A stretch of 64,000 bases of DNA from Candidatus Bathyarchaeota archaeon (GTDB lineage: Archaea > Thermoproteota > Bathyarchaeia > 40CM-2-53-6). The notes under the pieces were generated by a model, which saw nothing but the letters and a program-made list of their open reading frames with translations, was not told where the DNA came from and ran no database searches. Below are positions 1-64,000 of the stretch, in pieces. The translations under genes and the position numbers were made by a program. Location of the stretch: positions 1-64,000 of the forward strand of contig VBBQ01000030.1 in NCBI GenBank assembly GCA_005888755.1, read 5' to 3'. Positions within the stretch are counted from its first letter, which is position 1. Every line of letters starts with the position of its first letter.

Positions 1-166
1 TTCTCGTAATTGCAACATCGCCTGCGGAAGTAATCGTTCAACTGATTCTCTCGATTGGCCTTTTTTCCAGTCATGCCAGGCTCACCAACACAAGACCCAT
101 GAACTCTTACGTTGACTGTCCACAGCAGCCTCAACGGGACGACTAAAGCCTCCTGTAACTGGAAAC

Positions 167-793
167 CTAGCCAAGAGGTTCTGCAGAGAACAGGCCTCTA
201 GCAAGTATACCTGCAACCCGCAAAGGTTCAGGCACTCGCGAGACGAATGCCGAAGCTTTCAGGATTAACCTGGCTTCACGAATTGAGCATCCGAACTGTT
301 CAAAGAACACGGGACCTTCACTAGCCATTGTCCGAAGTTTGTGTACTCGACCCAGTGATCTGATCAGTTCCCATCTCTTCTCCCAATCAGGAAAATGTTT
401 GACCAGGGCACGCTTCACAGCCCTGTTATCCGGCCGGGAACCTACAACCACAATCACCGGCGCCTTGCATGATTTCTGGATCTTCCAAGGGTCGATGAGA
501 TTGAATCCTCCGAAGGTTACGCCGGACAACAATACTGGAATGTGGAAGGACCCTCTCACCAAAAACTCGGCCATCTTAGTTGCGTCGAGCCCGTCAACGG
601 TAATCCAGTCAGCTCTGAATTGATGCAGGTGAGGGCCTTTCATCCAGACGGCTAGGAGAGGAGCGTGTCGGACCTTGTCATCGGTTTTCGGCGGAAACGG
701 GCCATCATCTATTCCAATACATCTAGAGACTTGTTTGATGTTTGAGGACGCTCCGTGGAACAAAGGTAAGCAGCCCACGAACCATCTCGTCAA
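167..793 (-). CDS. DUF99 (UPF0215) family protein; true start probably internal to the listed ORF
   Basis: Family-like motifs CIGIDDGPF, ITVDGLDATKMAEF, GVTFGGFNLID, PVIVVVGSRPD. Lies directly after cdc6 on the same strand. Confidence 0.8.
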   Translation of the reverse strand: MTRWFVGCLPLFHGASSNIKQVSRCIGIDDGPFPPKTDDKVRHAPLLAVWMKGPHLHQFRADWITVDGLDATKMAEFLVRGSFHIPVLLSGVTFGGFNLIDPWKIQKSCKAPVIVVVGSRPDNRAVKRALVKHFPDWEKRWELIRSLGRVHKLRTMASEGPVFFEQFGCSIREARLILKASAFVSRVPEPLRVAGILARGLFSAEPLG

Positions 794-1970
794 CGTTGAA
801 TGAGGCGGTCACTGACCGAGCTTCGACGCCGAGCCGTATCTTCTTTGTGCGGCCGTACCGGCCGAAACTTACTACTCGCGCGTTTAGGACGCCCATGATG
901 TCCAGCTCGTTGAGCAGTCCGCTGACTCTTCGCTGGGTGAGGGGTTCGACTGAACCGGCGCTGCACAGCTCGCGGTATACCTCGTATACGTCGCCTGTTA
1001 CCGAGCTCTCTTTCCTAGTATTCTCCAGCTGCATTACGGAGATTAGTAGGATTCGGGAGTGGAGTGGGAGGGATGACAGGGCTTCTGTCACACGGTCATG
1101 TTCGACTTTCTGTTGTGCTTCGCGGACATGGTTTTCGCCGACACGTAGCTCGCGTGATCTTTCGGCAATCTCAGCGGCTACTCTGAGGAGATCGAGTGCG
1201 CGTCGTGCGTCACCGTGTTCTCCTGCAGCCAGGGCCGCGCAAAGGTGGAGAGCGCCTTCATCTAGAACTCCGGATCGGAAGGCGAGTTGTGCCCGTTCCT
1301 TCAGAATGTCATGTAGTTCGTCTGAGGTGTAGGGTTTGAACACGACTTCCTCCTCTCCTAGCGAGCTTAGGACTCTCGGGTCCAGGAAGTCTTTGAAGTG
1401 GAGGTCGTTTGATATTCCTATGAGCCCGATCCAGCCTTCTGTCAGCTTCTCGTTTATCCTGGTTAGCTCGTATAGTAGACTATCGTCTTCGCTTCTCTTC
1501 ACCAACGCGTCTATCTCATCCAGGACGACGAGGAATGCGGAACCGCGTGATTGGAGAGCGCTTCGGAACCGGTCTAGGAGCTCGCCTACTGCGAGTCCGG
1601 TAAATGGGACTTCTCGACCGAGAGATCTGCACAGGTCGGCAATGACTCTGTAGTTTGTTCCTGCGAGACGGCAGTTGACGTAGCTCGTATCGAGGGCTCG
1701 TCCGTGTTCGCGAGCCTTCCGCTGTAACCGATCTAGAACGAATTTGGTCACGATTGTCTTTCCTGTTCCAGTTTTGCCGTAGGCGAAAAGGTTCGACACT
1801 CGATCTTTTGTCAAAGCTGGGGCGAGCACGGATCCGAGCCGGCGGATCTGCTCTTCCCGGTGAGGAAGCGTTGCGGGCATGTAGTCATGTCTGAGGAGGT
1901 TTCGGTCACGAAAGACCTCACCTCCCGCCAGAACCCTCTCGAAGATGAGATCCAATCCTTGCTGTGACAA
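723..1970 (-). CDS. cdc6: Orc1/Cdc6 family replication initiator
   Basis: Walker A (FAYGKTGTGKT), Walker B (FLVVLDEIDAL), sensor-like IGISNDLHF, C-terminal winged-helix region; 415 aa. Confidence 0.95.
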   Translation of the reverse strand: MSQQGLDLIFERVLAGGEVFRDRNLLRHDYMPATLPHREEQIRRLGSVLAPALTKDRVSNLFAYGKTGTGKTIVTKFVLDRLQRKAREHGRALDTSYVNCRLAGTNYRVIADLCRSLGREVPFTGLAVGELLDRFRSALQSRGSAFLVVLDEIDALVKRSEDDSLLYELTRINEKLTEGWIGLIGISNDLHFKDFLDPRVLSSLGEEEVVFKPYTSDELHDILKERAQLAFRSGVLDEGALHLCAALAAGEHGDARRALDLLRVAAEIAERSRELRVGENHVREAQQKVEHDRVTEALSSLPLHSRILLISVMQLENTRKESSVTGDVYEVYRELCSAGSVEPLTQRRVSGLLNELDIMGVLNARVVSFGRYGRTKKIRLGVEARSVTASFNVDEMVRGLLTFVPRSVLKHQTSL

Positions 1971-1989
1971 GCCTGAAACAGTCCGGTTT

Positions 1990-2330
1990 TCTGCGAGCCG
2001 GCTTCCAGTGGAATTAAGGGTTCTCGTACAATGATTTCAACTGGACAAACCAAAAACCCGATCATCGCTCCAAATAATTCCTGCCTAGAGACAGTTTCCC
2101 TTCAACCAGTCCTGCGTCACGAGATGCGCTGTGCAATACCCCCCTCGTTTTTCTTGAGAAGATTTGCTGTCTGGCATTGATAATGGGCGAGTCTCGTGAT
2201 TCAGGGCAGGGTCTGGGCTTTGACCACAGTGCAAGTTAACGTGTAATCTAGGTCAGTTCCCGAACGATTCCCGGGCAAGTCTGGATCCCGGGTCCCAGAT
2301 CATGGATCAGGGCTGAAAACGGGCGATTTA
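1990..2330. other. Candidate replication origin region
   Basis: Intergenic and adjacent to orc1/cdc6. ORB-like CTTCCAGTGGAATTAAGGG (~2002-2020), inverted partner TTTGTCCAGTTGAAAT (~2034-2050, minus), and G-string motif AAAAACGAGGGGGGT (~2137-2154, minus). Confidence 0.5.
2085..2326 (-). repeat. Copy A of a ~240-nt dispersed conserved non-coding element
   Basis: Reverse complement aligns nearly colinearly with 49862-50110. Identical blocks include GAATCGTTC, GCCCTGA, TATCAA, GCCAGACAG, CTCAAGAA and TATTGCACAG. Confidence 0.75.
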
Positions 2331-2394
2331 CGATACAAACTCGCGACATTTTGTTCGTGACAATCTCCGGAGGGTCGAGCGGCTGGAATAGACA

Positions 2395-3483
2395 TTGCAC
2401 TTTGCCATCGGATCAAAGCATAATGCGCTTGAGAATCCCAAAGATGTAAGACCTGGGAAGCCGGTTTCATGCAGTTTGACCAAAATGACTCAATTGTCGG
2501 AACGAACGAACCCCAAGCTGAAAGGACTCAGGGTCTCCGTTCAGTTCAGCAAAGAAGAACTGCAGAAACGACGCTATTTCTTGCCTCCAGCAACAATAAT
2601 CAGTTCCTACGCGGGGAATGATAGTGGGTCGGAAACGGTATTCCACGTCCTTCAACTCGACGGTGCAACACCGTTCACACTGAAAGACGAGCCTGTGGTC
2701 GGGAAACCTAGACTCCGCCGACGTTGGATTTTTGCTCGCTCCAAAAGCGGAGCCTTAGAGAATTTCCTTGAAGGATCAGCTCATTCCGAAAGAGTTGACG
2801 TTGTACTCTACGTGAAACCAGACGATTGCCTTCCCTGCTCAGATATTCTCGACATTCATAATGACATTCTAGAAATCTGCTCCGGAGTTATCGCGTTGAT
2901 GCCCGAGGAGAAGCGCGGTCGAACGAGCAAAGTGCCTCGGACGAGCATAGGTGGAAGGACGCTCACGATTGCAGTGGATAATAGTGAATGGCTTGATCTT
3001 GCTCCGAAGGTCCAGTTGAACAGTGTAATAGAAATCCAACTTTGGATGGGAGCTAATCAGCTTCTGAACCAGTGGGGCAGCAATAGCTCAAGCAAAGAAC
3101 GTCAGCAACTAGGAATCGACGTTTCGGGAATCAATCCAGGGTTGAAACTCATTCAGCTTATACAAGAAACCAATCTGTACCACTTCGCAGGAATCGCAAG
3201 ACGAGTTCTGTCGAGAGAGTACTTCGACCCAACATGGCAAAGAGACAAGGAAAGGCGCGAAATTCTGCTCGACTGTGGATTGCCGATAATCTTTGAGGAG
3301 ATAATTGACCCTGGTGAACCGGTTATCCACGTTCAGAAAGATGGAGACGCCTTGATAGGCTTGGGCTATCTATTCGGATCGATCGCTTTCCCTGGAACAC
3401 GATTCCGAACCTTTCTGGTGGGAAGGGTGATTGGGATTTACGGACATGGACTTTGTCCCTCCTTTTGTTCTGCTGGACGTTGA
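2395..3483 (+). CDS. Hypothetical protein, divergent from cdc6; first residues and C-terminal end uncertain
   Basis: 362-aa open frame with protein-like composition; no family recognised. Confidence 0.55.
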   Translation: MHFAIGSKHNALENPKDVRPGKPVSCSLTKMTQLSERTNPKLKGLRVSVQFSKEELQKRRYFLPPATIISSYAGNDSGSETVFHVLQLDGATPFTLKDEPVVGKPRLRRRWIFARSKSGALENFLEGSAHSERVDVVLYVKPDDCLPCSDILDIHNDILEICSGVIALMPEEKRGRTSKVPRTSIGGRTLTIAVDNSEWLDLAPKVQLNSVIEIQLWMGANQLLNQWGSNSSSKERQQLGIDVSGINPGLKLIQLIQETNLYHFAGIARRVLSREYFDPTWQRDKERREILLDCGLPIIFEEIIDPGEPVIHVQKDGDALIGLGYLFGSIAFPGTRFRTFLVGRVIGIYGHGLCPSFCSAGR

Positions 3484-3624
3484 ACTTATGCCCTCTTCCA
3501 CGAAACCAGAGATCAGGGTCGGTTATTATTCCAAGGAGCAAGAATCGCTCAAAGGGATTGAGCTTAGTGGATATTTCCCCCCAAGCTAGACTACAGGGCG
3601 GGGGCCCGGTCGCGAGCCCGGTCC

Positions 3625-4098
3625 TTAGCCGACCGCTTTCTTCACGAGCGCGGCGATCCTTTCTTCTTCGGCGGCGGTTAACCCCTTCAGCGCGAAGGCG
3701 GTGGGCCACATGGCGTCTTCGTCGAGGTTCGCCTTGTCGCTGAAGCCGAGCGTTGCGTACCTGGTTTTGAACTTCTGCGCTGCTTGGAAGAAGCAAACGA
3801 CCTTGCCGTCCTTGCCGGCAGTGGCATATGCGGGCATCCCGTACCAGAGTCTAGGCGAGAGGGCTGGCGCGGTTTCCTTGATGATAGCATGGAGCCGCTT
3901 GGCCATGGTGCGATCCGGTTCCGGCATCTCGGCGATCTTCGCGAGCACGGCGCCTTCCCCGTCCGCCTTGTCCGCCCTCAGCTCTTGGATGCGATCCTTC
4001 ATCGCGCCGTGTTCCTCGTCCGTGAATCCCTTGAACTTCTTGCTGGTCGCAGTGGTGCTCTTGGCGGACTTCTGCGTGCCCTTCTGCGCAGGTTTCAT
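3625..4098 (-). CDS. DUF1801 domain protein (YdhG-like)
   Basis: [34 protein letters not shown] and Lys-rich N-terminus typical of the family. Confidence 0.75.
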
Positions 4099-4154
4099 GA
4101 AATTCTGTTCGTCTTCAGAGATTAATTACTTTTCACGAGTTCATCCCTTGCGTT

Positions 4155-4562
4155 TCAATCAGCTTCGTCGGGCCCTTGTTGTAGGACAACCCCGGCCACG
4201 ATGGCTAATGCGCCGAACCTAGAGAAGAGAGTCAGGATGCATCTAACTACAACCAGCTGAGGCACTCCCCGAGATATTGAACCAGGATCGAGCGGATACC
4301 ATGGATAGCTGCCTAGGAACGAATATGGTAGAAACAAAGACGCTATTGGTAGGGAGCTACCCAACAGGTTCGCCAGGCCTCGAAACCGCAAGACTCTCGG
4401 CCGGTTCAACGGCTTGACGAAGAGAAGCGATACTAGCAGAATCGGGAAAAGCGTGAACACTTTTGCTCTTGGGTCTCTGCCTATCAGCCATGCGGGCAAA
4501 GCAAAGGCGGAGAGCGGGATCAGAATCACTATTGCTAAGACGTGTTTTACCAGGAATTTCAA
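4155..4562 (-). CDS. Hypothetical membrane protein
   Basis: 135-aa ORF with several hydrophobic segments. Confidence 0.5.
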   Translation of the reverse strand: MKFLVKHVLAIVILIPLSAFALPAWLIGRDPRAKVFTLFPILLVSLLFVKPLNRPRVLRFRGLANLLGSSLPIASLFLPYSFLGSYPWYPLDPGSISRGVPQLVVVRCILTLFSRFGALAIVAGVVLQQGPDEAD

Positions 4563-4852
4563 TAATTGAAAATCATGATCGTTCGGACTAAAAGGTCAAG
4601 TGTTGTCTCTCTCAGATGACACTGCGTAGCAATTCGCTCAAATGACACGAGTCCCACTTCTTTGCAACTGAATACTTTACTCAAGAGCAATACTTTACAG
4701 TAGTAGAACCAAGGTCATCGCAAGGGTGGTTTGAGATCGAAGTAGCCGATGGAAACGCGCCGAAGAGCCAGCTTCCAGACTTTGACAGCCTCTGGGATTA
4801 CGACCATCCAGGCGCGACTGAGAGGAGGTTCCGCGAACTTCTCCCCGCGGCA

Positions 4853-5659
4853 TTGGACTCGAGAGACTTTCCGTATCTGACACAGCTTCTTACCCAGATA
4901 GCAAGGGCGGAAGGCTTGCAGCGAAAATTCCAGGACGCTCATAAGACGCTGGATCGCGTCGAAAAGGCCATGCTCAAGGCAGAGGCGGACGATAAGACGA
5001 GGGTCCGGTATCTGCTCGAGCGTGGAAGGGTCTTCAACTCGTCCGGAAAGCGGGACGAGGCCAGGCCCTTGTTTCTTCAGGCATTAGATCTCGCTGTCAA
5101 GTCCGAAGACGACTTCAACGCCGTAGACGCCGCTCACATGATGGCGATTGTCGAACCAACCGAGAAACAGTCGGAATGGAACCTGAAGGCGTTGGACATT
5201 GCCGAGAATTCCGCGGATGAAAAGGCGCGGAAATGGAAGGGCAGTCTCTACAACAACCTAGGCTGGACCTATTTCGAGCAAAAACAGTATGAAGAATCCC
5301 TGCTCATGTTCGAGAAAGCCGTGGAGTTCCGGGAAAAGGAGGGCGATCCGAACAAGATCATGATCGCAAAATGGTGCGTTGCCAAGTCTCTTCGGATGAT
5401 GGATCACACGGAAGAAGCTCTGGAGATGCAGCGAAGCTTGTTTGAGCAGTATCAGGCGGCTGGCAAGAAGAGCGGATACGTCTACGAGGAGATCGCCGAA
5501 TGCCTTACGGTTATGGGTCAAGAGCAAGATGCTCTGGGATGGTTTGCGGCTGCCTACGAGGAACTCTCAAAGGATCCACGGCTCGCAAATGAGCAAGACA
5601 GGCTGAACCGGCTTAAAGAACTTGGAAAAGTTGGCCGGCCAGAAACACCCGGAAGTTAG
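4853..5659 (+). CDS. TPR-repeat protein
   Basis: Helical repeats such as LYNNLGWTYFEQKQYEESLLMFEKAVEF. Confidence 0.75.
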   Translation: MDSRDFPYLTQLLTQIARAEGLQRKFQDAHKTLDRVEKAMLKAEADDKTRVRYLLERGRVFNSSGKRDEARPLFLQALDLAVKSEDDFNAVDAAHMMAIVEPTEKQSEWNLKALDIAENSADEKARKWKGSLYNNLGWTYFEQKQYEESLLMFEKAVEFREKEGDPNKIMIAKWCVAKSLRMMDHTEEALEMQRSLFEQYQAAGKKSGYVYEEIAECLTVMGQEQDALGWFAAAYEELSKDPRLANEQDRLNRLKELGKVGRPETPGS

Positions 5660-5682
5660 GGCGTCTTCAGAGAGAGAACCCC

Positions 5683-6666
5683 GTGATCGTGTCGATTGAG
5701 GAATTAGGACTCGCGGCTCTGTTCGCCCTTGCTTTCGCCAACGGAGCCAACGATGTAGGAAAGAGCGTGGCATCGTTGATGATGCCAGGACCCTCAGGCT
5801 CGCCCCCGAGAAAGCGTAAGCCACTCATCTGGGGAGGCTTCTTCACTGGCATTGGAAGCGTCTCTGCAATTTTGATCTCAGGTAGACTCTTCACTGTTTT
5901 CACGCCCCAGAGCCTTCTACACACTGCGCCTGAATCGTCTTTCGTTTTGGCAGCGCTTGCTGGCGCGACGTTATGGATTCTTGCGGCGACTCTTCTCAGG
6001 TTGCCAGTTTCCTCGACGCACGCGATCATAGGCGCTCTGGTGTTGTTAGCGGTCTACCTGTTTGGAGTATCAGTGATACAATGGGAGTTCCTGCTGTACA
6101 GGGTGGTATTGCCCTTGGCCGGGGGACCCATAGCTGCGCTTGTGGGAATATACATCATCGATAGGCTGACACGTCGAACCGGGTTGCCAGGTAAACCACG
6201 GCCGCGACTTGCCAGCATTGAGCACTGGGCGTCCGGGGCCGCTGTTTCCTACGCGAGAGGGATTAACGATGCTCCAAAGATGGCGGCTCTGGGAGCGTTC
6301 TTTCTCCTCGCAAATCCCTCTGAGGCAGCCTGGGTTCCATACTCGATTGTTGCAGTAGCGGTCTTGCTCGGCTCACTGGTACTCGGTCATCGGGTGGTGG
6401 TGACTGCGATTGGCAGGCATGCGGCGCTAGATCAGGTTCAGAGGTCGAAGGCTGGGGCGGCCACGGCTCTAGTGGTGTCAGCGGGGGCAATCTTTGGGGC
6501 ACCCATGTCGACGACCCAGGTTCACGAAGGATCCAACGCTGGGATCGGTGGACGCCAGAGTGTCATCAAATCTTCGCTTAGATCAATGCTCTTGCCATGG
6601 CTAGTGACTCTGCCCGGCGCTGGCATACTCGCTGTTGCCGTGTCTTATGTCGTGGCAATGATCTAG
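5683..6666 (+). CDS. PiT-family inorganic phosphate transporter (GTG start)
   Basis: FANGANDVGKSVASL and SYARGINDAPKMAAL signature repeats, VSSTHAIIGAL, multiple TM segments. Confidence 0.92.
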   Translation: MIVSIEELGLAALFALAFANGANDVGKSVASLMMPGPSGSPPRKRKPLIWGGFFTGIGSVSAILISGRLFTVFTPQSLLHTAPESSFVLAALAGATLWILAATLLRLPVSSTHAIIGALVLLAVYLFGVSVIQWEFLLYRVVLPLAGGPIAALVGIYIIDRLTRRTGLPGKPRPRLASIEHWASGAAVSYARGINDAPKMAALGAFFLLANPSEAAWVPYSIVAVAVLLGSLVLGHRVVVTAIGRHAALDQVQRSKAGAATALVVSAGAIFGAPMSTTQVHEGSNAGIGGRQSVIKSSLRSMLLPWLVTLPGAGILAVAVSYVVAMI

Positions 6667-6754
6667 CATATGATTCTGCGGGGACGGGAGGCACGAGATA
6701 CAGAACGCCCTTAAGATCACTTTCCGATTTTCTTGTCGATCGGGCTGAGCGTTC

Positions 6755-7291
6755 TTGGCATTCGGTATTCTCATCGATGTTCCGCTGATCGTGGGAGGGT
6801 TCCTCCTTATGTTCCGTTTCAGGAAGAAGCTTGCGCTTGACATATTGCGAGTGAAGCTTCCCCCTCTAGCACTCTATCTGATGCTGTCTGTTCCATTGAT
6901 AATTTTCGAGGAACAAATTGACTGCATGCCCGCATGGTGCGGCACGGTCGCGATACCACCTACTCTTCCGTTTATCCTCGTTGAAATGTTGGTGCTTGGA
7001 GGAATAGTATTGTGGCGGCACGCCAAGAATGTCTCACGTGTTACCCTCTACTTCAGCATCTTTGGAGTATTCTGGGAGATCTTCCTCGGAGGCCTTGTTG
7101 GAGCTCCCCTAATCATCATCGCGCTTCTGGCGCCATATGTTGGAGTCGGTTATGCGTTCATATCGATGCTTCCGCTTGAGGTCCTGATTGGAGGAGTGAA
7201 GACTCCCAGCGACGGAAAGACGGTTCTCGCAGTTCCGTCCTTCCACCTCTGTAGAAGTCTATCGCTCGAACTAGATGAACTTCAGTTCTGA
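6755..7291 (+). CDS. Hypothetical multi-pass membrane protein
   Basis: 178-aa hydrophobic ORF. Confidence 0.55.
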   Translation: MAFGILIDVPLIVGGFLLMFRFRKKLALDILRVKLPPLALYLMLSVPLIIFEEQIDCMPAWCGTVAIPPTLPFILVEMLVLGGIVLWRHAKNVSRVTLYFSIFGVFWEIFLGGLVGAPLIIIALLAPYVGVGYAFISMLPLEVLIGGVKTPSDGKTVLAVPSFHLCRSLSLELDELQF

Positions 7292-7332
7292 AGGAAAGAA
7301 AAAAGAAAAATGGGAAGATTGGATCGAATGGT

Positions 7333-9645
7333 CTAGTGCTTCGTTATCGTTAGTGTTATTGTGGTTGAGTGGGTGAGGCTGCCGCTTGTCCCGGTTACCG
7401 TGACGGTAAACGTTCCCGTTACCGTCATCCCACCGTGGCCGTTGAAAGTTAACGTGGACGTTCCGCTTCCGCCTGAGGTTACCGTTACACTGGTTGGGTT
7501 GAGGCTTGCAGTAAGTCCTGCTGGTAGCGCACCAGTCGACAATGTGACAGTACCAGAGAAACCGCCTAGCGATGTTATTGTGATTGTTGTTGACGCTGAT
7601 CCGAACCTATTCATCGTCAGGCTGGAGGGTGATGCGCTGATGCTGAAGTCTCCTGTTACGGGAGCGGTAACCGCTAGAGTGTAAATGGCGCTATGGGACA
7701 GGGTTCCGCTTGTGCCGGTGACTGTTATGGAGTAGGTTCCTGTCGGAGTGCTAGTGGTGGTTGAGATCGTCAATGTGCTCGTGTAGGTGGGTGTTCCGCT
7801 TGTCGGGTTCACGGTGGCTGTGAGGCCTGCGGCTGATGGACTGATGCTTGTGCTAAGCGAGACTGATTGGGTGGTTCCGCTGACGAGGCTGACTGTTACG
7901 GTCGAGGTTGTGCCTGATCCCTGGGCGACGGAGCCGCTTGTTGGATTGAGGCTTACGCTATAGTCGAAGGTTCCTGGCGCGCTGAATGACGCGATTTGTC
8001 CGATGACCGTGTTCCAGTTCTGGAATGTGGTGGACTTGCGGTATTCGCCTGCGACCCAGAATGTTGAGGACGAGGTCGGGGTCGGGTCTGTGGCGGCGCC
8101 GAAATAGTCACCGTAACGGCCGCTAGTGTCGGCGGTTGTGCCTGCTCTGATCACGGCGGCTGATTGTAACGTGTTCAGTGGATCGCTAGAGGCTCGTCCC
8201 GTGGCCATGGCTGATGGAAAGATGCTGCTGGATGACCTGCCGAAGGAGACGACAAGTTGTCCCTGATAGCTTGAGACTGCTGGGTAGAAGTAGTACTGGC
8301 CACTGGCGGAGAAATCGAAGTCCTGCGCCTTCGTTGCCGTTGCGCCTGAGGTTGTGGCCTGGACTAGGCGTAGACATGTTCGAGTTGCAGAGTCACCGCT
8401 GGGGATGCATGCATCGTTCCATGAGGCCCATAGGCTGTTTGATTCCCAGACAACGCTCTCGACACGGTTATCGTTCGTGGCCAATGTCGTGCCGGTGCCG
8501 GGTTGCGCCGCATTCGGCCCGATGACGCTCGTCGCAATCGAGAAGCTGCTGGAGCTGACTGTTACAGTCGCAGGTGGAACACCGGTTAGAGAGACTACTG
8601 TCTCGGTATTGGTCTGGCTTGTCGGACTTGGGATGCATGTTCCTGTACAGTCGGTTACCATGTAGAAGGTCGTGGACGAGGAGAGATGTTCTGCGGGATG
8701 CAGTGAGAACATGTTCGAGTCCGGCGTGTTTGTAGCAAAGTGGATCGTTGAGGCTCCGGCAACAAGCTCTGACTTGTTGAGGACCCAGTAGTGGACGCCG
8801 ATGAAGGAAGTGCCGGCGGTGTTGAAATCGTTCACGGAAATTACGTACTTGTCATCGTTGGTTCCGGTGACAGGCTGGTCAGGAAGACGCCCACTGTCCG
8901 AGACGGAGTAAAGGTTGAAAGTGCCTGTGGGATCGTTGCTTGTCGAGACAGCGAACACTACTCGGCTGTTGGGAATGTCAATGATCGACGCGAACCATCG
9001 CCCACTGCTGGAGTCATAGGAGACTTGCGGGTCTGACATTGACGAGGCGGGTAGGTTGAAGAAAGTGTCGAGACCGAACGTGGCCTTGGCAACTGCTCCA
9101 GCTTTCGTGTAGATTATGCCGGCAAGGTTGACCATCTCGAAGACATGGTTTGGCCCAGCACCGACAATTACGTCTGGAGGCGAACAGCCACAGGGATTCG
9201 GTGATCCACCTGGGGCTCCCTCGAGGATGAGACCCACGGTGGTGGTCAGTGGTGAGGGAGTGCTTGGTGGAGTTGCAACGGTTTTTGCAGCCTCGTCTGC
9301 TGGGACATAACCGGTTTGTGCGGCTTGCGCTTTGGCCTGATCGAAGGCTTGGAGGCCCTGCGAGTGCAGGGGAGCCTGGTTCATGTTGACGCTCGATTGG
9401 TCTGTCTGCGGGAGAGTACTCACATCGACAGTGCCGATCAGACTGGTAGTTCCCGGCGTCAGCGTGATAGAAACGGCTGCCGCTCGGGGTGATGCGGTTG
9501 GAATTAGAAGGAGAATGCTGGCGAAAAGGATCAATAGTACGCGACTATTTTTCATGAAAACCGTGCCGTATTCGGTTTCGGATTTAACAGTTCCGGAATA
9601 CCTGATCATCGGTGTCGTGGTCAGAGTGTTGTTGTGTGTGTTCAT
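7333..9645 (-). CDS. Secreted propeller-like protein with C-terminal Ig-like repeats; likely start MKNSRVLLILF (~9555)
   Basis: Signal peptide; tandem repeats DYSVSLNPTSGSVAQGSGTTSTVTV / DFSISASPSSLTMNRFGSASTTITI with GLTA(T/S)(V/L)NPTS. Confidence 0.75.
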   Translation of the reverse strand: MNTHNNTLTTTPMIRYSGTVKSETEYGTVFMKNSRVLLILFASILLLIPTASPRAAAVSITLTPGTTSLIGTVDVSTLPQTDQSSVNMNQAPLHSQGLQAFDQAKAQAAQTGYVPADEAAKTVATPPSTPSPLTTTVGLILEGAPGGSPNPCGCSPPDVIVGAGPNHVFEMVNLAGIIYTKAGAVAKATFGLDTFFNLPASSMSDPQVSYDSSSGRWFASIIDIPNSRVVFAVSTSNDPTGTFNLYSVSDSGRLPDQPVTGTNDDKYVISVNDFNTAGTSFIGVHYWVLNKSELVAGASTIHFATNTPDSNMFSLHPAEHLSSSTTFYMVTDCTGTCIPSPTSQTNTETVVSLTGVPPATVTVSSSSFSIATSVIGPNAAQPGTGTTLATNDNRVESVVWESNSLWASWNDACIPSGDSATRTCLRLVQATTSGATATKAQDFDFSASGQYYFYPAVSSYQGQLVVSFGRSSSSIFPSAMATGRASSDPLNTLQSAAVIRAGTTADTSGRYGDYFGAATDPTPTSSSTFWVAGEYRKSTTFQNWNTVIGQIASFSAPGTFDYSVSLNPTSGSVAQGSGTTSTVTVSLVSGTTQSVSLSTSISPSAAGLTATVNPTSGTPTYTSTLTISTTTSTPTGTYSITVTGTSGTLSHSAIYTLAVTAPVTGDFSISASPSSLTMNRFGSASTTITITSLGGFSGTVTLSTGALPAGLTASLNPTSVTVTSGGSGTSTLTFNGHGGMTVTGTFTVTVTGTSGSLTHSTTITLTITKH

Positions 9646-9696
9646 CGCAGAACCTGACGTAGATTTTCGAATCGTAATTCTGTCTTCTTCTGATTC

Positions 9697-11691
9697 CTAT
9701 AGTGTTTCTGTTATTTCTATGGGCGAGACAGCAGGTTTCGTCTCGCTTACGAGGTTTTCTATTATGACTGGTTCGATCGGGTCGGAAAGGTTGAACCGGA
9801 ATATTTTCGAGTAGAAGTACAACTCAGCCTCGTAGGATCTTTTGATGTTTTCTGCTCGCCGAAAACCGTGCTGCTCCCAGTCGTAGGCGATGTAGGCTAC
9901 GGGGAGGCCCTTCGCCTTAACCGCTTCAAAGATCTTCTCGGACTGGTCTGGAGGCACGACCTTGTCTTCAAGTCCTTGGAACAAGATTAGAGCTGAGGAT
10001 ATGCCGTCAACATGGTCTATCGGTGATCTCGCGCGATAGATGTCGCGGCGTTCGGGATAGGGTCCAACTAGCTTGTCGAGGTATCGGGATTCGAACTTGT
10101 GGGTGTCCTTCGCTAGGAGTTCTAGGTCGCTGACGCCGAAGTAGCTTGCACCAACCTTGAATGTGTTCGTGAAGGCTAGGGCGCAGAGGGTTGTGTAGCC
10201 TCCAGCGCTTCCTCCGCGGATACCAAGTCTCTCTGCATCAGCTTGTCCACGACTGGCCAGGTATCGGGTGGCGTTAACGCAGTCTTGAACGTCAACGATT
10301 CCCCACTGATCGTTGAGTCTCTTCCGATACTCTCTACCGTATCCGGTGCTGCCGCCATAGTTGACGTCTACAACCCCGATTCCCCGGCTTGTCCAGTATT
10401 GTATCTCGTATCGTAGGGTGGATGGGCTGGCGCTAGTGGGCCCGCCGTGGCTTACGACTAGGAGAGGAGGCTTCTCGCCCTGGGGTGCTTCGTATTCAGG
10501 ATTCTTTGGAGGATAGAAGAACGCGAAGGCTGTTCGTCCATTCTCCGTGGGAAACTCGATCGCGTTTGGAATCGAGATGTACTCTTTGCCGACGGTGATC
10601 TCTCGGGATCGGTGTAGTATCTCCGTCTCTCTGGATGAGAGGTCTATCCGTACTATGGACGAGGGTTCCGTGGCTGATCCTCCGATCAGAAAGACATGTC
10701 CGTTTTTCGTGGCTAGGTTGCCCCGGTCGATCTGACTGATCGACGTCTCTATCGGTTCGAGTTTCTTCTTCCTAAGGTTCAGGCTGGCTAAATTCCATAG
10801 TCCATTCTTCGTGTAAGCACAGACGATTCGATCTTGGGACTCGAAGACGAAGGTGTGTGATCCGAACCCCCACTGGGGGAGGCCGAATTCAGCCTCCATC
10901 GGGTACAGCGGTTCGACCTCACTGTTGTGCCAGCGGTGGAGGTTCCACCATCCCGTCCTGTCGGAGCTGAAGTATAGCTCGCCGTCGGGTGACCATTCTG
11001 GCTGATAGATGGACTCGTCCAATCCTCCCGCAATCTTTTCCGCTTGTCCTAGTGAGCCGTCTGGTTTGACATCAGCAATCCAGAGCTCTGTTCCGTCCCA
11101 GGGCATGTTGGGATGATTCCAGGTGAGCCATGCTAGCTTGGTCCCGTCGGGGCTGAGCCGTGGGGTTGAGTAGAAGTCGTTTCCGGAGAAGAGGATCTTG
11201 CCCTCGCTCTCATTCTCTGGATCAAGGCTGACGATGGTGTTGACGGCTTGTGGGGTCTTGAGAGTATGGTCTTCGCGTATCGAGATTATGCGGTTTCTCT
11301 TTTGGTCGAATACGCTATCCGCGTATCTCATGTCTACTAGGGGTGTTAGAGGCCGAGGGTCACTCGCCGGGTCTTGGCGGTAGAAACGCTGGTCGGTATA
11401 GTTGGAAAAGTAGACTGTTCCGTTCTGGACGAGGTAGCATCCGCCCCCGTACTCGTGAACTCTCGTTCGTGCACTGAAGCCAGTAGGGGTAATATCCGTC
11501 AGCGTGCCATCTGGTTTTCTCTGGACAATTACGTTCCGGCCCTTGTTCGCGGGACGAAGTTCATTCCAGTAAAGATCCTTGCCATCAATTCTAAGCTCGT
11601 CAAGACCGACATAGGTCGAGGCGAGGAGATCCGCAGTAATGGGCGATTTCCAGGAGCCGTAGGGGGCGACATTTCGAGGCATCGGAAACAC
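9697..11691 (-). CDS. S9-family serine peptidase (prolyl oligopeptidase/acylaminoacyl-peptidase type)
   Basis: N-terminal propeller motifs; RGGSAGGYTTL nucleophile, VVSHGGPT, GLEDKVVPPDQS, C-terminal His region. Confidence 0.93.
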   Translation of the reverse strand: MFPMPRNVAPYGSWKSPITADLLASTYVGLDELRIDGKDLYWNELRPANKGRNVIVQRKPDGTLTDITPTGFSARTRVHEYGGGCYLVQNGTVYFSNYTDQRFYRQDPASDPRPLTPLVDMRYADSVFDQKRNRIISIREDHTLKTPQAVNTIVSLDPENESEGKILFSGNDFYSTPRLSPDGTKLAWLTWNHPNMPWDGTELWIADVKPDGSLGQAEKIAGGLDESIYQPEWSPDGELYFSSDRTGWWNLHRWHNSEVEPLYPMEAEFGLPQWGFGSHTFVFESQDRIVCAYTKNGLWNLASLNLRKKKLEPIETSISQIDRGNLATKNGHVFLIGGSATEPSSIVRIDLSSRETEILHRSREITVGKEYISIPNAIEFPTENGRTAFAFFYPPKNPEYEAPQGEKPPLLVVSHGGPTSASPSTLRYEIQYWTSRGIGVVDVNYGGSTGYGREYRKRLNDQWGIVDVQDCVNATRYLASRGQADAERLGIRGGSAGGYTTLCALAFTNTFKVGASYFGVSDLELLAKDTHKFESRYLDKLVGPYPERRDIYRARSPIDHVDGISSALILFQGLEDKVVPPDQSEKIFEAVKAKGLPVAYIAYDWEQHGFRRAENIKRSYEAELYFYSKIFRFNLSDPIEPVIIENLVSETKPAVSPIEITETL

Positions 11692-11806
11692 TGCCTAGTC
11701 CTAGCAGGTCTGGAATAATAGAGTGTCTAATATCCCAACAAACGATGGAAGTTGGATTTAGGAAAAAACGAGGGGTTTTTTGGGTATCAGTAGCGCGGTT
11801 GCGGAG

Positions 11807-12898
11807 CTAGTCTGGCTGGTTTGAGGACGCACCGGAGATTACAAGGACTGAATTCTGATTCAGATCGTTAGCACAGCTGCTGGATTTGCAAATGTAGTAT
11901 TCAGCCACATAGATTAGCTCGGTTCGAGGATTCACTCCTACATCAATGGCCCAGGCGGGAGCTTTGATCGTGGCGGTGACAGTGTTGGTCCTGCCATCAA
12001 TTACGGAAACACTGCTGCTGTTGCTTGTACCAACGCTGTTCGCTACGTAGACCATGTTGGATCTCAGGTCAACGCCTACTCCGTATGGTTGAGGCCCGAC
12101 TGGAATATTGGCTATCACGGTATTGCTTGAGCCGCTTATGACTGAGACTGAGTTAGATCCGCCATTTGAGACGTAGACCATGTTTGTCCAAGGGTTGACG
12201 TCAATTCCCAAGTGGTAACTAGCGCCAGTTACAGGAATGTTGGCGATGACCGTGTTGGACTTGCCGTCTACTGCCACAACGTTGCTGCCGGAGCCGTCAC
12301 CAACATAGATTCTGTCAGTTCTGATGTTCACGGCGACGGGCCGGGCGGATCCTATGTACGCTGATAGAGGTATCGTGGTAGTGACCGTGTCTGTCTGTCC
12401 GTTGATTACTGCTAGGGCGGCGGGGTCTGAACAGCCCACGTATACGGTGTTCGTCCACCAGTTGACGGCCACGTTATTCGGGCTGCCGGAGCCGCAGACG
12501 GGTATGCTTGTTGAAAGAGTGTGGGAGCTGCCGTCGATTACCTGGACGGTGCTGCCTAGCGAGTTTGTCACGTATACTCGGTTGGTTACTGGGTTGACGG
12601 CGACTTTGAAGGCGGATGTTCCGGTTCCTGTTGAAATTGTGGCAGTGATGGTGTTGGTGGTGCCGTTTATCACATCGAGGTTGCCTTCAAAGTTTCGCGT
12701 GGTCGCCACGTAGATCTCGTTGGTTAGAACATTGACCCCGACTCCCAACGGTTTGAAGTCCGCTGGGATTGTGGTGACGACCGTTTGAGCATGGACCATG
12801 GGGGCAACTGGCATCAAGACAACGATGGCGAGGATGAGGAGTGGAAGAATCATCGTTCTAACAAGCTTTCTTTGCCTGTTCGCTATAGTTGACAACAT
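11807..12898 (-). CDS. Secreted YVTN-type beta-propeller protein
   Basis: Signal peptide and repeats (NRVYVTNSLGSTVQVIDG, NMVYVSNGGSNSVSVISG, NMVYVANSVGTS...). Confidence 0.9.
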   Translation of the reverse strand: MLSTIANRQRKLVRTMILPLLILAIVVLMPVAPMVHAQTVVTTIPADFKPLGVGVNVLTNEIYVATTRNFEGNLDVINGTTNTITATISTGTGTSAFKVAVNPVTNRVYVTNSLGSTVQVIDGSSHTLSTSIPVCGSGSPNNVAVNWWTNTVYVGCSDPAALAVINGQTDTVTTTIPLSAYIGSARPVAVNIRTDRIYVGDGSGSNVVAVDGKSNTVIANIPVTGASYHLGIDVNPWTNMVYVSNGGSNSVSVISGSSNTVIANIPVGPQPYGVGVDLRSNMVYVANSVGTSNSSSVSVIDGRTNTVTATIKAPAWAIDVGVNPRTELIYVAEYYICKSSSCANDLNQNSVLVISGASSNQPD

Positions 12899-13074
12899 TG
12901 TTTTCGGTTTGCGCTTTACCCCTGATAATATTAACCCTGCGGAAAATGGCTATCAGGATATTGCTCACGATTTATTTCTCGCTATGAAGGTCGACGTTGA
13001 ATCCCCGGTCATCTATTGAGTCATTTCTCAATAAGATAGAAACCGTTCTAAAGAGCACTAGTCAGAATTAGAGA

Positions 13075-13092
13075 CGATACGAAGCCGTATCG
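13075..13092. repeat. Perfect 7-bp inverted repeat CGATACG-AAGC-CGTATCG
   Basis: Direct sequence reading; intergenic, upstream of the VOC gene. Confidence 0.7.
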
Positions 13093-13179
13093 CCTTGCTG
13101 GGCATCATCGTGACACGAGTGATCTAGCAGTTTCTGTCCAGTCACCCTTTTATCAAGCCACGACAAATCATCGTCGACA

Positions 13180-13632
13180 ATGCAATCTGTTACTAGCAAG
13201 GTGAAACCTATTCCTGAAGGTTATCATTCCCTCACTCCTATAGTGAGTGTCGAAGGAGCGTCGAACTTGATAGATTTCCTCAGGCAGGTGTTTGACGCGG
13301 AGGAAGAAGAGAGGTTCACCGGGTCCGATGGTCGAATACGTCACGCCGAAGTGAGGATCGGCGACTCAATCATTATGATAAACGACGCAACCCCAGAATT
13401 CCCAGCGGTTCCTGCAATGATCAATGTGTACACGGAGGATGTTGATGCGGCCTACAAACGGGCGCTCGGGGAAGGTGCAACTTCGCTGAGGGAGCCGTCT
13501 GACCAGTTCTACGGAGACCGGACAGGAGGCGTCAAGGACCAGTACGGAAACCAGTGGTGGATCGCCACACATGTCGAAGACGTTTCTCAGGAAGAACTGG
13601 AAAAGCGAATGAAGGCCCGCGAATCCCAATAG
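13180..13632 (+). CDS. VOC/glyoxalase family protein (PhnB-like)
   Basis: YHSLTPIVSVEGASNLIDFLRQVFDAEEEERF; FYGDRTGGVKDQYGNQWWIATHVEDVSQEEL. Confidence 0.9.
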   Translation: MQSVTSKVKPIPEGYHSLTPIVSVEGASNLIDFLRQVFDAEEEERFTGSDGRIRHAEVRIGDSIIMINDATPEFPAVPAMINVYTEDVDAAYKRALGEGATSLREPSDQFYGDRTGGVKDQYGNQWWIATHVEDVSQEELEKRMKARESQ

Positions 13633-13732
13633 ACAGTCCTATTACAACTGTTTTTGAAACGAGTTTCATCTGGGCTGGGCAGGACCCCCCCGGCCGGAGC
13701 GCCGAAGAGGTCTGGTCGGTTTTAAGAAGAGT

Positions 13733-15010
13733 CTAGTGGGTTAGGGATAGGACCTCTTCACGCAGTTCCCGCGGGACGCCCTTGTTGAAGTTCTTGGTGG
13801 CGAGTTCATTTATTGTGTCCAAATGGGTTTTCGCTTGGGCCTTCAGCACTGAAGCTTCGTCGGCTATGCTCTTGATTCTTGATTCCAGCGATTGCTTCGA
13901 GGTTCGGGCTCTAGTGTATTCTGCTCGTAGTTCGGATCGTTGGGATCTGAGTTGCCTCACATTGGGGGAGCGTAGAATCTGACTTCTCGCCGCAAAGGCT
14001 TCTTTGGCCTCTTTCTGAATTGGTCTGAGTGACCCGTTTATGATCCGTTTTGCTCGCTCGAGTGTTTTTCTCGCCTTTTTTTCTCCGAGCGGTAGCCTGT
14101 TTGTTTCAATGGACTCGCATACTCCCTCGAGCGAGTCGGTGAGTTCCGGATAGCCGTCGGATTCCTTGGCCAATGTCGTAAGTGGGGCTTTCACATATCG
14201 CGTCAATACTTCTATCGCCTGTAGATGGACATGCACCTCTCCTCTCTGATGCAGCGACAGAACCTTTGTGAATAGTCCGCCCAGTCTGGACATTTCTTCG
14301 TTCAGGAGCCTCTTTCTCAACGCTTTGAGTTCCGCTTCTTTGGCGTTGAGAGCTCGAATCGCAGAATTAGATTCAATCCGTTCGATCGCCTCTAGAAGCG
14401 AGCCCTCGTTGTGGATAAGCTGGTGAATCTCTTTTTCCAGCTGGAGGCGGGAATTCTCAAGATTCTGTAGCGTCGTGAGATGCTCAACAATGGTCCTGGA
14501 GTGTTCTTGTATTTGGTCACGGGTCGACGTGATGTCTCGGGTTCTTGTCCGGAACTGGGACGTCTGGTGATTGATGCGTTGCAGCCCTTCTATCTCAGCT
14601 CTGAGCCAACCTCTCTCCGAAGCGTAATGTGAAGCCATCGCTTTTACCGATTCGTTGTAGCTTGAACCAGCCGCTCGTAACAGCCTTGTAATGCTCGTCT
14701 CCAGTTTCGATATCGATTCGTTGGGACTTGATTTCAGAAAGTCACCAGATGCGGTGACGATCTCTCCGGAGACGCGGTTTAGTGCCATGGCTGCTCGGAG
14801 CCGGCGGGAATCGCCTAAGCCAGACATGTCATATTTGGTGTTTCGAATGAATTCTCGGCAGCGACTTTCCAGAGATGAAGCTAGGGAAAGCGCGGCCTCG
14901 GCTAATTGTCTTGTTTTAGCTTGAACAGGCTTCAGCTGAGGGTCGATCACCGAGCTCGTCCAGTGTTGGAGAGCCTTCTCGACATCTGCAGCCGTCTTGC
15001 CCTCTTTCAT
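13733..15010 (-). CDS. Long coiled-coil protein of unknown function
   Basis: 425 aa rich in heptad-like Leu/Glu/Lys/Arg patterns. Confidence 0.7.
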   Translation of the reverse strand: MKEGKTAADVEKALQHWTSSVIDPQLKPVQAKTRQLAEAALSLASSLESRCREFIRNTKYDMSGLGDSRRLRAAMALNRVSGEIVTASGDFLKSSPNESISKLETSITRLLRAAGSSYNESVKAMASHYASERGWLRAEIEGLQRINHQTSQFRTRTRDITSTRDQIQEHSRTIVEHLTTLQNLENSRLQLEKEIHQLIHNEGSLLEAIERIESNSAIRALNAKEAELKALRKRLLNEEMSRLGGLFTKVLSLHQRGEVHVHLQAIEVLTRYVKAPLTTLAKESDGYPELTDSLEGVCESIETNRLPLGEKKARKTLERAKRIINGSLRPIQKEAKEAFAARSQILRSPNVRQLRSQRSELRAEYTRARTSKQSLESRIKSIADEASVLKAQAKTHLDTINELATKNFNKGVPRELREEVLSLTH

Positions 15011-15205
15011 GGTTCATTGAAGTACGCTCTGACTGTGGTTGAGGAGGCGGAGCCGATCTGGAAGTTGCTCACCGAGACGACTATTCCTGAGCCCGGCCAG
15101 GCTTGCGAGGAATGCGAGTAGTTTGAGTTCTTCGTCCCGGTCAAGCAGATTCATTCCTACCCTGGCGTTCTCCAGATAAAATCTGGGAACTTCGGTCTTT
15201 GTAGC

Positions 15206-15625
15206 TTACGCGGGCATGTTCCCTGAGGGCGCTGTCTTAGTTTGCATGGCTATGGTAGTGGAGGCCTTGTCGGCGCTGTCTGCGAAACTGATCAGATAGG
15301 TCACTATGACGGCCAGTAGGAAGGCGTTGGTAAGGTGGACAACAACTGCGACGCCTGATTCGAAAGAGAACAATCCCAGTATTCCTTGAATGACAAAGTC
15401 GACGATAGAAGCGAGGGCTACTTTGAACAGGGTGGAATTGACACCGAAATCTCTACGCGCCAGGATCGTCGCGACTATCACCACGATGAAGGTTAGTGTG
15501 CCCCAGACGAGGTGATACCTGACATCCCAGCCTAAAACGAAAGAACCGCCTCCAAGAATAACCTGAACGAATATCATCATTCCTACAAGATTCGCGGTTA
15601 TCCGGGTCTGCCGTGTATGTTGCAA
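15206..15625 (-). CDS. Hypothetical 4-TM membrane protein
   Basis: 139-aa hydrophobic ORF. Confidence 0.6.
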   Translation of the reverse strand: MQHTRQTRITANLVGMMIFVQVILGGGSFVLGWDVRYHLVWGTLTFIVVIVATILARRDFGVNSTLFKVALASIVDFVIQGILGLFSFESGVAVVVHLTNAFLLAVIVTYLISFADSADKASTTIAMQTKTAPSGNMPA

Positions 15626-15668
15626 GACTGTAGAGAGCGTGCTTTCTCAGGATTTCAGATTTTCCTAT

Positions 15669-16168
15669 TTACGAACTCAGCGCCGAATTGCTGTTTGGTT
15701 GTAGGCCACCCATTTCTTTGGAAAAGTTTGCACCAGTTCCTTGGAGAAGTTGACTAACGTCTCTTTCGAGTGTTTCGAGGCTCGTACGAAAGTTGAAAGT
15801 GTACAGGTGCTTGGTCGTGTGAATGTACAGTCTACTTTTCCTGAATATTCTTCCGGTCCCTGCTGCGCCAAAGCGGGTGATGTCGGAGTATGGTATGATG
15901 TAGCTCTTGTATTTGTCAAGTATTAGTGCAGTAGGCTTGTGTTCGTAGCGTGCCCAGCCTCTTTTCATTATGTGATAGTCCGGGGTCCTGATTGCCCCGG
16001 CAATCTGGCTATACTTGCCGAGGAAAGCTACTATGATCAGATTTGTCGCGAAGACCAGTCCGCACTGGAGTGGTCCTTTCTCCGATAATGCTACTGCGGG
16101 GAGGACTCCTATGACTTCTTCTTTGAGGATCCTCTTGCCTTCGCTCTCTGGAAAAGCGTCGCTCATGA
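15669..16168 (-). CDS. Hypothetical protein starting MSDAFPESEGK; ATGA overlap with the upstream HxlR-like frame
   Basis: Listed ORF runs to 16250, but the ATG at ~16168 overlaps the TGA of the HxlR frame (...TCATGAGC). Confidence 0.55.
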
Positions 16169-16602
16169 ATCTGTTCTTGCAGTCAGTGAGGGCTTTGTTC
16201 TTGCATATGGCAGAGGATGGACGATGCTTGGGGTCCACTTCTCTCCCCATCTCCGGTAGCCGGACAGGACATCGCCTAGGTCTCGTCCTTTCTCTGTGAG
16301 GCTGTAGACGACTGAGAAGGGTTCTGTGCCGGTTACTCTTCTCTCAACGATTCCCATATTCTGCAAATACTTTAGAGTTCTAGAAAGGGTTCGCGCGTTA
16401 AGATCGTCAGGCTTTCCCTTCCTCAATAGATCGTTGAATCGGAGGGGTTGTCGAGGAGGTAGTATGAGATGAGGATTCTCCACTCTGAGCCTAGCTTCCT
16501 TACCGCTTTGATGACCGCGCAGATGTCTCTCCTGCACAGCTCGCTTTTTCCCGATATGATGCTTGAGATATCAGGTTGGCAGCTAGGCGCAAGCTTACTC
16601 AA
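16163..16602 (-). pseudogene. HxlR-family winged-helix regulator, frameshifted near a C4 run (~16444-16447)
   Basis: One frame: CRRDICAVIKAVRKLGSEWRILISYYLLDNP. Shifted frame: PLRFNDLLRKGKPDDLNARTLSRTLKYLQNMGIVERRV...PFSVVYSLTEKGRDL. Possible TTG start at 16602. Confidence 0.7.
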
Positions 16603-16718
16603 TGTTATCTAGTGCAACAAGGTTAGCCCGGGATATAAGCAGCAAGGGGACACAAACGTTAGTTGAGGGCTAACCTCCAAGAGAGAACATGTCTGTTCTA
16701 ACTAATGGGAAATAGAGG

Positions 16719-17119
16719 TCACTTCGGGGTGGGGTCATCGTTCCAGATGTCGACGATGCACTTCCATGCATCGTTCTCCATTCGCCAGATCGTCACGGCT
16801 TTGCCTCGCAATGTGATGCGATTGCCATTCTCGTCGTTGAACGAGACTTGGTTTGTCCCAACACCGTAGGCTAGGTCACAATCTCGGGCGATCGTAAACT
16901 GGGTCGTTTTCCATTTGATGCTGAACCCAGGGGTCTTCAAGCTGGCTGTCACGTAGTTCCGAATTGCATTCTTGCCGATAATGGGCGCCTGTCCTGGCGG
17001 AATAACGATCGCATCGTCGGCCCAAAACGAAACAATCTGTTCCACATCGCGTGAAGTTGAGGCCGCTGCGGACCATGCCGCATCGACCCGCTCAAGATCG
17101 GCCCGCGCCTTATCCATAC
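16719..17119 (-). CDS. NTF2-like/DUF4440 protein
   Basis: MDKARADLERVDAAWSAAASTSRDVEQIVSFWADDAIVIPPGQAPIIGKNAIRNYV...; listed ORF extends N-terminally to 17270. Confidence 0.85.
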
Positions 17120-17318
17120 TTCGTCTGTCCTTCAATCGTATCCTTCCCATTCTTGGCCAGAGAGGGCTCTGATAAGTATAGAGCACAGGAAGACTGACAC
17201 CATAGCTGAGAAGCGCAAGAGCCGATTGTCTCTGAACAATGGATCCGCGGACGACGAGAGCTGAAGACAAGCATCAACAAAGAACAATAAGCTGTGCGAG
17301 GGAAAGACAGGAAACAAC

Positions 17319-18125
17319 ATGATCGATACAACTAAGCTTGAAGGGCTCCAGGCCGTTCAAGGTTTTCCGTTCCCGATTCACACGAGTCCGGGCCTTGAAA
17401 CTCGTGGCCGTTCGATCGCGGAGCGATGCACACGGGCATATCGTTTCCTTAGCAAGATCCTCGAGTTCGAGCCCAAAGCGAGCCTCCTCGTACTCTCCCC
17501 ACAGGACTGGTCTGGGCGTTCCTCCCACCCTGTGTACGGGATGCCGAACTACGAAGCGGGCAATCTGATTGTGGCGGGAGAGGAAAGCAGTTTCTGGGGA
17601 AGCTTCGTCGAGATGATTAAGGAAGCATCCCCAAGTCTTCTGAAAGAAGCCCAGACTACTTACGGCTCGAACGGAAGAATTGACCTAGCACCGTTCTTTG
17701 ATCTGCTCGCGGTCCACGAACTAGCACACATCTTCCACGACCAGGTTCCCTTTCATTTTCCGCGAGCCTGGCTGACTGAGTTCTTCGCGAATCTCTGCCT
17801 ACATGCCTACGTCGCTTCGGTGGAACCCGAACAGCTTCCAACCCTAGAAACCTTCCCACGTCTAATAGTCGCCTTAGGGCCTCACAAGTTTCGCTATCGA
17901 ACTCTCGAAGACTTTGAAGCACTCTATACCAAGGTAGGACCCCAAAATTATGGTTGGTACCAGTGCCGTCTTCATCTTGCAGCCAAGAAAGTGTACGATG
18001 CTGAGGCTATTCCAGCCGTTCAGAAGCTCTGGAAGACCTTCGTAATAACCGATCCGCAGCTGGTGGAATCGTTGAAGAAGATCCATCCAGAGATGGCGAA
18101 AGTCCTTACAAGTTGGTCCCGCTAG
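17319..18125 (+). CDS. Putative gluzincin-like metallopeptidase
   Basis: HELAHIFHD zinc motif followed by WLTEFFANL downstream glutamate region. Confidence 0.65.
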   Translation: MIDTTKLEGLQAVQGFPFPIHTSPGLETRGRSIAERCTRAYRFLSKILEFEPKASLLVLSPQDWSGRSSHPVYGMPNYEAGNLIVAGEESSFWGSFVEMIKEASPSLLKEAQTTYGSNGRIDLAPFFDLLAVHELAHIFHDQVPFHFPRAWLTEFFANLCLHAYVASVEPEQLPTLETFPRLIVALGPHKFRYRTLEDFEALYTKVGPQNYGWYQCRLHLAAKKVYDAEAIPAVQKLWKTFVITDPQLVESLKKIHPEMAKVLTSWSR

Positions 18126-18330
18126 AAAGAAACGAATTCGATGGCTCAAATGATTAGGTTATCATCGAGAACGATATGGCTACTCTGCCCGCCGTTGCGT
18201 CGCAGATTGGGCACTCTCTTGCATCGGCTTTCATCGCGCCCCACAACGCACGCGTTTTACCGGTGAACCACGCAGAGGTGCGAAGCTATGTTTCGTAGTC
18301 CAATGAACTCTGATATAGTCTCTAGGACAA

Positions 18331-18771
18331 TTGGAGTGGGTGGATGATTATTTGACGCCTGAGGAGGTCGCGAGAAAATCCATTGATGCTTTCAACCGCC
18401 ATGACCGGGCGGCTTATGCGGCGCTAATTGCACCAGATGCAGTGGCTTATGACCCAGTATACCCAGAGCCATTGCGGGGCAAGAACGCGATAATGAGGGA
18501 CTTGGATGCATCTTTTGCCGCGATTCCCGATGTCCATTATGAAGTCCTGAAGCTTCTAACCAAGGATAGGGATGGTGTGATCGAGTTCAGGATCTCTGGG
18601 ACACATACCGGCTCAATTGAAGGGCCTTCGGGATCTATTCCCGCCACCAACAACAAGGTCAGCTGGACTGGAGCCGAATTCGTCCGAATCGATTCCAAGG
18701 GCCTGATTGTCGAGGAAAGGAGATACTTTGACTCACAATCTTTGCTAAGACAATTTGGGTTGGCAAAATAG
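18331..18771 (+). CDS. SnoaL-like/ester cyclase family protein
   Basis: EEVARKSIDAFNRHDRAAYAALIAPDAVAYDPVYPEPLRGKNAIMRDLDASFAAIPDVHYEV. Confidence 0.85.
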   Translation: MEWVDDYLTPEEVARKSIDAFNRHDRAAYAALIAPDAVAYDPVYPEPLRGKNAIMRDLDASFAAIPDVHYEVLKLLTKDRDGVIEFRISGTHTGSIEGPSGSIPATNNKVSWTGAEFVRIDSKGLIVEERRYFDSQSLLRQFGLAK

Positions 18772-18933
18772 CCTAGCTTTCGACCAACCTGTCATACCAT
18801 GATCGTCCCCGGACGATGCATTAGTGTCCACAGACGTTAGTTGCAAGCTAGTTTTCAGCATTGTTCTTACGTCGGGATTACAATCGTAGTATTCCCTTTA
18901 TGCTGTTGTCTGGACTGAGGAAGCGAAACCCGC

Positions 18934-19311
18934 TTGCAAAATGGATCTATGCAGATTCTCTGGGGAATCGGAATTGTGCTGCTGTTCTTGGGCGTGCTTC
19001 TTGATCTAGGAACCGGGAATAGTGTGTACGGAATTCTGGGACTAGGCGGGGTCGTGCTCACTATATGGTGGGTCGCCCTTAGGGGGATCGCTCTTAGAGC
19101 TCAGAGATTTTTGGCGGCGCGGACAAAGATAATGCTCAGCCTAGTCGTGATTACTCTCGGCTCTGTCGTCCTCTCCCTGGGAATCGTCTTGAGTGTTCTC
19201 GCGGGGAACCCGTCAACAATTTCACCGTTTCAGTTGGGTGGAATATCTATCTTCATGCTTGGGCTCGCCATTTACATTCTTTCCTTGGCCCTAGCAAAAC
19301 CAGGTGCCTGA
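18934..19311 (+). CDS. Hypothetical membrane protein
   Basis: 125-aa ORF with four hydrophobic segments. Confidence 0.6.
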   Translation: MQNGSMQILWGIGIVLLFLGVLLDLGTGNSVYGILGLGGVVLTIWWVALRGIALRAQRFLAARTKIMLSLVVITLGSVVLSLGIVLSVLAGNPSTISPFQLGGISIFMLGLAIYILSLALAKPGA

Positions 19312-19465
19312 ATCACAGTCTAGTATTTTGTCCTGATACAACTATCGAACATATTCATTATCTCCCGAAATTCCCGAAGATAACCTTCGGGTCCACAGTG
19401 GACCCAGGTTTCCGCTCAGAATTATTAGCGCCCACCTTAGACTGTAGTACACGCGTAGAATATTC

Positions 19466-19888
19466 TTGGAAGCAGCGACCAAGAACAAAAGCGGCGCAAA
19501 ATGGCCTGTGATGCCAGGAACGTATCGGGTGGGCGATCCCACGGGTCCGGTGGCTGTTTGTGCGCTTACCTCAGAACGTTTGATTGGCACGCTTGTTGCG
19601 ATTCCCGGAGTAGCCATTGCGGGCATGGTCTACACGGCGAATCTCGGAATTACCCGGATTATTGTCAACATCGCGTCGAATCCTGCGATTCGTTTTCTGC
19701 TGATCTGCGGCAAAGACTCTGCACTATTCAAGCCCGGACAATCTCTTGTTGCTCTAGCTGAGAAGGGCGTTGATGACAGCCGTCGGATCATCGATGCAGC
19801 TGGTTATGATCCGGTCTTACCATCGATAGACGCGGAGCAACCTCGATGCTACTCGGTCTCTTGCGTGACGGACTTGTCACACAATTGA
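19466..19888 (+). CDS. MtrA-like (tetrahydromethanopterin S-methyltransferase subunit A-like) domain; 5' part of a split gene
   Basis: WPVMPGTYRVGDPTGPVAVCALTSE...AGMVYTANLGITRIIVNIASNPAIRFLLICG...GQSLVALAEKGVD. Confidence 0.75.
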   Translation: MEAATKNKSGAKWPVMPGTYRVGDPTGPVAVCALTSERLIGTLVAIPGVAIAGMVYTANLGITRIIVNIASNPAIRFLLICGKDSALFKPGQSLVALAEKGVDDSRRIIDAAGYDPVLPSIDAEQPRCYSVSCVTDLSHN

Positions 19889-20382
19889 GCCACGCGGGCT
19901 ACTTGGGCGAGGAACTGGCGAAGGCGCAGACCGCATTGCAGTTTGGATTACGATACGATCAGGATAGACCTCTGAGGCCACACGAAACTCCGGCTCAACC
20001 TGTAGCAGGAGGGACCAAAACTACGGCGTCGGCGCCTCCGAAGATACCGGCAGTCCCGGTGCTAACTGTGAAACAACTAGAGGAAACTGTTCCAGGAACG
20101 TTGGTGGACCTGTTTTTCTCAGTGACAGATTTGCCAAGGGAACAGGTTTTGGGAGGCGTGTTCCTCCTACCTGATGAAACGGGGACCAATCGGACATTCC
20201 CTCGAACATCTCAGCGTCTCGAGGTTGAATGGGGTCCAACGAGCAAGTTGATCATGGGCGGAGCAGCTGATCTAGTTGTGGGTGCTCTCTTGCGGATTGT
20301 CGGTAAGTACGACCAGAATAGTCTGGTTCATGGAGAACAGCTTGTGGTCTTGACTCGCGTGGCTAAGGTCCTAGGACGATGA
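19846..20382 (+). CDS. DUF4346-like region plus C-terminal domain; probable continuation of the MtrA-like protein in a shifted frame
   Basis: GLVTQLSHAGYLGEELAKAQTALQFGLRYDQDRPL, overlapping the preceding ORF by 43 nt. Confidence 0.6.
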   Translation: MLLGLLRDGLVTQLSHAGYLGEELAKAQTALQFGLRYDQDRPLRPHETPAQPVAGGTKTTASAPPKIPAVPVLTVKQLEETVPGTLVDLFFSVTDLPREQVLGGVFLLPDETGTNRTFPRTSQRLEVEWGPTSKLIMGGAADLVVGALLRIVGKYDQNSLVHGEQLVVLTRVAKVLGR

Positions 20383-20401
20383 TTGGAAGAGAGGTGACAG
20401 T

Positions 20402-20638
20402 GTGAGTATGTCCAACGTTGTGATAAGATCTACCGAGAACGGGCCGAACCTCGTTATTGTCGATGGAAAAGTCGTTCAGGCTTGGTGCCGGTGCGGCGGG
20501 TCCACGCTCATGCCTTTCTGCGACGGGACGCACGCACGATGTCAAGGTTCGTTAGAGAAGCCAGTGGAGGACCGGGCAGTTGAGTCGGGTTGCGGAAGCT
20601 GGGTTCTTGCAAAAAACGGTCTAGTACTCATAGGCTGA
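20402..20638 (+). CDS. CDGSH iron-sulfur domain protein (GTG start)
   Basis: CRCGGSTLMPFCDGTHAR matches CxCxx(S/T)xxxPxCDG(S/T)H. Confidence 0.92.
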   Translation: MSMSNVVIRSTENGPNLVIVDGKVVQAWCRCGGSTLMPFCDGTHARCQGSLEKPVEDRAVESGCGSWVLAKNGLVLIG

Positions 20639-20698
20639 CGAAGAGAGGAACACAGTAGCCATTACGCCCGATCGCCTGCTCGTCGCAGTGTTCTCGCT

Positions 20699-22717
20699 AT
20701 GACTGGCCGATCTGGCGCCCGGATTAGATCCTTGGCACTATTGTTTCTTGGGCTTGCTCTCACCTCGACCAGTCCTGTATGGGTCCATGCAGATACTGCG
20801 CCTGCCGGAATATTCAGAATAACGTTGATGGTTCCACAGCCGAATCAGGCCCGACAGAGCTGGTCGCTGCTCGTCCAGAGCAACCTTCAGGCGCTGGGCA
20901 TCGATGCCCAGAGGGTTGTTCTTGACTGGCCCACGATATACGATAGGGCGCTTACGCCGGGCTCTGATGTTCTCGGGAGAAGCTACAACAACGGTGGTTT
21001 TGATGCGTTATTTCTCGGCTATGCTCTCGGGATAGATGCCGATCCATGGTCTTACTATCACAGTTCACAGTTTGCTCCGATAGGTTCCAACTATTATCTC
21101 TGGAATAACAGCCAGAATAACCAGCTGACCAAGCAGATCAAGGAAACAATCGACAAGACGCAGCGGTTAGACTTGGTGAAGCAGTGGCAGGCGCTCGCAT
21201 ATGACCAGCAACCCTCCGCCACGATACTTTACACGAAGGAAATTGTTGCTTTTGATTATACCATGCCGAATGCCCAGTACGTGTTCAGCACCTACCACTT
21301 TCCGTATTGGCCGCCGATCGAGCAATTGTCGATGATGGGCGGGTCTATGACAGGCTCGATTACCCTTGCTCAGACCGGACCGGCTCCGTCGGAGGGGTTC
21401 AACCCGACACTGAGCAGTTCCTATTACGACCAGACAGTGTACGGAGCAATGTTCAGTGCGATGGCGCAGAGGAATGATACGATCTTCAAGAATATGATTC
21501 CGCAGCTGGCGGCTGGATGGTCTGTTGCCTCGGATCAGAAGACATGGACTGTGTCGTTGCGTCCTGGGGTGACATGGCATGACGGGGTTCCGTTCAATGC
21601 GACAGATGTCAAATTCACATTTGACGCGCTTCAAGATGATACTCTGGCGGCGGACAATGAGGCGTTCATCAAAGGGATAGTCGGCGGAAAAAGCGACGTA
21701 ACAATCGTGGACCCATACACTGTAAGGTTCACTCTCCCGAGTCCCTACGCGTACTTCGTGGAAAACGTTCTCACTACACCAATTATTCCCGCCCACGTGC
21801 TGGGGAGTGTTCCGTACGCAGACTGGAGGACGGACCCCTTCAACACGGGGATTGGTGGTGGGCCTGTTGGAACGGGACCCTACAAGTTTGTCAGCTATGA
21901 TCCTGCGACCGAGACAAATCATCTGACAAGGAATGACAACTACTTTGATTTTCCCGAGAACGGGAAGACTGCTCTTCAGAATAGGGGAGCTTTCGAGGTG
22001 AAGGACTATTACGTCAAACACATACCGAGCTCCGATAACGCTGTTTCTGCCCTCAAGACAGGCTCGGTAAGCGTCCTCGACGCACAGTACGCTCTGGAGA
22101 CCCAAACGAGCTTTCTCGCCACCTGGCCGTCGAACCAGTGGACGTCTTATGACGCGTTCGGGGTCCAGGAGCTCGGCTTCAACATGAAACACCCCATATT
22201 TGGAACAGGAGTCAATACCCCGCTAGGCCTTAATGATCCTTCGAAGGCCTCTCTTGCCGCCAAATATGTTCGTCAGGCTATCAGCTACGCGATCCCGAGA
22301 GATCTGATAATACAGCAGCTTCTCGCCGGATACGGTAATCCTGGGATAACGACTCCGGTCGTGGGCAACTACCGGACGGGCTTCGCTGTCACCGACGGGT
22401 TCAACACGGCTCTCACCCCGTACAGTTTCAACCTCACAAAATCCCGGCAGTTATTGCAAGCTGCTGGCTTGTTCCCGGCCGCCCCTCCAAGCATTTGGGA
22501 AACCTGGGGGTTCGCCATCACCGTCATGCTCCTGGCAACAGTTGTCACGCTTGCAGCACTCTACACTGTAGAGGTGCGGCGAAACCGTCCCACCCGCTCA
22601 ATACCACCGACACTACCATCGTCCTCACCGTCCCCGAGCAGTCCCGAGCGCCCACTTTCCACCGGTTCCCCAGCCGAACTTCCTTTCAACAACCCGGGAG
22701 CCGCCATGGACCCATAG
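20699..22717 (+). CDS. SBP_bac_5 (peptide/nickel-type) substrate-binding protein with permuted domain order and C-terminal TM anchor
   Basis: LAAGWSVASDQKTWTVSLRPGVTWHDGVPFNATDVKFTFDAL family signature; C-terminal-type lobe lies at the N-terminus. Confidence 0.88.
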   Translation: MTGRSGARIRSLALLFLGLALTSTSPVWVHADTAPAGIFRITLMVPQPNQARQSWSLLVQSNLQALGIDAQRVVLDWPTIYDRALTPGSDVLGRSYNNGGFDALFLGYALGIDADPWSYYHSSQFAPIGSNYYLWNNSQNNQLTKQIKETIDKTQRLDLVKQWQALAYDQQPSATILYTKEIVAFDYTMPNAQYVFSTYHFPYWPPIEQLSMMGGSMTGSITLAQTGPAPSEGFNPTLSSSYYDQTVYGAMFSAMAQRNDTIFKNMIPQLAAGWSVASDQKTWTVSLRPGVTWHDGVPFNATDVKFTFDALQDDTLAADNEAFIKGIVGGKSDVTIVDPYTVRFTLPSPYAYFVENVLTTPIIPAHVLGSVPYADWRTDPFNTGIGGGPVGTGPYKFVSYDPATETNHLTRNDNYFDFPENGKTALQNRGAFEVKDYYVKHIPSSDNAVSALKTGSVSVLDAQYALETQTSFLATWPSNQWTSYDAFGVQELGFNMKHPIFGTGVNTPLGLNDPSKASLAAKYVRQAISYAIPRDLIIQQLLAGYGNPGITTPVVGNYRTGFAVTDGFNTALTPYSFNLTKSRQLLQAAGLFPAAPPSIWETWGFAITVMLLATVVTLAALYTVEVRRNRPTRSIPPTLPSSSPSPSSPERPLSTGSPAELPFNNPGAAMDP

Positions 22718-22867
22718 AAAGTCTCTGCAGTCGTTCCAATCGCCCGGAGACAGCTGTCCTTGAATGAGGACACACATGACAACGAAGATCACGAAATCGA
22801 AGTTCGCTAAAGAAAACGGAGAAAAGATCTAGATTTTTATTCGCCTAACGCTCCAGTTCAGTAGACG

Positions 22868-23746
22868 TTGAGTATCCCCGAGGCGGGCACCCAGCGACGT
22901 CCTGCTAAGCCGGTACACGTAGTAGTATTTGGCCTTTTCAGCATAGTCTTTGGTGGGGTCGTAACCTTTGCAGTACTAGCCCTTGCTGCTATCGCCAGCA
23001 TTACACAGGCTGATCCTTGGTATCCTTTGGTGGCTCTCACCAGCATTGGATGGGTCATATGTGGAATCGGTTACTTTCGGGGAAAGCGTTGGGCTTGGGC
23101 AGGTTCCATTCTGGTGTACGGAGGGGCTTTGGCAGCCAGTGTTGCCGAAGCATTCCTTCGTATACTTGTCTGGGGAATATTCATCGAACCAATAATCCTC
23201 GTCTATTTATTGGTACCCAGCGTGCGGGCTTACTTCTTCCGCTCTCCCTGGCTCTCCCTTGGAGCGGCTGAGACAGAGATTACTCCCTCTATTGGCTCTC
23301 TGCCGATCGCTGATCGCGAGAGAAACCGTCTGCACATTGGCAGCGGCGCAAATAAAATTCTCACCGGAGTTCTAATGCTGGCGATCGTATCTGTCGTCCC
23401 TGGTGTCGCACTCTCTGTGCATACAGTCTCGGTAACTGGCGTAACTCTCAACATTTATCCTGGAAACCCTGACAATCCGTGGTTCGGCTCTCGGCGGACC
23501 GTCAGTACCTCTATGTTCACCTGGGGACATGGTCTGATGGGATTCAGCTTCTCATTGGTCGATTATGACCCCTGGCAAGGGCATTCCATAGATTCGATCT
23601 CTCTCAAGACACAGGGCTTTGTCCTCTATTCACCTCCCCTTCCCATTTCTGTGCCGGCTCTCGGAGCGGTTGCCCTATCGATGCGGCTTCAAGCTCCAGA
23701 CTACGACTACTACGGACCGATAACCATAGAAATCCAAACCTCATAG
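22868..23746 (+). CDS. Hypothetical membrane protein
   Basis: 292-aa ORF with hydrophobic segments. Confidence 0.6.
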   Translation: MSIPEAGTQRRPAKPVHVVVFGLFSIVFGGVVTFAVLALAAIASITQADPWYPLVALTSIGWVICGIGYFRGKRWAWAGSILVYGGALAASVAEAFLRILVWGIFIEPIILVYLLVPSVRAYFFRSPWLSLGAAETEITPSIGSLPIADRERNRLHIGSGANKILTGVLMLAIVSVVPGVALSVHTVSVTGVTLNIYPGNPDNPWFGSRRTVSTSMFTWGHGLMGFSFSLVDYDPWQGHSIDSISLKTQGFVLYSPPLPISVPALGAVALSMRLQAPDYDYYGPITIEIQTS

Positions 23747-23823
23747 GGTTCGTTGTCAGCACAAAGGTTCATGAATTCTTCGAGAGGAGTTAGGCAATTG
23801 ATCGGCTAGCGGGTTGTGGCCGA

Positions 23824-25134
23824 TTACCCACGCTCTGATAGCAATTCGAGATATGAGTGAGCTAGAATTTTTGTAACGCTTACGAGGTCGGTTATGCGTA
23901 CGTGTTCGTCTATTCCGTGAATGTTGCTGTCTTGTCGTGTGGCGCCTAGCACGGCTACGGGTATGCCAAGGTTAGTGACAACTGCCATATCGGTAGACCC
24001 CTGGCTTCCCGCTAGCGGTGTGTCTCTTCCCAGAACTTTTCTCGCCTGTTTTCTGACAACTTTGACTAGCTTGTGGTTGGGATTTGTAAGCATCGGATCG
24101 TATCCGAGGATCTTCTTCATCGACACCTTTGCTGGACTATTCTTTGCGAACTCTCTAACGACCCTATTGATCTCTTTCTCGACTATTGCAGCTTTCTCTT
24201 CTGGTATGAATCGTCTGTCGACTAGTATCTCGCATGTGTCGGGTATGATATTGCCTTTCAAGCCGCCTTTGATCATGTTCACGTAGAGGCCTGGCCGCAT
24301 CTTCTTGGTCCCATACATCGGCTCCGCTGGAATCTTCGATCTTCTCTTCCCGATTTCCTGACCTAGAACTTTCAATTTCTCGATCAAACCAGCAGCCTCC
24401 TCAATCGCGTTGACACCGGTCCAACCACGGCCCGAGTGAGCAGCCACACCCTTGACAGCGATGACAAACTCGGAATCTCCCAGGGCTGCGACATGGAGAA
24501 CTTCTATACCGCTATCACTGGATATGCAATAATCGATATCCTTCGTAATCACGCGTTTATCGACTAGATAATTCACGCCAGTATAGCCGCCCACTTCTTC
24601 ATCAGTTGTGAACGTCGGAATAATCGACCCGGCAAACTTGGCACCAGTCTCCACCAACGCCTTCAACGAAAAGATAGTACACGCGTCCGACCCTTTCATG
24701 TCAGCCGCTCCCCGCCCATAGATCTGGTTATTCCTGATAGTCGGTTCGAACGGGTCGTTGGTCCATCCTGAAGGGTCCGCTGGGACAACATCCACATGCC
24801 CGTTGAGAAGTATCTTCGGACCGTCACCCTCGCCCTTGAGAGTCGCATACGTATTCGGCCGCGGACCCTTAAGCCCGACCTCAGGGCTAACCTTTCTTTT
24901 GATCGTGGCCTCGGGAATATAGCTCACAGAAGGCGTAACACCCAGCTCCTTGAGCTCCCGAGCAAGAACCTGCGAGATCTTCGGATAGTTCAGACCCGGA
25001 GGAACAGTAGTATCAATACTGACGAGGCGGCAGGTAAGATCCATCAGGTCCTTCTTGTGAGCGTCAATCCAACGATCAACCTGTCTCAGGACAGTTTGAG
25101 AGGCCAACGGATATCGTTTGGATCTGGGCCCCAC
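23824..25134 (-). CDS. M20 family metallopeptidase/ArgE-DapE-type deacylase
   Basis: LLNGHVDVVPADPSGWTNDPFEP, YGRGAADMKGSDAC, TTDEEVGGYTG, GSQGSTDMAV. Confidence 0.92.
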   Translation of the reverse strand: MGPRSKRYPLASQTVLRQVDRWIDAHKKDLMDLTCRLVSIDTTVPPGLNYPKISQVLARELKELGVTPSVSYIPEATIKRKVSPEVGLKGPRPNTYATLKGEGDGPKILLNGHVDVVPADPSGWTNDPFEPTIRNNQIYGRGAADMKGSDACTIFSLKALVETGAKFAGSIIPTFTTDEEVGGYTGVNYLVDKRVITKDIDYCISSDSGIEVLHVAALGDSEFVIAVKGVAAHSGRGWTGVNAIEEAAGLIEKLKVLGQEIGKRRSKIPAEPMYGTKKMRPGLYVNMIKGGLKGNIIPDTCEILVDRRFIPEEKAAIVEKEINRVVREFAKNSPAKVSMKKILGYDPMLTNPNHKLVKVVRKQARKVLGRDTPLAGSQGSTDMAVVTNLGIPVAVLGATRQDSNIHGIDEHVRITDLVSVTKILAHSYLELLSERG

Positions 25135-25141
25135 TCGTTAA

Positions 25142-25570
25142 TTGTTCTTTCGGACCCTTGCTGAGGCACGCTTAATTCTTGGAGCCTCCAATCTCTGTAG
25201 TCGGAGGAGCGAAAGCGTGGACCTCTTGGGACTCGTTCTCCACGGTGTGCCTATTCTGGTCCTGGTTCCTTGCATCGTCTGGATAGTGAGATTCAACATT
25301 TCCCAGCAGAAAGGGGAACGATTGACCCTCAAATGGCGAGACATGGACCCGGTCAGAAAGACCGTAGCCAGTCTCATATCTGTCTGGATTTGTTTGAACC
25401 TGTACTTATCGGTCGGAAACGAGCTCGCTAATCTCAATGTATTAGTTCTACCGCTTGGCTCGATCTACTCTATCTACGGGCCTATTCTGGTATGGGCATC
25501 AGCCTCTTCTATAGTGGGGCTGGCTGTCCTGCTTTCAATCAGGTTCCCCAGACGCCCCGTTATTGCCTGA
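25142..25570 (+). CDS. Hypothetical membrane protein
   Basis: 142-aa ORF with hydrophobic segments. Confidence 0.45.
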   Translation: MFFRTLAEARLILGASNLCSRRSESVDLLGLVLHGVPILVLVPCIVWIVRFNISQQKGERLTLKWRDMDPVRKTVASLISVWICLNLYLSVGNELANLNVLVLPLGSIYSIYGPILVWASASSIVGLAVLLSIRFPRRPVIA

Positions 25571-25653
25571 CTTTTCTTTTGATACCAATTTGGAGGGCGC
25601 TGCTGGCTGAGAGAGCGGCGATCTTGGATGTTCTATTCTCGTTTAAGGCGAGG

Positions 25654-26586
25654 CTAGGTTACAATGTTCATTGTTCTTTTCGGTAGATGCTTCTCGATTT
25701 CCTCATCGAGCCAGCGTCTGACCACCGTGTTACTTCGCATCGTGTCCATCGTTACCTTCTCGACCCCATCAAGGCCCTTGAGCCAATTGTGAATCTCCTC
25801 GGCCTCTGAAATGTTCAGGCAGAGCATGGCATAGATCGAAAATCCCTCGGCGTCAACAAACGAAAACACGAGCCTATCCGTCTTGACACGCATAAGTTTG
25901 TCGACCTCCGCCTTCTTTGCCGGATCAGGACAGAAAATCAGAAAATCACAGGCAACGCCTGGATACTTGTCGTAGTCAAGCATCGGCAACAGATAGAAGG
26001 CCATGCCCTTCGTTAATGGCGTTAATCGTCTTTTCACTGTCCGTGTCGACACCCCGACCTCTCTTGCTATTTCAGAAGGGCTTCTTCTAGGGTCCTTCCT
26101 CAACGCCCTCACAATTTGCCAATCTGTCCCTTTGAGTGCCCGACTAAACGGTGGAAAACCACCCTTCCAAACAATCGCCTGTTTGCTCTGACAGACCGAT
26201 TTGAACGTCTGAATCTTCTCAGCTAGATCTCGCTTGTCCTTGTGATAGAATATTACTCGCAAACCCTTGCCGTGAAAATTGATCATGATCACGACGCCGT
26301 CCATCTGTTCGATCTGAGAAATCACCGAACTCTTCCTGTCTTCCTTGTCTACAGTCAATTGTGCGCCCGCAGACTCGAGGCCTACCACGTGAGGGTTCAG
26401 AACAACCTGCCAGCCTTTGAGGAAGCCGGACTCACGCGCCCGGCTTATTCTCCTTCTAACAGTTTCCTCATCAACTCCAATCTTCGCTGCAATGCTACTG
26501 TAGGACTCCCGGACGTTCCATCGAAACGAACTGGGACTAGTCAATTCTTTTACTATGCGAATGTCCAGGTCGACCGGGCGCTGCAA
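25654..26586 (-). CDS. Lrp/AsnC-like regulator with two winged-HTH segments
   Basis: YSSIAAKIGVDEETVRRRISRARESGFLKGWQVVLNP and DWQIVRALRKDPRRSPSEIAREVGVSTRTVKRRLTPL. Confidence 0.85.
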   Translation of the reverse strand: MQRPVDLDIRIVKELTSPSSFRWNVRESYSSIAAKIGVDEETVRRRISRARESGFLKGWQVVLNPHVVGLESAGAQLTVDKEDRKSSVISQIEQMDGVVIMINFHGKGLRVIFYHKDKRDLAEKIQTFKSVCQSKQAIVWKGGFPPFSRALKGTDWQIVRALRKDPRRSPSEIAREVGVSTRTVKRRLTPLTKGMAFYLLPMLDYDKYPGVACDFLIFCPDPAKKAEVDKLMRVKTDRLVFSFVDAEGFSIYAMLCLNISEAEEIHNWLKGLDGVEKVTMDTMRSNTVVRRWLDEEIEKHLPKRTMNIVT

Positions 26587-26706
26587 ATCTGCAGAACTTG
26601 GTCCATGATCAAGGTCTAAAAAAAGTGTCCGAAAACCGGCCCGGACTTAGGCGTTCAGCTATGAACTGCTCTCAGCTTGTACTGTTCTGCAAGGAGAATC
26701 AGATCG

Positions 26707-27222
26707 ATGAACCCTCTTCAGTTATCCTCCAACGTTCATGACTCTACAAAACCCTCGACCCGTAGCCGCAAGAAACTCTGGATAATAATCGGAGCAGTAG
26801 CTGTCGTCTTGATTGTAATTGCGAGTGTAGCCTACGTGGCAAACCGGCCCGGCACGGCTCCTCAACCACCAAACGGTCCCAATGTCACAGTATGGGATAC
26901 GGGCTATTGTTCTAACAGCGGAAACTGTGGCTACAGTCCCACAACCAAGAATGTAACTGCAGGAACCACCTTGACTTGGACGAACACCGGGAACCAGGCG
27001 CACACTGTCACAGAATGTACCAGTACAGACTCTAGCACCGCATGCCCTAGTGGTGAGGGTGCGAACACTTTGACTTCACGAAGCTTCGACTCGAACACTC
27101 AATCCCCATCCGGGTTCACGAAAAACCAGCAGTACCAGTATACAATCAACCTAAGCCCAGGCACTTACAATTATTATTGCACGTTACATCTATGGATGCA
27201 CGGAACCATAGTGGTCTCGTAG
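26707..27222 (+). CDS. Membrane-anchored cupredoxin (plastocyanin-like)
   Basis: N-terminal TM; GTTLTWTNTGNQAHTVTE and GTYNYYCTLHLWMHGTIVVS (His, Cys, His, Met ligands). Confidence 0.9.
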   Translation: MNPLQLSSNVHDSTKPSTRSRKKLWIIIGAVAVVLIVIASVAYVANRPGTAPQPPNGPNVTVWDTGYCSNSGNCGYSPTTKNVTAGTTLTWTNTGNQAHTVTECTSTDSSTACPSGEGANTLTSRSFDSNTQSPSGFTKNQQYQYTINLSPGTYNYYCTLHLWMHGTIVVS

Positions 27223-27290
27223 ACAGGCTGGGCAAGAAGCACACTTTAGGTCGATCGGATCCGCGATGCGATCCCGCAAACTGACGACAA

Positions 27291-27653
27291 TTGTTATTCT
27301 TTGAATTGATAGTAGGTCTGATCATCTTTCTCGGAGGAACGGCTCTAACTGTTCTCGCAACAGACAAGATCCTAGGGATCATTCACGTCGGGCTCGGGTT
27401 TCTCGCCTTTCCAGTGGCGTATGGACTCTGGAGGCGGGACAGTTTGGCCTGGAATGCCGCTCTGCTTCTGAACCTTGCCAGTATTCTCTACAGCACTGTC
27501 TCTGAAATAATCGTGGTGAATGGAGTTTTGCTACCAGGTAATGCACTCCAGGGCTCAATCGGTGGAACAATCGTGGCAATCATAATCAGTCTCGCAATGG
27601 TAATCCTTCTCGCTCAAGAAAGACTTCGACCCCAAATCCCAACACAAGGATAG
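27291..27653 (+). CDS. Hypothetical membrane protein
   Basis: 120-aa hydrophobic ORF. Confidence 0.5.
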   Translation: MLFFELIVGLIIFLGGTALTVLATDKILGIIHVGLGFLAFPVAYGLWRRDSLAWNAALLLNLASILYSTVSEIIVVNGVLLPGNALQGSIGGTIVAIIISLAMVILLAQERLRPQIPTQG

Positions 27654-27779
27654 GCATAGCCAGACGTCAACTTGGTCGTTAAGTATCGCCACTCGCTCTA
27701 GGTCATCTATTCTCCAAAGAGGGTCGACGCCACGGTCGAGATATCCATCGAGAACCTAACGAAACACTACGACAAGCTT

Positions 27780-28487
27780 GTGGCTCTGGACAACGTCAGT
27801 CTCAAAATAGCTTCAGGCGAGGTCTTCGGGCTTCTCGGACCCAACGGCGCAGGCAAGAGCACCATTCTGAAGATAATGGTCGGGATCCTCAGACCAACCA
27901 CCGGGACGATTCGACTTGGCGAACATGACATCGTGACAGACCCGGAAAAGGCGAAGAAACTCATTGGATATTTGCCGGAGAATCCCAGCCTCTATACTGG
28001 GCTAACGACCTTGGAGTTTCTTCAGTTTGTAGGAAAGATTAGGGGAGTAGCAGATGATCTTCTCGACCAGGAGATATCCGACTCTCTCAAGAGCTTCGGG
28101 TTGGAGGAGAAGCGTAACAGTCTGGTCGGTAGCTTGTCGAAGGGTATGAAGCAGAAGGTAGCGCTGATCGCTACGAGTCTGCACAGTCCCTCGGTTCTTG
28201 TTTTGGATGAGCCGTTGACGGCGTTGGATCCGAAGACTCGGGTCTCGGTGAAGGACTGGATAGGTAACCAGACAAAGCGTGGCGTGACGACGATCCTCTC
28301 GACCCACGACTTGGACGTGGCCCAGACGCACGCGGGGAGGATCGCCATAATCGATCACGGGAAGATTGTGGCAGTGGGAGACGTTGAGAGTCTGAGGAGA
28401 TTGGCCAATACCGCGAGTGATGCGAGATTGGAAGACGTGTTTCTGCGATTGACTGAGGAAAAGGGCGAGGAGCCAGCCCGACATTGA
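27780..28487 (+). CDS. ABC transporter ATP-binding protein; homologous reading extends upstream to about 27741
   Basis: GPNGAGKST, LSKGMKQKVAL, LVLDEPLTALDP; upstream in-frame ISIENLTKHYDKL. Confidence 0.92.
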   Translation: MALDNVSLKIASGEVFGLLGPNGAGKSTILKIMVGILRPTTGTIRLGEHDIVTDPEKAKKLIGYLPENPSLYTGLTTLEFLQFVGKIRGVADDLLDQEISDSLKSFGLEEKRNSLVGSLSKGMKQKVALIATSLHSPSVLVLDEPLTALDPKTRVSVKDWIGNQTKRGVTTILSTHDLDVAQTHAGRIAIIDHGKIVAVGDVESLRRLANTASDARLEDVFLRLTEEKGEEPARH

Positions 28488-30091
28488 GCATCTCCGGTTC
28501 CGTCGGAACTATCGGCGTTCTCATGCGCTACTGGGTTAAGGGACGCTTCACAAAGGGGGCGATTCTTGGCCTCGTTGTCGGAGAAGCCTTCTCAGTAGTC
28601 TTCATCCTCTTCGGCAGTTCCACCTATCTCTCCTTCTCGAACAGGGTTGGCTTATCGACTGGTCTCTCGGAAGTCGCTCTAAGCATTCTACTCGCATTGT
28701 TTCTTGTCGGTTTGATCCAGAGCGGTTTCAATGGGAGTGGGCTGCCGGTGAGTTCAAGCGATGTCGATTATGTATTCACTTCACCAGTTCCCCCTCGGGA
28801 GGTCTTCGCCGCCAAGGTCCTGTTGAACTCGCTCACCACCGTTCTGTTCGGGTTTCCCCCGATCCTCGTGCTCTACCTGAGATTCTCCGCATACTACCAT
28901 ACACCATGGCCTGCTGCACTCTTGGCCGGGCTAGTCACTCTGATCTTTCTAGTAATCGGGTTGCTGCTCAGCGCGGACATTACACTCTCGCTCGGGCATG
29001 GGCTTGGAGAGAGGAAGAAGCTGTGGAGGAACATCTTCATCGTACTCGTCATGGTGCTAAGCCTGCTCCCCATCACCCTGCTTATTCCCGGAATCCCGTC
29101 GGGAATAGGTGAGGTCGCTCGGGTCCTGCCTAACGGCCTTGCAGCAGCGGTAAGCGTTGGTCTTGTCAGCGGGACTACAGGAGGGCTCGCGTATCTCGCG
29201 GACGTATCGCTGTTGTTTGCCTGGCTTGGAGGGGTATTGATCTTGGGTGTGAGAATGTCGCGCCAGCACTTCTACGACCTCCTCGAAGTCTCGGTGCCGG
29301 GCGGAGAAAAATTCGACAAACCCAACCAGGTCTCTCGGTTGGACCCGAGAGGAAAGTCGATCTGGTCGATCGTGAGGCTCAAGGAGAAGATTCTGATCAG
29401 CCGGACGCGGGAGGCGAGGGCGCAGTTCATCAGCGCCGTGTTCCTCTCAGGCTTCATGATCATCTACGCCCTGTCTGGCTCTTTCTCGTCATCGCCTACT
29501 TCGTTTCTCTTCATTCTCTTCATAATCGGGTCCTTCGGGTCCGGAACGGCGTCTCGATGGATAGAGAAGGAACGGCTCTGGATCTTGAAATCGTCACCTG
29601 TCAGCATGCGGAGGTACGTGAAAGAGGTCTATCGGGCTCGGGGTGCCCCCTTGTTGCTTTATCTGGTCCCAGTGATTGTAGCCGTGGGCGTCCCGCTGGT
29701 CCTAGGAGAGTTGTCTCAGCCATCTCTCTTGCTAGGTGTGATCTTGGCACTTCCAGGCGCGTTGGAGATTGCGAGTATCACTATGGCAGGAGGGATGTTC
29801 TTCGCATCGAAGTATGGACAGAGCTCCACGGACGACATCCTGTCATCTCAGCAGCAGGAATTGGCGGACATTCGAAGATTCCTCTTCCAGACGATCATCA
29901 ACCTCGTAATGGTCTCGCCAGTAATCCTGCTGGTCTTTGTTTCAGAGACTCTCGTCACCATACTCGGATCAGGCTACCTTCCAATCCTTGCAATCGGACT
30001 CGTAACGGTCTCAATCGCTTTCACCGTTCTCTCAATCAACTTCCTCCTGAACAAAGCAGGAGACGCGGTCAGCAAGAGAGAAGACCTCTAG
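28484..30091 (+). CDS. ABC transporter permease
   Basis: Overlaps the ATPase ORF by 4 nt; multiple TM segments. Confidence 0.8.
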   Translation: MSISGSVGTIGVLMRYWVKGRFTKGAILGLVVGEAFSVVFILFGSSTYLSFSNRVGLSTGLSEVALSILLALFLVGLIQSGFNGSGLPVSSSDVDYVFTSPVPPREVFAAKVLLNSLTTVLFGFPPILVLYLRFSAYYHTPWPAALLAGLVTLIFLVIGLLLSADITLSLGHGLGERKKLWRNIFIVLVMVLSLLPITLLIPGIPSGIGEVARVLPNGLAAAVSVGLVSGTTGGLAYLADVSLLFAWLGGVLILGVRMSRQHFYDLLEVSVPGGEKFDKPNQVSRLDPRGKSIWSIVRLKEKILISRTREARAQFISAVFLSGFMIIYALSGSFSSSPTSFLFILFIIGSFGSGTASRWIEKERLWILKSSPVSMRRYVKEVYRARGAPLLLYLVPVIVAVGVPLVLGELSQPSLLLGVILALPGALEIASITMAGGMFFASKYGQSSTDDILSSQQQELADIRRFLFQTIINLVMVSPVILLVFVSETLVTILGSGYLPILAIGLVTVSIAFTVLSINFLLNKAGDAVSKREDL

Positions 30092-30104
30092 CCCGTTCCA
30101 AGTC

Positions 30105-30449
30105 ATGAACCGCTACCTTCTGCTAATCTATCTAGTGGGCGCGCCCATTGTTGCGCTAACCACTCTGTATGAGCTTGGCTTCGCGCATTTGTGGTCAGGC
30201 TATCCGTTCGTCTGGGTAAATTGTCTGCTAATCTTGAGTATAGGCCCACCTTACGGTCAGTGCGGTTACTATTTCGATTGGTTCGCCCTTTTGTTAGACG
30301 TGCTATTCTACACAGTTTGGGCGTATGCGCTACTCGGCAGCTACAAACTACTACGGATCGCCAAACATGGTCCCGCAACCTCACCCCCGCGAGCCCTCCG
30401 ACAGGACTTCGTCGTGAGAAGCCGAAAATTGCAGGGCAATGGGCTCTAA
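30105..30449 (+). CDS. Hypothetical membrane protein
   Basis: 114-aa ORF with three hydrophobic segments. Confidence 0.45.
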   Translation: MNRYLLLIYLVGAPIVALTTLYELGFAHLWSGYPFVWVNCLLILSIGPPYGQCGYYFDWFALLLDVLFYTVWAYALLGSYKLLRIAKHGPATSPPRALRQDFVVRSRKLQGNGL

Positions 30450-30473
30450 TATCAGACAGACAAGTGGTTACCT

Positions 30474-30902
30474 ATGAACGCAAGAGTTTCAATCAAAACG
30501 TGGAACTCGTCTTTCACGACAAAGCTCGTCCGGCCCGAAGGAGTAGGCACATGGACCTTTGCGCCCATTCCCACCGATATCTCAGATCATGCTGACTTGA
30601 AGGCCAAGACGCGAGTGAGGAGCTTGATCGATGGAGTCCCACTCAGTTCGTCTCTGATGGCTGGAAGCGGAGAGCTCTTCATTGTGATTGCGAAGGAATT
30701 GAGAGACAACAATCCGAGAGCAGAACTGGTCGGGATCTTCACCGACCGCGTCGTCCAGGGCACCGCCAGCATCGGTATCGGCGGCAACAAGGGCATCGGC
30801 GGAACCAACGAAACACAATTCGGCCACGAAGAGACCCTTAGAAAACCAACACTAACACTAGACGGCTACACGCTGGTCAATAACGGCAGGATTCAGCTCT
30901 AA
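30474..30902 (+). CDS. DUF1905 domain protein
   Basis: WTFAPIPTDIS...VRSLIDGVPLSSSLMAGSGELFIVIAKELRD. Confidence 0.8.
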   Translation: MNARVSIKTWNSSFTTKLVRPEGVGTWTFAPIPTDISDHADLKAKTRVRSLIDGVPLSSSLMAGSGELFIVIAKELRDNNPRAELVGIFTDRVVQGTASIGIGGNKGIGGTNETQFGHEETLRKPTLTLDGYTLVNNGRIQL

Positions 30903-31012
30903 ACCGCGATTCCTAGGCATAATCTCCCAATTTTCCCATTTTTTCTTAGAGTTCTCTTTGAACATCGCCCAGAACCTGACAATGCGAAACAAAAGTATCA
31001 TCTTATATCCAG

Positions 31013-31672
31013 ATGACGGTCGGCAAATATTCTGATTCCTCGTTGTCCGTCAAGACGAAATGGAATATGGAAGCGGAATATATCCAGAGCTGTAACTGTG
31101 ACTGGGGATGCCCTTGCAACTTTGACGCGCTTCCCACACACGGCAGCTGCGAAGCACTAGTAGCCTACAGAGTGAAGAAAGGAAAGTTCGGCGAGACCAA
31201 GCTCGATGGTGTAGTTTTCGCCGAGGGTCTCTGGTGGCCGAAAGCCATACACGAAGGAAATGGTATAGGAGCATTATACATCGACGAGAAAACTAGCCCC
31301 GAGCAACGGAAAGCTGTAGAGGCGATTTTCAGCGGCAAGCACGGAGGAGGGGTCTTCGAGATCTTTCCCAAGACCTGGGGGAAAAAACTCCCGACCAAGG
31401 TCGTTAAGGTCGACTTCCACTACAATGGGTACAACAGCTGGTTCAAGGTCGACGGAATTGGAGAAGTCCGCTCAGGATACATTTCAAACCCGGTAACGGG
31501 TGAAAAATTCAAGGGACAAGTCGTCCTTCCAGACGGAATCAATTGGAAGAAGGCGATGGTGACGAACATCAAGAAATGGTGGATCGGAGACAGAGAGATT
31601 CATGCTAAACATGATAACCGGGCGGGCTTCGTCACCACAGTCAGGTTTACCGACAAGGGCTGCATCGGATAA
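31013..31672 (+). CDS. DUF1326 domain protein
   Basis: EAEYIQSCNCDWGCPCNFDALPTHGSCEALVAY...WPKAIHEGNGIGALYIDE. Confidence 0.9.
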   Translation: MTVGKYSDSSLSVKTKWNMEAEYIQSCNCDWGCPCNFDALPTHGSCEALVAYRVKKGKFGETKLDGVVFAEGLWWPKAIHEGNGIGALYIDEKTSPEQRKAVEAIFSGKHGGGVFEIFPKTWGKKLPTKVVKVDFHYNGYNSWFKVDGIGEVRSGYISNPVTGEKFKGQVVLPDGINWKKAMVTNIKKWWIGDREIHAKHDNRAGFVTTVRFTDKGCIG

Positions 31673-31708
31673 ACAGAACGCGCTCGATCTACCGAGACAA
31701 TTCCAGCC

Positions 31709-32479
31709 ATGCAGGTCCGCACAGTAGCCACAACACTCCGCACGCTCCCACGTGCAGCCTACGTCCTCGGCGCGACACTTGGAGCCTTATCCATTCTCTC
31801 TTGGCTAGTCGTGGCCAGCGCCAACATGCCCATGGCCGGCATGCTCGACCTCTCAGCCCTCTTATTGTTCACCGCAATCTGGGGAGTAGGAATGGTGGCC
31901 ATGATGTTTCCATCCCTCATCCCAATGGTTTACACAGTGGCGGTGTCCGCGCGAAAGTCTCCAGAAACCGAGACCCTCTCCATTCCACACAAAACAGGCG
32001 TCTCAACCAGCTCAGGTCTATTCATTCTCGCGTACGTTGCCATCTGGACCATCGTAGGCGCCGCCTTCTACCTCGCAATCTCCGGCCTTGTTCTCATAGG
32101 CTTGTCCACTAGTATTGCCGTCTTCGCCCTCTGGGCAGGGCCGAGCATGATCCTTGTGGGTCTCTACCAATTTACCCGGTTCAAACAAGACTCGTTGATG
32201 AAGTGCCGTAGCCCTATGACTTTCCTGTTCACAAGGTGGCGCACGGGGAAGACCGGGGCCGCGTTGATGGGGGCCGACTACGGACTATTCTGCACAAAAT
32301 GTTGCTGGGCCCTGATGGCCGGGCTGTTGACGGTAGGGGCGATGAGCCTCCCTTTGATGGGGGTTTTCTCAATAATTATCTTCGTTGAGAAGATAGTTCC
32401 ATTCGGTGCGCTAATCTCGAAGCTTGTAGGCGCAGGCTTCCTCACCGTAGGCATTTTCCTACTTACAACAATATTGTAG
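31709..32479 (+). CDS. DUF2182 predicted metal-binding membrane protein
   Basis: WGVGMVAMMFPSLIPMV, LYQFTRFKQDSLMKCRSPM, GADYGLFCTKCCWALMAGLL. Confidence 0.9.
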   Translation: MQVRTVATTLRTLPRAAYVLGATLGALSILSWLVVASANMPMAGMLDLSALLLFTAIWGVGMVAMMFPSLIPMVYTVAVSARKSPETETLSIPHKTGVSTSSGLFILAYVAIWTIVGAAFYLAISGLVLIGLSTSIAVFALWAGPSMILVGLYQFTRFKQDSLMKCRSPMTFLFTRWRTGKTGAALMGADYGLFCTKCCWALMAGLLTVGAMSLPLMGVFSIIIFVEKIVPFGALISKLVGAGFLTVGIFLLTTIL

Positions 32480-32526
32480 ATCAGAGTCATCGAGAACGCC
32501 TGCCGCCAGGTTCCCAGCTTCCGAGT

Positions 32527-33501
32527 ATGCTTTATGTCTCGATTGCTTGTTCAGCCATTCCGGCATTGTCAGACGTGTCATATCGCACTGCAACAGTGGA
32601 AGATTTTCCCGGAATTCTCGGTCTCATTAGAGGATCGTTTGACGGTGTCTTGCGAGAGCACGGATTCTTCGACTCATCACCATTCGCATCCCCTAAAATG
32701 CCAGCTATTCCTCAACAGGGTTTTCCCTGGTTCGAAATGGGGTTGAAGGAAGACAACGAGGGATTCTGGATAGCAGAAGTAGATGGGAAAATGGCGGGAA
32801 TAACGCTGAGTTGGGTCCGAGGATCATTATGGTATCTCGCACACCTATTCGTCTCGCCCGCGTATCAAGGTCTCAACATCGGACAGAACCTCATGGAGAG
32901 AGCGATGAAACACTGCAAGGACCCTCCTATCACTAATCGAGCCTTGGTGACCTTTGCTTACAATCCTGTTTCGATATCCCTGTATGCTCGTCACGGGATC
33001 TATCCCCGTGAACCGCTCTACTGGATGGAGGGTCCAAGCCAGCAGGTGAAGACTGAACTTTCGAATTCAAAACTGCGAAACGAGAGAGCTGTCGACTTTG
33101 AAAAGAGCCGAAGCGTTCTCTCGCGGATCGACGAGCTCACCCTTGGATATCCTCGCGAGAAAAACCACGCGTTTCTGTTCAGCCTTCCCAGTGTTCGATG
33201 CCACCTATTCTCCTCAGGCGAAAAACCTGTCGGGTACGCGTATGTGTGGCAGAATGGAAGGGTAGGCCCACTCGCGACCGTGTCGCACGAAATGTTTCGT
33301 GATGTGTTGCGATCTGCTTTCAGGCTGGCAGCTGAAGGAGCTCCGAATGTGGGTATTGCTGCGACAGGATCGAATGAGCAGTTGATGCAGGTTGCACTGG
33401 AACAGAAAATGAGAATACTGGACAACTACCTCTTCATGTCCTCAAAACCCTTCCCCAACTTCTCCAACTACGTCTTGTACCCGACAGGCGCGATGCTCTA
33501 G
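32527..33501 (+). CDS. GNAT N-acetyltransferase
   Basis: LYLAHLFVSPAYQGLNIGQNLMERAM-type acetyl-CoA site. Confidence 0.85.
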   Translation: MLYVSIACSAIPALSDVSYRTATVEDFPGILGLIRGSFDGVLREHGFFDSSPFASPKMPAIPQQGFPWFEMGLKEDNEGFWIAEVDGKMAGITLSWVRGSLWYLAHLFVSPAYQGLNIGQNLMERAMKHCKDPPITNRALVTFAYNPVSISLYARHGIYPREPLYWMEGPSQQVKTELSNSKLRNERAVDFEKSRSVLSRIDELTLGYPREKNHAFLFSLPSVRCHLFSSGEKPVGYAYVWQNGRVGPLATVSHEMFRDVLRSAFRLAAEGAPNVGIAATGSNEQLMQVALEQKMRILDNYLFMSSKPFPNFSNYVLYPTGAML

Positions 33502-33530
33502 AATCATAAGCCTCTGACTGTAGGTCCCTT

Positions 33531-35033
33531 ATGGAAGGCCGAAACCCCTCGTGCTTACTGCGAATTCTTAGAAACCGTTTTATCACTCGAGAAGCTTCCC
33601 CGTCGAGGCCTCGGAACTTGCAGGTTGTCACTTCTAGAGGGAGATCCGATATCACTGAAACAGCAGTCAAAGAACTGAAGGAAAACATTCGGGGAGAACT
33701 CCTCACATCCGACTCGCCCGGCTATGACAAGGGGCGAGTTATCTGGAACGCTATGATAGACAAACGGCCAGCGATCATTGTGCGGTGCGCTGGAGCTGCA
33801 GATGTAATACATGCCGTGGATTTTGCTAGAAAGCACGATCTACTGGTCTCCGTACGCGGTGGCGGCCACAATATCGCCGGCAACGCCGTATGCGACGGAG
33901 GACTAGTAATCGACCTCTCGCCGATGAAATCGGTACGGGTAAATCTGAAGGACAAGCGTGCATTTGTTGAGCCAGGCGCGACCCTTGCGGACTTCGATCA
34001 CGACACCCAGGTCTTTGGGCTAGCCACGCCCCTAGGAATAAACTCGACCACGGGCGTGGCCGGGCTCACCCTCGGCGGCGGTTTTGGATGGCTAAGTCGA
34101 AAATACGGAATGTCAGTGGACAACCTCGTATCAGCGGACGTGGTGACAGCCGACGGAAAGCTGGTCCGAGCAAGTGCGAGTGAGAATCCGGACCTGTTCT
34201 GGGGAATACGCGGTGGCGGCGGGAACTTTGGCATTATCACATCCTTCGAGTTCCAGTTGCATTCCGTTGGTCCCGCTGTGTTCAGCGGGTTGATTGTTTT
34301 TCCCTTCGACCAAGCCAAGACGGTCCTGAAGAAATACCGGGAGTTCGTCGAAAATATTCCAGACGATCTCTCCGTCTGGGTAGTCTTGAGAAAGGCGCCA
34401 TCCCTACCATTTCTACCCGCCGAAGTCCACGGAAAAGAAATCGTCGTGTTCGCTATCTTCTACGCTGGAGATCCGGCCAAGGGCGAGAAACTGATTGCCC
34501 CCATTCGGAACTTCGCAAAAATCCTTGGCGAACACGTAGGCTCCCAGCCTTATGTGATGTGGCAACGCGCCTTCGACCCCCTGCTCACCCCTGGCTTCCG
34601 TAACTACTGGAAGTCGCACAATTTTTCGACCTTGACCGACCCAGCCCTCGACACTATGATCGAGTACGCGAGCAAACTCCCAACACCCCATTGCGAGATC
34701 TTTATCGGCCTCATAGGAGGCCAGGCCTCGCGGGTTACAGCGGATGAGACGGCCTATTCCCAGAGGGACGCCAAGTTCGTATTAAACGTACACGGCCGAT
34801 GGGAGACACCAAACGAGGACCAGAAGTGCACCTCATGGGCCAAGGCATTCTTCAAAGCCTCCACACCATATTCCACAGGCGGGGTCTACGTGAACTTCAT
34901 GACCGCAGAGGAGACCGACCGAATACAGGCCGCCTACAAACCGGCAGTATGGAAGCGTCTCGTAGAAGTGAAAAACAAGTGGGACCCGAAAAACCTCTTT
35001 CACATGAACCAGAACATCAAGCCCTCAGTCTGA
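33531..35033 (+). CDS. FAD-linked oxidoreductase (berberine-bridge type); start probably internal
   Basis: VSVRGGGHNIAGNAVCDGGLVIDLSPMK, TLGGGFGWLSRKYGM, C-terminal NKWDPKNLFHMNQNI. Confidence 0.93.
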   Translation: MEGRNPSCLLRILRNRFITREASPSRPRNLQVVTSRGRSDITETAVKELKENIRGELLTSDSPGYDKGRVIWNAMIDKRPAIIVRCAGAADVIHAVDFARKHDLLVSVRGGGHNIAGNAVCDGGLVIDLSPMKSVRVNLKDKRAFVEPGATLADFDHDTQVFGLATPLGINSTTGVAGLTLGGGFGWLSRKYGMSVDNLVSADVVTADGKLVRASASENPDLFWGIRGGGGNFGIITSFEFQLHSVGPAVFSGLIVFPFDQAKTVLKKYREFVENIPDDLSVWVVLRKAPSLPFLPAEVHGKEIVVFAIFYAGDPAKGEKLIAPIRNFAKILGEHVGSQPYVMWQRAFDPLLTPGFRNYWKSHNFSTLTDPALDTMIEYASKLPTPHCEIFIGLIGGQASRVTADETAYSQRDAKFVLNVHGRWETPNEDQKCTSWAKAFFKASTPYSTGGVYVNFMTAEETDRIQAAYKPAVWKRLVEVKNKWDPKNLFHMNQNIKPSV

Positions 35034-35062
35034 GAACATCGACCGCGTGTCAGACGACCCCA

Positions 35063-35230
35063 TCAACAATCCGCGCATACAGTCCTTAGCGGTTCGAACA
35101 CTGTTTCGCCGCAGTGCTCGCAGACAAGAATTTTTCCGATGAACTCGTTATCAGAGCGGTATCTGGTTTCATGAGTTGTTGAAGTGTCACATGTCAGACA
35201 GAAGAGGACTGGCTCAAGACCACGTTCCAT
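35063..35230 (-). CDS. Small zinc-ribbon protein, 55 aa (below ORF-track cutoff)
   Basis: My translation: MERGLEPVLFCLTCDTSTTHETRYRSDNEFIGKILVCEHCGETVFEPLRTVCADC; paired CxxC motifs. Confidence 0.55.
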   Translation of the reverse strand: MERGLEPVLFCLTCDTSTTHETRYRSDNEFIGKILVCEHCGETVFEPLRTVCADC

Positions 35231-35298
35231 GAAACGCAGCTATCGCTGCAGAAGAGAATAAACAAGAGAGTAGGAGAAATCTATTTGTCGAAAACAGA

Positions 35299-35971
35299 TT
35301 ATAGTCCGGGTACCGCTCCGATGAGATGCCCTATCAGGTAGCCTGCGAATCCTGCTGAGAGCCCAATTATCGTCATCATCAAGCCGCCCCACAATACCGA
35401 GCCAACTGTCGTCCTCGCTTCGTATCACCTATGATAAACAGCAATGCTCCATTCACGATCACTGACGCGATTGAGCCGGAAGCTATTGTTGTCGTAGTTA
35501 CAAAGAAAAACGGGATCAGCGGTATTATCGAGCGAAGACGGTCGAGGAAGCACAACTGCGAAGCTGCGCCTCGCCTCGTCCTTCTCAACGGGCGCGAGCT
35601 TGAGTTCGAACGACATCATGAATTCCTGCATCGCCCTCGGATTAGATGAGATGCCGTTTGTCATTGTCTCGAGTTCCGCGTCTTCGCAACCCCATCCCTT
35701 CAAAATACTCCGCGCTTCCTCGAGTTCGGTGGAAGGCCAGCGCCCCCATCGAGATCGACTCCGCACCCAGAGCCGCAAGGGCTCCAACGAATATTATTCT
35801 GACATCACCCGTAGCTGCCGAGATTCCCAACAAAATGCCTAGGACGTTGACAAGCCCATCCTGGCTTCCCAGGATAAAGTCCGACAGAAACGAGTGCGAA
35901 GGATGAGGCTCTTTCAGCGGCTTTCTCAGTTTGACACGATTTACAATTGAGAGTACGGAGAAACTCATCAC
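35299..35971 (-). pseudogene. VIT1/CCC1-family iron/manganese transporter broken by at least three frameshifts
   Basis: Successive frames: SDFILGSQDGLVNVLGILLGISAATGD...; EEARSILKGWGCEDAELETMTNGISS...; IIPLIPFFFVTTTTIASGSIASVIVNGALLFIIG; TTVGSVLWGGLMMTIIGLSAGFAGYLIGHLIGAVPGL. Confidence 0.85.
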
Positions 35972-36013
35972 TACGGTTTCCAGGTTTTCTCGAAAGAACT
36001 TAGAGATATTGGA

Positions 36014-36589
36014 TTAGACTTTGACCGGGTTGGCCATAACCGGCACGATCTTTCGTCCAATCACGCCCACTGCAATGGATTCAAGCCCAGTTATCAGCAA
36101 CCCTAGGGATAACAGAACGACAAGCGTGGCAAGCGCGAGTGCAGGCAAGGCTAGGAAGACAACGGCTAGAATGATGCTCAATACTCCAACGCCGACTGAA
36201 AGCCCCCTCAACGCTGTAGAGAAATGCTTTCCCGCTGCGCCCATTGTCACTCCTGCAACTCCACGCACGAACAAGGCAACGTAGAGGAGAAGGATCAAGG
36301 TTAGAACTGCGAATCCAGGCTCCGCAAGAACCACGACAGAAAGGACGAACGCCAATATTCCGAGGACGATGTTCGCCGCGCGCAACCAGCTAGGCAAGAA
36401 CTTACCCATCGCTCCAAGGACAATATCTCTCCAACCCAGAAAGACGAGACCCACCGCGAGGAGAAGAATCAAAGTCGCAATGGCCACACCCGGATAGGCC
36501 AGGACATAGACTCCTGCGACTAGTGATACTAATCCAAGGATAACTTCTGCAGCTCTTATCCAGCTAGGGATCTTTTCTACAGCAATCAT
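36014..36589 (-). CDS. DUF308/HdeD-like membrane protein
   Basis: Repeated two-TM units (SLVAGVYVLAYPGVAIATLILLLAVGLVFLGWRDI...). Confidence 0.8.
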   Translation of the reverse strand: MIAVEKIPSWIRAAEVILGLVSLVAGVYVLAYPGVAIATLILLLAVGLVFLGWRDIVLGAMGKFLPSWLRAANIVLGILAFVLSVVVLAEPGFAVLTLILLLYVALFVRGVAGVTMGAAGKHFSTALRGLSVGVGVLSIILAVVFLALPALALATLVVLLSLGLLITGLESIAVGVIGRKIVPVMANPVKV

Positions 36590-36678
36590 GAAAAATCCTA
36601 GAGGAGCGGTCTTCCGGATTGTACTTAACAGTATCCGACCATTTTTCCGATAAATCTCTCAATGCCTCTCGGCGATCG

Positions 36679-37263
36679 TCAGGCAAGCGAGCGAAAGCTT
36701 GTGGGTCCTCGCTTACGTTCAAAGCCCCAAGTAAAAACCAGTATGCCCAGACCGATAAACAGGAATCCTATTTGCCAGTTTCCTGAGGCGAAGAAGATTG
36801 CGGAAAAGGCAGCGAGGAATATGCCGACCTGAGTGCCTCTCTCCTTCCAGCTCACGTTGATCACGTCCTTCTCGATGTGCTCCCTGCCCTTCGATAGCAG
36901 TGTTGCGAGAATGATGAATGCGATAGCTGCGACGAAGAAGATCTCGGTGAGATTGGAAGTGTAATCACCAAAGGTCAGAAGCAGGCCCACTTCGTCCCCG
37001 ATTAGCCCCGCTCCAAAACCAAAGACTATCGCTAGGTTACGGCCCAGCCAGACGTTGCTGAGAGCGATTCCAATCCAGCCAGCAGCAATGACCATGATGA
37101 GGCCGTACCAGAAGTGATGGAAGTGAATTCCATTCTGAACAACCACGACCTTTGGGTTGAGTGTCGCGAACAGTCTGGCACCAAGGAAGCCCGCGAGGAA
37201 CGCCAGTGTTCCGTAGAAAGCCAGTCCATGTCTGAAGGTGGTCTGTCGGACTTCTTGCACCAT
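36679..37263 (-). CDS. Hypothetical membrane protein
   Basis: 194-aa ORF, about six hydrophobic segments, HFHHFWYG motif. Confidence 0.65.
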   Translation of the reverse strand: MVQEVRQTTFRHGLAFYGTLAFLAGFLGARLFATLNPKVVVVQNGIHFHHFWYGLIMVIAAGWIGIALSNVWLGRNLAIVFGFGAGLIGDEVGLLLTFGDYTSNLTEIFFVAAIAFIILATLLSKGREHIEKDVINVSWKERGTQVGIFLAAFSAIFFASGNWQIGFLFIGLGILVFTWGFERKRGPTSFRSLA

Positions 37264-37320
37264 GCGTGAAATATGAAAAACTCCTAAGATAAGGGTGGCG
37301 GAAAGACGGGCGAGTGTTTT

Positions 37321-37827
37321 CTATCGGCCCTGAAGTATTCCTCCATGTTCTCTGAAATCTTGGGCACCGGGGCCTGCGAAGATGTAGATTCCCAAACGCC
37401 TGTAGTGTTTCCGTATCCAGCCATCAATCGACTCGAACCACTTTCGGAATTCCACAGGCTTCTGCTCCAGATCCTGCTTGTTGCTATCAATGTAGTTCAT
37501 GTCGGCTTGCATTCCACCTGGCATCATGATCTGTGAAACCATCCAAGAGCGCCAAAACTCGATAACGGGCGACTGAAACCCGTCAACCACGTAGTACTCC
37601 TTCTCCGGAACATGCTCGGTAACAAGGGGCATTCCCGCACCCGTATATTGCAGCCAAAACCTTCGAGTTGACTCCTCCTGCGACGGTTCGGGAAAACCGA
37701 CAACAGATGTAAAGTCGGAACTAGGCGAGGTAGCTGGTAGAATCAGAAGGTTTCCAAGGGACCGCACATATTCTAAGAGCTGATCCTCGTCTTCTCTGGA
37801 CATGTAAAGAACCAATAGCTTGGGCAT
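37321..37827 (-). CDS. Hypothetical protein
   Basis: 168-aa ORF with protein-like composition. Confidence 0.6.
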   Translation of the reverse strand: MPKLLVLYMSREDEDQLLEYVRSLGNLLILPATSPSSDFTSVVGFPEPSQEESTRRFWLQYTGAGMPLVTEHVPEKEYYVVDGFQSPVIEFWRSWMVSQIMMPGGMQADMNYIDSNKQDLEQKPVEFRKWFESIDGWIRKHYRRLGIYIFAGPGAQDFREHGGILQGR

Positions 37828-37977
37828 GAGTTAGATCCCTCTTCGAGAGGCTAATTCCTTGCCTTTAGGTCTCTCCGGTTCTAGGTGATCGATAGTAAGG
37901 ATATCAAAGCCCATGATGGGGCGAGATCCTCCGGATACGATTCTGCATGGGTCAACGTAGTGATAGCTCGGGATTGA

Positions 37978-38331
37978 ATGTTCTACCTGTGGAGTCCCGC
38001 GTGGACTGCTTTCCTCGTGAAGCGATCCAAAGTGGGGGCGTTCAAAACTCTTGATTCATATGCCATGCGACCACCATGCTCAGTAGGAAAAAGCATGAAG
38101 TCGAAAATGTTCGCTCTTCTAGCGATCACATTGGTCGCTGCAGCATCACCAGCAATGATAGCGCTAGCCTCAGGCGTAAACCAAGCCGCCGCGCACGCCA
38201 ACCATTCACCCGGAACCCCGCAATGCAACTTCACGCATCCAACCTCTCTTCCAAGCCAAGCATCAGCCAACGCTAGAGACGCGCTCGCTGACCGGTCATC
38301 TCACTGTCCCCCAACGCACACTACGCGGTAA
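37978..38331 (+). CDS. Possible small secreted protein (likely start MKSKMFALLA, ~38095)
   Basis: Hydrophobic signal-like segment only. Confidence 0.25.
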   Translation: MFYLWSPAWTAFLVKRSKVGAFKTLDSYAMRPPCSVGKSMKSKMFALLAITLVAAASPAMIALASGVNQAAAHANHSPGTPQCNFTHPTSLPSQASANARDALADRSSHCPPTHTTR

Positions 38332-38398
38332 CAGCCAGCAAACTTCTCTCCATATCTGACCACTCTCTTTCCACAATTCTTCTTTTGACCCGACAGCA

Positions 38399-39001
38399 TT
38401 ATTTGGTTTTCCGAAGACTTCTCAGCCTTGAGATGACCTTCTCTAGGTCAACCTTGTAGAATGCTACGCCTAGGATCAAGAAGACCACTGACAAGAGGAT
38501 GGATGTTTCTAGACGGGACAGTCCCGTCAGACCCGTGGCCGTGTACAGCCTTCCGAGCCCCGCATACTCTATCCCAATCTCCAGGAAGCTCTTCAGAACT
38601 TTCGCGGCGAATGTGACGATGAACATGCCGGTGAGCCTTGAACTGCTTGCCCCTGCTCCTACGTACAAGTAGTCGTCAAGTGGAAGCCCTGGAATTAGTG
38701 CGGTGGCAAAAACGACCGCGAGGCCCGTCTTCCGCTCGAGCATTCTCCCGAGGACCAGAACTGTCTTGTTTTGCGCCAACCTCCCCCTGAAACTCTTTCC
38801 GCCAGCATAGAGAACCAGCTTTCCTAAGGAGGCTCCAGCGGCTGTGACGAAAACGATCAGTACAAAGTTGCCGACCGAGAATCCGTCAGCGAGCAGTGCC
38901 GTTGTCGCGATTAGAGTGTACGATGCTCCAAAGAAAGGAGTCGCGTTCGACCCGAGAGACACGAGGAAAAGGAACAGGATCGAGAAGAGTCCTACAGCCA
39001 A
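38399..39001 (-). CDS. VTT/SNARE-associated (DedA-like) membrane protein
   Basis: ASLGKLVLYAGGKSFRGRL...ALIPGLPLDDYLYVGAGASSSRLTGMFIVTFAAKVLK. Confidence 0.65.
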   Translation of the reverse strand: MAVGLFSILFLFLVSLGSNATPFFGASYTLIATTALLADGFSVGNFVLIVFVTAAGASLGKLVLYAGGKSFRGRLAQNKTVLVLGRMLERKTGLAVVFATALIPGLPLDDYLYVGAGASSSRLTGMFIVTFAAKVLKSFLEIGIEYAGLGRLYTATGLTGLSRLETSILLSVVFLILGVAFYKVDLEKVISRLRSLRKTK

Positions 39002-39034
39002 TTTTGAGCAACTAGCACTCTCTGCCTAGCGCCT

Positions 39035-41764
39035 CTAAGGGTTTGCGGATCGTGTCTCGTTTTTCTTGTCAAATCTGACTCTTCTCAGTCGGTTTGGACC
39101 CCACCATGCTCTGTGGCCTAGCACCGACATGATTGCCGGAACAAGATAGGTCCGCACAACCATCGCGTCTAGCACCACTGCCAAAGCGATCGCGAAACCG
39201 AACCCTTCGAGAAGACGGTTAGACGACAACAACAACGAACCGAGCGCTCCTGCAAGGATGAGCGCTAGAGCGGTTATGATTCCGCCTGTTCGATCAACTG
39301 CATCGACCACTGCCTGACGGGTCTCCTTGCCCTTCTGAGCTTCCTCTCGGATACGGGTTAGGATGAAGATGTTGTAGTCCATCCCGATCCCGTAGAGCAA
39401 TAGAAACAGTACGAGCGGGATGATGAAGAGAACCCCTGACTGCAATACGTTGTTGAAGAAGAGAAGTGTAGCGGCATAGGCCCAGGTTATGCTCAATCCG
39501 ATCGAGAGGATGCCTGTTATCGCAAGAGGATACGAACCTAGCACCACCAACAATACCAGGAATATGGCCGAGACAGTCAGAATTCTCATCGTGTTAAATT
39601 GACCAACGGTTTCGCTGGAAAAATCCAGGGTGGACGCTGAAGCGCCCCCGACGAGTATTGTGTCCTGGGCAAGGGACGGTTCCAAGGCTCGAAGGGTCCC
39701 GACCAGGCTTCGGATGTGGCTAACGGTATCGAGAGATCGCTGCGTGAAGGGTTCGTCAACGAATAAGACTGTCACCAACGCGGTCCGATTGTCCTTCCCG
39801 ATATCTCTGAGGATTGCAAGCCTGTCCAGTGACGGCAGCGTTCTCATGTTGGTCGCGTTGACTAGGACCCCGTTGGGACGAGTGGGTCCAGTGACCGCCT
39901 TCACGTTAGACAAGTTCCCGATGCTCTGGCTCAGCGTTTCCAGGCTAGCCTGTGCAAACTTCGTAAGATTCCCATTAACGAGAATTGTCCCAGAAAACTG
40001 CATGAGCACTTGGGTCGGGCCTATCTGACCCGCGCCGAAGCTCTTTTCCAAAACAGCGAGACCATCGACGCTCTCAGCGTGCGTAAGACCCGCTGTGAAA
40101 TCGTACGAGGTGGATCCGGTGAGTGATATGTAGATGGCGGGGATAGATATGAGAACGGTGAGTCCCAAGACTAGGGCCGGTCGTCTGACGCTGAAACTTG
40201 CGGCCCGCCTGAAGTATCCCGGTCTCTCAGATCTCTTCTTCCGCGCCTTGACGGCATAGTTCTCGAACCGCTTGCCTGATCTAGGCCAGAATATTCTATC
40301 ACCCGCGATGAGGATGAACGAGGGGATCAGTGTGAGACTTACTAGAAGGGCGATTAGGACGCCGAAGCCGAGGCCGACGCCTATCGATTGCAGGAGGGTG
40401 AAGCTGCTTATCGTCATCGCTCCAAAGGCGATGATGACAGTGGTCGCGCTAGTGGCGATGCTTTCCCCTGACCAGGTCACGGATGTCTGGACAGCCGCCG
40501 CTTTGTCGCGGCCTTCGACCCGTTCTTCCCGATAACGGGCCATTAAGAAGATGGAATAGTCGGTGCCTACTCCGAGCATTATCGTGAACAGGAAAGTCGT
40601 TGTCGTGTCCTGGATGGGAATGATGTATTTTCCCATAAGGTAAAGCCCGCCCTCGGTTATGATCAACGCCATTCCGACAATGGTCAACGGGACAAAGGGT
40701 GTGGCGATCGCGAAGAAGAACAGTCCTGCCAAAATGAGTATCGCTCCGACAGTGACAGGCTCGATGAGGCTCAGATCTCTATCGCTGGCAAGAGAAGAAT
40801 CGGCAGAAGTGGCAAGATCGCCTGTAACGTAGGTCTGAGACGGTTCTCCGTACCGTGATTTCAGCTCGGAAATGATATTCCGCATCGTGATCACGTTTTT
40901 CACAATTGGGTCGTTGCTAGCTGAAGCGAACGAGCCAGGCGATTTCGAAAAGTCAACCAGGACTAACATGACGGTCTTGTCGGGGCTAATGAAATTCTGA
41001 AGAACTCCCTGGACTAGCGGAACCGGAATCTGGCAACTTGATAATGTTGCGAGAATCTGGGTGAATGTCTTGGACCATAAAGTCTGGTTCGCCTGTACAG
41101 CGGCAGCCGGGGGAGAGGATCCGCTCCCAATGTAGCATCCTGTAAGAAATGCTCTGAACACGCTGTAGACCGAGGTGACATTCTCTACACTGTTGAGCTG
41201 GCCTGGGACAAGGAAACGTTGTTCCAGTCGGAGAGTGAAGTCCTTGGTTGAATCATCAGTAACATTCCCTCCCTGTAGGAGAATTATCGCACTCGTATTC
41301 GCTTTTGGCTGAGGAAACTCTTGGGCTAAGAGGTTCGCGGCCTTCGCCGACTCTGAAGTGCTGGATTGACCACCGCTAGTGTTGGAGGTAACAACCTTTG
41401 AGAGCTGTTGAGAAAGTGGGAGACTTGCAGCGAATAGCAGGATCCAGAATATGATTATCAGTTTCCACTTTCTATCGACGAACGATCCGATTCTCCCGAA
41501 CATGGGAACTCGCGCTCCCACACTGGGTTGCGTGGATGCCATTCTCAGCGAGACAAGATAGCTGACACCCGCGGCAACTAATAGCAGACCAGCCGTCATC
41601 TCGAATGTAAGGGCAAAATTGTCAGAAACGTACTGTCGGAGGAAGAAATTGTTCTGGTAATTTAGAATGAGAGCCCAAAGCTCGCCAAGGGCAAGCACGA
41701 GAAGAAAGACAACGATCCCCACCAGGCGCGCATGAGAAGAACGAGGCTCGTTCAAGATGTGCAC
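39035..41764 (-). CDS. MMPL-family RND transporter
   Basis: GVGTDYSIFLMARYREE and YGIGMDYNIFILTRIREE motifs; two large extracytoplasmic loops; 909 aa. Confidence 0.93.
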   Translation of the reverse strand: MHILNEPRSSHARLVGIVVFLLVLALGELWALILNYQNNFFLRQYVSDNFALTFEMTAGLLLVAAGVSYLVSLRMASTQPSVGARVPMFGRIGSFVDRKWKLIIIFWILLFAASLPLSQQLSKVVTSNTSGGQSSTSESAKAANLLAQEFPQPKANTSAIILLQGGNVTDDSTKDFTLRLEQRFLVPGQLNSVENVTSVYSVFRAFLTGCYIGSGSSPPAAAVQANQTLWSKTFTQILATLSSCQIPVPLVQGVLQNFISPDKTVMLVLVDFSKSPGSFASASNDPIVKNVITMRNIISELKSRYGEPSQTYVTGDLATSADSSLASDRDLSLIEPVTVGAILILAGLFFFAIATPFVPLTIVGMALIITEGGLYLMGKYIIPIQDTTTTFLFTIMLGVGTDYSIFLMARYREERVEGRDKAAAVQTSVTWSGESIATSATTVIIAFGAMTISSFTLLQSIGVGLGFGVLIALLVSLTLIPSFILIAGDRIFWPRSGKRFENYAVKARKKRSERPGYFRRAASFSVRRPALVLGLTVLISIPAIYISLTGSTSYDFTAGLTHAESVDGLAVLEKSFGAGQIGPTQVLMQFSGTILVNGNLTKFAQASLETLSQSIGNLSNVKAVTGPTRPNGVLVNATNMRTLPSLDRLAILRDIGKDNRTALVTVLFVDEPFTQRSLDTVSHIRSLVGTLRALEPSLAQDTILVGGASASTLDFSSETVGQFNTMRILTVSAIFLVLLVVLGSYPLAITGILSIGLSITWAYAATLLFFNNVLQSGVLFIIPLVLFLLLYGIGMDYNIFILTRIREEAQKGKETRQAVVDAVDRTGGIITALALILAGALGSLLLSSNRLLEGFGFAIALAVVLDAMVVRTYLVPAIMSVLGHRAWWGPNRLRRVRFDKKNETRSANP

Positions 41765-41814
41765 TCAAACGTCGAGATACTCGCGCTCGCGAGTTCGGAA
41801 CTATTTACGGGTGA

Positions 41815-42894
41815 TTGCGTTGGCCAACTACAAGGCGGAAGGAGATCGAGGGCAAGATTCAGAGTCAAACTACTTCAACAGGTCAGGTCATAATCAACTC
41901 AGGCCTCGTCTTGCCTACGGAGACAAAGAGTACCGAAGCTGCCGCTCTGGCTCAAACGGTTGTGAGTCAAGTTGAGCCTCGAACCTGGGCTGTATACTCT
42001 GGGCTCGTTCTCACGATGTTCATCTGGGGACTCGCGTGGCCTGTCGGACGAGCCCTCGAGATAGCAAATCTTCCACCAGTCTCTATAGCCGCGATAAGAT
42101 ACACAATTGTCGTCCCAATCCTATTCGCTATTCTCTGGTTGAGAGAGGGGTCTTTCAGAATCGACAGATCATGGATACCGACACTTGTGATAATGGGCGT
42201 CCTCAACACGACACTCTATCAGATCTTCTTTCTCTACGGGGTCAAGTATGCGGCTGCTAGCGACGACTCGTTAGTTATCGGATTCGGTCCCGTGTTGATA
42301 GCCATCATGGCCAGTTTCGTCCTCAAAGAGCGCCTGTCTGGGACCAAGGTTCTGGGATTCGCCTCCGGACTTGCAGGAATCGTCGCGATTTCCCTGTTCT
42401 CACCTAACACCGGCGCTGGGTTTTCCAACCGACTGCTAGGAGTGACCTTGGTTTTTGGGGGCGCCACTGCATATGCTCTGTACACGATAATTCTGAGAAG
42501 ATTCATTGCGGCCAACCATAGCGAGAACCACGGCTCCCAACCTTCTTCGTTATCGATACTCTCATGGATCAGCCTCTTCGGATGGTTCTTCTTCATACCC
42601 TTCTCGTTACTAGAAGCTCCCTGGAATTACACATGGGATGCCGCCTCATGGGCGGGAATAATCTACCTGGCCGTACTGTCAACCGTCGTCGGGTATTTCC
42701 TCTACATTGAAGGTGTCTCAAAGATCGGAGCAGGACGGTCGGCAATATTTGGGAATCTTGTCCCAGTATTCGGGGTCCTCACGTCGTATCTTCTGCTCGG
42801 AGAGAGCCTTAGCTCCTGGACCGCAGTCAGCTTCCTCCTTATCTTCGCTGGAGTACTATTGGTTAATCGAAAGCCGAAGAGCTCCGGTTCCTGA
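41815..42894 (+). CDS. EamA/DMT-superfamily transporter; start possibly downstream
   Basis: Ten hydrophobic helices in duplicated EamA arrangement. Confidence 0.88.
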   Translation: MRWPTTRRKEIEGKIQSQTTSTGQVIINSGLVLPTETKSTEAAALAQTVVSQVEPRTWAVYSGLVLTMFIWGLAWPVGRALEIANLPPVSIAAIRYTIVVPILFAILWLREGSFRIDRSWIPTLVIMGVLNTTLYQIFFLYGVKYAAASDDSLVIGFGPVLIAIMASFVLKERLSGTKVLGFASGLAGIVAISLFSPNTGAGFSNRLLGVTLVFGGATAYALYTIILRRFIAANHSENHGSQPSSLSILSWISLFGWFFFIPFSLLEAPWNYTWDAASWAGIIYLAVLSTVVGYFLYIEGVSKIGAGRSAIFGNLVPVFGVLTSYLLLGESLSSWTAVSFLLIFAGVLLVNRKPKSSGS

Positions 42895-42952
42895 GCCCAT
42901 TTCTAATACTCTTAACTTCAAGAGAGCGCGAGGAGCGTTACCTCTCTTGGGC

Positions 42953-43852
42953 CTAGACCTTTCAGTATCATCCCGTAGTGCTGAGAAGCGTCTCTGGATC
43001 GCTCTCATCATATCCTCAGTAATTGCCATCATTGAGTTCACCGGGGGCTTTCTAGGCCAGAGCCTCGCATTGGTCAGCGACTCCGGCCATGTCCTAACCG
43101 ACGTTCTAGCGGTTGGTGTAGGCATCCTCACACTGAGACTGGGACGGAAGCCTCATACTGCAAGACGGACCTTCGGCTATCATAGAGCAGAGATTTTCGC
43201 GGCCCTGATCAATGGGTCTGTCCTGATAGCCGCTGCCTTCCTGATAATTTTCGAAGCGTACCTGAGACTTCGCCAACCTCCAACGGTCCAAGGACCGCTC
43301 GTCCTAGCAATAGCATCAATCGGTCTCATGGGAAACCTCTCTAGCGCGGGCTTGCTGTCCCAGTGGAGAGGGTCCAACCTCAATGTCAAGGGCGTATTCC
43401 TCCACACGGTCGGAGACGTCCTCTCATCCCTCGCCGTGATCGTTAGCAGTCTGATCGTGATATTCACGGGGTACCTTGGAATTGACCCGCTCGCCGCAGC
43501 TATCATCGGTGTCTTGATCATGCGAAGCGCCTTTGTCCTCGTCAGAGACTCGACAAACATCCTTCTCGAAGCAACCCCCCGACAGATGCAACTAGAGACC
43601 ATAGCCAAGACAATTCGCAGCGTCGACGGGGTGAAGGGAGTGCACGACCTTCACGTTTGGACCATTACATCCGGTCTCTACGCGCTCAGCGGACACATTA
43701 CCGTAGGCACCGACAGCATCGGTCAAGGCTCAACAATCGCGGAGAAGATAGAAGTCAAGCTAAAGGAGTCATTCGGAATAGAACACGTCACCCTTCAAGT
43801 CGAGAGAGAGACGCTAGAGAATATTCAGGAACACGAATCTTCTACGATTTGA
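42953..43852 (+). CDS. CDF cation efflux protein (CzcD/ZitB-like); start approximate
   Basis: LVSDSGHVLTDVLAV, FGYHRAEIFAALING, HTVGDVLSSLAV, VKGVHDLHVWTITSGLYALSGHI; listed ORF from 42707 overlaps the EamA gene. Confidence 0.9.
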   Translation, partial: LDLSVSSRSAEKRLWIALIISSVIAIIEFTGGFLGQSLALVSDSGHVLTDVLAVGVGILTLRLGRKPHTARRTFGYHRAEIFAALINGSVLIAAAFLIIFEAYLRLRQPPTVQGPLVLAIASIGLMGNLSSAGLLSQWRGSNLNVKGVFLHTVGDVLSSLAVIVSSLIVIFTGYLGIDPLAAAIIGVLIMRSAFVLVRDSTNILLEATPRQMQLETIAKTIRSVDGVKGVHDLHVWTITSGLYALSGHITVGTDSIGQGSTIAEKIEVKLKESFGIEHVTLQVERETLENIQEHESSTI

Positions 43853-43877
43853 GCGATCTGTGTTGACTTTCCGGAAG

Positions 43878-44732
43878 TCAATTGGATGATGGCTTTCGAG
43901 GGACAGCGAGCGCGTTCAGCTCGTCAAATGTTATCGCACCCTCGACCAGATTTTCGTACGTTCCTTTCTCAAGCACTTCTTTGGCTGCTCGTTTCAGGAG
44001 GCCCATCGCGGCATAAGATGGGGTGGGACCGAAGCTCACACGGGCGACACCAAGTCTCTGTAGTTCACTGACAGGCGGGAGACCCTTTCTGACCATGACA
44101 TTGATCGGAAAATCCAGCGCCTTCACGAATCTCGCGATAGAGGCCCCATCGATGAGACCCATCGGGTAGACACAATCAGCCCCTGCATCCCTGTACGCTA
44201 TGGCTCGACGAGTCGCCTCCTTGAACCGCGCCTCTTCGTCACCGTCGGCAAATCTCAAGGCGTCCGTCCGAGCATTAATCACAAGCGGAATTCCCGTGGT
44301 CTCGGCTACCTTTCTGATAGCCTTGACGTTCTCGATCTGTCGCTCGACCGGGTGGAGTTTCCTAGTTGCATGAATGAAATCCTCGATGTTTACTCCAATG
44401 GCTCCAGCTTTGAGAATCGCCTTGACTGTCGCCAATACTTCTTTTGAGGTCTTTCCAAAGCCTGCGACAATGTCGGCAGAAAGTGGAACCGACAGGATCC
44501 TTGCGATTCTTCCAACAGCTGAGACAAATTCCTGCCTGTCGATTACTTCGCCGTCAGGATAGCCCAGGGATACCAGCATGCCCGCGCTAGACGTCGCGAC
44601 CGCAGGGAACCCTGCATCTTCAAACACGCGCGCGCTCGGAACATCCCACGCGTTCGGAAGAACTAAGATCCGTTTCCCATGGTGAAGGGCACGAAAATCC
44701 TCTGCTTTTTCCTCTTGAGATTTCAAGGGCAT
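43878..44732 (-). CDS. Isocitrate lyase/PEP mutase superfamily protein
   Basis: LPNAWDVPSARVFEDAGFPAVATSSAG, GVNIEDF, INARTDAL, GADCVYPMGL. Confidence 0.93.
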   Translation of the reverse strand: MPLKSQEEKAEDFRALHHGKRILVLPNAWDVPSARVFEDAGFPAVATSSAGMLVSLGYPDGEVIDRQEFVSAVGRIARILSVPLSADIVAGFGKTSKEVLATVKAILKAGAIGVNIEDFIHATRKLHPVERQIENVKAIRKVAETTGIPLVINARTDALRFADGDEEARFKEATRRAIAYRDAGADCVYPMGLIDGASIARFVKALDFPINVMVRKGLPPVSELQRLGVARVSFGPTPSYAAMGLLKRAAKEVLEKGTYENLVEGAITFDELNALAVPRKPSSN

Positions 44733-44782
44733 CTGGGTTGACTCGTCCGTACTACGTCAACTTTGTTTCAATAATTCTCTTG

Positions 44783-45703
44783 CTATAGGACCAGTTCCTT
44801 TGGGACCATCCTCATGGCTTTCGCATGTGGGTTCTCTGGGAACAGCTCGGGATGTATCATGTGAGCTAGGATCTCAAGTCCATCTACCACCCTGGGGCCT
44901 GACCTGCTGAAATACGCGGACGCATCGACCGCATAGATTCTCGAGGACTGGAACGCGGGGATCTTCTCCCATCCTTCGTACGACGCCAGCACGTGGGCCT
45001 CTTCCATAACTTGACTTGTCTCGAACCCGCAGGGAGAGAGTACGACTATCTCAGGTTGGTACTCAACAACTTCGTCCCATCCAATTCTGTGAGAAGGCTT
45101 GCCGAGACGGCCAAGCCCGTCAACTCCTCCAGCGTAATCGACCATCTCGGGAATCCAGTGTCCGCCCGCCCAGGGAGGCTGAAGCCACTCCATAAAGAAA
45201 ACCCGCGGCCTATGTCGTACCGTCTGCGCTTTCTCCTTTACCATGTTTATTCTTTGAAGCATCTGCCGAGCCAGTTTCTCAGCTTCTGCCAGCCTGCCCG
45301 TCATCCTGCCAACTAACAAGATGTTGTCGACAATCTCTTCCAGATTCGTCGGTTCTAGCGAGACGATCTTCGTATCTGCATTCAAGACCCGAGCCGCTTC
45401 CTTGACCTTAGTATAGGAAACGGCACAAACATGACAGAGTTCCTGAGTCAGAATAAGATCCGGTTTCAACTTCTCAAGAAGCTTCTCGTCAATCTCGTAA
45501 ATGTCGCCTCCGCGCTGTCCCACTTCCCTGTCAACCTCCAAGCTTCTGTGGATCTTCTGGTGAATCGCCGACTTCGTCAAAACCGGCCGATTGGACGCTT
45601 CATGAGGATAATCACACTCATGGGACACCGCGACAACTTGGTCTCCAAGACCGAGAGCGAATGCGATCTCTGTGGCGCTGGGAAGTAGGGAGCAAATTCT
45701 CAT
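44783..45703 (-). CDS. BtuF-like cobalamin-type substrate-binding protein
   Basis: RICSLLPSATEIAFALGLGDQVVAVSHECDYP; FFMEWLQPPWAGGHWIPEMVDYAGG. No signal peptide apparent. Confidence 0.85.
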   Translation of the reverse strand: MRICSLLPSATEIAFALGLGDQVVAVSHECDYPHEASNRPVLTKSAIHQKIHRSLEVDREVGQRGGDIYEIDEKLLEKLKPDLILTQELCHVCAVSYTKVKEAARVLNADTKIVSLEPTNLEEIVDNILLVGRMTGRLAEAEKLARQMLQRINMVKEKAQTVRHRPRVFFMEWLQPPWAGGHWIPEMVDYAGGVDGLGRLGKPSHRIGWDEVVEYQPEIVVLSPCGFETSQVMEEAHVLASYEGWEKIPAFQSSRIYAVDASAYFSRSGPRVVDGLEILAHMIHPELFPENPHAKAMRMVPKELVL

Positions 45704-45755
45704 TTTCGGACCTTGTAGCTCACTTCATTGTTCTCGGAAAGGATATATTTAACGG

Positions 45756-45773
45756 GCGGGTAACTTTGCCCGC
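45756..45773. promoter_or_regulatory. Operator-like palindrome GCGGGTAACTTTGCCCGC just downstream of TATA-like ATATATTTAA
   Basis: Identical 18-mer at 48673-48690; both sit in divergent promoter regions. Confidence 0.7.
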
Positions 45774-45784
45774 TTCTCCCACCC

Positions 45785-46465
45785 TTGAGCAGCCAACTCA
45801 GCCCACCAACGGTCTTCGACCGACCTTCAACCAAAGCCATGATTGTATCAGTTTTCACAGCACTTTCCCTTGCGACCAACTATGCGCTCATTGGTTTTCA
45901 AAACGTCAAACTAATGGACACTCTGGTCTTCATCGTTGCATTCCTCTTCGGCGTTCGGCTTGGAATCGGAGTCGCCGTATCTACTTGGCTTGTCTATGGG
46001 CTGGTCAATCCCAACGGGGTGGACGGTCCCATCATCCTATCTTTCTTGATCCTGGGAGAGTGTTTCTACGCCCTCAGCGGAGCTATCCTCAGCCGAACCT
46101 CTGTCGGCCAAGAACTCTCGAAGGTGAAACCGACTGATGATAGCCCGAGAATTACGGGAAGAACTGGCGTCTTCCGAAGCCTCGGTCGACGAATTAGAAT
46201 ACTGAATCCGACCCGGAGCCTTGTATTCGCGCTGGTTGGCTTGCAAGCCACTTTTGGTTACGACTTGCTCACAAACTTTGCAAGCTGGGTCTTCTTGACC
46301 ACTTCTCTCTATCAGGCCTTCATCATAGGCAACATTATCGGTGCCCCCTTCTCAGTTGCGCACGAGAGTAGCAACACAATATTCTTCGCAACCGTGGCGC
46401 CTGCTGTTATCGTTGCAGCCAGACGTATGGGAATAGGATTCCACGCAAGAGGTCGAGTCAATTGA
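45785..46465 (+). CDS. ECF-transporter S-component-like membrane protein
   Basis: SLATNYALIGFQNVKLMDTLVFIVAFLFGVRLGIGVAVSTWLVYGLVNP; about six TM. Confidence 0.65.
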   Translation: MSSQLSPPTVFDRPSTKAMIVSVFTALSLATNYALIGFQNVKLMDTLVFIVAFLFGVRLGIGVAVSTWLVYGLVNPNGVDGPIILSFLILGECFYALSGAILSRTSVGQELSKVKPTDDSPRITGRTGVFRSLGRRIRILNPTRSLVFALVGLQATFGYDLLTNFASWVFLTTSLYQAFIIGNIIGAPFSVAHESSNTIFFATVAPAVIVAARRMGIGFHARGRVN

Positions 46466-46983
46466 GGGTCGGTTTCATCAGTCAGCACAAGGCATTCTTC
46501 TCAATCATCATTCTATTAGCCGCGATAATCGTCGCCGTCCAAGGTAGTGCTTTCTATTACTATCAGAAATCGAACAGCGCTTGCCCAAGTCCCTGCCAGG
46601 GATCCACGGTCACGGTCGAGACTCTGATAAACTACGGAAATGGAACTAGTCAATGGATTAACAGGAGCAACATACCTTCGAGCTGGAACTTCTACGACTT
46701 GACGAATAATATCACGACGGTTCAAGCCATTTATTATGGACCCCCGACCTCCGAGCACCTGGTGACTGGAATAAATGGTGTGCATAGCAACGGGCAATAC
46801 TTCTGGAGCTTGTGGGCTGTATGCCAGAAATCTAAGGCGTGGATAGCGACCAGCGTTGGTGCCGACGCGATTCACTTTACGACCTATCATACGCTTGCTT
46901 GGTTCTACCAAGCGGCAAACTCGCAAGACTCGTCTAACTGGAACCCACCCGTCGCTGGAGCAGCGAAAGTAACTATGTGCTAG
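46462..46983 (+). CDS. Membrane-anchored DUF4430-like (transcobalamin C-domain-like) protein
   Basis: N-terminal TM; VTVETLINYGNGTSQW...INGVHSNGQYFWSLWAV...GADAIHF; overlaps the previous ORF by 4 nt. Confidence 0.55.
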   Translation: MRVGFISQHKAFFSIIILLAAIIVAVQGSAFYYYQKSNSACPSPCQGSTVTVETLINYGNGTSQWINRSNIPSSWNFYDLTNNITTVQAIYYGPPTSEHLVTGINGVHSNGQYFWSLWAVCQKSKAWIATSVGADAIHFTTYHTLAWFYQAANSQDSSNWNPPVAGAAKVTMC

Positions 46984-46986
46984 GAT

Positions 46987-48612
46987 TCAGGTTTTACCGT
47001 CAGCTCTATCCTTCTCCATCTTGTCTTTCATCCTGCGGTTCGATGCTCCGTAGCCACCGCCGCCAGGAGTTGTCACAGTTAGAACGTCACCACTGTTTGC
47101 AGTAAGGGTTGTCTTTGAAGACAAACCGGTGATCAGGTTTCGCCGCACGATCCCATATGCGCCCGGTGATCCCGACATTGCTCCTGACAATCCCCAAGGT
47201 CCGTGGCGTTGTCGCTCTCCCATCAACGAGACGGTAGATTCCCCGGCCAACACCTCTGTGTCTCTCCTGATGCCTAGTCCTCCCCGAAACTTTCCTTTTC
47301 CACCAGAGCCTCGTACCAGTTCGTACTTCTTGATCCTCAGGGGATATGCTGATTCCAGGGCTTCTACAGGCGTGTTCAATGTATTAGTCATGTGACTATG
47401 AATTCCGTCAACCCCGTCTTTGCTGTGCCGGGCGCCGAACCCGCCAGCGATAGTCTCATAGTAGGTGAAGTATTTCCCGGTGCGTGGGTCAATTCCTCCG
47501 ATGGTTACGTTGTTCATTGTCCCTTGACAAGCAGCACATACTCTTTCTGGAGAGATACTGGAGAAGGCCTTGAGAGTTACGTCAACAATTCGTGTCGACG
47601 TTTCCACATTCCCACCTGCCACTGGCGCAGGCGGTTCCGCGTTTACAATGGTCCCGGATGGTGCTGTAACGTGAATGGGTTTGAAGCAGCCTGCGTTTGC
47701 GGGAATCGAAGGATCAGTCACGCAGCGCACCACGTAGTAGACGGCTGACAGAGTGACGCTGTATACAGCGTTCAAGGGTCCCTGAACCTGTTTCGCAGAA
47801 CCGGAGAAATCAAATGCTATTGATTGTGGACCAATGGTGACTTTGACCTTGACCGGGATATCAGTTGTACCAAAACCATCGTCGTCGAGATAGTCAACCG
47901 CCGAAGACGACTTTCTAGGCAACTCCTGAATCCTCTTGAGCATCAGCTCCTCGGAGTAATCGATCAATTGATCCATACCCGCTTCAACTGTTGAGGATCT
48001 CGATTTCTTCAGTAACTCTACCAAACGTTTCGCGCCCACAAGGTTCGCGGCCCGTTGCGCCCTGAGATCTCCCAATCTCTCGTCAGGCGTCCGAACATTC
48101 AACAAGACGAAGTCGAGGATTTGCCGGTTCGGTTTGCCCCTTGTCCAGATTTTGATAGGGGGAATGCGGATTCCTTCCTGGTTAACGTCTCTTGATAGAG
48201 CCGACATGCTTCCAGGCGCTACTCCTCCAACGTCGGAGTGATGGGCACGGTTTGCCGCAAACCCGATTAATCGCTCCTTGAAGAAGATCGGCGAAACCAT
48301 GGTAATGTCCGGAAGATGTGTCCCGCCCCGGTACGGATCGTTGAGGATAATGTCGTCACCTTCCGAAAAGTCATCTTTGAACTCTTTCAGGACTGCCTGT
48401 ACCGAGTATGGCATCGCGCCGAGATGGACTGGAATGTGTTCTGCTTGAGCTACTAGTTGTCCTGAGGCGTTGAAGAGGGCGCAGGAGAAGTCTCTCCTCT
48501 CTTTGATGTTAGGGGAGAAGCTGGATTTTCGGAGGACGACTCCCATCTCTTCGGCGATGGAGATGAGTGAATTCTTGAGAATCTCGAATGATATTGGGTC
48601 AAGATTCTCCAT
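46987..48612 (-). CDS. Hydantoinase B/oxoprolinase beta-type protein
   Basis: DPISFEILKNSLISIAEEMGVVLRKSSFSPNIKERRDFSCALF; ILNDPYRGGTHLPDITMVSPIF; TPGGGGYG. Confidence 0.93.
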   Translation of the reverse strand: MENLDPISFEILKNSLISIAEEMGVVLRKSSFSPNIKERRDFSCALFNASGQLVAQAEHIPVHLGAMPYSVQAVLKEFKDDFSEGDDIILNDPYRGGTHLPDITMVSPIFFKERLIGFAANRAHHSDVGGVAPGSMSALSRDVNQEGIRIPPIKIWTRGKPNRQILDFVLLNVRTPDERLGDLRAQRAANLVGAKRLVELLKKSRSSTVEAGMDQLIDYSEELMLKRIQELPRKSSSAVDYLDDDGFGTTDIPVKVKVTIGPQSIAFDFSGSAKQVQGPLNAVYSVTLSAVYYVVRCVTDPSIPANAGCFKPIHVTAPSGTIVNAEPPAPVAGGNVETSTRIVDVTLKAFSSISPERVCAACQGTMNNVTIGGIDPRTGKYFTYYETIAGGFGARHSKDGVDGIHSHMTNTLNTPVEALESAYPLRIKKYELVRGSGGKGKFRGGLGIRRDTEVLAGESTVSLMGERQRHGPWGLSGAMSGSPGAYGIVRRNLITGLSSKTTLTANSGDVLTVTTPGGGGYGASNRRMKDKMEKDRADGKT

Positions 48613-48631
48613 AGCAAGCGTCTAGTCTCGA

Positions 48632-49837
48632 GTGTTGCTTCGCTTAGCTTATATGGGAGGTTCCCGCCCAGAGCGGGTAACTTTGCCCGCTCAGAAGTAC
48701 TCGCTACAAGCTGCAATATGGATCGTTATTCTCCTAACCCTAAGTATCGTCTCGCCAACGCACTATTCCAATGCTGCTACGACTTCTCAAACTTCCGCCG
48801 CAAAAGCAGCCTTGAATTGGCTGTCAAGTCACGAGAAAGCTGACGGGTCTTTCGAGGATTTTTCTCAAATTCCGACTCCTGGTGCGGCTCTTGCGCTTTG
48901 GTTGAATGATTCGCACTCAGCCCAGGCTGGAAGATCTCTTACCTGGCTTGCTTCTCAGCTTGACAACTCCTCAAGCTACGCGTGGGGAGAGGCAGACATT
49001 CCCGGAGCGATGCTCTACACCTTGGCCGTATCGAACAACATTGGGTTGCTTGATAAGTTCGCATTAGTGTCATCGGAGATCGGAGCTTACCAGCAACAGA
49101 GCAGCGGTTTCATCGGGTACTATGCGCAGTCACCGGACGGTAACTACGTACAGGTCGCCACAAGTGTCGACACGGCGATGGCTCTTCGGGGCATGTCTCA
49201 GTCCAACTCTCCAATCTCCTTGCAAAATCGAACTTTCGCACTTGACTATCTCGTGTCACTTCAGAACGTTGATGGAAGTTTCAATCTGACAAGAACGATC
49301 TCCCAGAGCTCTACAGACGCGCTAGGACCTGAGAGGATTAGCATGACTGCTCTGACACTCTTGGCACTGAGATATGCGGGAAAGTACTCTGCAAACGACA
49401 ATACTGTGTCGAAGGCCCTGGACTTCCTAACCAATACGATTTCTAAGAACTTCACAACCACTGGTGATCACGAGGGGCATGTCTACGGTGCCGCGCTGTC
49501 TGCGTTGGCCTTTCAGGCGTACGGTCGAACCGTTCAAGCGTTAGCTTCAGTTGCCTTCATCCTGACCCAGCAAAAATCGGATGGCAGTTTTCTTGATACT
49601 GCAAGGGGATCTTCTCAGAAGACTCTTGATACTGGCTGGGTGACCGTTGCACTGGAGCAAGTTCAGTCGGGACCGTTATTCACTTCTTTTCTCCCTCGAA
49701 TACTCTTGGTCGGGATCATCGTCGCAATAGGAGTTGTCGTAGTTGTCGGTGTTGTGGTTGCCTATCTTGTGCTGAGGCGTCGCGCGGCCATGCAAATGGA
49801 GCCTTCAGGAGCAATCTCTACCATCTCTACTCATTAG
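48632..49837 (+). CDS. Secreted, C-terminally anchored alpha/alpha-toroid (prenyltransferase-like repeat) protein; true start likely downstream of the operator
   Basis: Signal-like segment; repeats ALNWLSSHEKADGSFED, LDYLVSLQNVDGSFNL, FILTQQKSDGSFLDT; C-terminal TM. Confidence 0.8.
   Translation: MLLRLAYMGGSRPERVTLPAQKYSLQAAIWIVILLTLSIVSPTHYSNAATTSQTSAAKAALNWLSSHEKADGSFEDFSQIPTPGAALALWLNDSHSAQAGRSLTWLASQLDNSSSYAWGEADIPGAMLYTLAVSNNIGLLDKFALVSSEIGAYQQQSSGFIGYYAQSPDGNYVQVATSVDTAMALRGMSQSNSPISLQNRTFALDYLVSLQNVDGSFNLTRTISQSSTDALGPERISMTALTLLALRYAGKYSANDNTVSKALDFLTNTISKNFTTTGDHEGHVYGAALSALAFQAYGRTVQALASVAFILTQQKSDGSFLDTARGSSQKTLDTGWVTVALEQVQSGPLFTSFLPRILLVGIIVAIGVVVVVGVVVAYLVLRRRAAMQMEPSGAISTISTH
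48673..48690. promoter_or_regulatory. Second identical operator-like palindrome GCGGGTAACTTTGCCCGC downstream of TATA-like CTTATATGG
   Basis: Exact match to 45756-45773; between divergent hyuB-like and toroid genes. Confidence 0.7.
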
Positions 49838-49861
49838 AGTAGAAAACAGGAACTACCAAAC

Positions 49862-50110
49862 TCGCCTATTGTCAGCCTTGATCTCGAATCTGGAAGGGGG
49901 GTCCTAGACTTCCCTCGAATCGTTCAGGAAACGGCTTAGAAACCCTTTCTTTTTGCCATCGGACCTAAGCCCGGATCACGCCCTGATTAGCCCGTCTAGT
50001 CCAGTATCAACGCCAGACAGGAAAGCTCCCTCAAGAAACCCGGGGGGGGGTATTGCACAGAACATCTCGCGACGCATGAGTGGTTTCTTCCAGCTTTCCA
50101 CTAGTATCGT
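49862..50110 (+). repeat. Copy B of the ~240-nt dispersed non-coding element (G9 run + TATTGCACAG)
   Basis: Near-colinear alignment to the reverse complement of 2085-2326; lies between convergent genes. Confidence 0.75.
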
Positions 50111-50231
50111 TTGCTCGTGTAAGAAACGTAGAAACGAGTGTTCTTAGAATGTCCCGAAAAAGTGGGGCTTTGGTCTTTCCAGGAGCCTCGATGAGGCCCC
50201 GGTTTCTTCTTTTGGCTAGCTCGTACAGTTG

Positions 50232-50753
50232 TTAGTTGTTCGTGGAGTGCTTCGTGGCCGATGGGCCTTCGAGCGCGTGAACCAGGTTGACGACAACTCG
50301 CAGCGTTGGAAGCAATGCTATCAAGAGGAATATCAGTGGATAAGCCCAAGGCGCGCTGGTGAAGTACTGGCTGGCAATACCGTTGCTCACACTGTAGAGT
50401 ATGACGATCGCTATGATCTGGAAGATGTACGCTAGCAATGGAACCCATGTCTGGTAGTTCTTGTACGCGTCCGAGACCGCTTTCGAGAGCTGTGTTCCGA
50501 ACTTGAAAACGATCAGAGCCACGACAAGCCCGATCATGAATACAGCAATGTTCGCGATGGATATGGTGCTGCCTGTGATGTTCTGGCTGATACCCGGAAA
50601 GCCGAGCACAACCGCCTCGATAATCACTAGTACAATGACGCCCGCGATCAATCGTATGAACGCCGGCATGACTGGAGTAAACGCTCCCCACGTGCTGTTC
50701 GAGCCGCTTTGCGTATTGGTCATATTTTCTTCACTGTTAGAGCAACTTACCAA
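50232..50753 (-). CDS. Hypothetical 4-TM membrane protein; likely start MTNTQSG
   Basis: 173-aa hydrophobic ORF. Confidence 0.65.
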   Translation of the reverse strand: MVSCSNSEENMTNTQSGSNSTWGAFTPVMPAFIRLIAGVIVLVIIEAVVLGFPGISQNITGSTISIANIAVFMIGLVVALIVFKFGTQLSKAVSDAYKNYQTWVPLLAYIFQIIAIVILYSVSNGIASQYFTSAPWAYPLIFLLIALLPTLRVVVNLVHALEGPSATKHSTNN

Positions 50754-50823
50754 GCGCTATCCGATATTGCCCTGTTGAAACCAGCGCCACCAGGTTCGAG
50801 TAACAGCCTTGTTCATCCCAGGC

Positions 50824-52968
50824 TCAGATCGCGATAGAAACCGATCCATTCCGATCGACCACGTACCTTGCGCGAGGCGGAATCACCAGGGTTGAATCGT
50901 AGTCCTCAATCACGCACGGTCCCTTTCCCCTATTGGCAGGAAGCAGGGTGTTCCGCTGAAAGACCTGACACTCGACACTGCGTTCATCCGTGAACCAGAC
51001 TCGTCTCCTCTGCACCGTGCCCTTCTCTCGTGCGAAACTGACAGTTACTCCAGAGGTCGTATCGGCCTTTCCTCGACCGGAGCTGCGAACGTTGACAATC
51101 TCGACAGACTTGTCCGGCTGAGAATACCCATACTGCGTCTGATGTCTCTGATGAAAATCGCGAACAGCAGATCGAACCACGTTCCTAGTAATAGTCCTGG
51201 TCCGTAGAGGAACTGATAATTCATAGGATTGTCCCTGATACCGCATGTCCAAGAACCTCTGATAAGTTACATCCTTCTCTTCCACCCCTTCTATTCGGAA
51301 CAGACCTCTCGCTCTCCCTTCCATCCCGCGAAAGAACTTCTCAAGCTCCTTGATGCTGGCACTCTCTGCGTTTCTCAGTACTGTCTGGACAGAGTCATGC
51401 AGCGGTTCCGCAAGAAGGAGACCCATGCTGGACAGCAGCCCCGCAGCCGGAGGCACAACGACCTTCTCTATCTCTAGCTGTTCAGCAACCTCACAGGCAA
51501 ACATCGGCCCCGCTCCACCAAATGCCACCAGAACCATTTCACGAGGGTCAAGACCCTTTTCCACCGTCGCCGCCCGCAACGCCTCCACAATCCTCGCGAC
51601 AGCTATTCTCAGAACGCCCATAGCACCAGAAGTAACTCCCATTCGGAGCGGCTTCGCAACCAACTCCGCAACAGCCCTGTAAGCAAGCTGTGGGCTCAAC
51701 CGCAGATCCCCTCCGAGAAGGAAGCTAGAGCTCAACCGGCCAAGAACAAGAGACGCATCCGTTAACGTCGGCAGTCTCCCACCTTTCCCATAGCAAGTCG
51801 GACCCGGCAGCGCTCCAGCGCTCTGAGGCCCAACATGGAGAACACGGGCATTATCGACCCAGGCAACGCTTCCACCACCGATCCCGACCTCAACAAGGTC
51901 TACTACTGGAAATCTGACAGGGTATCCTGATCCTTCAACTCGCCTCGTTCCGTGCAAGCGGCCACCAACCTCATACTCGTTGGTCACCTCGAATCCGTGA
52001 CCGGACCATACTCCTGCCTTCGACGTTGTCCCGCCGACGTCGAGAGAGATGATGCTTTGAGAGCCGCTAGAGTAGAACTTCGAAGCCACCGCTCCAGCAA
52101 CAGGTCCTGATTCTATGAGACGAGCTGGCTCAATGATTGCTTGGCGAGAGAGCACAGTTCCACTATTCGACTGCATTGCAAACAGAGGCGCGTGAACCCC
52201 GAGTTCCTTAATCCCTTGTTCCAGTTTTTCTAGGTAGTCTGAGAATAGCGGCTGCAGACAAGCGTTAACGACTGTAGTGCTGGTTCTCTCGTACTCTCGA
52301 AACTCAGGAAGAAGCTCCGAAGACAAAGACAGCTTCGCACCAGGATGCTCTCTCCTGAAAATCTCCCCAAGCTTCTTCTCATGTCTCGGGTTCGCGTAGG
52401 AGTGAAGAAGGCAAACGGCAACCGTTCCAATACCGAGTCTTCGAATCCTTCTCGCAACCAGAACGGTCCCTGATGTATCAAGCGGTTCCAGAATCTTCCC
52501 TTCATAGGTGATTCTCTCCTGGACCTCGAACCTGTATCGCCTCGGGACCAGTGGAGGCAGACGGTCGACCTGAAGATTGTACAGTTCAGGCCTGTTCTGG
52601 CGCCCGATCTCCAGAACGTCTCGAAAGCCCGCGGTTGTCACGAGAGCGGCCTTAGGAATGCTTCCCGTCAGAAGCGCGTTCGAGGCGAGCGTTGTCGCAT
52701 GAATGACGACTCTAACATGCCGAGCGTCAGCCTTCTCTTTTTCCAACAATCTTCGGACAGCGTCAAGCGCTCCGACCGATGGATCCATCGGAGTGGTCAG
52801 GACTTTGATCTTCCAGACCCTGCGTTTCTCGTTTGTAGCCACGAGATCCGTAAACGTTCCACCGATGTCGATTCCTACCCTGACAGTGTTTCCTGCAACC
52901 ATTTCCTTTCCCTGCCTTCTGACGAATCTCGCACGCTTCCTGCTTTGTTCGAGATTCGACAGGGTCAC
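50824..52968 (-). CDS. Hydantoinase A/oxoprolinase alpha-type protein; start near MVAGNTVRVGIDIGGTFTD
   Basis: VGIDIGGTFTDLVA, ATTLASNALLTG, SIISLDVGGTTSKAGV, VAFGGAGPMFACEVAEQL. Confidence 0.93.
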   Translation of the reverse strand: MTLSNLEQSRKRARFVRRQGKEMVAGNTVRVGIDIGGTFTDLVATNEKRRVWKIKVLTTPMDPSVGALDAVRRLLEKEKADARHVRVVIHATTLASNALLTGSIPKAALVTTAGFRDVLEIGRQNRPELYNLQVDRLPPLVPRRYRFEVQERITYEGKILEPLDTSGTVLVARRIRRLGIGTVAVCLLHSYANPRHEKKLGEIFRREHPGAKLSLSSELLPEFREYERTSTTVVNACLQPLFSDYLEKLEQGIKELGVHAPLFAMQSNSGTVLSRQAIIEPARLIESGPVAGAVASKFYSSGSQSIISLDVGGTTSKAGVWSGHGFEVTNEYEVGGRLHGTRRVEGSGYPVRFPVVDLVEVGIGGGSVAWVDNARVLHVGPQSAGALPGPTCYGKGGRLPTLTDASLVLGRLSSSFLLGGDLRLSPQLAYRAVAELVAKPLRMGVTSGAMGVLRIAVARIVEALRAATVEKGLDPREMVLVAFGGAGPMFACEVAEQLEIEKVVVPPAAGLLSSMGLLLAEPLHDSVQTVLRNAESASIKELEKFFRGMEGRARGLFRIEGVEEKDVTYQRFLDMRYQGQSYELSVPLRTRTITRNVVRSAVRDFHQRHQTQYGYSQPDKSVEIVNVRSSGRGKADTTSGVTVSFAREKGTVQRRRVWFTDERSVECQVFQRNTLLPANRGKGPCVIEDYDSTLVIPPRARYVVDRNGSVSIAI

Positions 52969-53042
52969 GTTCGGCTATCTCCAACTCTTAATATCGTTCC
53001 AGTTCATCGAACATGCCGGTTGCCTTCAGTAGTTAGATTACC

Positions 53043-54194
53043 ATGACGATTCACGTTCTCCTGACAGCCGACAATCACCTAGACCCATCCGCGGTCCAGT
53101 ACGGACCCAAGCGGTTCGAACGCAAGCGCGACTTCCAGCGTTGCTTCGAAATTCTGGTCAACTTCGCCCTGGAGAATAACCCCGATATTCTTCTTATCGG
53201 TGGAGATTTCTACGATGGCATTCTCCCCGGCAATCCTACAAGAGCGTTCGTTGCAGAACAGTTCAAGCGTCTACATGAGAAGAACATCAAAACCATTCTT
53301 GTAAGCGGCCACCACGATACTCCACGCAGCGCAGAGCAGGGCGCATCCCCTCTCGCTGTTCATGCAAGGTCCGGACACGTCTACTTCATACAAGAACAAC
53401 ATCCATCAAGCAGGAAGTTCAATTTTGGAAACGAAACTGTCAACGTGACAGGGATGAGCCTCAACCCATCTCTACCAGCTGAAGCAGATCCCCTCGTCGG
53501 TCATGAGATCAGGCGAGACGGCGACGTCAACATTTTCCTGACGCACTATCCGATCGAAGGCTTCGACGGCTACTTTGGACAAGAAGTCCACATCCAGAAA
53601 TCATCCATCCCCAGAAACCTCCAACTGTTCGCCTCAGGCCACCTGCACAAACATCAAAGAAAAACCATCAACGAGACACCGGTCATCTATCCTGGAAGCA
53701 CCGAGCGAGCCTCGTTCAATGAAGAAGGCGAGACGAAAGGGTTCGTCTGGCTCGAACTTGACAAGTCAGGAATAATCCAGCAAGAATTCCATCCAACACC
53801 TGCACGGCCTATGGAAACCCTTGAGTTCCAAGTCGCCGGCCAAGGAAGCCTCACACGACAAATAGAAGAAGCCTTAGAAAAGAGAATAGACGACGAAAAG
53901 ATACTTCGCGTAAAAGTTTCCGGAAAAGTCACACTGAACCAGCTCTCTACCTACAAGCGATCCGCACTCTATACTTACGCAGAGGACAAATTCTTCCACA
54001 TCGAGTTCGACGAAGAACAACTCAACGTACTCACGATGGTCCCCTTGGAGTCGCTTCCAAAAACTACTCCACTCCAAGAGCTAGACCGGACATTCCAGAA
54101 TCTATTGACAAAAGCAGGCGATCAGGATAGACCACTGGTCCAAGAGGCCTGGAAGCTCACAGTTGCAAAGCTTCAGGAGGAGGGAGTCGACTGA
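53043..54194 (+). CDS. mre11: DNA double-strand break repair nuclease Mre11
   Basis: LLTADNHLD, LIGGDFYDG, VSGHHDTP, FASGHLHKHQ phosphoesterase motifs; precedes rad50. Confidence 0.93.
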   Translation: MTIHVLLTADNHLDPSAVQYGPKRFERKRDFQRCFEILVNFALENNPDILLIGGDFYDGILPGNPTRAFVAEQFKRLHEKNIKTILVSGHHDTPRSAEQGASPLAVHARSGHVYFIQEQHPSSRKFNFGNETVNVTGMSLNPSLPAEADPLVGHEIRRDGDVNIFLTHYPIEGFDGYFGQEVHIQKSSIPRNLQLFASGHLHKHQRKTINETPVIYPGSTERASFNEEGETKGFVWLELDKSGIIQQEFHPTPARPMETLEFQVAGQGSLTRQIEEALEKRIDDEKILRVKVSGKVTLNQLSTYKRSALYTYAEDKFFHIEFDEEQLNVLTMVPLESLPKTTPLQELDRTFQNLLTKAGDQDRPLVQEAWKLTVAKLQEEGVD

Positions 54195-56554
54195 AACTAC
54201 TAAGCCTCTATGCTCACAACTTCAAGAAACTGAAATTCTCCCAGCCACTACCCTTCTCAGAAGGAATCTCACTAATCACCGGATTGAACGAGAGCGGAAA
54301 ATCCACCATCCTCGACGCGATCCTATTCGCCCTCTTCGGCCGCATGATCCGGCCCAGCCAGAAACCCAGCAACGAAGAAATCCTCACCTACGGAACCGGC
54401 GAAGCCCAGGTAAAACTCGAATTCGCCATCGGCGACCTCAAGTACCGAATAGTAAGAGAGATTCACAAGACCAGACCAAACCGCGCACAGCTCTATGAGC
54501 TCGGGCCTAACGGTCGACAAAAGACAATCGCAACAACCGTAAACGACACAACCAGTGAGGTCGAACGCCTCCTGGGAGGCATTACCTACAACGAAATTGT
54601 CGCAAGCAGTGTAGTCGCCCAGAAAGATCTCGAGCGACTAATCAAACAAAGGCTCGACGACCGAAGGAAAGTTGTCAACGTTTTCCTAAACCTGGACAGT
54701 TTCAACAGAGTGCAGGACCAGTTTGATACGGAGCGAGCCAGAATCGAAGGCACGACCCGAAATCCGGGACAGCTAACCGTTGAACGCGAGCGTCTCCAAT
54801 CGCTTCAAGAACAAATGAAGAGGTACAAGGAAGCTGAGACCCAACTCTCAACGCTGGCCGGAAAAATCGAAAAGCTCAGGCTCGAACTTGTGGACTTGGA
54901 AAAAAAGTTCGCGACCACAGACTCTCTGCACAAGACCCTGAACAAACACGATGAAGCGGTGAAACTCCAAAGATCTCTTCGGCAAGAGATTCAGGACAAG
55001 ACGCGTCTTGCAGAGAACCTCCAGCGACAACTATCCGGTATTTCGTCTCAACGAGAGGAACTGGAGAAAGCTCGATTGGAACTCGAACAGTTCTCTGGGC
55101 TTTCCGAAATAGAGTCCCAACTCACTCAAGCATCGAATATGCTTGAAGAATATCAATCCGCCGAAATCCGCAGAGTCCAGTCCGAGGAGTCCAAAGATAA
55201 TCTACAGGCCAAGATTGCGGAGAAAACGAAAGGCGTCTCAAGTCTTGGAAATCCGAAACCGTTAGACTCTAAGCCAAGAAGGGTCTGGACATATCTCATC
55301 TCAACCTCAGCTCTAGGCGCCGGAGCCATTCTTGCCTTCTTTCTAAGTCTCCCACAAGTCGCAGTTGCCTTCGGATCTCTGGCTATAGTCTCCCTCCTCT
55401 TACTAACACGACAGATAGTCTCACTTTCACAACAAGCCAACAGCTCGAGATACGAGCAGGAACAGTTAGTCAGGCTGCAGCTTGTCCGCTCATGGGAGAA
55501 CGAGCTCGCGGAGAATCAGCAAAACCTTACGAAAATCCAACAGGACATTGCTGGAAGGTCCGAGACCCTTATTGGAACACTGAGTTCAATCACACGATAC
55601 GCTGCCAAGATGGGAGCGGCAAAAGACCCTAAGACCGCTTTCGAGACCGTATCCTCACTATTCGACAACGATAGGCAAACGCGTCAATCTCTGGAAGAGA
55701 AGGTCAGATTACTAAGCCAGCAATTGAGAGAAGAACCCCAAATCAAAGAACGCCTCGACCTCATCCAGCGCGAGGTCAAACAGGTCGAGAAGAAATTCGC
55801 CGCTCCATTGCCGGAACTGCCAGAAGGCCTTTCCTTCTCCGACACGCTCCTTGAAGAGACCGCTGACTCGAGAGATATGCTAAAGGAATCCGTTTCGAGG
55901 AATAAGGCCCAGATCGAAGATTCGATTTCTCGACAGTTCGAACTACGCCAGCTACTAGAGGAGAACACGGGTCTCGATGACCAAGTTCAGACGCAAATGA
56001 AGAAGATGATGCTCCTAGAGAAGGACTGCGCGGTCGTCAAGCTGTCCGTCAAAGGACTTGAGCAAACATCGGAGTCCCTGCGGAATCGTGTCAAGCCCCA
56101 GGTCGAACGCTACATGGGGCTCATTCTTCCCGTGATAACCTCCGGAAGATACAAGGCCGTGCAGCTCGACGAAGACTACACTGTCAGAGTCTTTGATCCA
56201 GAGGCTGGAGAGTTCAAGCCCAAAGAAGTTTTCTCAGGAGGCACCGAAGACCAGCTCCTGCTGGCAATGAGGCTAGCCTTCGCCCTCGCCTTGATACCCC
56301 AAGCCAAGGGCCATAATCCAGAATTCCTATTCCTCGACGAACCTCTAGGCAGCTCGGACAGAATCCGCCGCGAAGGAATTCTCACACTACTCCACCAAGA
56401 ACTCTCACAGAACTTCAAACAAATCTTCCTCATTAGCCACGTTGGAGACCTTGAAGCGGAGGCAGACACCATAATCCAGATGGAGAACGGTATGGTTCGC
56501 GAGGTCGTCGGGAGAACCTCTCCTTCCCGACAACCAGTCGTGGTCCCTGCTTGA
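54191..56554 (+). CDS. rad50: DNA repair ATPase Rad50; homologous N-terminus begins at a CTG overlapping the mre11 stop (ORF track starts at 54284)
   Basis: LKLLSLYAHNFKKLKF...LITGLNESGKSTILDAILFALFG Walker A; long coiled coil; FSGGTEDQLLLAMRLAFA signature; FLFLDEPLGSSD Walker B. Central hook motif not evident; TM-like stretch at ~55290-55400. Confidence 0.93.
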   Translation: MKLLSLYAHNFKKLKFSQPLPFSEGISLITGLNESGKSTILDAILFALFGRMIRPSQKPSNEEILTYGTGEAQVKLEFAIGDLKYRIVREIHKTRPNRAQLYELGPNGRQKTIATTVNDTTSEVERLLGGITYNEIVASSVVAQKDLERLIKQRLDDRRKVVNVFLNLDSFNRVQDQFDTERARIEGTTRNPGQLTVERERLQSLQEQMKRYKEAETQLSTLAGKIEKLRLELVDLEKKFATTDSLHKTLNKHDEAVKLQRSLRQEIQDKTRLAENLQRQLSGISSQREELEKARLELEQFSGLSEIESQLTQASNMLEEYQSAEIRRVQSEESKDNLQAKIAEKTKGVSSLGNPKPLDSKPRRVWTYLISTSALGAGAILAFFLSLPQVAVAFGSLAIVSLLLLTRQIVSLSQQANSSRYEQEQLVRLQLVRSWENELAENQQNLTKIQQDIAGRSETLIGTLSSITRYAAKMGAAKDPKTAFETVSSLFDNDRQTRQSLEEKVRLLSQQLREEPQIKERLDLIQREVKQVEKKFAAPLPELPEGLSFSDTLLEETADSRDMLKESVSRNKAQIEDSISRQFELRQLLEENTGLDDQVQTQMKKMMLLEKDCAVVKLSVKGLEQTSESLRNRVKPQVERYMGLILPVITSGRYKAVQLDEDYTVRVFDPEAGEFKPKEVFSGGTEDQLLLAMRLAFALALIPQAKGHNPEFLFLDEPLGSSDRIRREGILTLLHQELSQNFKQIFLISHVGDLEAEADTIIQMENGMVREVVGRTSPSRQPVVVPA

Positions 56555-56574
56555 GATCTCTTAAGATCGTTTGA

Positions 56575-56961
56575 CTATCTGATATACACCGGAATGCTCG
56601 GCGATTGTAAGACCTTCAAAGCCAGTAAGAGAATCTGTTCAGCATTGATCCTGACGTCTCCAACTTCTGAGAGTAGAGATGTCCAAAGCATGTATTTGGT
56701 ACCTTCGTTCTCAGTTGCTTGAAAGAATCCCAGACTTTCCAGGGAGGATGTTATTTGGTGGAATCTGTCCGATCTTGATGAGAGACCAACGGTTATCGTC
56801 CAGTCGCCCAGATTGTCAAGGTTAACCCCTACAGTTGCATCAGAGAGAGCAATCGACAAGCTAGAACCGCGCTTCAAAGAAGCATCAACCATTGTGGCCA
56901 GAGACCTTGGTTCTGCGAGCCCCGTGTCGAGTCCGGACTGCGGCTTCTGATTCTCTGTCAT
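56575..56961 (-). CDS. Hypothetical protein
   Basis: 128-aa ORF, not overlapped by another credible gene. Confidence 0.5.
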   Translation of the reverse strand: MTENQKPQSGLDTGLAEPRSLATMVDASLKRGSSLSIALSDATVGVNLDNLGDWTITVGLSSRSDRFHQITSSLESLGFFQATENEGTKYMLWTSLLSEVGDVRINAEQILLLALKVLQSPSIPVYIR

Positions 56962-57096
56962 AGGCTCAGCCCACCATCAATACCAGGCTTAACAATCGTG
57001 TTACCCAGCAGGCTGCCACGAAGGAAATTCCTTAGGGTTCTCGGGTGTTTATATTGGGCTCCACCCTTTTGATAGCTTCTCGCGGGCAAGTTTGAC

Positions 57097-58104
57097 ATGT
57101 CCATGTTTGACCTTGACGACGATAGGCTCCTAGCTGAGATAACGGGGAGAGGTGCCCGAAGGATACTGATCCAGCTACCCGATGGTCTCAAGAATGAGGG
57201 GACCCGGCTTGCCGGTCTGATTCGAGGGAAGACAGGCGTCGACGTGTTTGTTTCCGCGGTGCCTGCCTGGGGAGCCTGCGACCTCTCCTTAGATGCTGCG
57301 GCTCGCTTGAAGGCTGACCTACTAGTTCACTACGGGCATAACGAATTCCTACGAGACAGTTCCAACGGAGTCCCAGTCGTCTACATCCCTGCAAGGAGCA
57401 ATCACGAGGTCATTCCTGTTGTAGAGAAGGCGGCTTCTGCCCTTCAAGGTAGGAACGTAGGCCTAGCCACTACAATTCAACATCTGCACAAGTTGGCTGA
57501 GGCGGCAAAACTTCTAGAAGCGAAGGGGTTCAATGTTCATGTTCCTGGGCGCGGTCCATGGTCCCACCAGACAGGCCAGGTCCTTGGTTGTGACTATTTT
57601 GGACTCAAGAAGATTCAACCTCAGGTCGACTCGTTTCTGATCATAGGCAGCTACTTTCACGGTCTTGGGGCAGCTCTTTCCGTAGAAAGATCAACAATTC
57701 TCGCGGACCCCTACGATGGAACAGTCAAAGTTCTAGATCAGGATAGGGACCGGATAATTAGGCAGAGATATGCAATGGTGGACAAGGCCAGTAAAGCCGG
57801 CAATTTCGGAATAATCGTTTCAACTAAGCCAGGACAGAGCAACCCACAGATTGCTCTCTCAATTCTCAAGCAAGTCGAGGAAGCAGGCAAGAAAGCGGTT
57901 ATCCTCTACGCGGATGAGATTTTACCCCAGAAACTACTCGACTTCACTGACATCGATGTCTTCGTTGATACGGCTTGTCCACGCCTTGCGCTAGACGACC
58001 CTGAAAGGTTTCCGAAGCCGATCATCACGAGAGATGAGATCATGGTTGCTATCGGGGCTTGGACTTGGGAACACCTTTTGGAGCGTGGACTGGTCCGCCT
58101 ATAA
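57097..58104 (+). CDS. dph2: Diphthamide biosynthesis protein Dph2
   Basis: RILIQLPDGLKNEGTRLA, WGACDLSLDAAARLKADLLVHYGHNEF, VDTACPRLALDDPERFPKPIITRDE. Confidence 0.94.
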   Translation: MSMFDLDDDRLLAEITGRGARRILIQLPDGLKNEGTRLAGLIRGKTGVDVFVSAVPAWGACDLSLDAAARLKADLLVHYGHNEFLRDSSNGVPVVYIPARSNHEVIPVVEKAASALQGRNVGLATTIQHLHKLAEAAKLLEAKGFNVHVPGRGPWSHQTGQVLGCDYFGLKKIQPQVDSFLIIGSYFHGLGAALSVERSTILADPYDGTVKVLDQDRDRIIRQRYAMVDKASKAGNFGIIVSTKPGQSNPQIALSILKQVEEAGKKAVILYADEILPQKLLDFTDIDVFVDTACPRLALDDPERFPKPIITRDEIMVAIGAWTWEHLLERGLVRL

Positions 58105-58719
58105 TTGGCAGAAAAACGAACAGTTTCCAAACGCCAACTGGAAATTCAGCTTGGAAGGCTGAAGATCTTTCAGACCCCCAAGTTGGGGCTCGAACAGTAT
58201 CCCGTTTCTCCCGAAGTAGCGGCTGAACTGCTATACATGGCCGGATTCGAACATCGCGACTTGAAGGGTGAAACAATCGATCTCGGAACCGGAACTGGGC
58301 GTCTAGCGATTGGTGCTGCCATAACCGGGTCCATGAAAGTCGTTGGCGTAGATATCGATGAGACAGCTATTGCTTTGGCGCGAGAGAATGCGGTGTCGGC
58401 CGGAGTCAAGGTCGAGTGGCTAGTGTCGGACATTGATGATGTTGAAGGAAAATATGACACCGTAATAATGAACCCTCCATATGGGACGCGGTCTCCCCAT
58501 CTTGATGTCCGATTTCTTGAACGCGCTTTCGAGCTTGCCCCTATCTCGTATTCAATTCACAAGAGTTCGACCAGAGATTATCTTAGGGGTGTTATTGCAA
58601 AGAAGAATCGGAAGGTTGACGCCGTGCGTAGCATGAGTCTATACATTCCCAACCTCTTCCCATTTCATCACAAGAGATGGGAGAACGTCAAGGTCGACTT
58701 GTATCGGATAGTATCCTAG
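58105..58719 (+). CDS. METTL5-like class I SAM-dependent nucleic-acid methyltransferase (TTG start)
   Basis: IDLGTGTGRLAIGAA (SAM site) and MNPPYGTRSPHLDVRFLERAF (NPPY/F motif). Confidence 0.88.
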   Translation: MAEKRTVSKRQLEIQLGRLKIFQTPKLGLEQYPVSPEVAAELLYMAGFEHRDLKGETIDLGTGTGRLAIGAAITGSMKVVGVDIDETAIALARENAVSAGVKVEWLVSDIDDVEGKYDTVIMNPPYGTRSPHLDVRFLERAFELAPISYSIHKSSTRDYLRGVIAKKNRKVDAVRSMSLYIPNLFPFHHKRWENVKVDLYRIVS

Positions 58720-58990
58720 GGTCCCTGATTCTTCTCCTCACTTGAGTCGGATGGTATTCTAAGGGACCCTCCTTGGTTTTGGACTCCCGGTGAAGGCATG
58801 CTCGGTGATGGATTGGAAATGGTTGTTACCACTGGTATTTTCGGATGTCTTGGACGAAGTTTGCCCAGCTGACGGCCCACCTTGCGAAGCAAGGCCGGTT
58901 GATTTGACCCGCTCGGCCTGGATTTGCCGCGCAGAAGTATGTATGTAGTCAGGAATGACGTCACTCCAAGTATTACTCCAGTCCAGACGT
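58716..58990 (-). CDS. Possible small single-TM protein after the MMPL gene; start uncertain
   Basis: VWTGVILGVTSFLTTYILLRGKSRPSGSNQ... within the 58716-59171 ORF. Confidence 0.3.
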
Positions 58991-61900
58991 TGTCTGGTTT
59001 ACGAGGCCCTGGAGATACTGGTTGTTGATGTAGTCCAGATAGAGTACGAGTCCGAGCCCTACGATCGCAAAGGTTTCGACCGTTACTGCGAGCTTTGTTG
59101 TCATTGGTATGGGCGGTATGAGTTTCTCTTCTGGGGTGATTGGCACTCTTCTTATCCGTCCTGGGGCCCACCAGTTGAGACGCTTCATGTGCCTCATTAT
59201 TGATGGTACAAGATAGACTCGGGTGAGAGTTGCGTCGAGAATGACGACTATGAAGAATGCAAGTCCGAGCTGTTGCAGCATAGGTATTTCCGAGAGCATC
59301 ATGGTTCCGAAGGCGCCCGCTGTCACTAGACCAGTGGCTGTGATTATGCCTCCAGTGCGTTCTACTGCAGTCTCGATGGCCTCATCATCTTTCGCGCCGC
59401 CAACCACATACTCCCTGATCCTAGTTACTAGGAATATGTCGTAGTCAAGTCCCAGTCCGAGCATTATCACAAGCAGCATGATTGGTAGTATCCAGATCAG
59501 TTCCATTCCAACGTAGGTGTGGAAGATGTAGATGACCGCGGCCATAGCCCAGGAAATGCTGAGAAGTATCGTGAAGATAAGCCGGAGCGGGGTGAAGATC
59601 GAGCCCAGAGCGATCATGAGAACTACGAAGACTCCGACGAGGACTAACGCTGTCATGTTGAAGTAGTCGGCTGCGCTTGAGTTGGCAAGATCTGCGACAG
59701 AAGCGGTTTCTCCCCCTACAAGCATTGTGGATCCAGCGAGCAGCTTGTCGTTGCCCTGCAAACTATTGATGTTCTGTCGGATTTTTGTGAGCGTGGTGAT
59801 GGCCTGGTCCGTGTAAGGCTCGTTGGACAGGTTAGCCCAGACCATTGCCGATTTCCCATCGCTTCCGAGGAAGGGCTTCATGCTTCTGATCATTGCTTGC
59901 TGTTGAGCCGTGTTTAGCTGGCTGAACGATGAGTAGGGGATCGGGTCGCCTGAAGGATGTGTAAGCCCATAGACTTTCGACACGCCGGAGATCGACAATG
60001 TCGAGTTCTCTGCATAGGAGAGGGATCGCAGAGCAGTGACGTTGATCCAATTGTCGGTTGCGAGCAGGACTGGCGTTTGCACTATCGTGTAGGTTGGGGT
60101 TATGGTGCCAGGTCCGAAACCTTGGACCATGCTGTTGTAGCCGGCCCTGCTCTCAAGAGAGTTTGGAACTTGGGATATGAGGTCGTGGCTTGTCTGGCTG
60201 GAAAGCACCGTACTCGTAGCTGGTAAACTGACGGCCAAGGCGACGATGAGGATCAGCTTCGAATGCTTTGCCGTGAATCTTGCGGCACGGGCGTAGTAGC
60301 TACTTCCTTTGGCTTTCTTCTTTCTCCAAAGACCTAGCCCCCCGGGCCAGAATATCTTGTCCCCGAACATGGACAGAATCGCTGGCACGAGGGTGAGGGC
60401 GACCAGTAGCGCTATGGATATACCCATCATCACAGCAATCCCGATAGAGCGCAGCATTCCAAAGCCGGCAATAGCGAGGCTTCCGAACGCTATGACAACG
60501 GTTGCTCCACTCGTGGCGATGCTCTCGCCTGCCCATGTCACTGCCCTCTCAACCGCATCCTTCTTTCCTCTTCCCATCCGTCTCTCCTCAGCGTATCGGC
60601 TGACGAGAAATATGCAGTAGTCTGACCCGGCCCCGAACATGGCGACGGGCAAGAGTGTCAGAATCAAGAAGTGTACGCTGGTGAACCACGTGCCAATTAC
60701 GTAGACTAGGCCGAAGGCTATGCCCACTGATATTCCGATGGCGGATACAGGGATTAGTGGGGCTGCGAGAGAGGCGAAGAATATGCCGACGATGACGACA
60801 ATCAATAGGACGGTGATGGGGTCTATGCGTTCCACGTCTCTGATCGATTCTGTTTCAATATCATAATTGAACGCTGGAGCACCTGTGACGTAGACGAGGA
60901 GGTCGGTGTTGCTGAGGTTGTTCGCTTGTTTAACATCTGTTCTTATGCTGGCGATGCTGTTCTTGGGGTCCAGTCCGTTAGTCTTGAAATCCAGTATTAG
61001 CAACATAGTGTCGTTGGATCCCGAGATGAACTGGGTGTAGACATCGTGGCTTGGCTGGACTGGATAGCTCTTGATGCTGTAGTTTCGAAGAAGTGTCCCT
61101 GCAAGGGTTGTAAAATCTACGAAACCTGCTGAGGCGCCTAACAAATAGATCTGGTTGATGATGAAAGTTTGAGTTGGGGTTGCGTTGACCATTTTCGAGA
61201 AAGTGTTGATGACGAAGGTCTGAATCACGGTTGGGTCGTTCCAGTAATTGTTTGAACACGTGTTCGGGCAGAAGTTGTAGAGGTTGAAGAATTCGGCAGC
61301 GTCGACAAACAGGGTTCGAGATGACGCGTCAGTTATGCTTGACATGAAGAATGGTGTTGTGATGTTGTAGTATGCCGGTTGAGTTACGAGTAGCGGGCCT
61401 CCTTTGGTCACGTTCTGGGCTCTGGCTAATGGTGGCGCGACTATCGTCAGCTGTGTTTGAGTGTAGGTAGAAGCGGTGAATGTCTTGTTCCATGACTGGT
61501 AGAACAGGTTCTCGTATGCAAGAGCGATGGCGTGGTAGGCTTGGGGAGTTTGCGAAGATATGATTGGCCATGCGGACTGGTTGGCTTTCTGGTTGTAGGC
61601 GGCGACCTGTGCCTGTGTTATGTTGAAGGGTCCGGAGTTTACTAGGGTCGTCCACTGGGTTGCGTAGATTGCAGGTATGCCGAATTCGAGAGACGTGGCA
61701 AGGCTGGTCAGGTTCTTCTCTTGATAGAGCTGGAGGTGAACCAGGCTGGTATAGCCGACGAGTAGCTGGTAGTAGATATCGTAGATGCTTGTGACGTTGC
61801 TGAGGTTCGTAATGCTTCGGTCGTTATGGAGGGTCTTGTTGAACGTTAGAGTGAAATCGCGCACATCGTTGCCTCTCACATCCGTTGAGGTGATTACCAC

Positions 61901-62119
61901 GACGACGCTACTGCCCTGGCTAATGCTGAACTCTTTGCTGACGATGGATTGAGCGATGCTGGACTCCGACGTCTTAGGGTTGTACGCAGTCTCAGTGTAG
62001 ACGATAACGCTCTGAACTTGGAGAATGGCGGGGACGCTTAGCGCGAGGGCTACCAGCCAGATGACGAAGACCGCCCGGTTGTGCTTAATGATAGTACGGG
62101 CTAGCCTTGTAAAGAGCAA
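58973..62119 (-). CDS. MMPL-family RND transporter (second copy)
   Basis: FGAGSDYCIFLVSRYAEE and LGLGLDYDIFLVTRIREY motifs; 1048 aa. Confidence 0.93.
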   Translation of the reverse strand: MLFTRLARTIIKHNRAVFVIWLVALALSVPAILQVQSVIVYTETAYNPKTSESSIAQSIVSKEFSISQGSSVVVVITSTDVRGNDVRDFTLTFNKTLHNDRSITNLSNVTSIYDIYYQLLVGYTSLVHLQLYQEKNLTSLATSLEFGIPAIYATQWTTLVNSGPFNITQAQVAAYNQKANQSAWPIISSQTPQAYHAIALAYENLFYQSWNKTFTASTYTQTQLTIVAPPLARAQNVTKGGPLLVTQPAYYNITTPFFMSSITDASSRTLFVDAAEFFNLYNFCPNTCSNNYWNDPTVIQTFVINTFSKMVNATPTQTFIINQIYLLGASAGFVDFTTLAGTLLRNYSIKSYPVQPSHDVYTQFISGSNDTMLLILDFKTNGLDPKNSIASIRTDVKQANNLSNTDLLVYVTGAPAFNYDIETESIRDVERIDPITVLLIVVIVGIFFASLAAPLIPVSAIGISVGIAFGLVYVIGTWFTSVHFLILTLLPVAMFGAGSDYCIFLVSRYAEERRMGRGKKDAVERAVTWAGESIATSGATVVIAFGSLAIAGFGMLRSIGIAVMMGISIALLVALTLVPAILSMFGDKIFWPGGLGLWRKKKAKGSSYYARAARFTAKHSKLILIVALAVSLPATSTVLSSQTSHDLISQVPNSLESRAGYNSMVQGFGPGTITPTYTIVQTPVLLATDNWINVTALRSLSYAENSTLSISGVSKVYGLTHPSGDPIPYSSFSQLNTAQQQAMIRSMKPFLGSDGKSAMVWANLSNEPYTDQAITTLTKIRQNINSLQGNDKLLAGSTMLVGGETASVADLANSSAADYFNMTALVLVGVFVVLMIALGSIFTPLRLIFTILLSISWAMAAVIYIFHTYVGMELIWILPIMLLVIMLGLGLDYDIFLVTRIREYVVGGAKDDEAIETAVERTGGIITATGLVTAGAFGTMMLSEIPMLQQLGLAFFIVVILDATLTRVYLVPSIMRHMKRLNWWAPGRIRRVPITPEEKLIPPIPMTTKLAVTVETFAIVGLGLVLYLDYINNQYLQGLVNQTTSGLE

Positions 62120-62272
62120 TCCATTCCCTCTTTGAGGGTGTGAAACGAGCGGGGAACGTGCTGAGCGTCATAAAGCCGTACTGTAACCCTGAACTCTTTG
62201 CCGAGGCGAATCCGGGGCGTTGAGTATGTCTATATGGCGAAACTGAGCAGAATCTAGCGTAGGCGAGCGTGG

Positions 62273-63100
62273 ATGAAACCGATAAGCCTCCTACTAGCCC
62301 AAACCGGTCCCAGACTTGGGAACAAGGAGCAAAATCTACGGCAGATCTCGGAACAAGCCGCTAAGGCTCGGAAGAAGAACGTTGATCTGTTGATCTTTCC
62401 TGAGCTACACCTGACAGGGTATACGATGCGGGACGAGGTCTCCCATTTGGCAGAGTCGATTCCAGGTCCCAGCACACGGAAGGTCGAGAGAGTGGCCAAA
62501 GAGTATGGTGTTCACATTATCTTCGGCATGCCCGAGGAGAGCGAGGTCAAGGGAGTAATCCACAACACAGCAGTGTTTGTCGGCCCGAAAGGGTTGATTG
62601 GGAGGTACAGGAAGATCCATCTTCCAACGCATTCTGTTTTCGAGGAGCGTCGGTATTATCGTCCGGGACATGAAGCACCAGTGTTCAAGACAGATATAGG
62701 AACCATCGGTTTGAACATCTGTTACGATCTCTACTTTCCCGAGCTGACTCGCCTGCAGGCTTTGCAGGGCGCACAGCTGGTCGTATGTATTTCCGCGAGC
62801 CCCGGGTTGCGGCGGAGGTTCTTCGAGGGGTTCTGTTTGAGCCGAGCGATGGAGAACGCTGTCTACCTCGCCTATGTCAACCGGGTTGGCATTGAGGAGG
62901 GATTGCAGTTCTGGGGTGGAAGTAGAGTAATCGCGCCGAATGGTTCCGTTCTAGCTCAGTGCAAGTATGATGTGGAGGAGTTTCAGACCTGTAAGGTGGA
63001 TCTGGGCGAGGTTTCTCGGGCTAGAGTATTCATTCCAACGATAAAGGACCTGGAACCGGGCCTCTTTGACCTACTGAGAATCAAGAGTCGAGAAGCATAG
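62273..63100 (+). CDS. Carbon-nitrogen hydrolase (nitrilase superfamily)
   Basis: Catalytic E (LLIFPELHLTGY), K (YRKIHLPT), C (LNICYDLYFPE). Confidence 0.93.
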   Translation: MKPISLLLAQTGPRLGNKEQNLRQISEQAAKARKKNVDLLIFPELHLTGYTMRDEVSHLAESIPGPSTRKVERVAKEYGVHIIFGMPEESEVKGVIHNTAVFVGPKGLIGRYRKIHLPTHSVFEERRYYRPGHEAPVFKTDIGTIGLNICYDLYFPELTRLQALQGAQLVVCISASPGLRRRFFEGFCLSRAMENAVYLAYVNRVGIEEGLQFWGGSRVIAPNGSVLAQCKYDVEEFQTCKVDLGEVSRARVFIPTIKDLEPGLFDLLRIKSREA

Positions 63101-63262
63101 AATCAAGGTTTCATGAAGGGCGGGGCGCGAAAATCGACCACCCCCGGGGGGGTCACTGTGAAAAGAATATTTGGGAAAATGGTTGGCGAGAATGAAAGGC
63201 TACGAAACCAAGTGTGATGTCGTCTAACAACAATACCGCGGCTTGGGGGTAAGCCAAGGTTC

Positions 63263-63322
63263 GCGCCGAGATCCTCATTCCAGTCATTACGAAATCTCCT
63301 GAAAACCAGGCCTAATCGGCGC
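63263..63322 (+). other. Structured intergenic sequence upstream of rpl10e (possible ncRNA or leader)
   Basis: Perfect 7-bp complement GCGCCGA (63263-63269)/TCGGCGC (63316-63322) enclosing CCTG-AAAAC-CAGG; preceded by GGCTT-GGGGGT-AAGCC. Confidence 0.35.
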
Positions 63323-63442
63323 TTGCCGGGGCTAACTCATGAACAAAACGGCACAAAACGCAATCCTTGGAATCATTTCAGCCTACAAGCTCGCAACAAC
63401 CCTCATTAGCACCCTCAGCTAATGCCCGTATGGTATTTGCTC

Positions 63443-63964
63443 ATGAAGGGTCGTAACTATCGTTCCCCGTCGGGCCAAGCATTCACCCGGATGAAATACA
63501 TCCACGGGTCCCCTGCGCCTAAGGTTTCCAAGTTCAACATGGGAGACTTGTCCATGCAGTTCGCCCGGAGAATCCGCTTGGTGGCCAGAGAGCATGTGCA
63601 GATTCGTCATAACGCGCTGGAATCTGCTCGTGTATCCGCGAACAAGGTTCTGACCGACAGGTGGGGAGAAACAGGATACCGATTACAGCTGTGCGTGTAC
63701 CCGCATATTATTCTCCGAGAAAACAAGATGATCGCCACTGCCGGAGCTGACAGATTACAGGAAGGCATGAGGCGAGCCTTCGGAAAACCCACCGGCAGAG
63801 CAGCCAGAGTCGAAAACGGTCAGGACCTCTTCATCATCTACGTTCCCGAGGATGGCGTCGAAACTGCGAAGAAAGCATTGGAAGTCGCCGGAACAAAGAT
63901 GCCGATGAAAACCCGGATCATAGTCGAAGAACCAGTCGCACCGCCAATACCCGCAGGAGCCTAG
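63443..63964 (+). CDS. rpl10e: Ribosomal protein L10e (L16/L10ae family)
   Basis: MKGRNYRSPSGQAFTRMKYIHGSPAPKVSKFNMGD; HVQIRHNALESARVSANK; LQLCVYPHIILREN. Listed ORF starts at 63422. Confidence 0.94.
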   Translation: MKGRNYRSPSGQAFTRMKYIHGSPAPKVSKFNMGDLSMQFARRIRLVAREHVQIRHNALESARVSANKVLTDRWGETGYRLQLCVYPHIILRENKMIATAGADRLQEGMRRAFGKPTGRAARVENGQDLFIIYVPEDGVETAKKALEVAGTKMPMKTRIIVEEPVAPPIPAGA

Positions 63965-64000
63965 CCATTGCCCAGGCCTGACGCTATAGTTGTCCGGCTT

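Follow-up and report, generated by a model that had tools for sequence, protein, structure and literature searches.

An old family of dispersed intergenic repeats in Bathyarchaeia, with one copy upstream of orc1/cdc6

The window considered here is a 64,000-nt stretch of a soil Bathyarchaeia genome (positions 1-64000 of contig C25 of the source genome, G000, which comprises 2.01 Mb in 48 contigs). Within it, a non-coding sequence upstream of an orc1/cdc6 gene (copy A) recurs on the opposite strand between two convergent genes (copy B), which raises the question of what such a sequence is and whether it belongs to replication. The original prediction described a two-copy element and offered three readings: a recognition region for a replication initiator, a structured non-coding RNA, or a non-autonomous mobile element. 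The features of the window are as follows.

723..1970, minus strand: orc1/cdc6 gene, given for context (Pfam Cdc6_C 1.5e-27, Cdc6_lid 6.2e-25)
2003..2051, plus strand: origin-like dyads TTCCAGTGGAATTAAGGG at 2003 and TTTCAACTGGACAAACC at 2035, outside the element (from the alignment of cdc6 upstream regions)
2109..2329, minus strand, 5' end at 2329: copy A, core of the dispersed element (profile match 1-218, 182 bits; alignment to copy B)
2306..2329, minus strand: copy A box 1, AAATCGCCCGTTTTCAGCCCTGAT (conserved block in 30 copies)
2198..2220, minus strand: copy A box 2, AAGCCCAGACCCTGCCCTGAATC (conserved block)
2167..2191, minus strand: copy A box 3, CTCGCCCATTATCAATGCCAGACAG (conserved block; region of the G014 inversion crossover and of a linkage dip)
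2104..2144, minus strand: copy A 3' block, GGGGGGTATTGCACAGCGCATCTCGTGACGCAGGACTGGTT (conserved block)
49859..50082, plus strand: copy B, element core flanked by two convergent genes (profile match 1-220, 177 bits)
49859..49882, plus strand: copy B box 1 (conserved block)
49967..49989, plus strand: copy B box 2 (conserved block)
49996..50020, plus strand: copy B box 3, CTAGTCCAGTATCAACGCCAGACAG (conserved block)
50042..50085, plus strand: copy B 3' block with a long G-run (conserved block)

A dispersed, intergenic family

The near-colinear likeness of the two stretches is real: once reverse-complemented, 2329-2104 aligns over its full length with 49859-50085 at a score of 524, against 143 ± 20 for 200 dinucleotide shuffles (largest 211), and two further scoring schemes again placed the pair far above every shuffle. 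The identical blocks named in the original prediction were found in both copies, the G-run differs in length between them, and they have no open reading frame in common. The label "two-copy", however, is true of the 64-kb window alone. BLAST returned 31 matches to copy A in the source genome, and a first sequence profile, built from 30 copies, returned 69 at E<=0.001, of which 51 exceeded 80 bits. Across 1.09 Mb of this genome, including the surroundings of nearly all profile matches, 71 copies lie in 59 clusters, with 12 tandem pairs.

The conserved core spans ~219 nt, from AAATCGCC to CTCGCGACGCA-GAG-TGG, and is followed by a variable tail of ~25-30 nt, giving a tandem period of ~245-250 nt. 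Box 1 (AAATCGCCCATTATCAGCCCTGATC) forms the 5' end of the core; a variable middle, box 2 (AAGCCCGGATTGCGCCCTGA), box 3 and a 3' block with the consensus GGGGGT(A/C)TT...CTCGCG-CGCA-GAG-TGG complete it. Read directly from the alignment, boxes 1 and 2 have a GCCC-N7-GCCC pattern in common, and the first half of box 1 recurs in box 3. The ends of the element, AAATCGCCC... and ...CTCGCGACGCAAGAG(TGG), do not form an inverted repeat. Copies are about 60% alike (or about 60-70%), and each species carries its own version, with a consensus that differs strongly from those of other species. They occur singly or as head-to-tail tandems of two to three, and all 49 multi-copy clusters from the source and other genomes keep a single orientation. 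Tandem neighbours are no more alike than unrelated copies (0.58 vs 0.61); the tandems are therefore not fresh local duplications.

Conservation extends well beyond the window. A second profile, which included diverged copies and was used for the distribution count, detected the element in every one of the 18 genus members sampled and in two of three sister genera (G018 and G020), but in none of 17 genomes from five other families of the order. Four genomes (G005, G013, G015 and G018) hold 55-61 or more copies each. A 21-nt box-1 pattern also occurs in the metagenome-assembled genomes Candidatus Bathyarchaeota archaeon BA_3, BA_9, BA_21, BA_25 and others, as well as in two 13_1_40CM "Crenarchaeota" MAGs, while two exact box patterns found no match among IMG/VR viral contigs. 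A literature search on Bathyarchaeota and on archaeal intergenic repeats yielded no description of the element; this old, vertically kept family of dispersed repeats is new.

Placement figures are approximate, as genes were called by a simple, crude hexamer method. All 166 unique copies lie clear of called genes. In the source genome, 19 of 50 intergenic regions that contain the element lie between convergent genes, compared with 55 of 358 other regions of >=150 bp (odds ratio 3.4, p = 3e-4), and elements stand at a median of 69 bp from a 3' end and 192 bp from a 5' end. Orientation relative to tandem genes follows no rule (10:9). This placement is at odds with a 5' leader or with a promoter-linked switch. 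A recurrent neighbour gene was considered as a possible enzyme and rejected, the sole family adjoining five elements being secreted PKD/propeller-type proteins. No copy split by a gene, which could have pointed to an autonomous transposon, was present among the 69 profile matches.

Exchange of copies and turnover of sites

We consider it probable, at roughly 0.6, that copies A and B belong to a long-lived, non-coding, non-autonomous intergenic repeat that is dispersed through the chromosome and has been inherited throughout one family of Bathyarchaeia. Of the three original readings, the mobile element fared best: site turnover and frequent copy exchange speak for it, although terminal inverted repeats, target-site duplications and a mobilising enzyme (Y1 transposases and tyrosine recombinases were searched) were not found.

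Among clusters of other genomes with both flanks placeable in the source genome, 61 of 67 have an element there, a proportion inflated by the choice of part of the compared sequence around elements. With the distant genomes G016 and G018, none of four comparable sites is shared. In the closest relative available, G014, 29 clusters correspond one-to-one to those of the source genome. Hardly any new insertions separate these two, which counts against mobility, yet in several clusters the copy has been exchanged between flanks still ~95% identical (for example 14_38/00_27, 14_30/00_30 and the left half of 14_4/00_39). In other genomes, copy pairs 90-99.5% identical over the whole element lie in unrelated flanks, with no target duplication visible at their ends; such pairs fit either gene conversion or transposition.

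Over longer times, sites are gained or lost. One site, between a pair of convergent genes, holds no element in G001, G007, G015 and G017 (stop codons <~20 bp apart), whereas G000, G004 and G006 carry one there and G005 carries one in reverse orientation, a pattern best explained by independent gain. The filled alleles carry extra unrelated flanking DNA, and neither a clean insertion junction nor a target duplication is visible. Other apparently empty sites from the site-sharing comparison showed no clean junction on inspection and were discounted.

Movement of the element is supported indirectly. New copies would arise rarely, through some mobilising activity, and would settle where they do least harm, at 3' ends and between convergent genes; recombination between copies, preferentially at box 3, may then keep those of a species alike and now and then rearrange the chromosome. 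Against the mobile repeat, ordinary ectopic gene conversion could yield much of the mosaic pattern, and the occurrence of the element in each genome sampled from the genus would also suit a function conserved in the host.

Known intergenic repeats offer several comparisons, among them the BOX-type repeats of pneumococci and ERIC, a large palindrome, which the Bathyarchaeia element is not. Being dispersed, intergenic, non-coding, non-autonomous and present in many, also clustered, copies, the element resembles the REP/REPIN sequences associated with RAYT (Y1) transposases (PMC3116915). REPs, however, are short palindromes, paired as inverted doublets and associated with a Y1 transposase (PMC3116915), whereas the present unit measures ~220-250 bp, lacks palindromic doublets and resides in genomes without a Y1_Tnp match (PF01797, 0 of 21 genomes of the family; controls positive), which argues against a RAYT/REPIN type. 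With MITEs (for example PMC10969869), it has in common that it is a short, non-autonomous repeat, shows site turnover and serves as a recombination substrate; unlike MITEs, it has no terminal inverted repeats, and no target-site duplication was visible. ERIC/RU and BOX of enterobacteria and pneumococci (RU: PMC2759123) are likewise 100-250 bp long, intergenic and modular, with a conserved centre and no known mobiliser, but their sequences are unrelated and the head-to-tail tandems are a feature of the Bathyarchaeia element. In its ends, arrangement and enzyme, the element fits none of the known repeat classes tested.

Recombination inside the element

Relative to the source genome, G014 carries an inversion of the ~6-kb segment between the elements C10:88017-88463 (plus strand) and C10:94735-94948 (minus strand). 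One product matches the latter element (96-98% identical) from the left flank up to ...AATCACTGCCAGAC, where the match ends, and the other joins that element from AATCACTGCCAGAC onwards, with the crossover inside the two inverted copies and within this 14-nt stretch of box 3. The order of the source genome is kept in eight relatives, which places the origin of the inversion in the G014 lineage. Its two junctions come from different contigs and are mutually consistent, and an assembly error, while possible, is unlikely because the repeats share only short identities. Here, then, is a lineage-wide, high-copy intergenic repeat of Bathyarchaeia that recombines even though its copies are so divergent, and this raises a testable question: what recombines such repeats, and is the exchange directed to box 3?

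One answer would make the element a dedicated site-specific recombination site, with box 3 as the cutting core of a recombinase and boxes 1 and 2 as accessory binding sites, so that copies exchange, delete or invert DNA. We regard this as unlikely, although several observations point towards it. Besides the confinement of the inversion crossover between divergent copies, the left-half exchange of 14_4 vs 00_39 switches at box 3. Linkage within the element, measured in 185 main-clade copies by correlating the pairwise distances to the left and right of a point, falls to r 0.26 at box 3 vs ~0.5 either side, and no dip marks the equally conserved GCCCTGA of box 2. Box 3 also contains a weak dyad, scoring 0.47 against a background of 0.24 ± 0.08 in the main clade and 0.52 in G016, but it is not seen in G018 and lacks covariation beyond column composition. 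A second linkage dip (0.30) falls at the AAAA/GGGGG junction, and both dips recurred in 60 of 60 bootstraps; when a gap of 16 columns is imposed throughout, the dip at box 3 persists but is milder (0.27 vs 0.38-0.48). Other exchanges switch before box 2 or in the AAAA/GGGGG stretch, and copy 14_21 combines the left part of one source-genome tandem copy with the right part of the following one, at the AAAA/GGGGG dip. A role for box 3 as a dedicated crossover site is therefore suggestive only. A histogram of the ends of high-identity segments, tried as further evidence of crossover, was confounded by unequal conservation and set aside.

The only tyrosine-recombinase match above cut-off in the source genome is a 202-aa protein without an N-terminal domain (C37:56984-57592). 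Seven other genomes of the family (G006, G007, G009, G010, G014, G016 and G017) encode it at 85-97% identity, making eight with the source genome, which is compatible with a dedicated recombinase. It was not found, however, in G005, G013, G015 and G018, all of them rich in the element, a result qualified by the draft state of the genomes. This protein is a candidate for the mobilising or recombining enzyme, not an answer. Its locus (L248:15541-17592, equivalent to C37:55541-57592) contains a GIY-YIG gene between two small genes of the tyrosine-recombinase type, which encode products of 211 and 202 aa with the catalytic domain only. In the distant genomes G009 and G016, the 202-aa protein (88-89%) is better conserved than Cdc6 (80-81%).

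Archaeal dif sites consist of 11-nt arms around a 6-nt spacer, and inversions in archaea are caused both by integrases and by homologous recombination between related elements (PMC8371274). As at such tyrosine-recombinase core sites, the crossover of the one mapped inversion falls in a short conserved stretch, and DNA between inverted sites is inverted; unlike dif, the element has a weak dyad without covarying arms, tens of divergent copies and no consistently present recombinase (PMC8371274). The wider proposal of a chromosome-wide archaeal recombination system, with ~70 divergent sites of ~220 bp per genome, a box-3 core (GCCAGACAG), accessory boxes and a dedicated recombinase serving exchange, deletion and inversion, seems to us quite improbable.

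Host element, RNA or origin

Alternatively, the element may be a conserved DNA element of the host, such as the site of a chromosome-organising protein or a boundary or terminator between genes, which selection would preserve and gene conversion would keep homogeneous. Its occurrence throughout the genus (18 of 18 genomes) and in two sister genera, the GCCC-N7-GCCC half-sites of which its boxes are built, the excess in convergent regions near 3' ends and the many sites common to close species would all suit such a role. Single copies, however, are freely exchanged, truncated or absent, distant species share none of the comparable sites, and neither a fixed orientation nor a consensus stable between species is found, which makes this account improbable.

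That the repeat acts as DNA rather than RNA appears well supported. A family of structured or regulatory RNAs is highly unlikely: RNAalifold energies (30 and 138 copies) do lie below those of column-shuffled controls, but on both strands, the reverse folding as well as the forward; 190 copies yielded no covarying pair at E<0.05 against a null in which the changes of each column were scattered over the tree; Rfam scans were silent even at E<=1, with RNase P and 23S rRNA recovered in a control (L025); and the element has no conserved promoter block upstream and no fixed relation to genes.

Least credible of all is an origin or Orc1/Cdc6 recognition region, for although an element precedes cdc6 in G000, G001, G004, G006, G007, G010, G013 (two copies) and G014, about 70 copies lie elsewhere, mostly beside genes unrelated to replication, and in front of cdc6 G005 and G015 lack the element, while G017 has lost most of it and retains a remnant. 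No dyads resembling origin recognition boxes occur within the element; the TTCCAGTGGAA dyad, at 2003-2013, lies outside it. By contrast with the element, the block between it and cdc6, with the dyads at 2003 and 2035, is almost unchanged across species. We take these dyads to resemble archaeal origin recognition boxes, so the origin is likely to lie in this block and not in the element. The proximity to cdc6 is thus a warning against reading such repeats as origins.

Several further observations concern this region. A ~50-bp piece of the origin block (GATCG.GTTTTTGGTT.GTCCAGTTGAAATCATTGTACGAGAACCCTTAAT; window 1980-2085) also lies beside an element copy on contig C12 of the source genome, near 66800. 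Gene order upstream of cdc6 differs between the source genome and most relatives, and the origin region therefore seems to have been rearranged or duplicated. This rearrangement was dropped as a case of recombination between element copies, as its breakpoint falls downstream of the element, within the origin block, and the G014 cdc6 element has its ortholog in the copy at C12:66605. G008 and G016, both distant species, also have an element ~200 bp upstream of the second orc1/cdc6 paralogue (L190:1376-1826 and L191:2859-3066), which may be due to chance given the tens of copies per genome. The window from ~1200 to 3230 is 100% identical to contig C83 of G001, a bin of another species whose other compared loci are 78-87% identical to the source genome; recent transfer or bin contamination is possible.

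Finally, a second, different dispersed intergenic motif, approximately CTCGACCCCCGGGGGTAGTCGATTTTC...CGCCCNGCCCTTCAT, occurs at seven places in the part of the source genome examined: position 63134 of the window (minus strand), C25:102559, C27:7762, C3:17141, C3:52758, C8:3365 and C13:15173.
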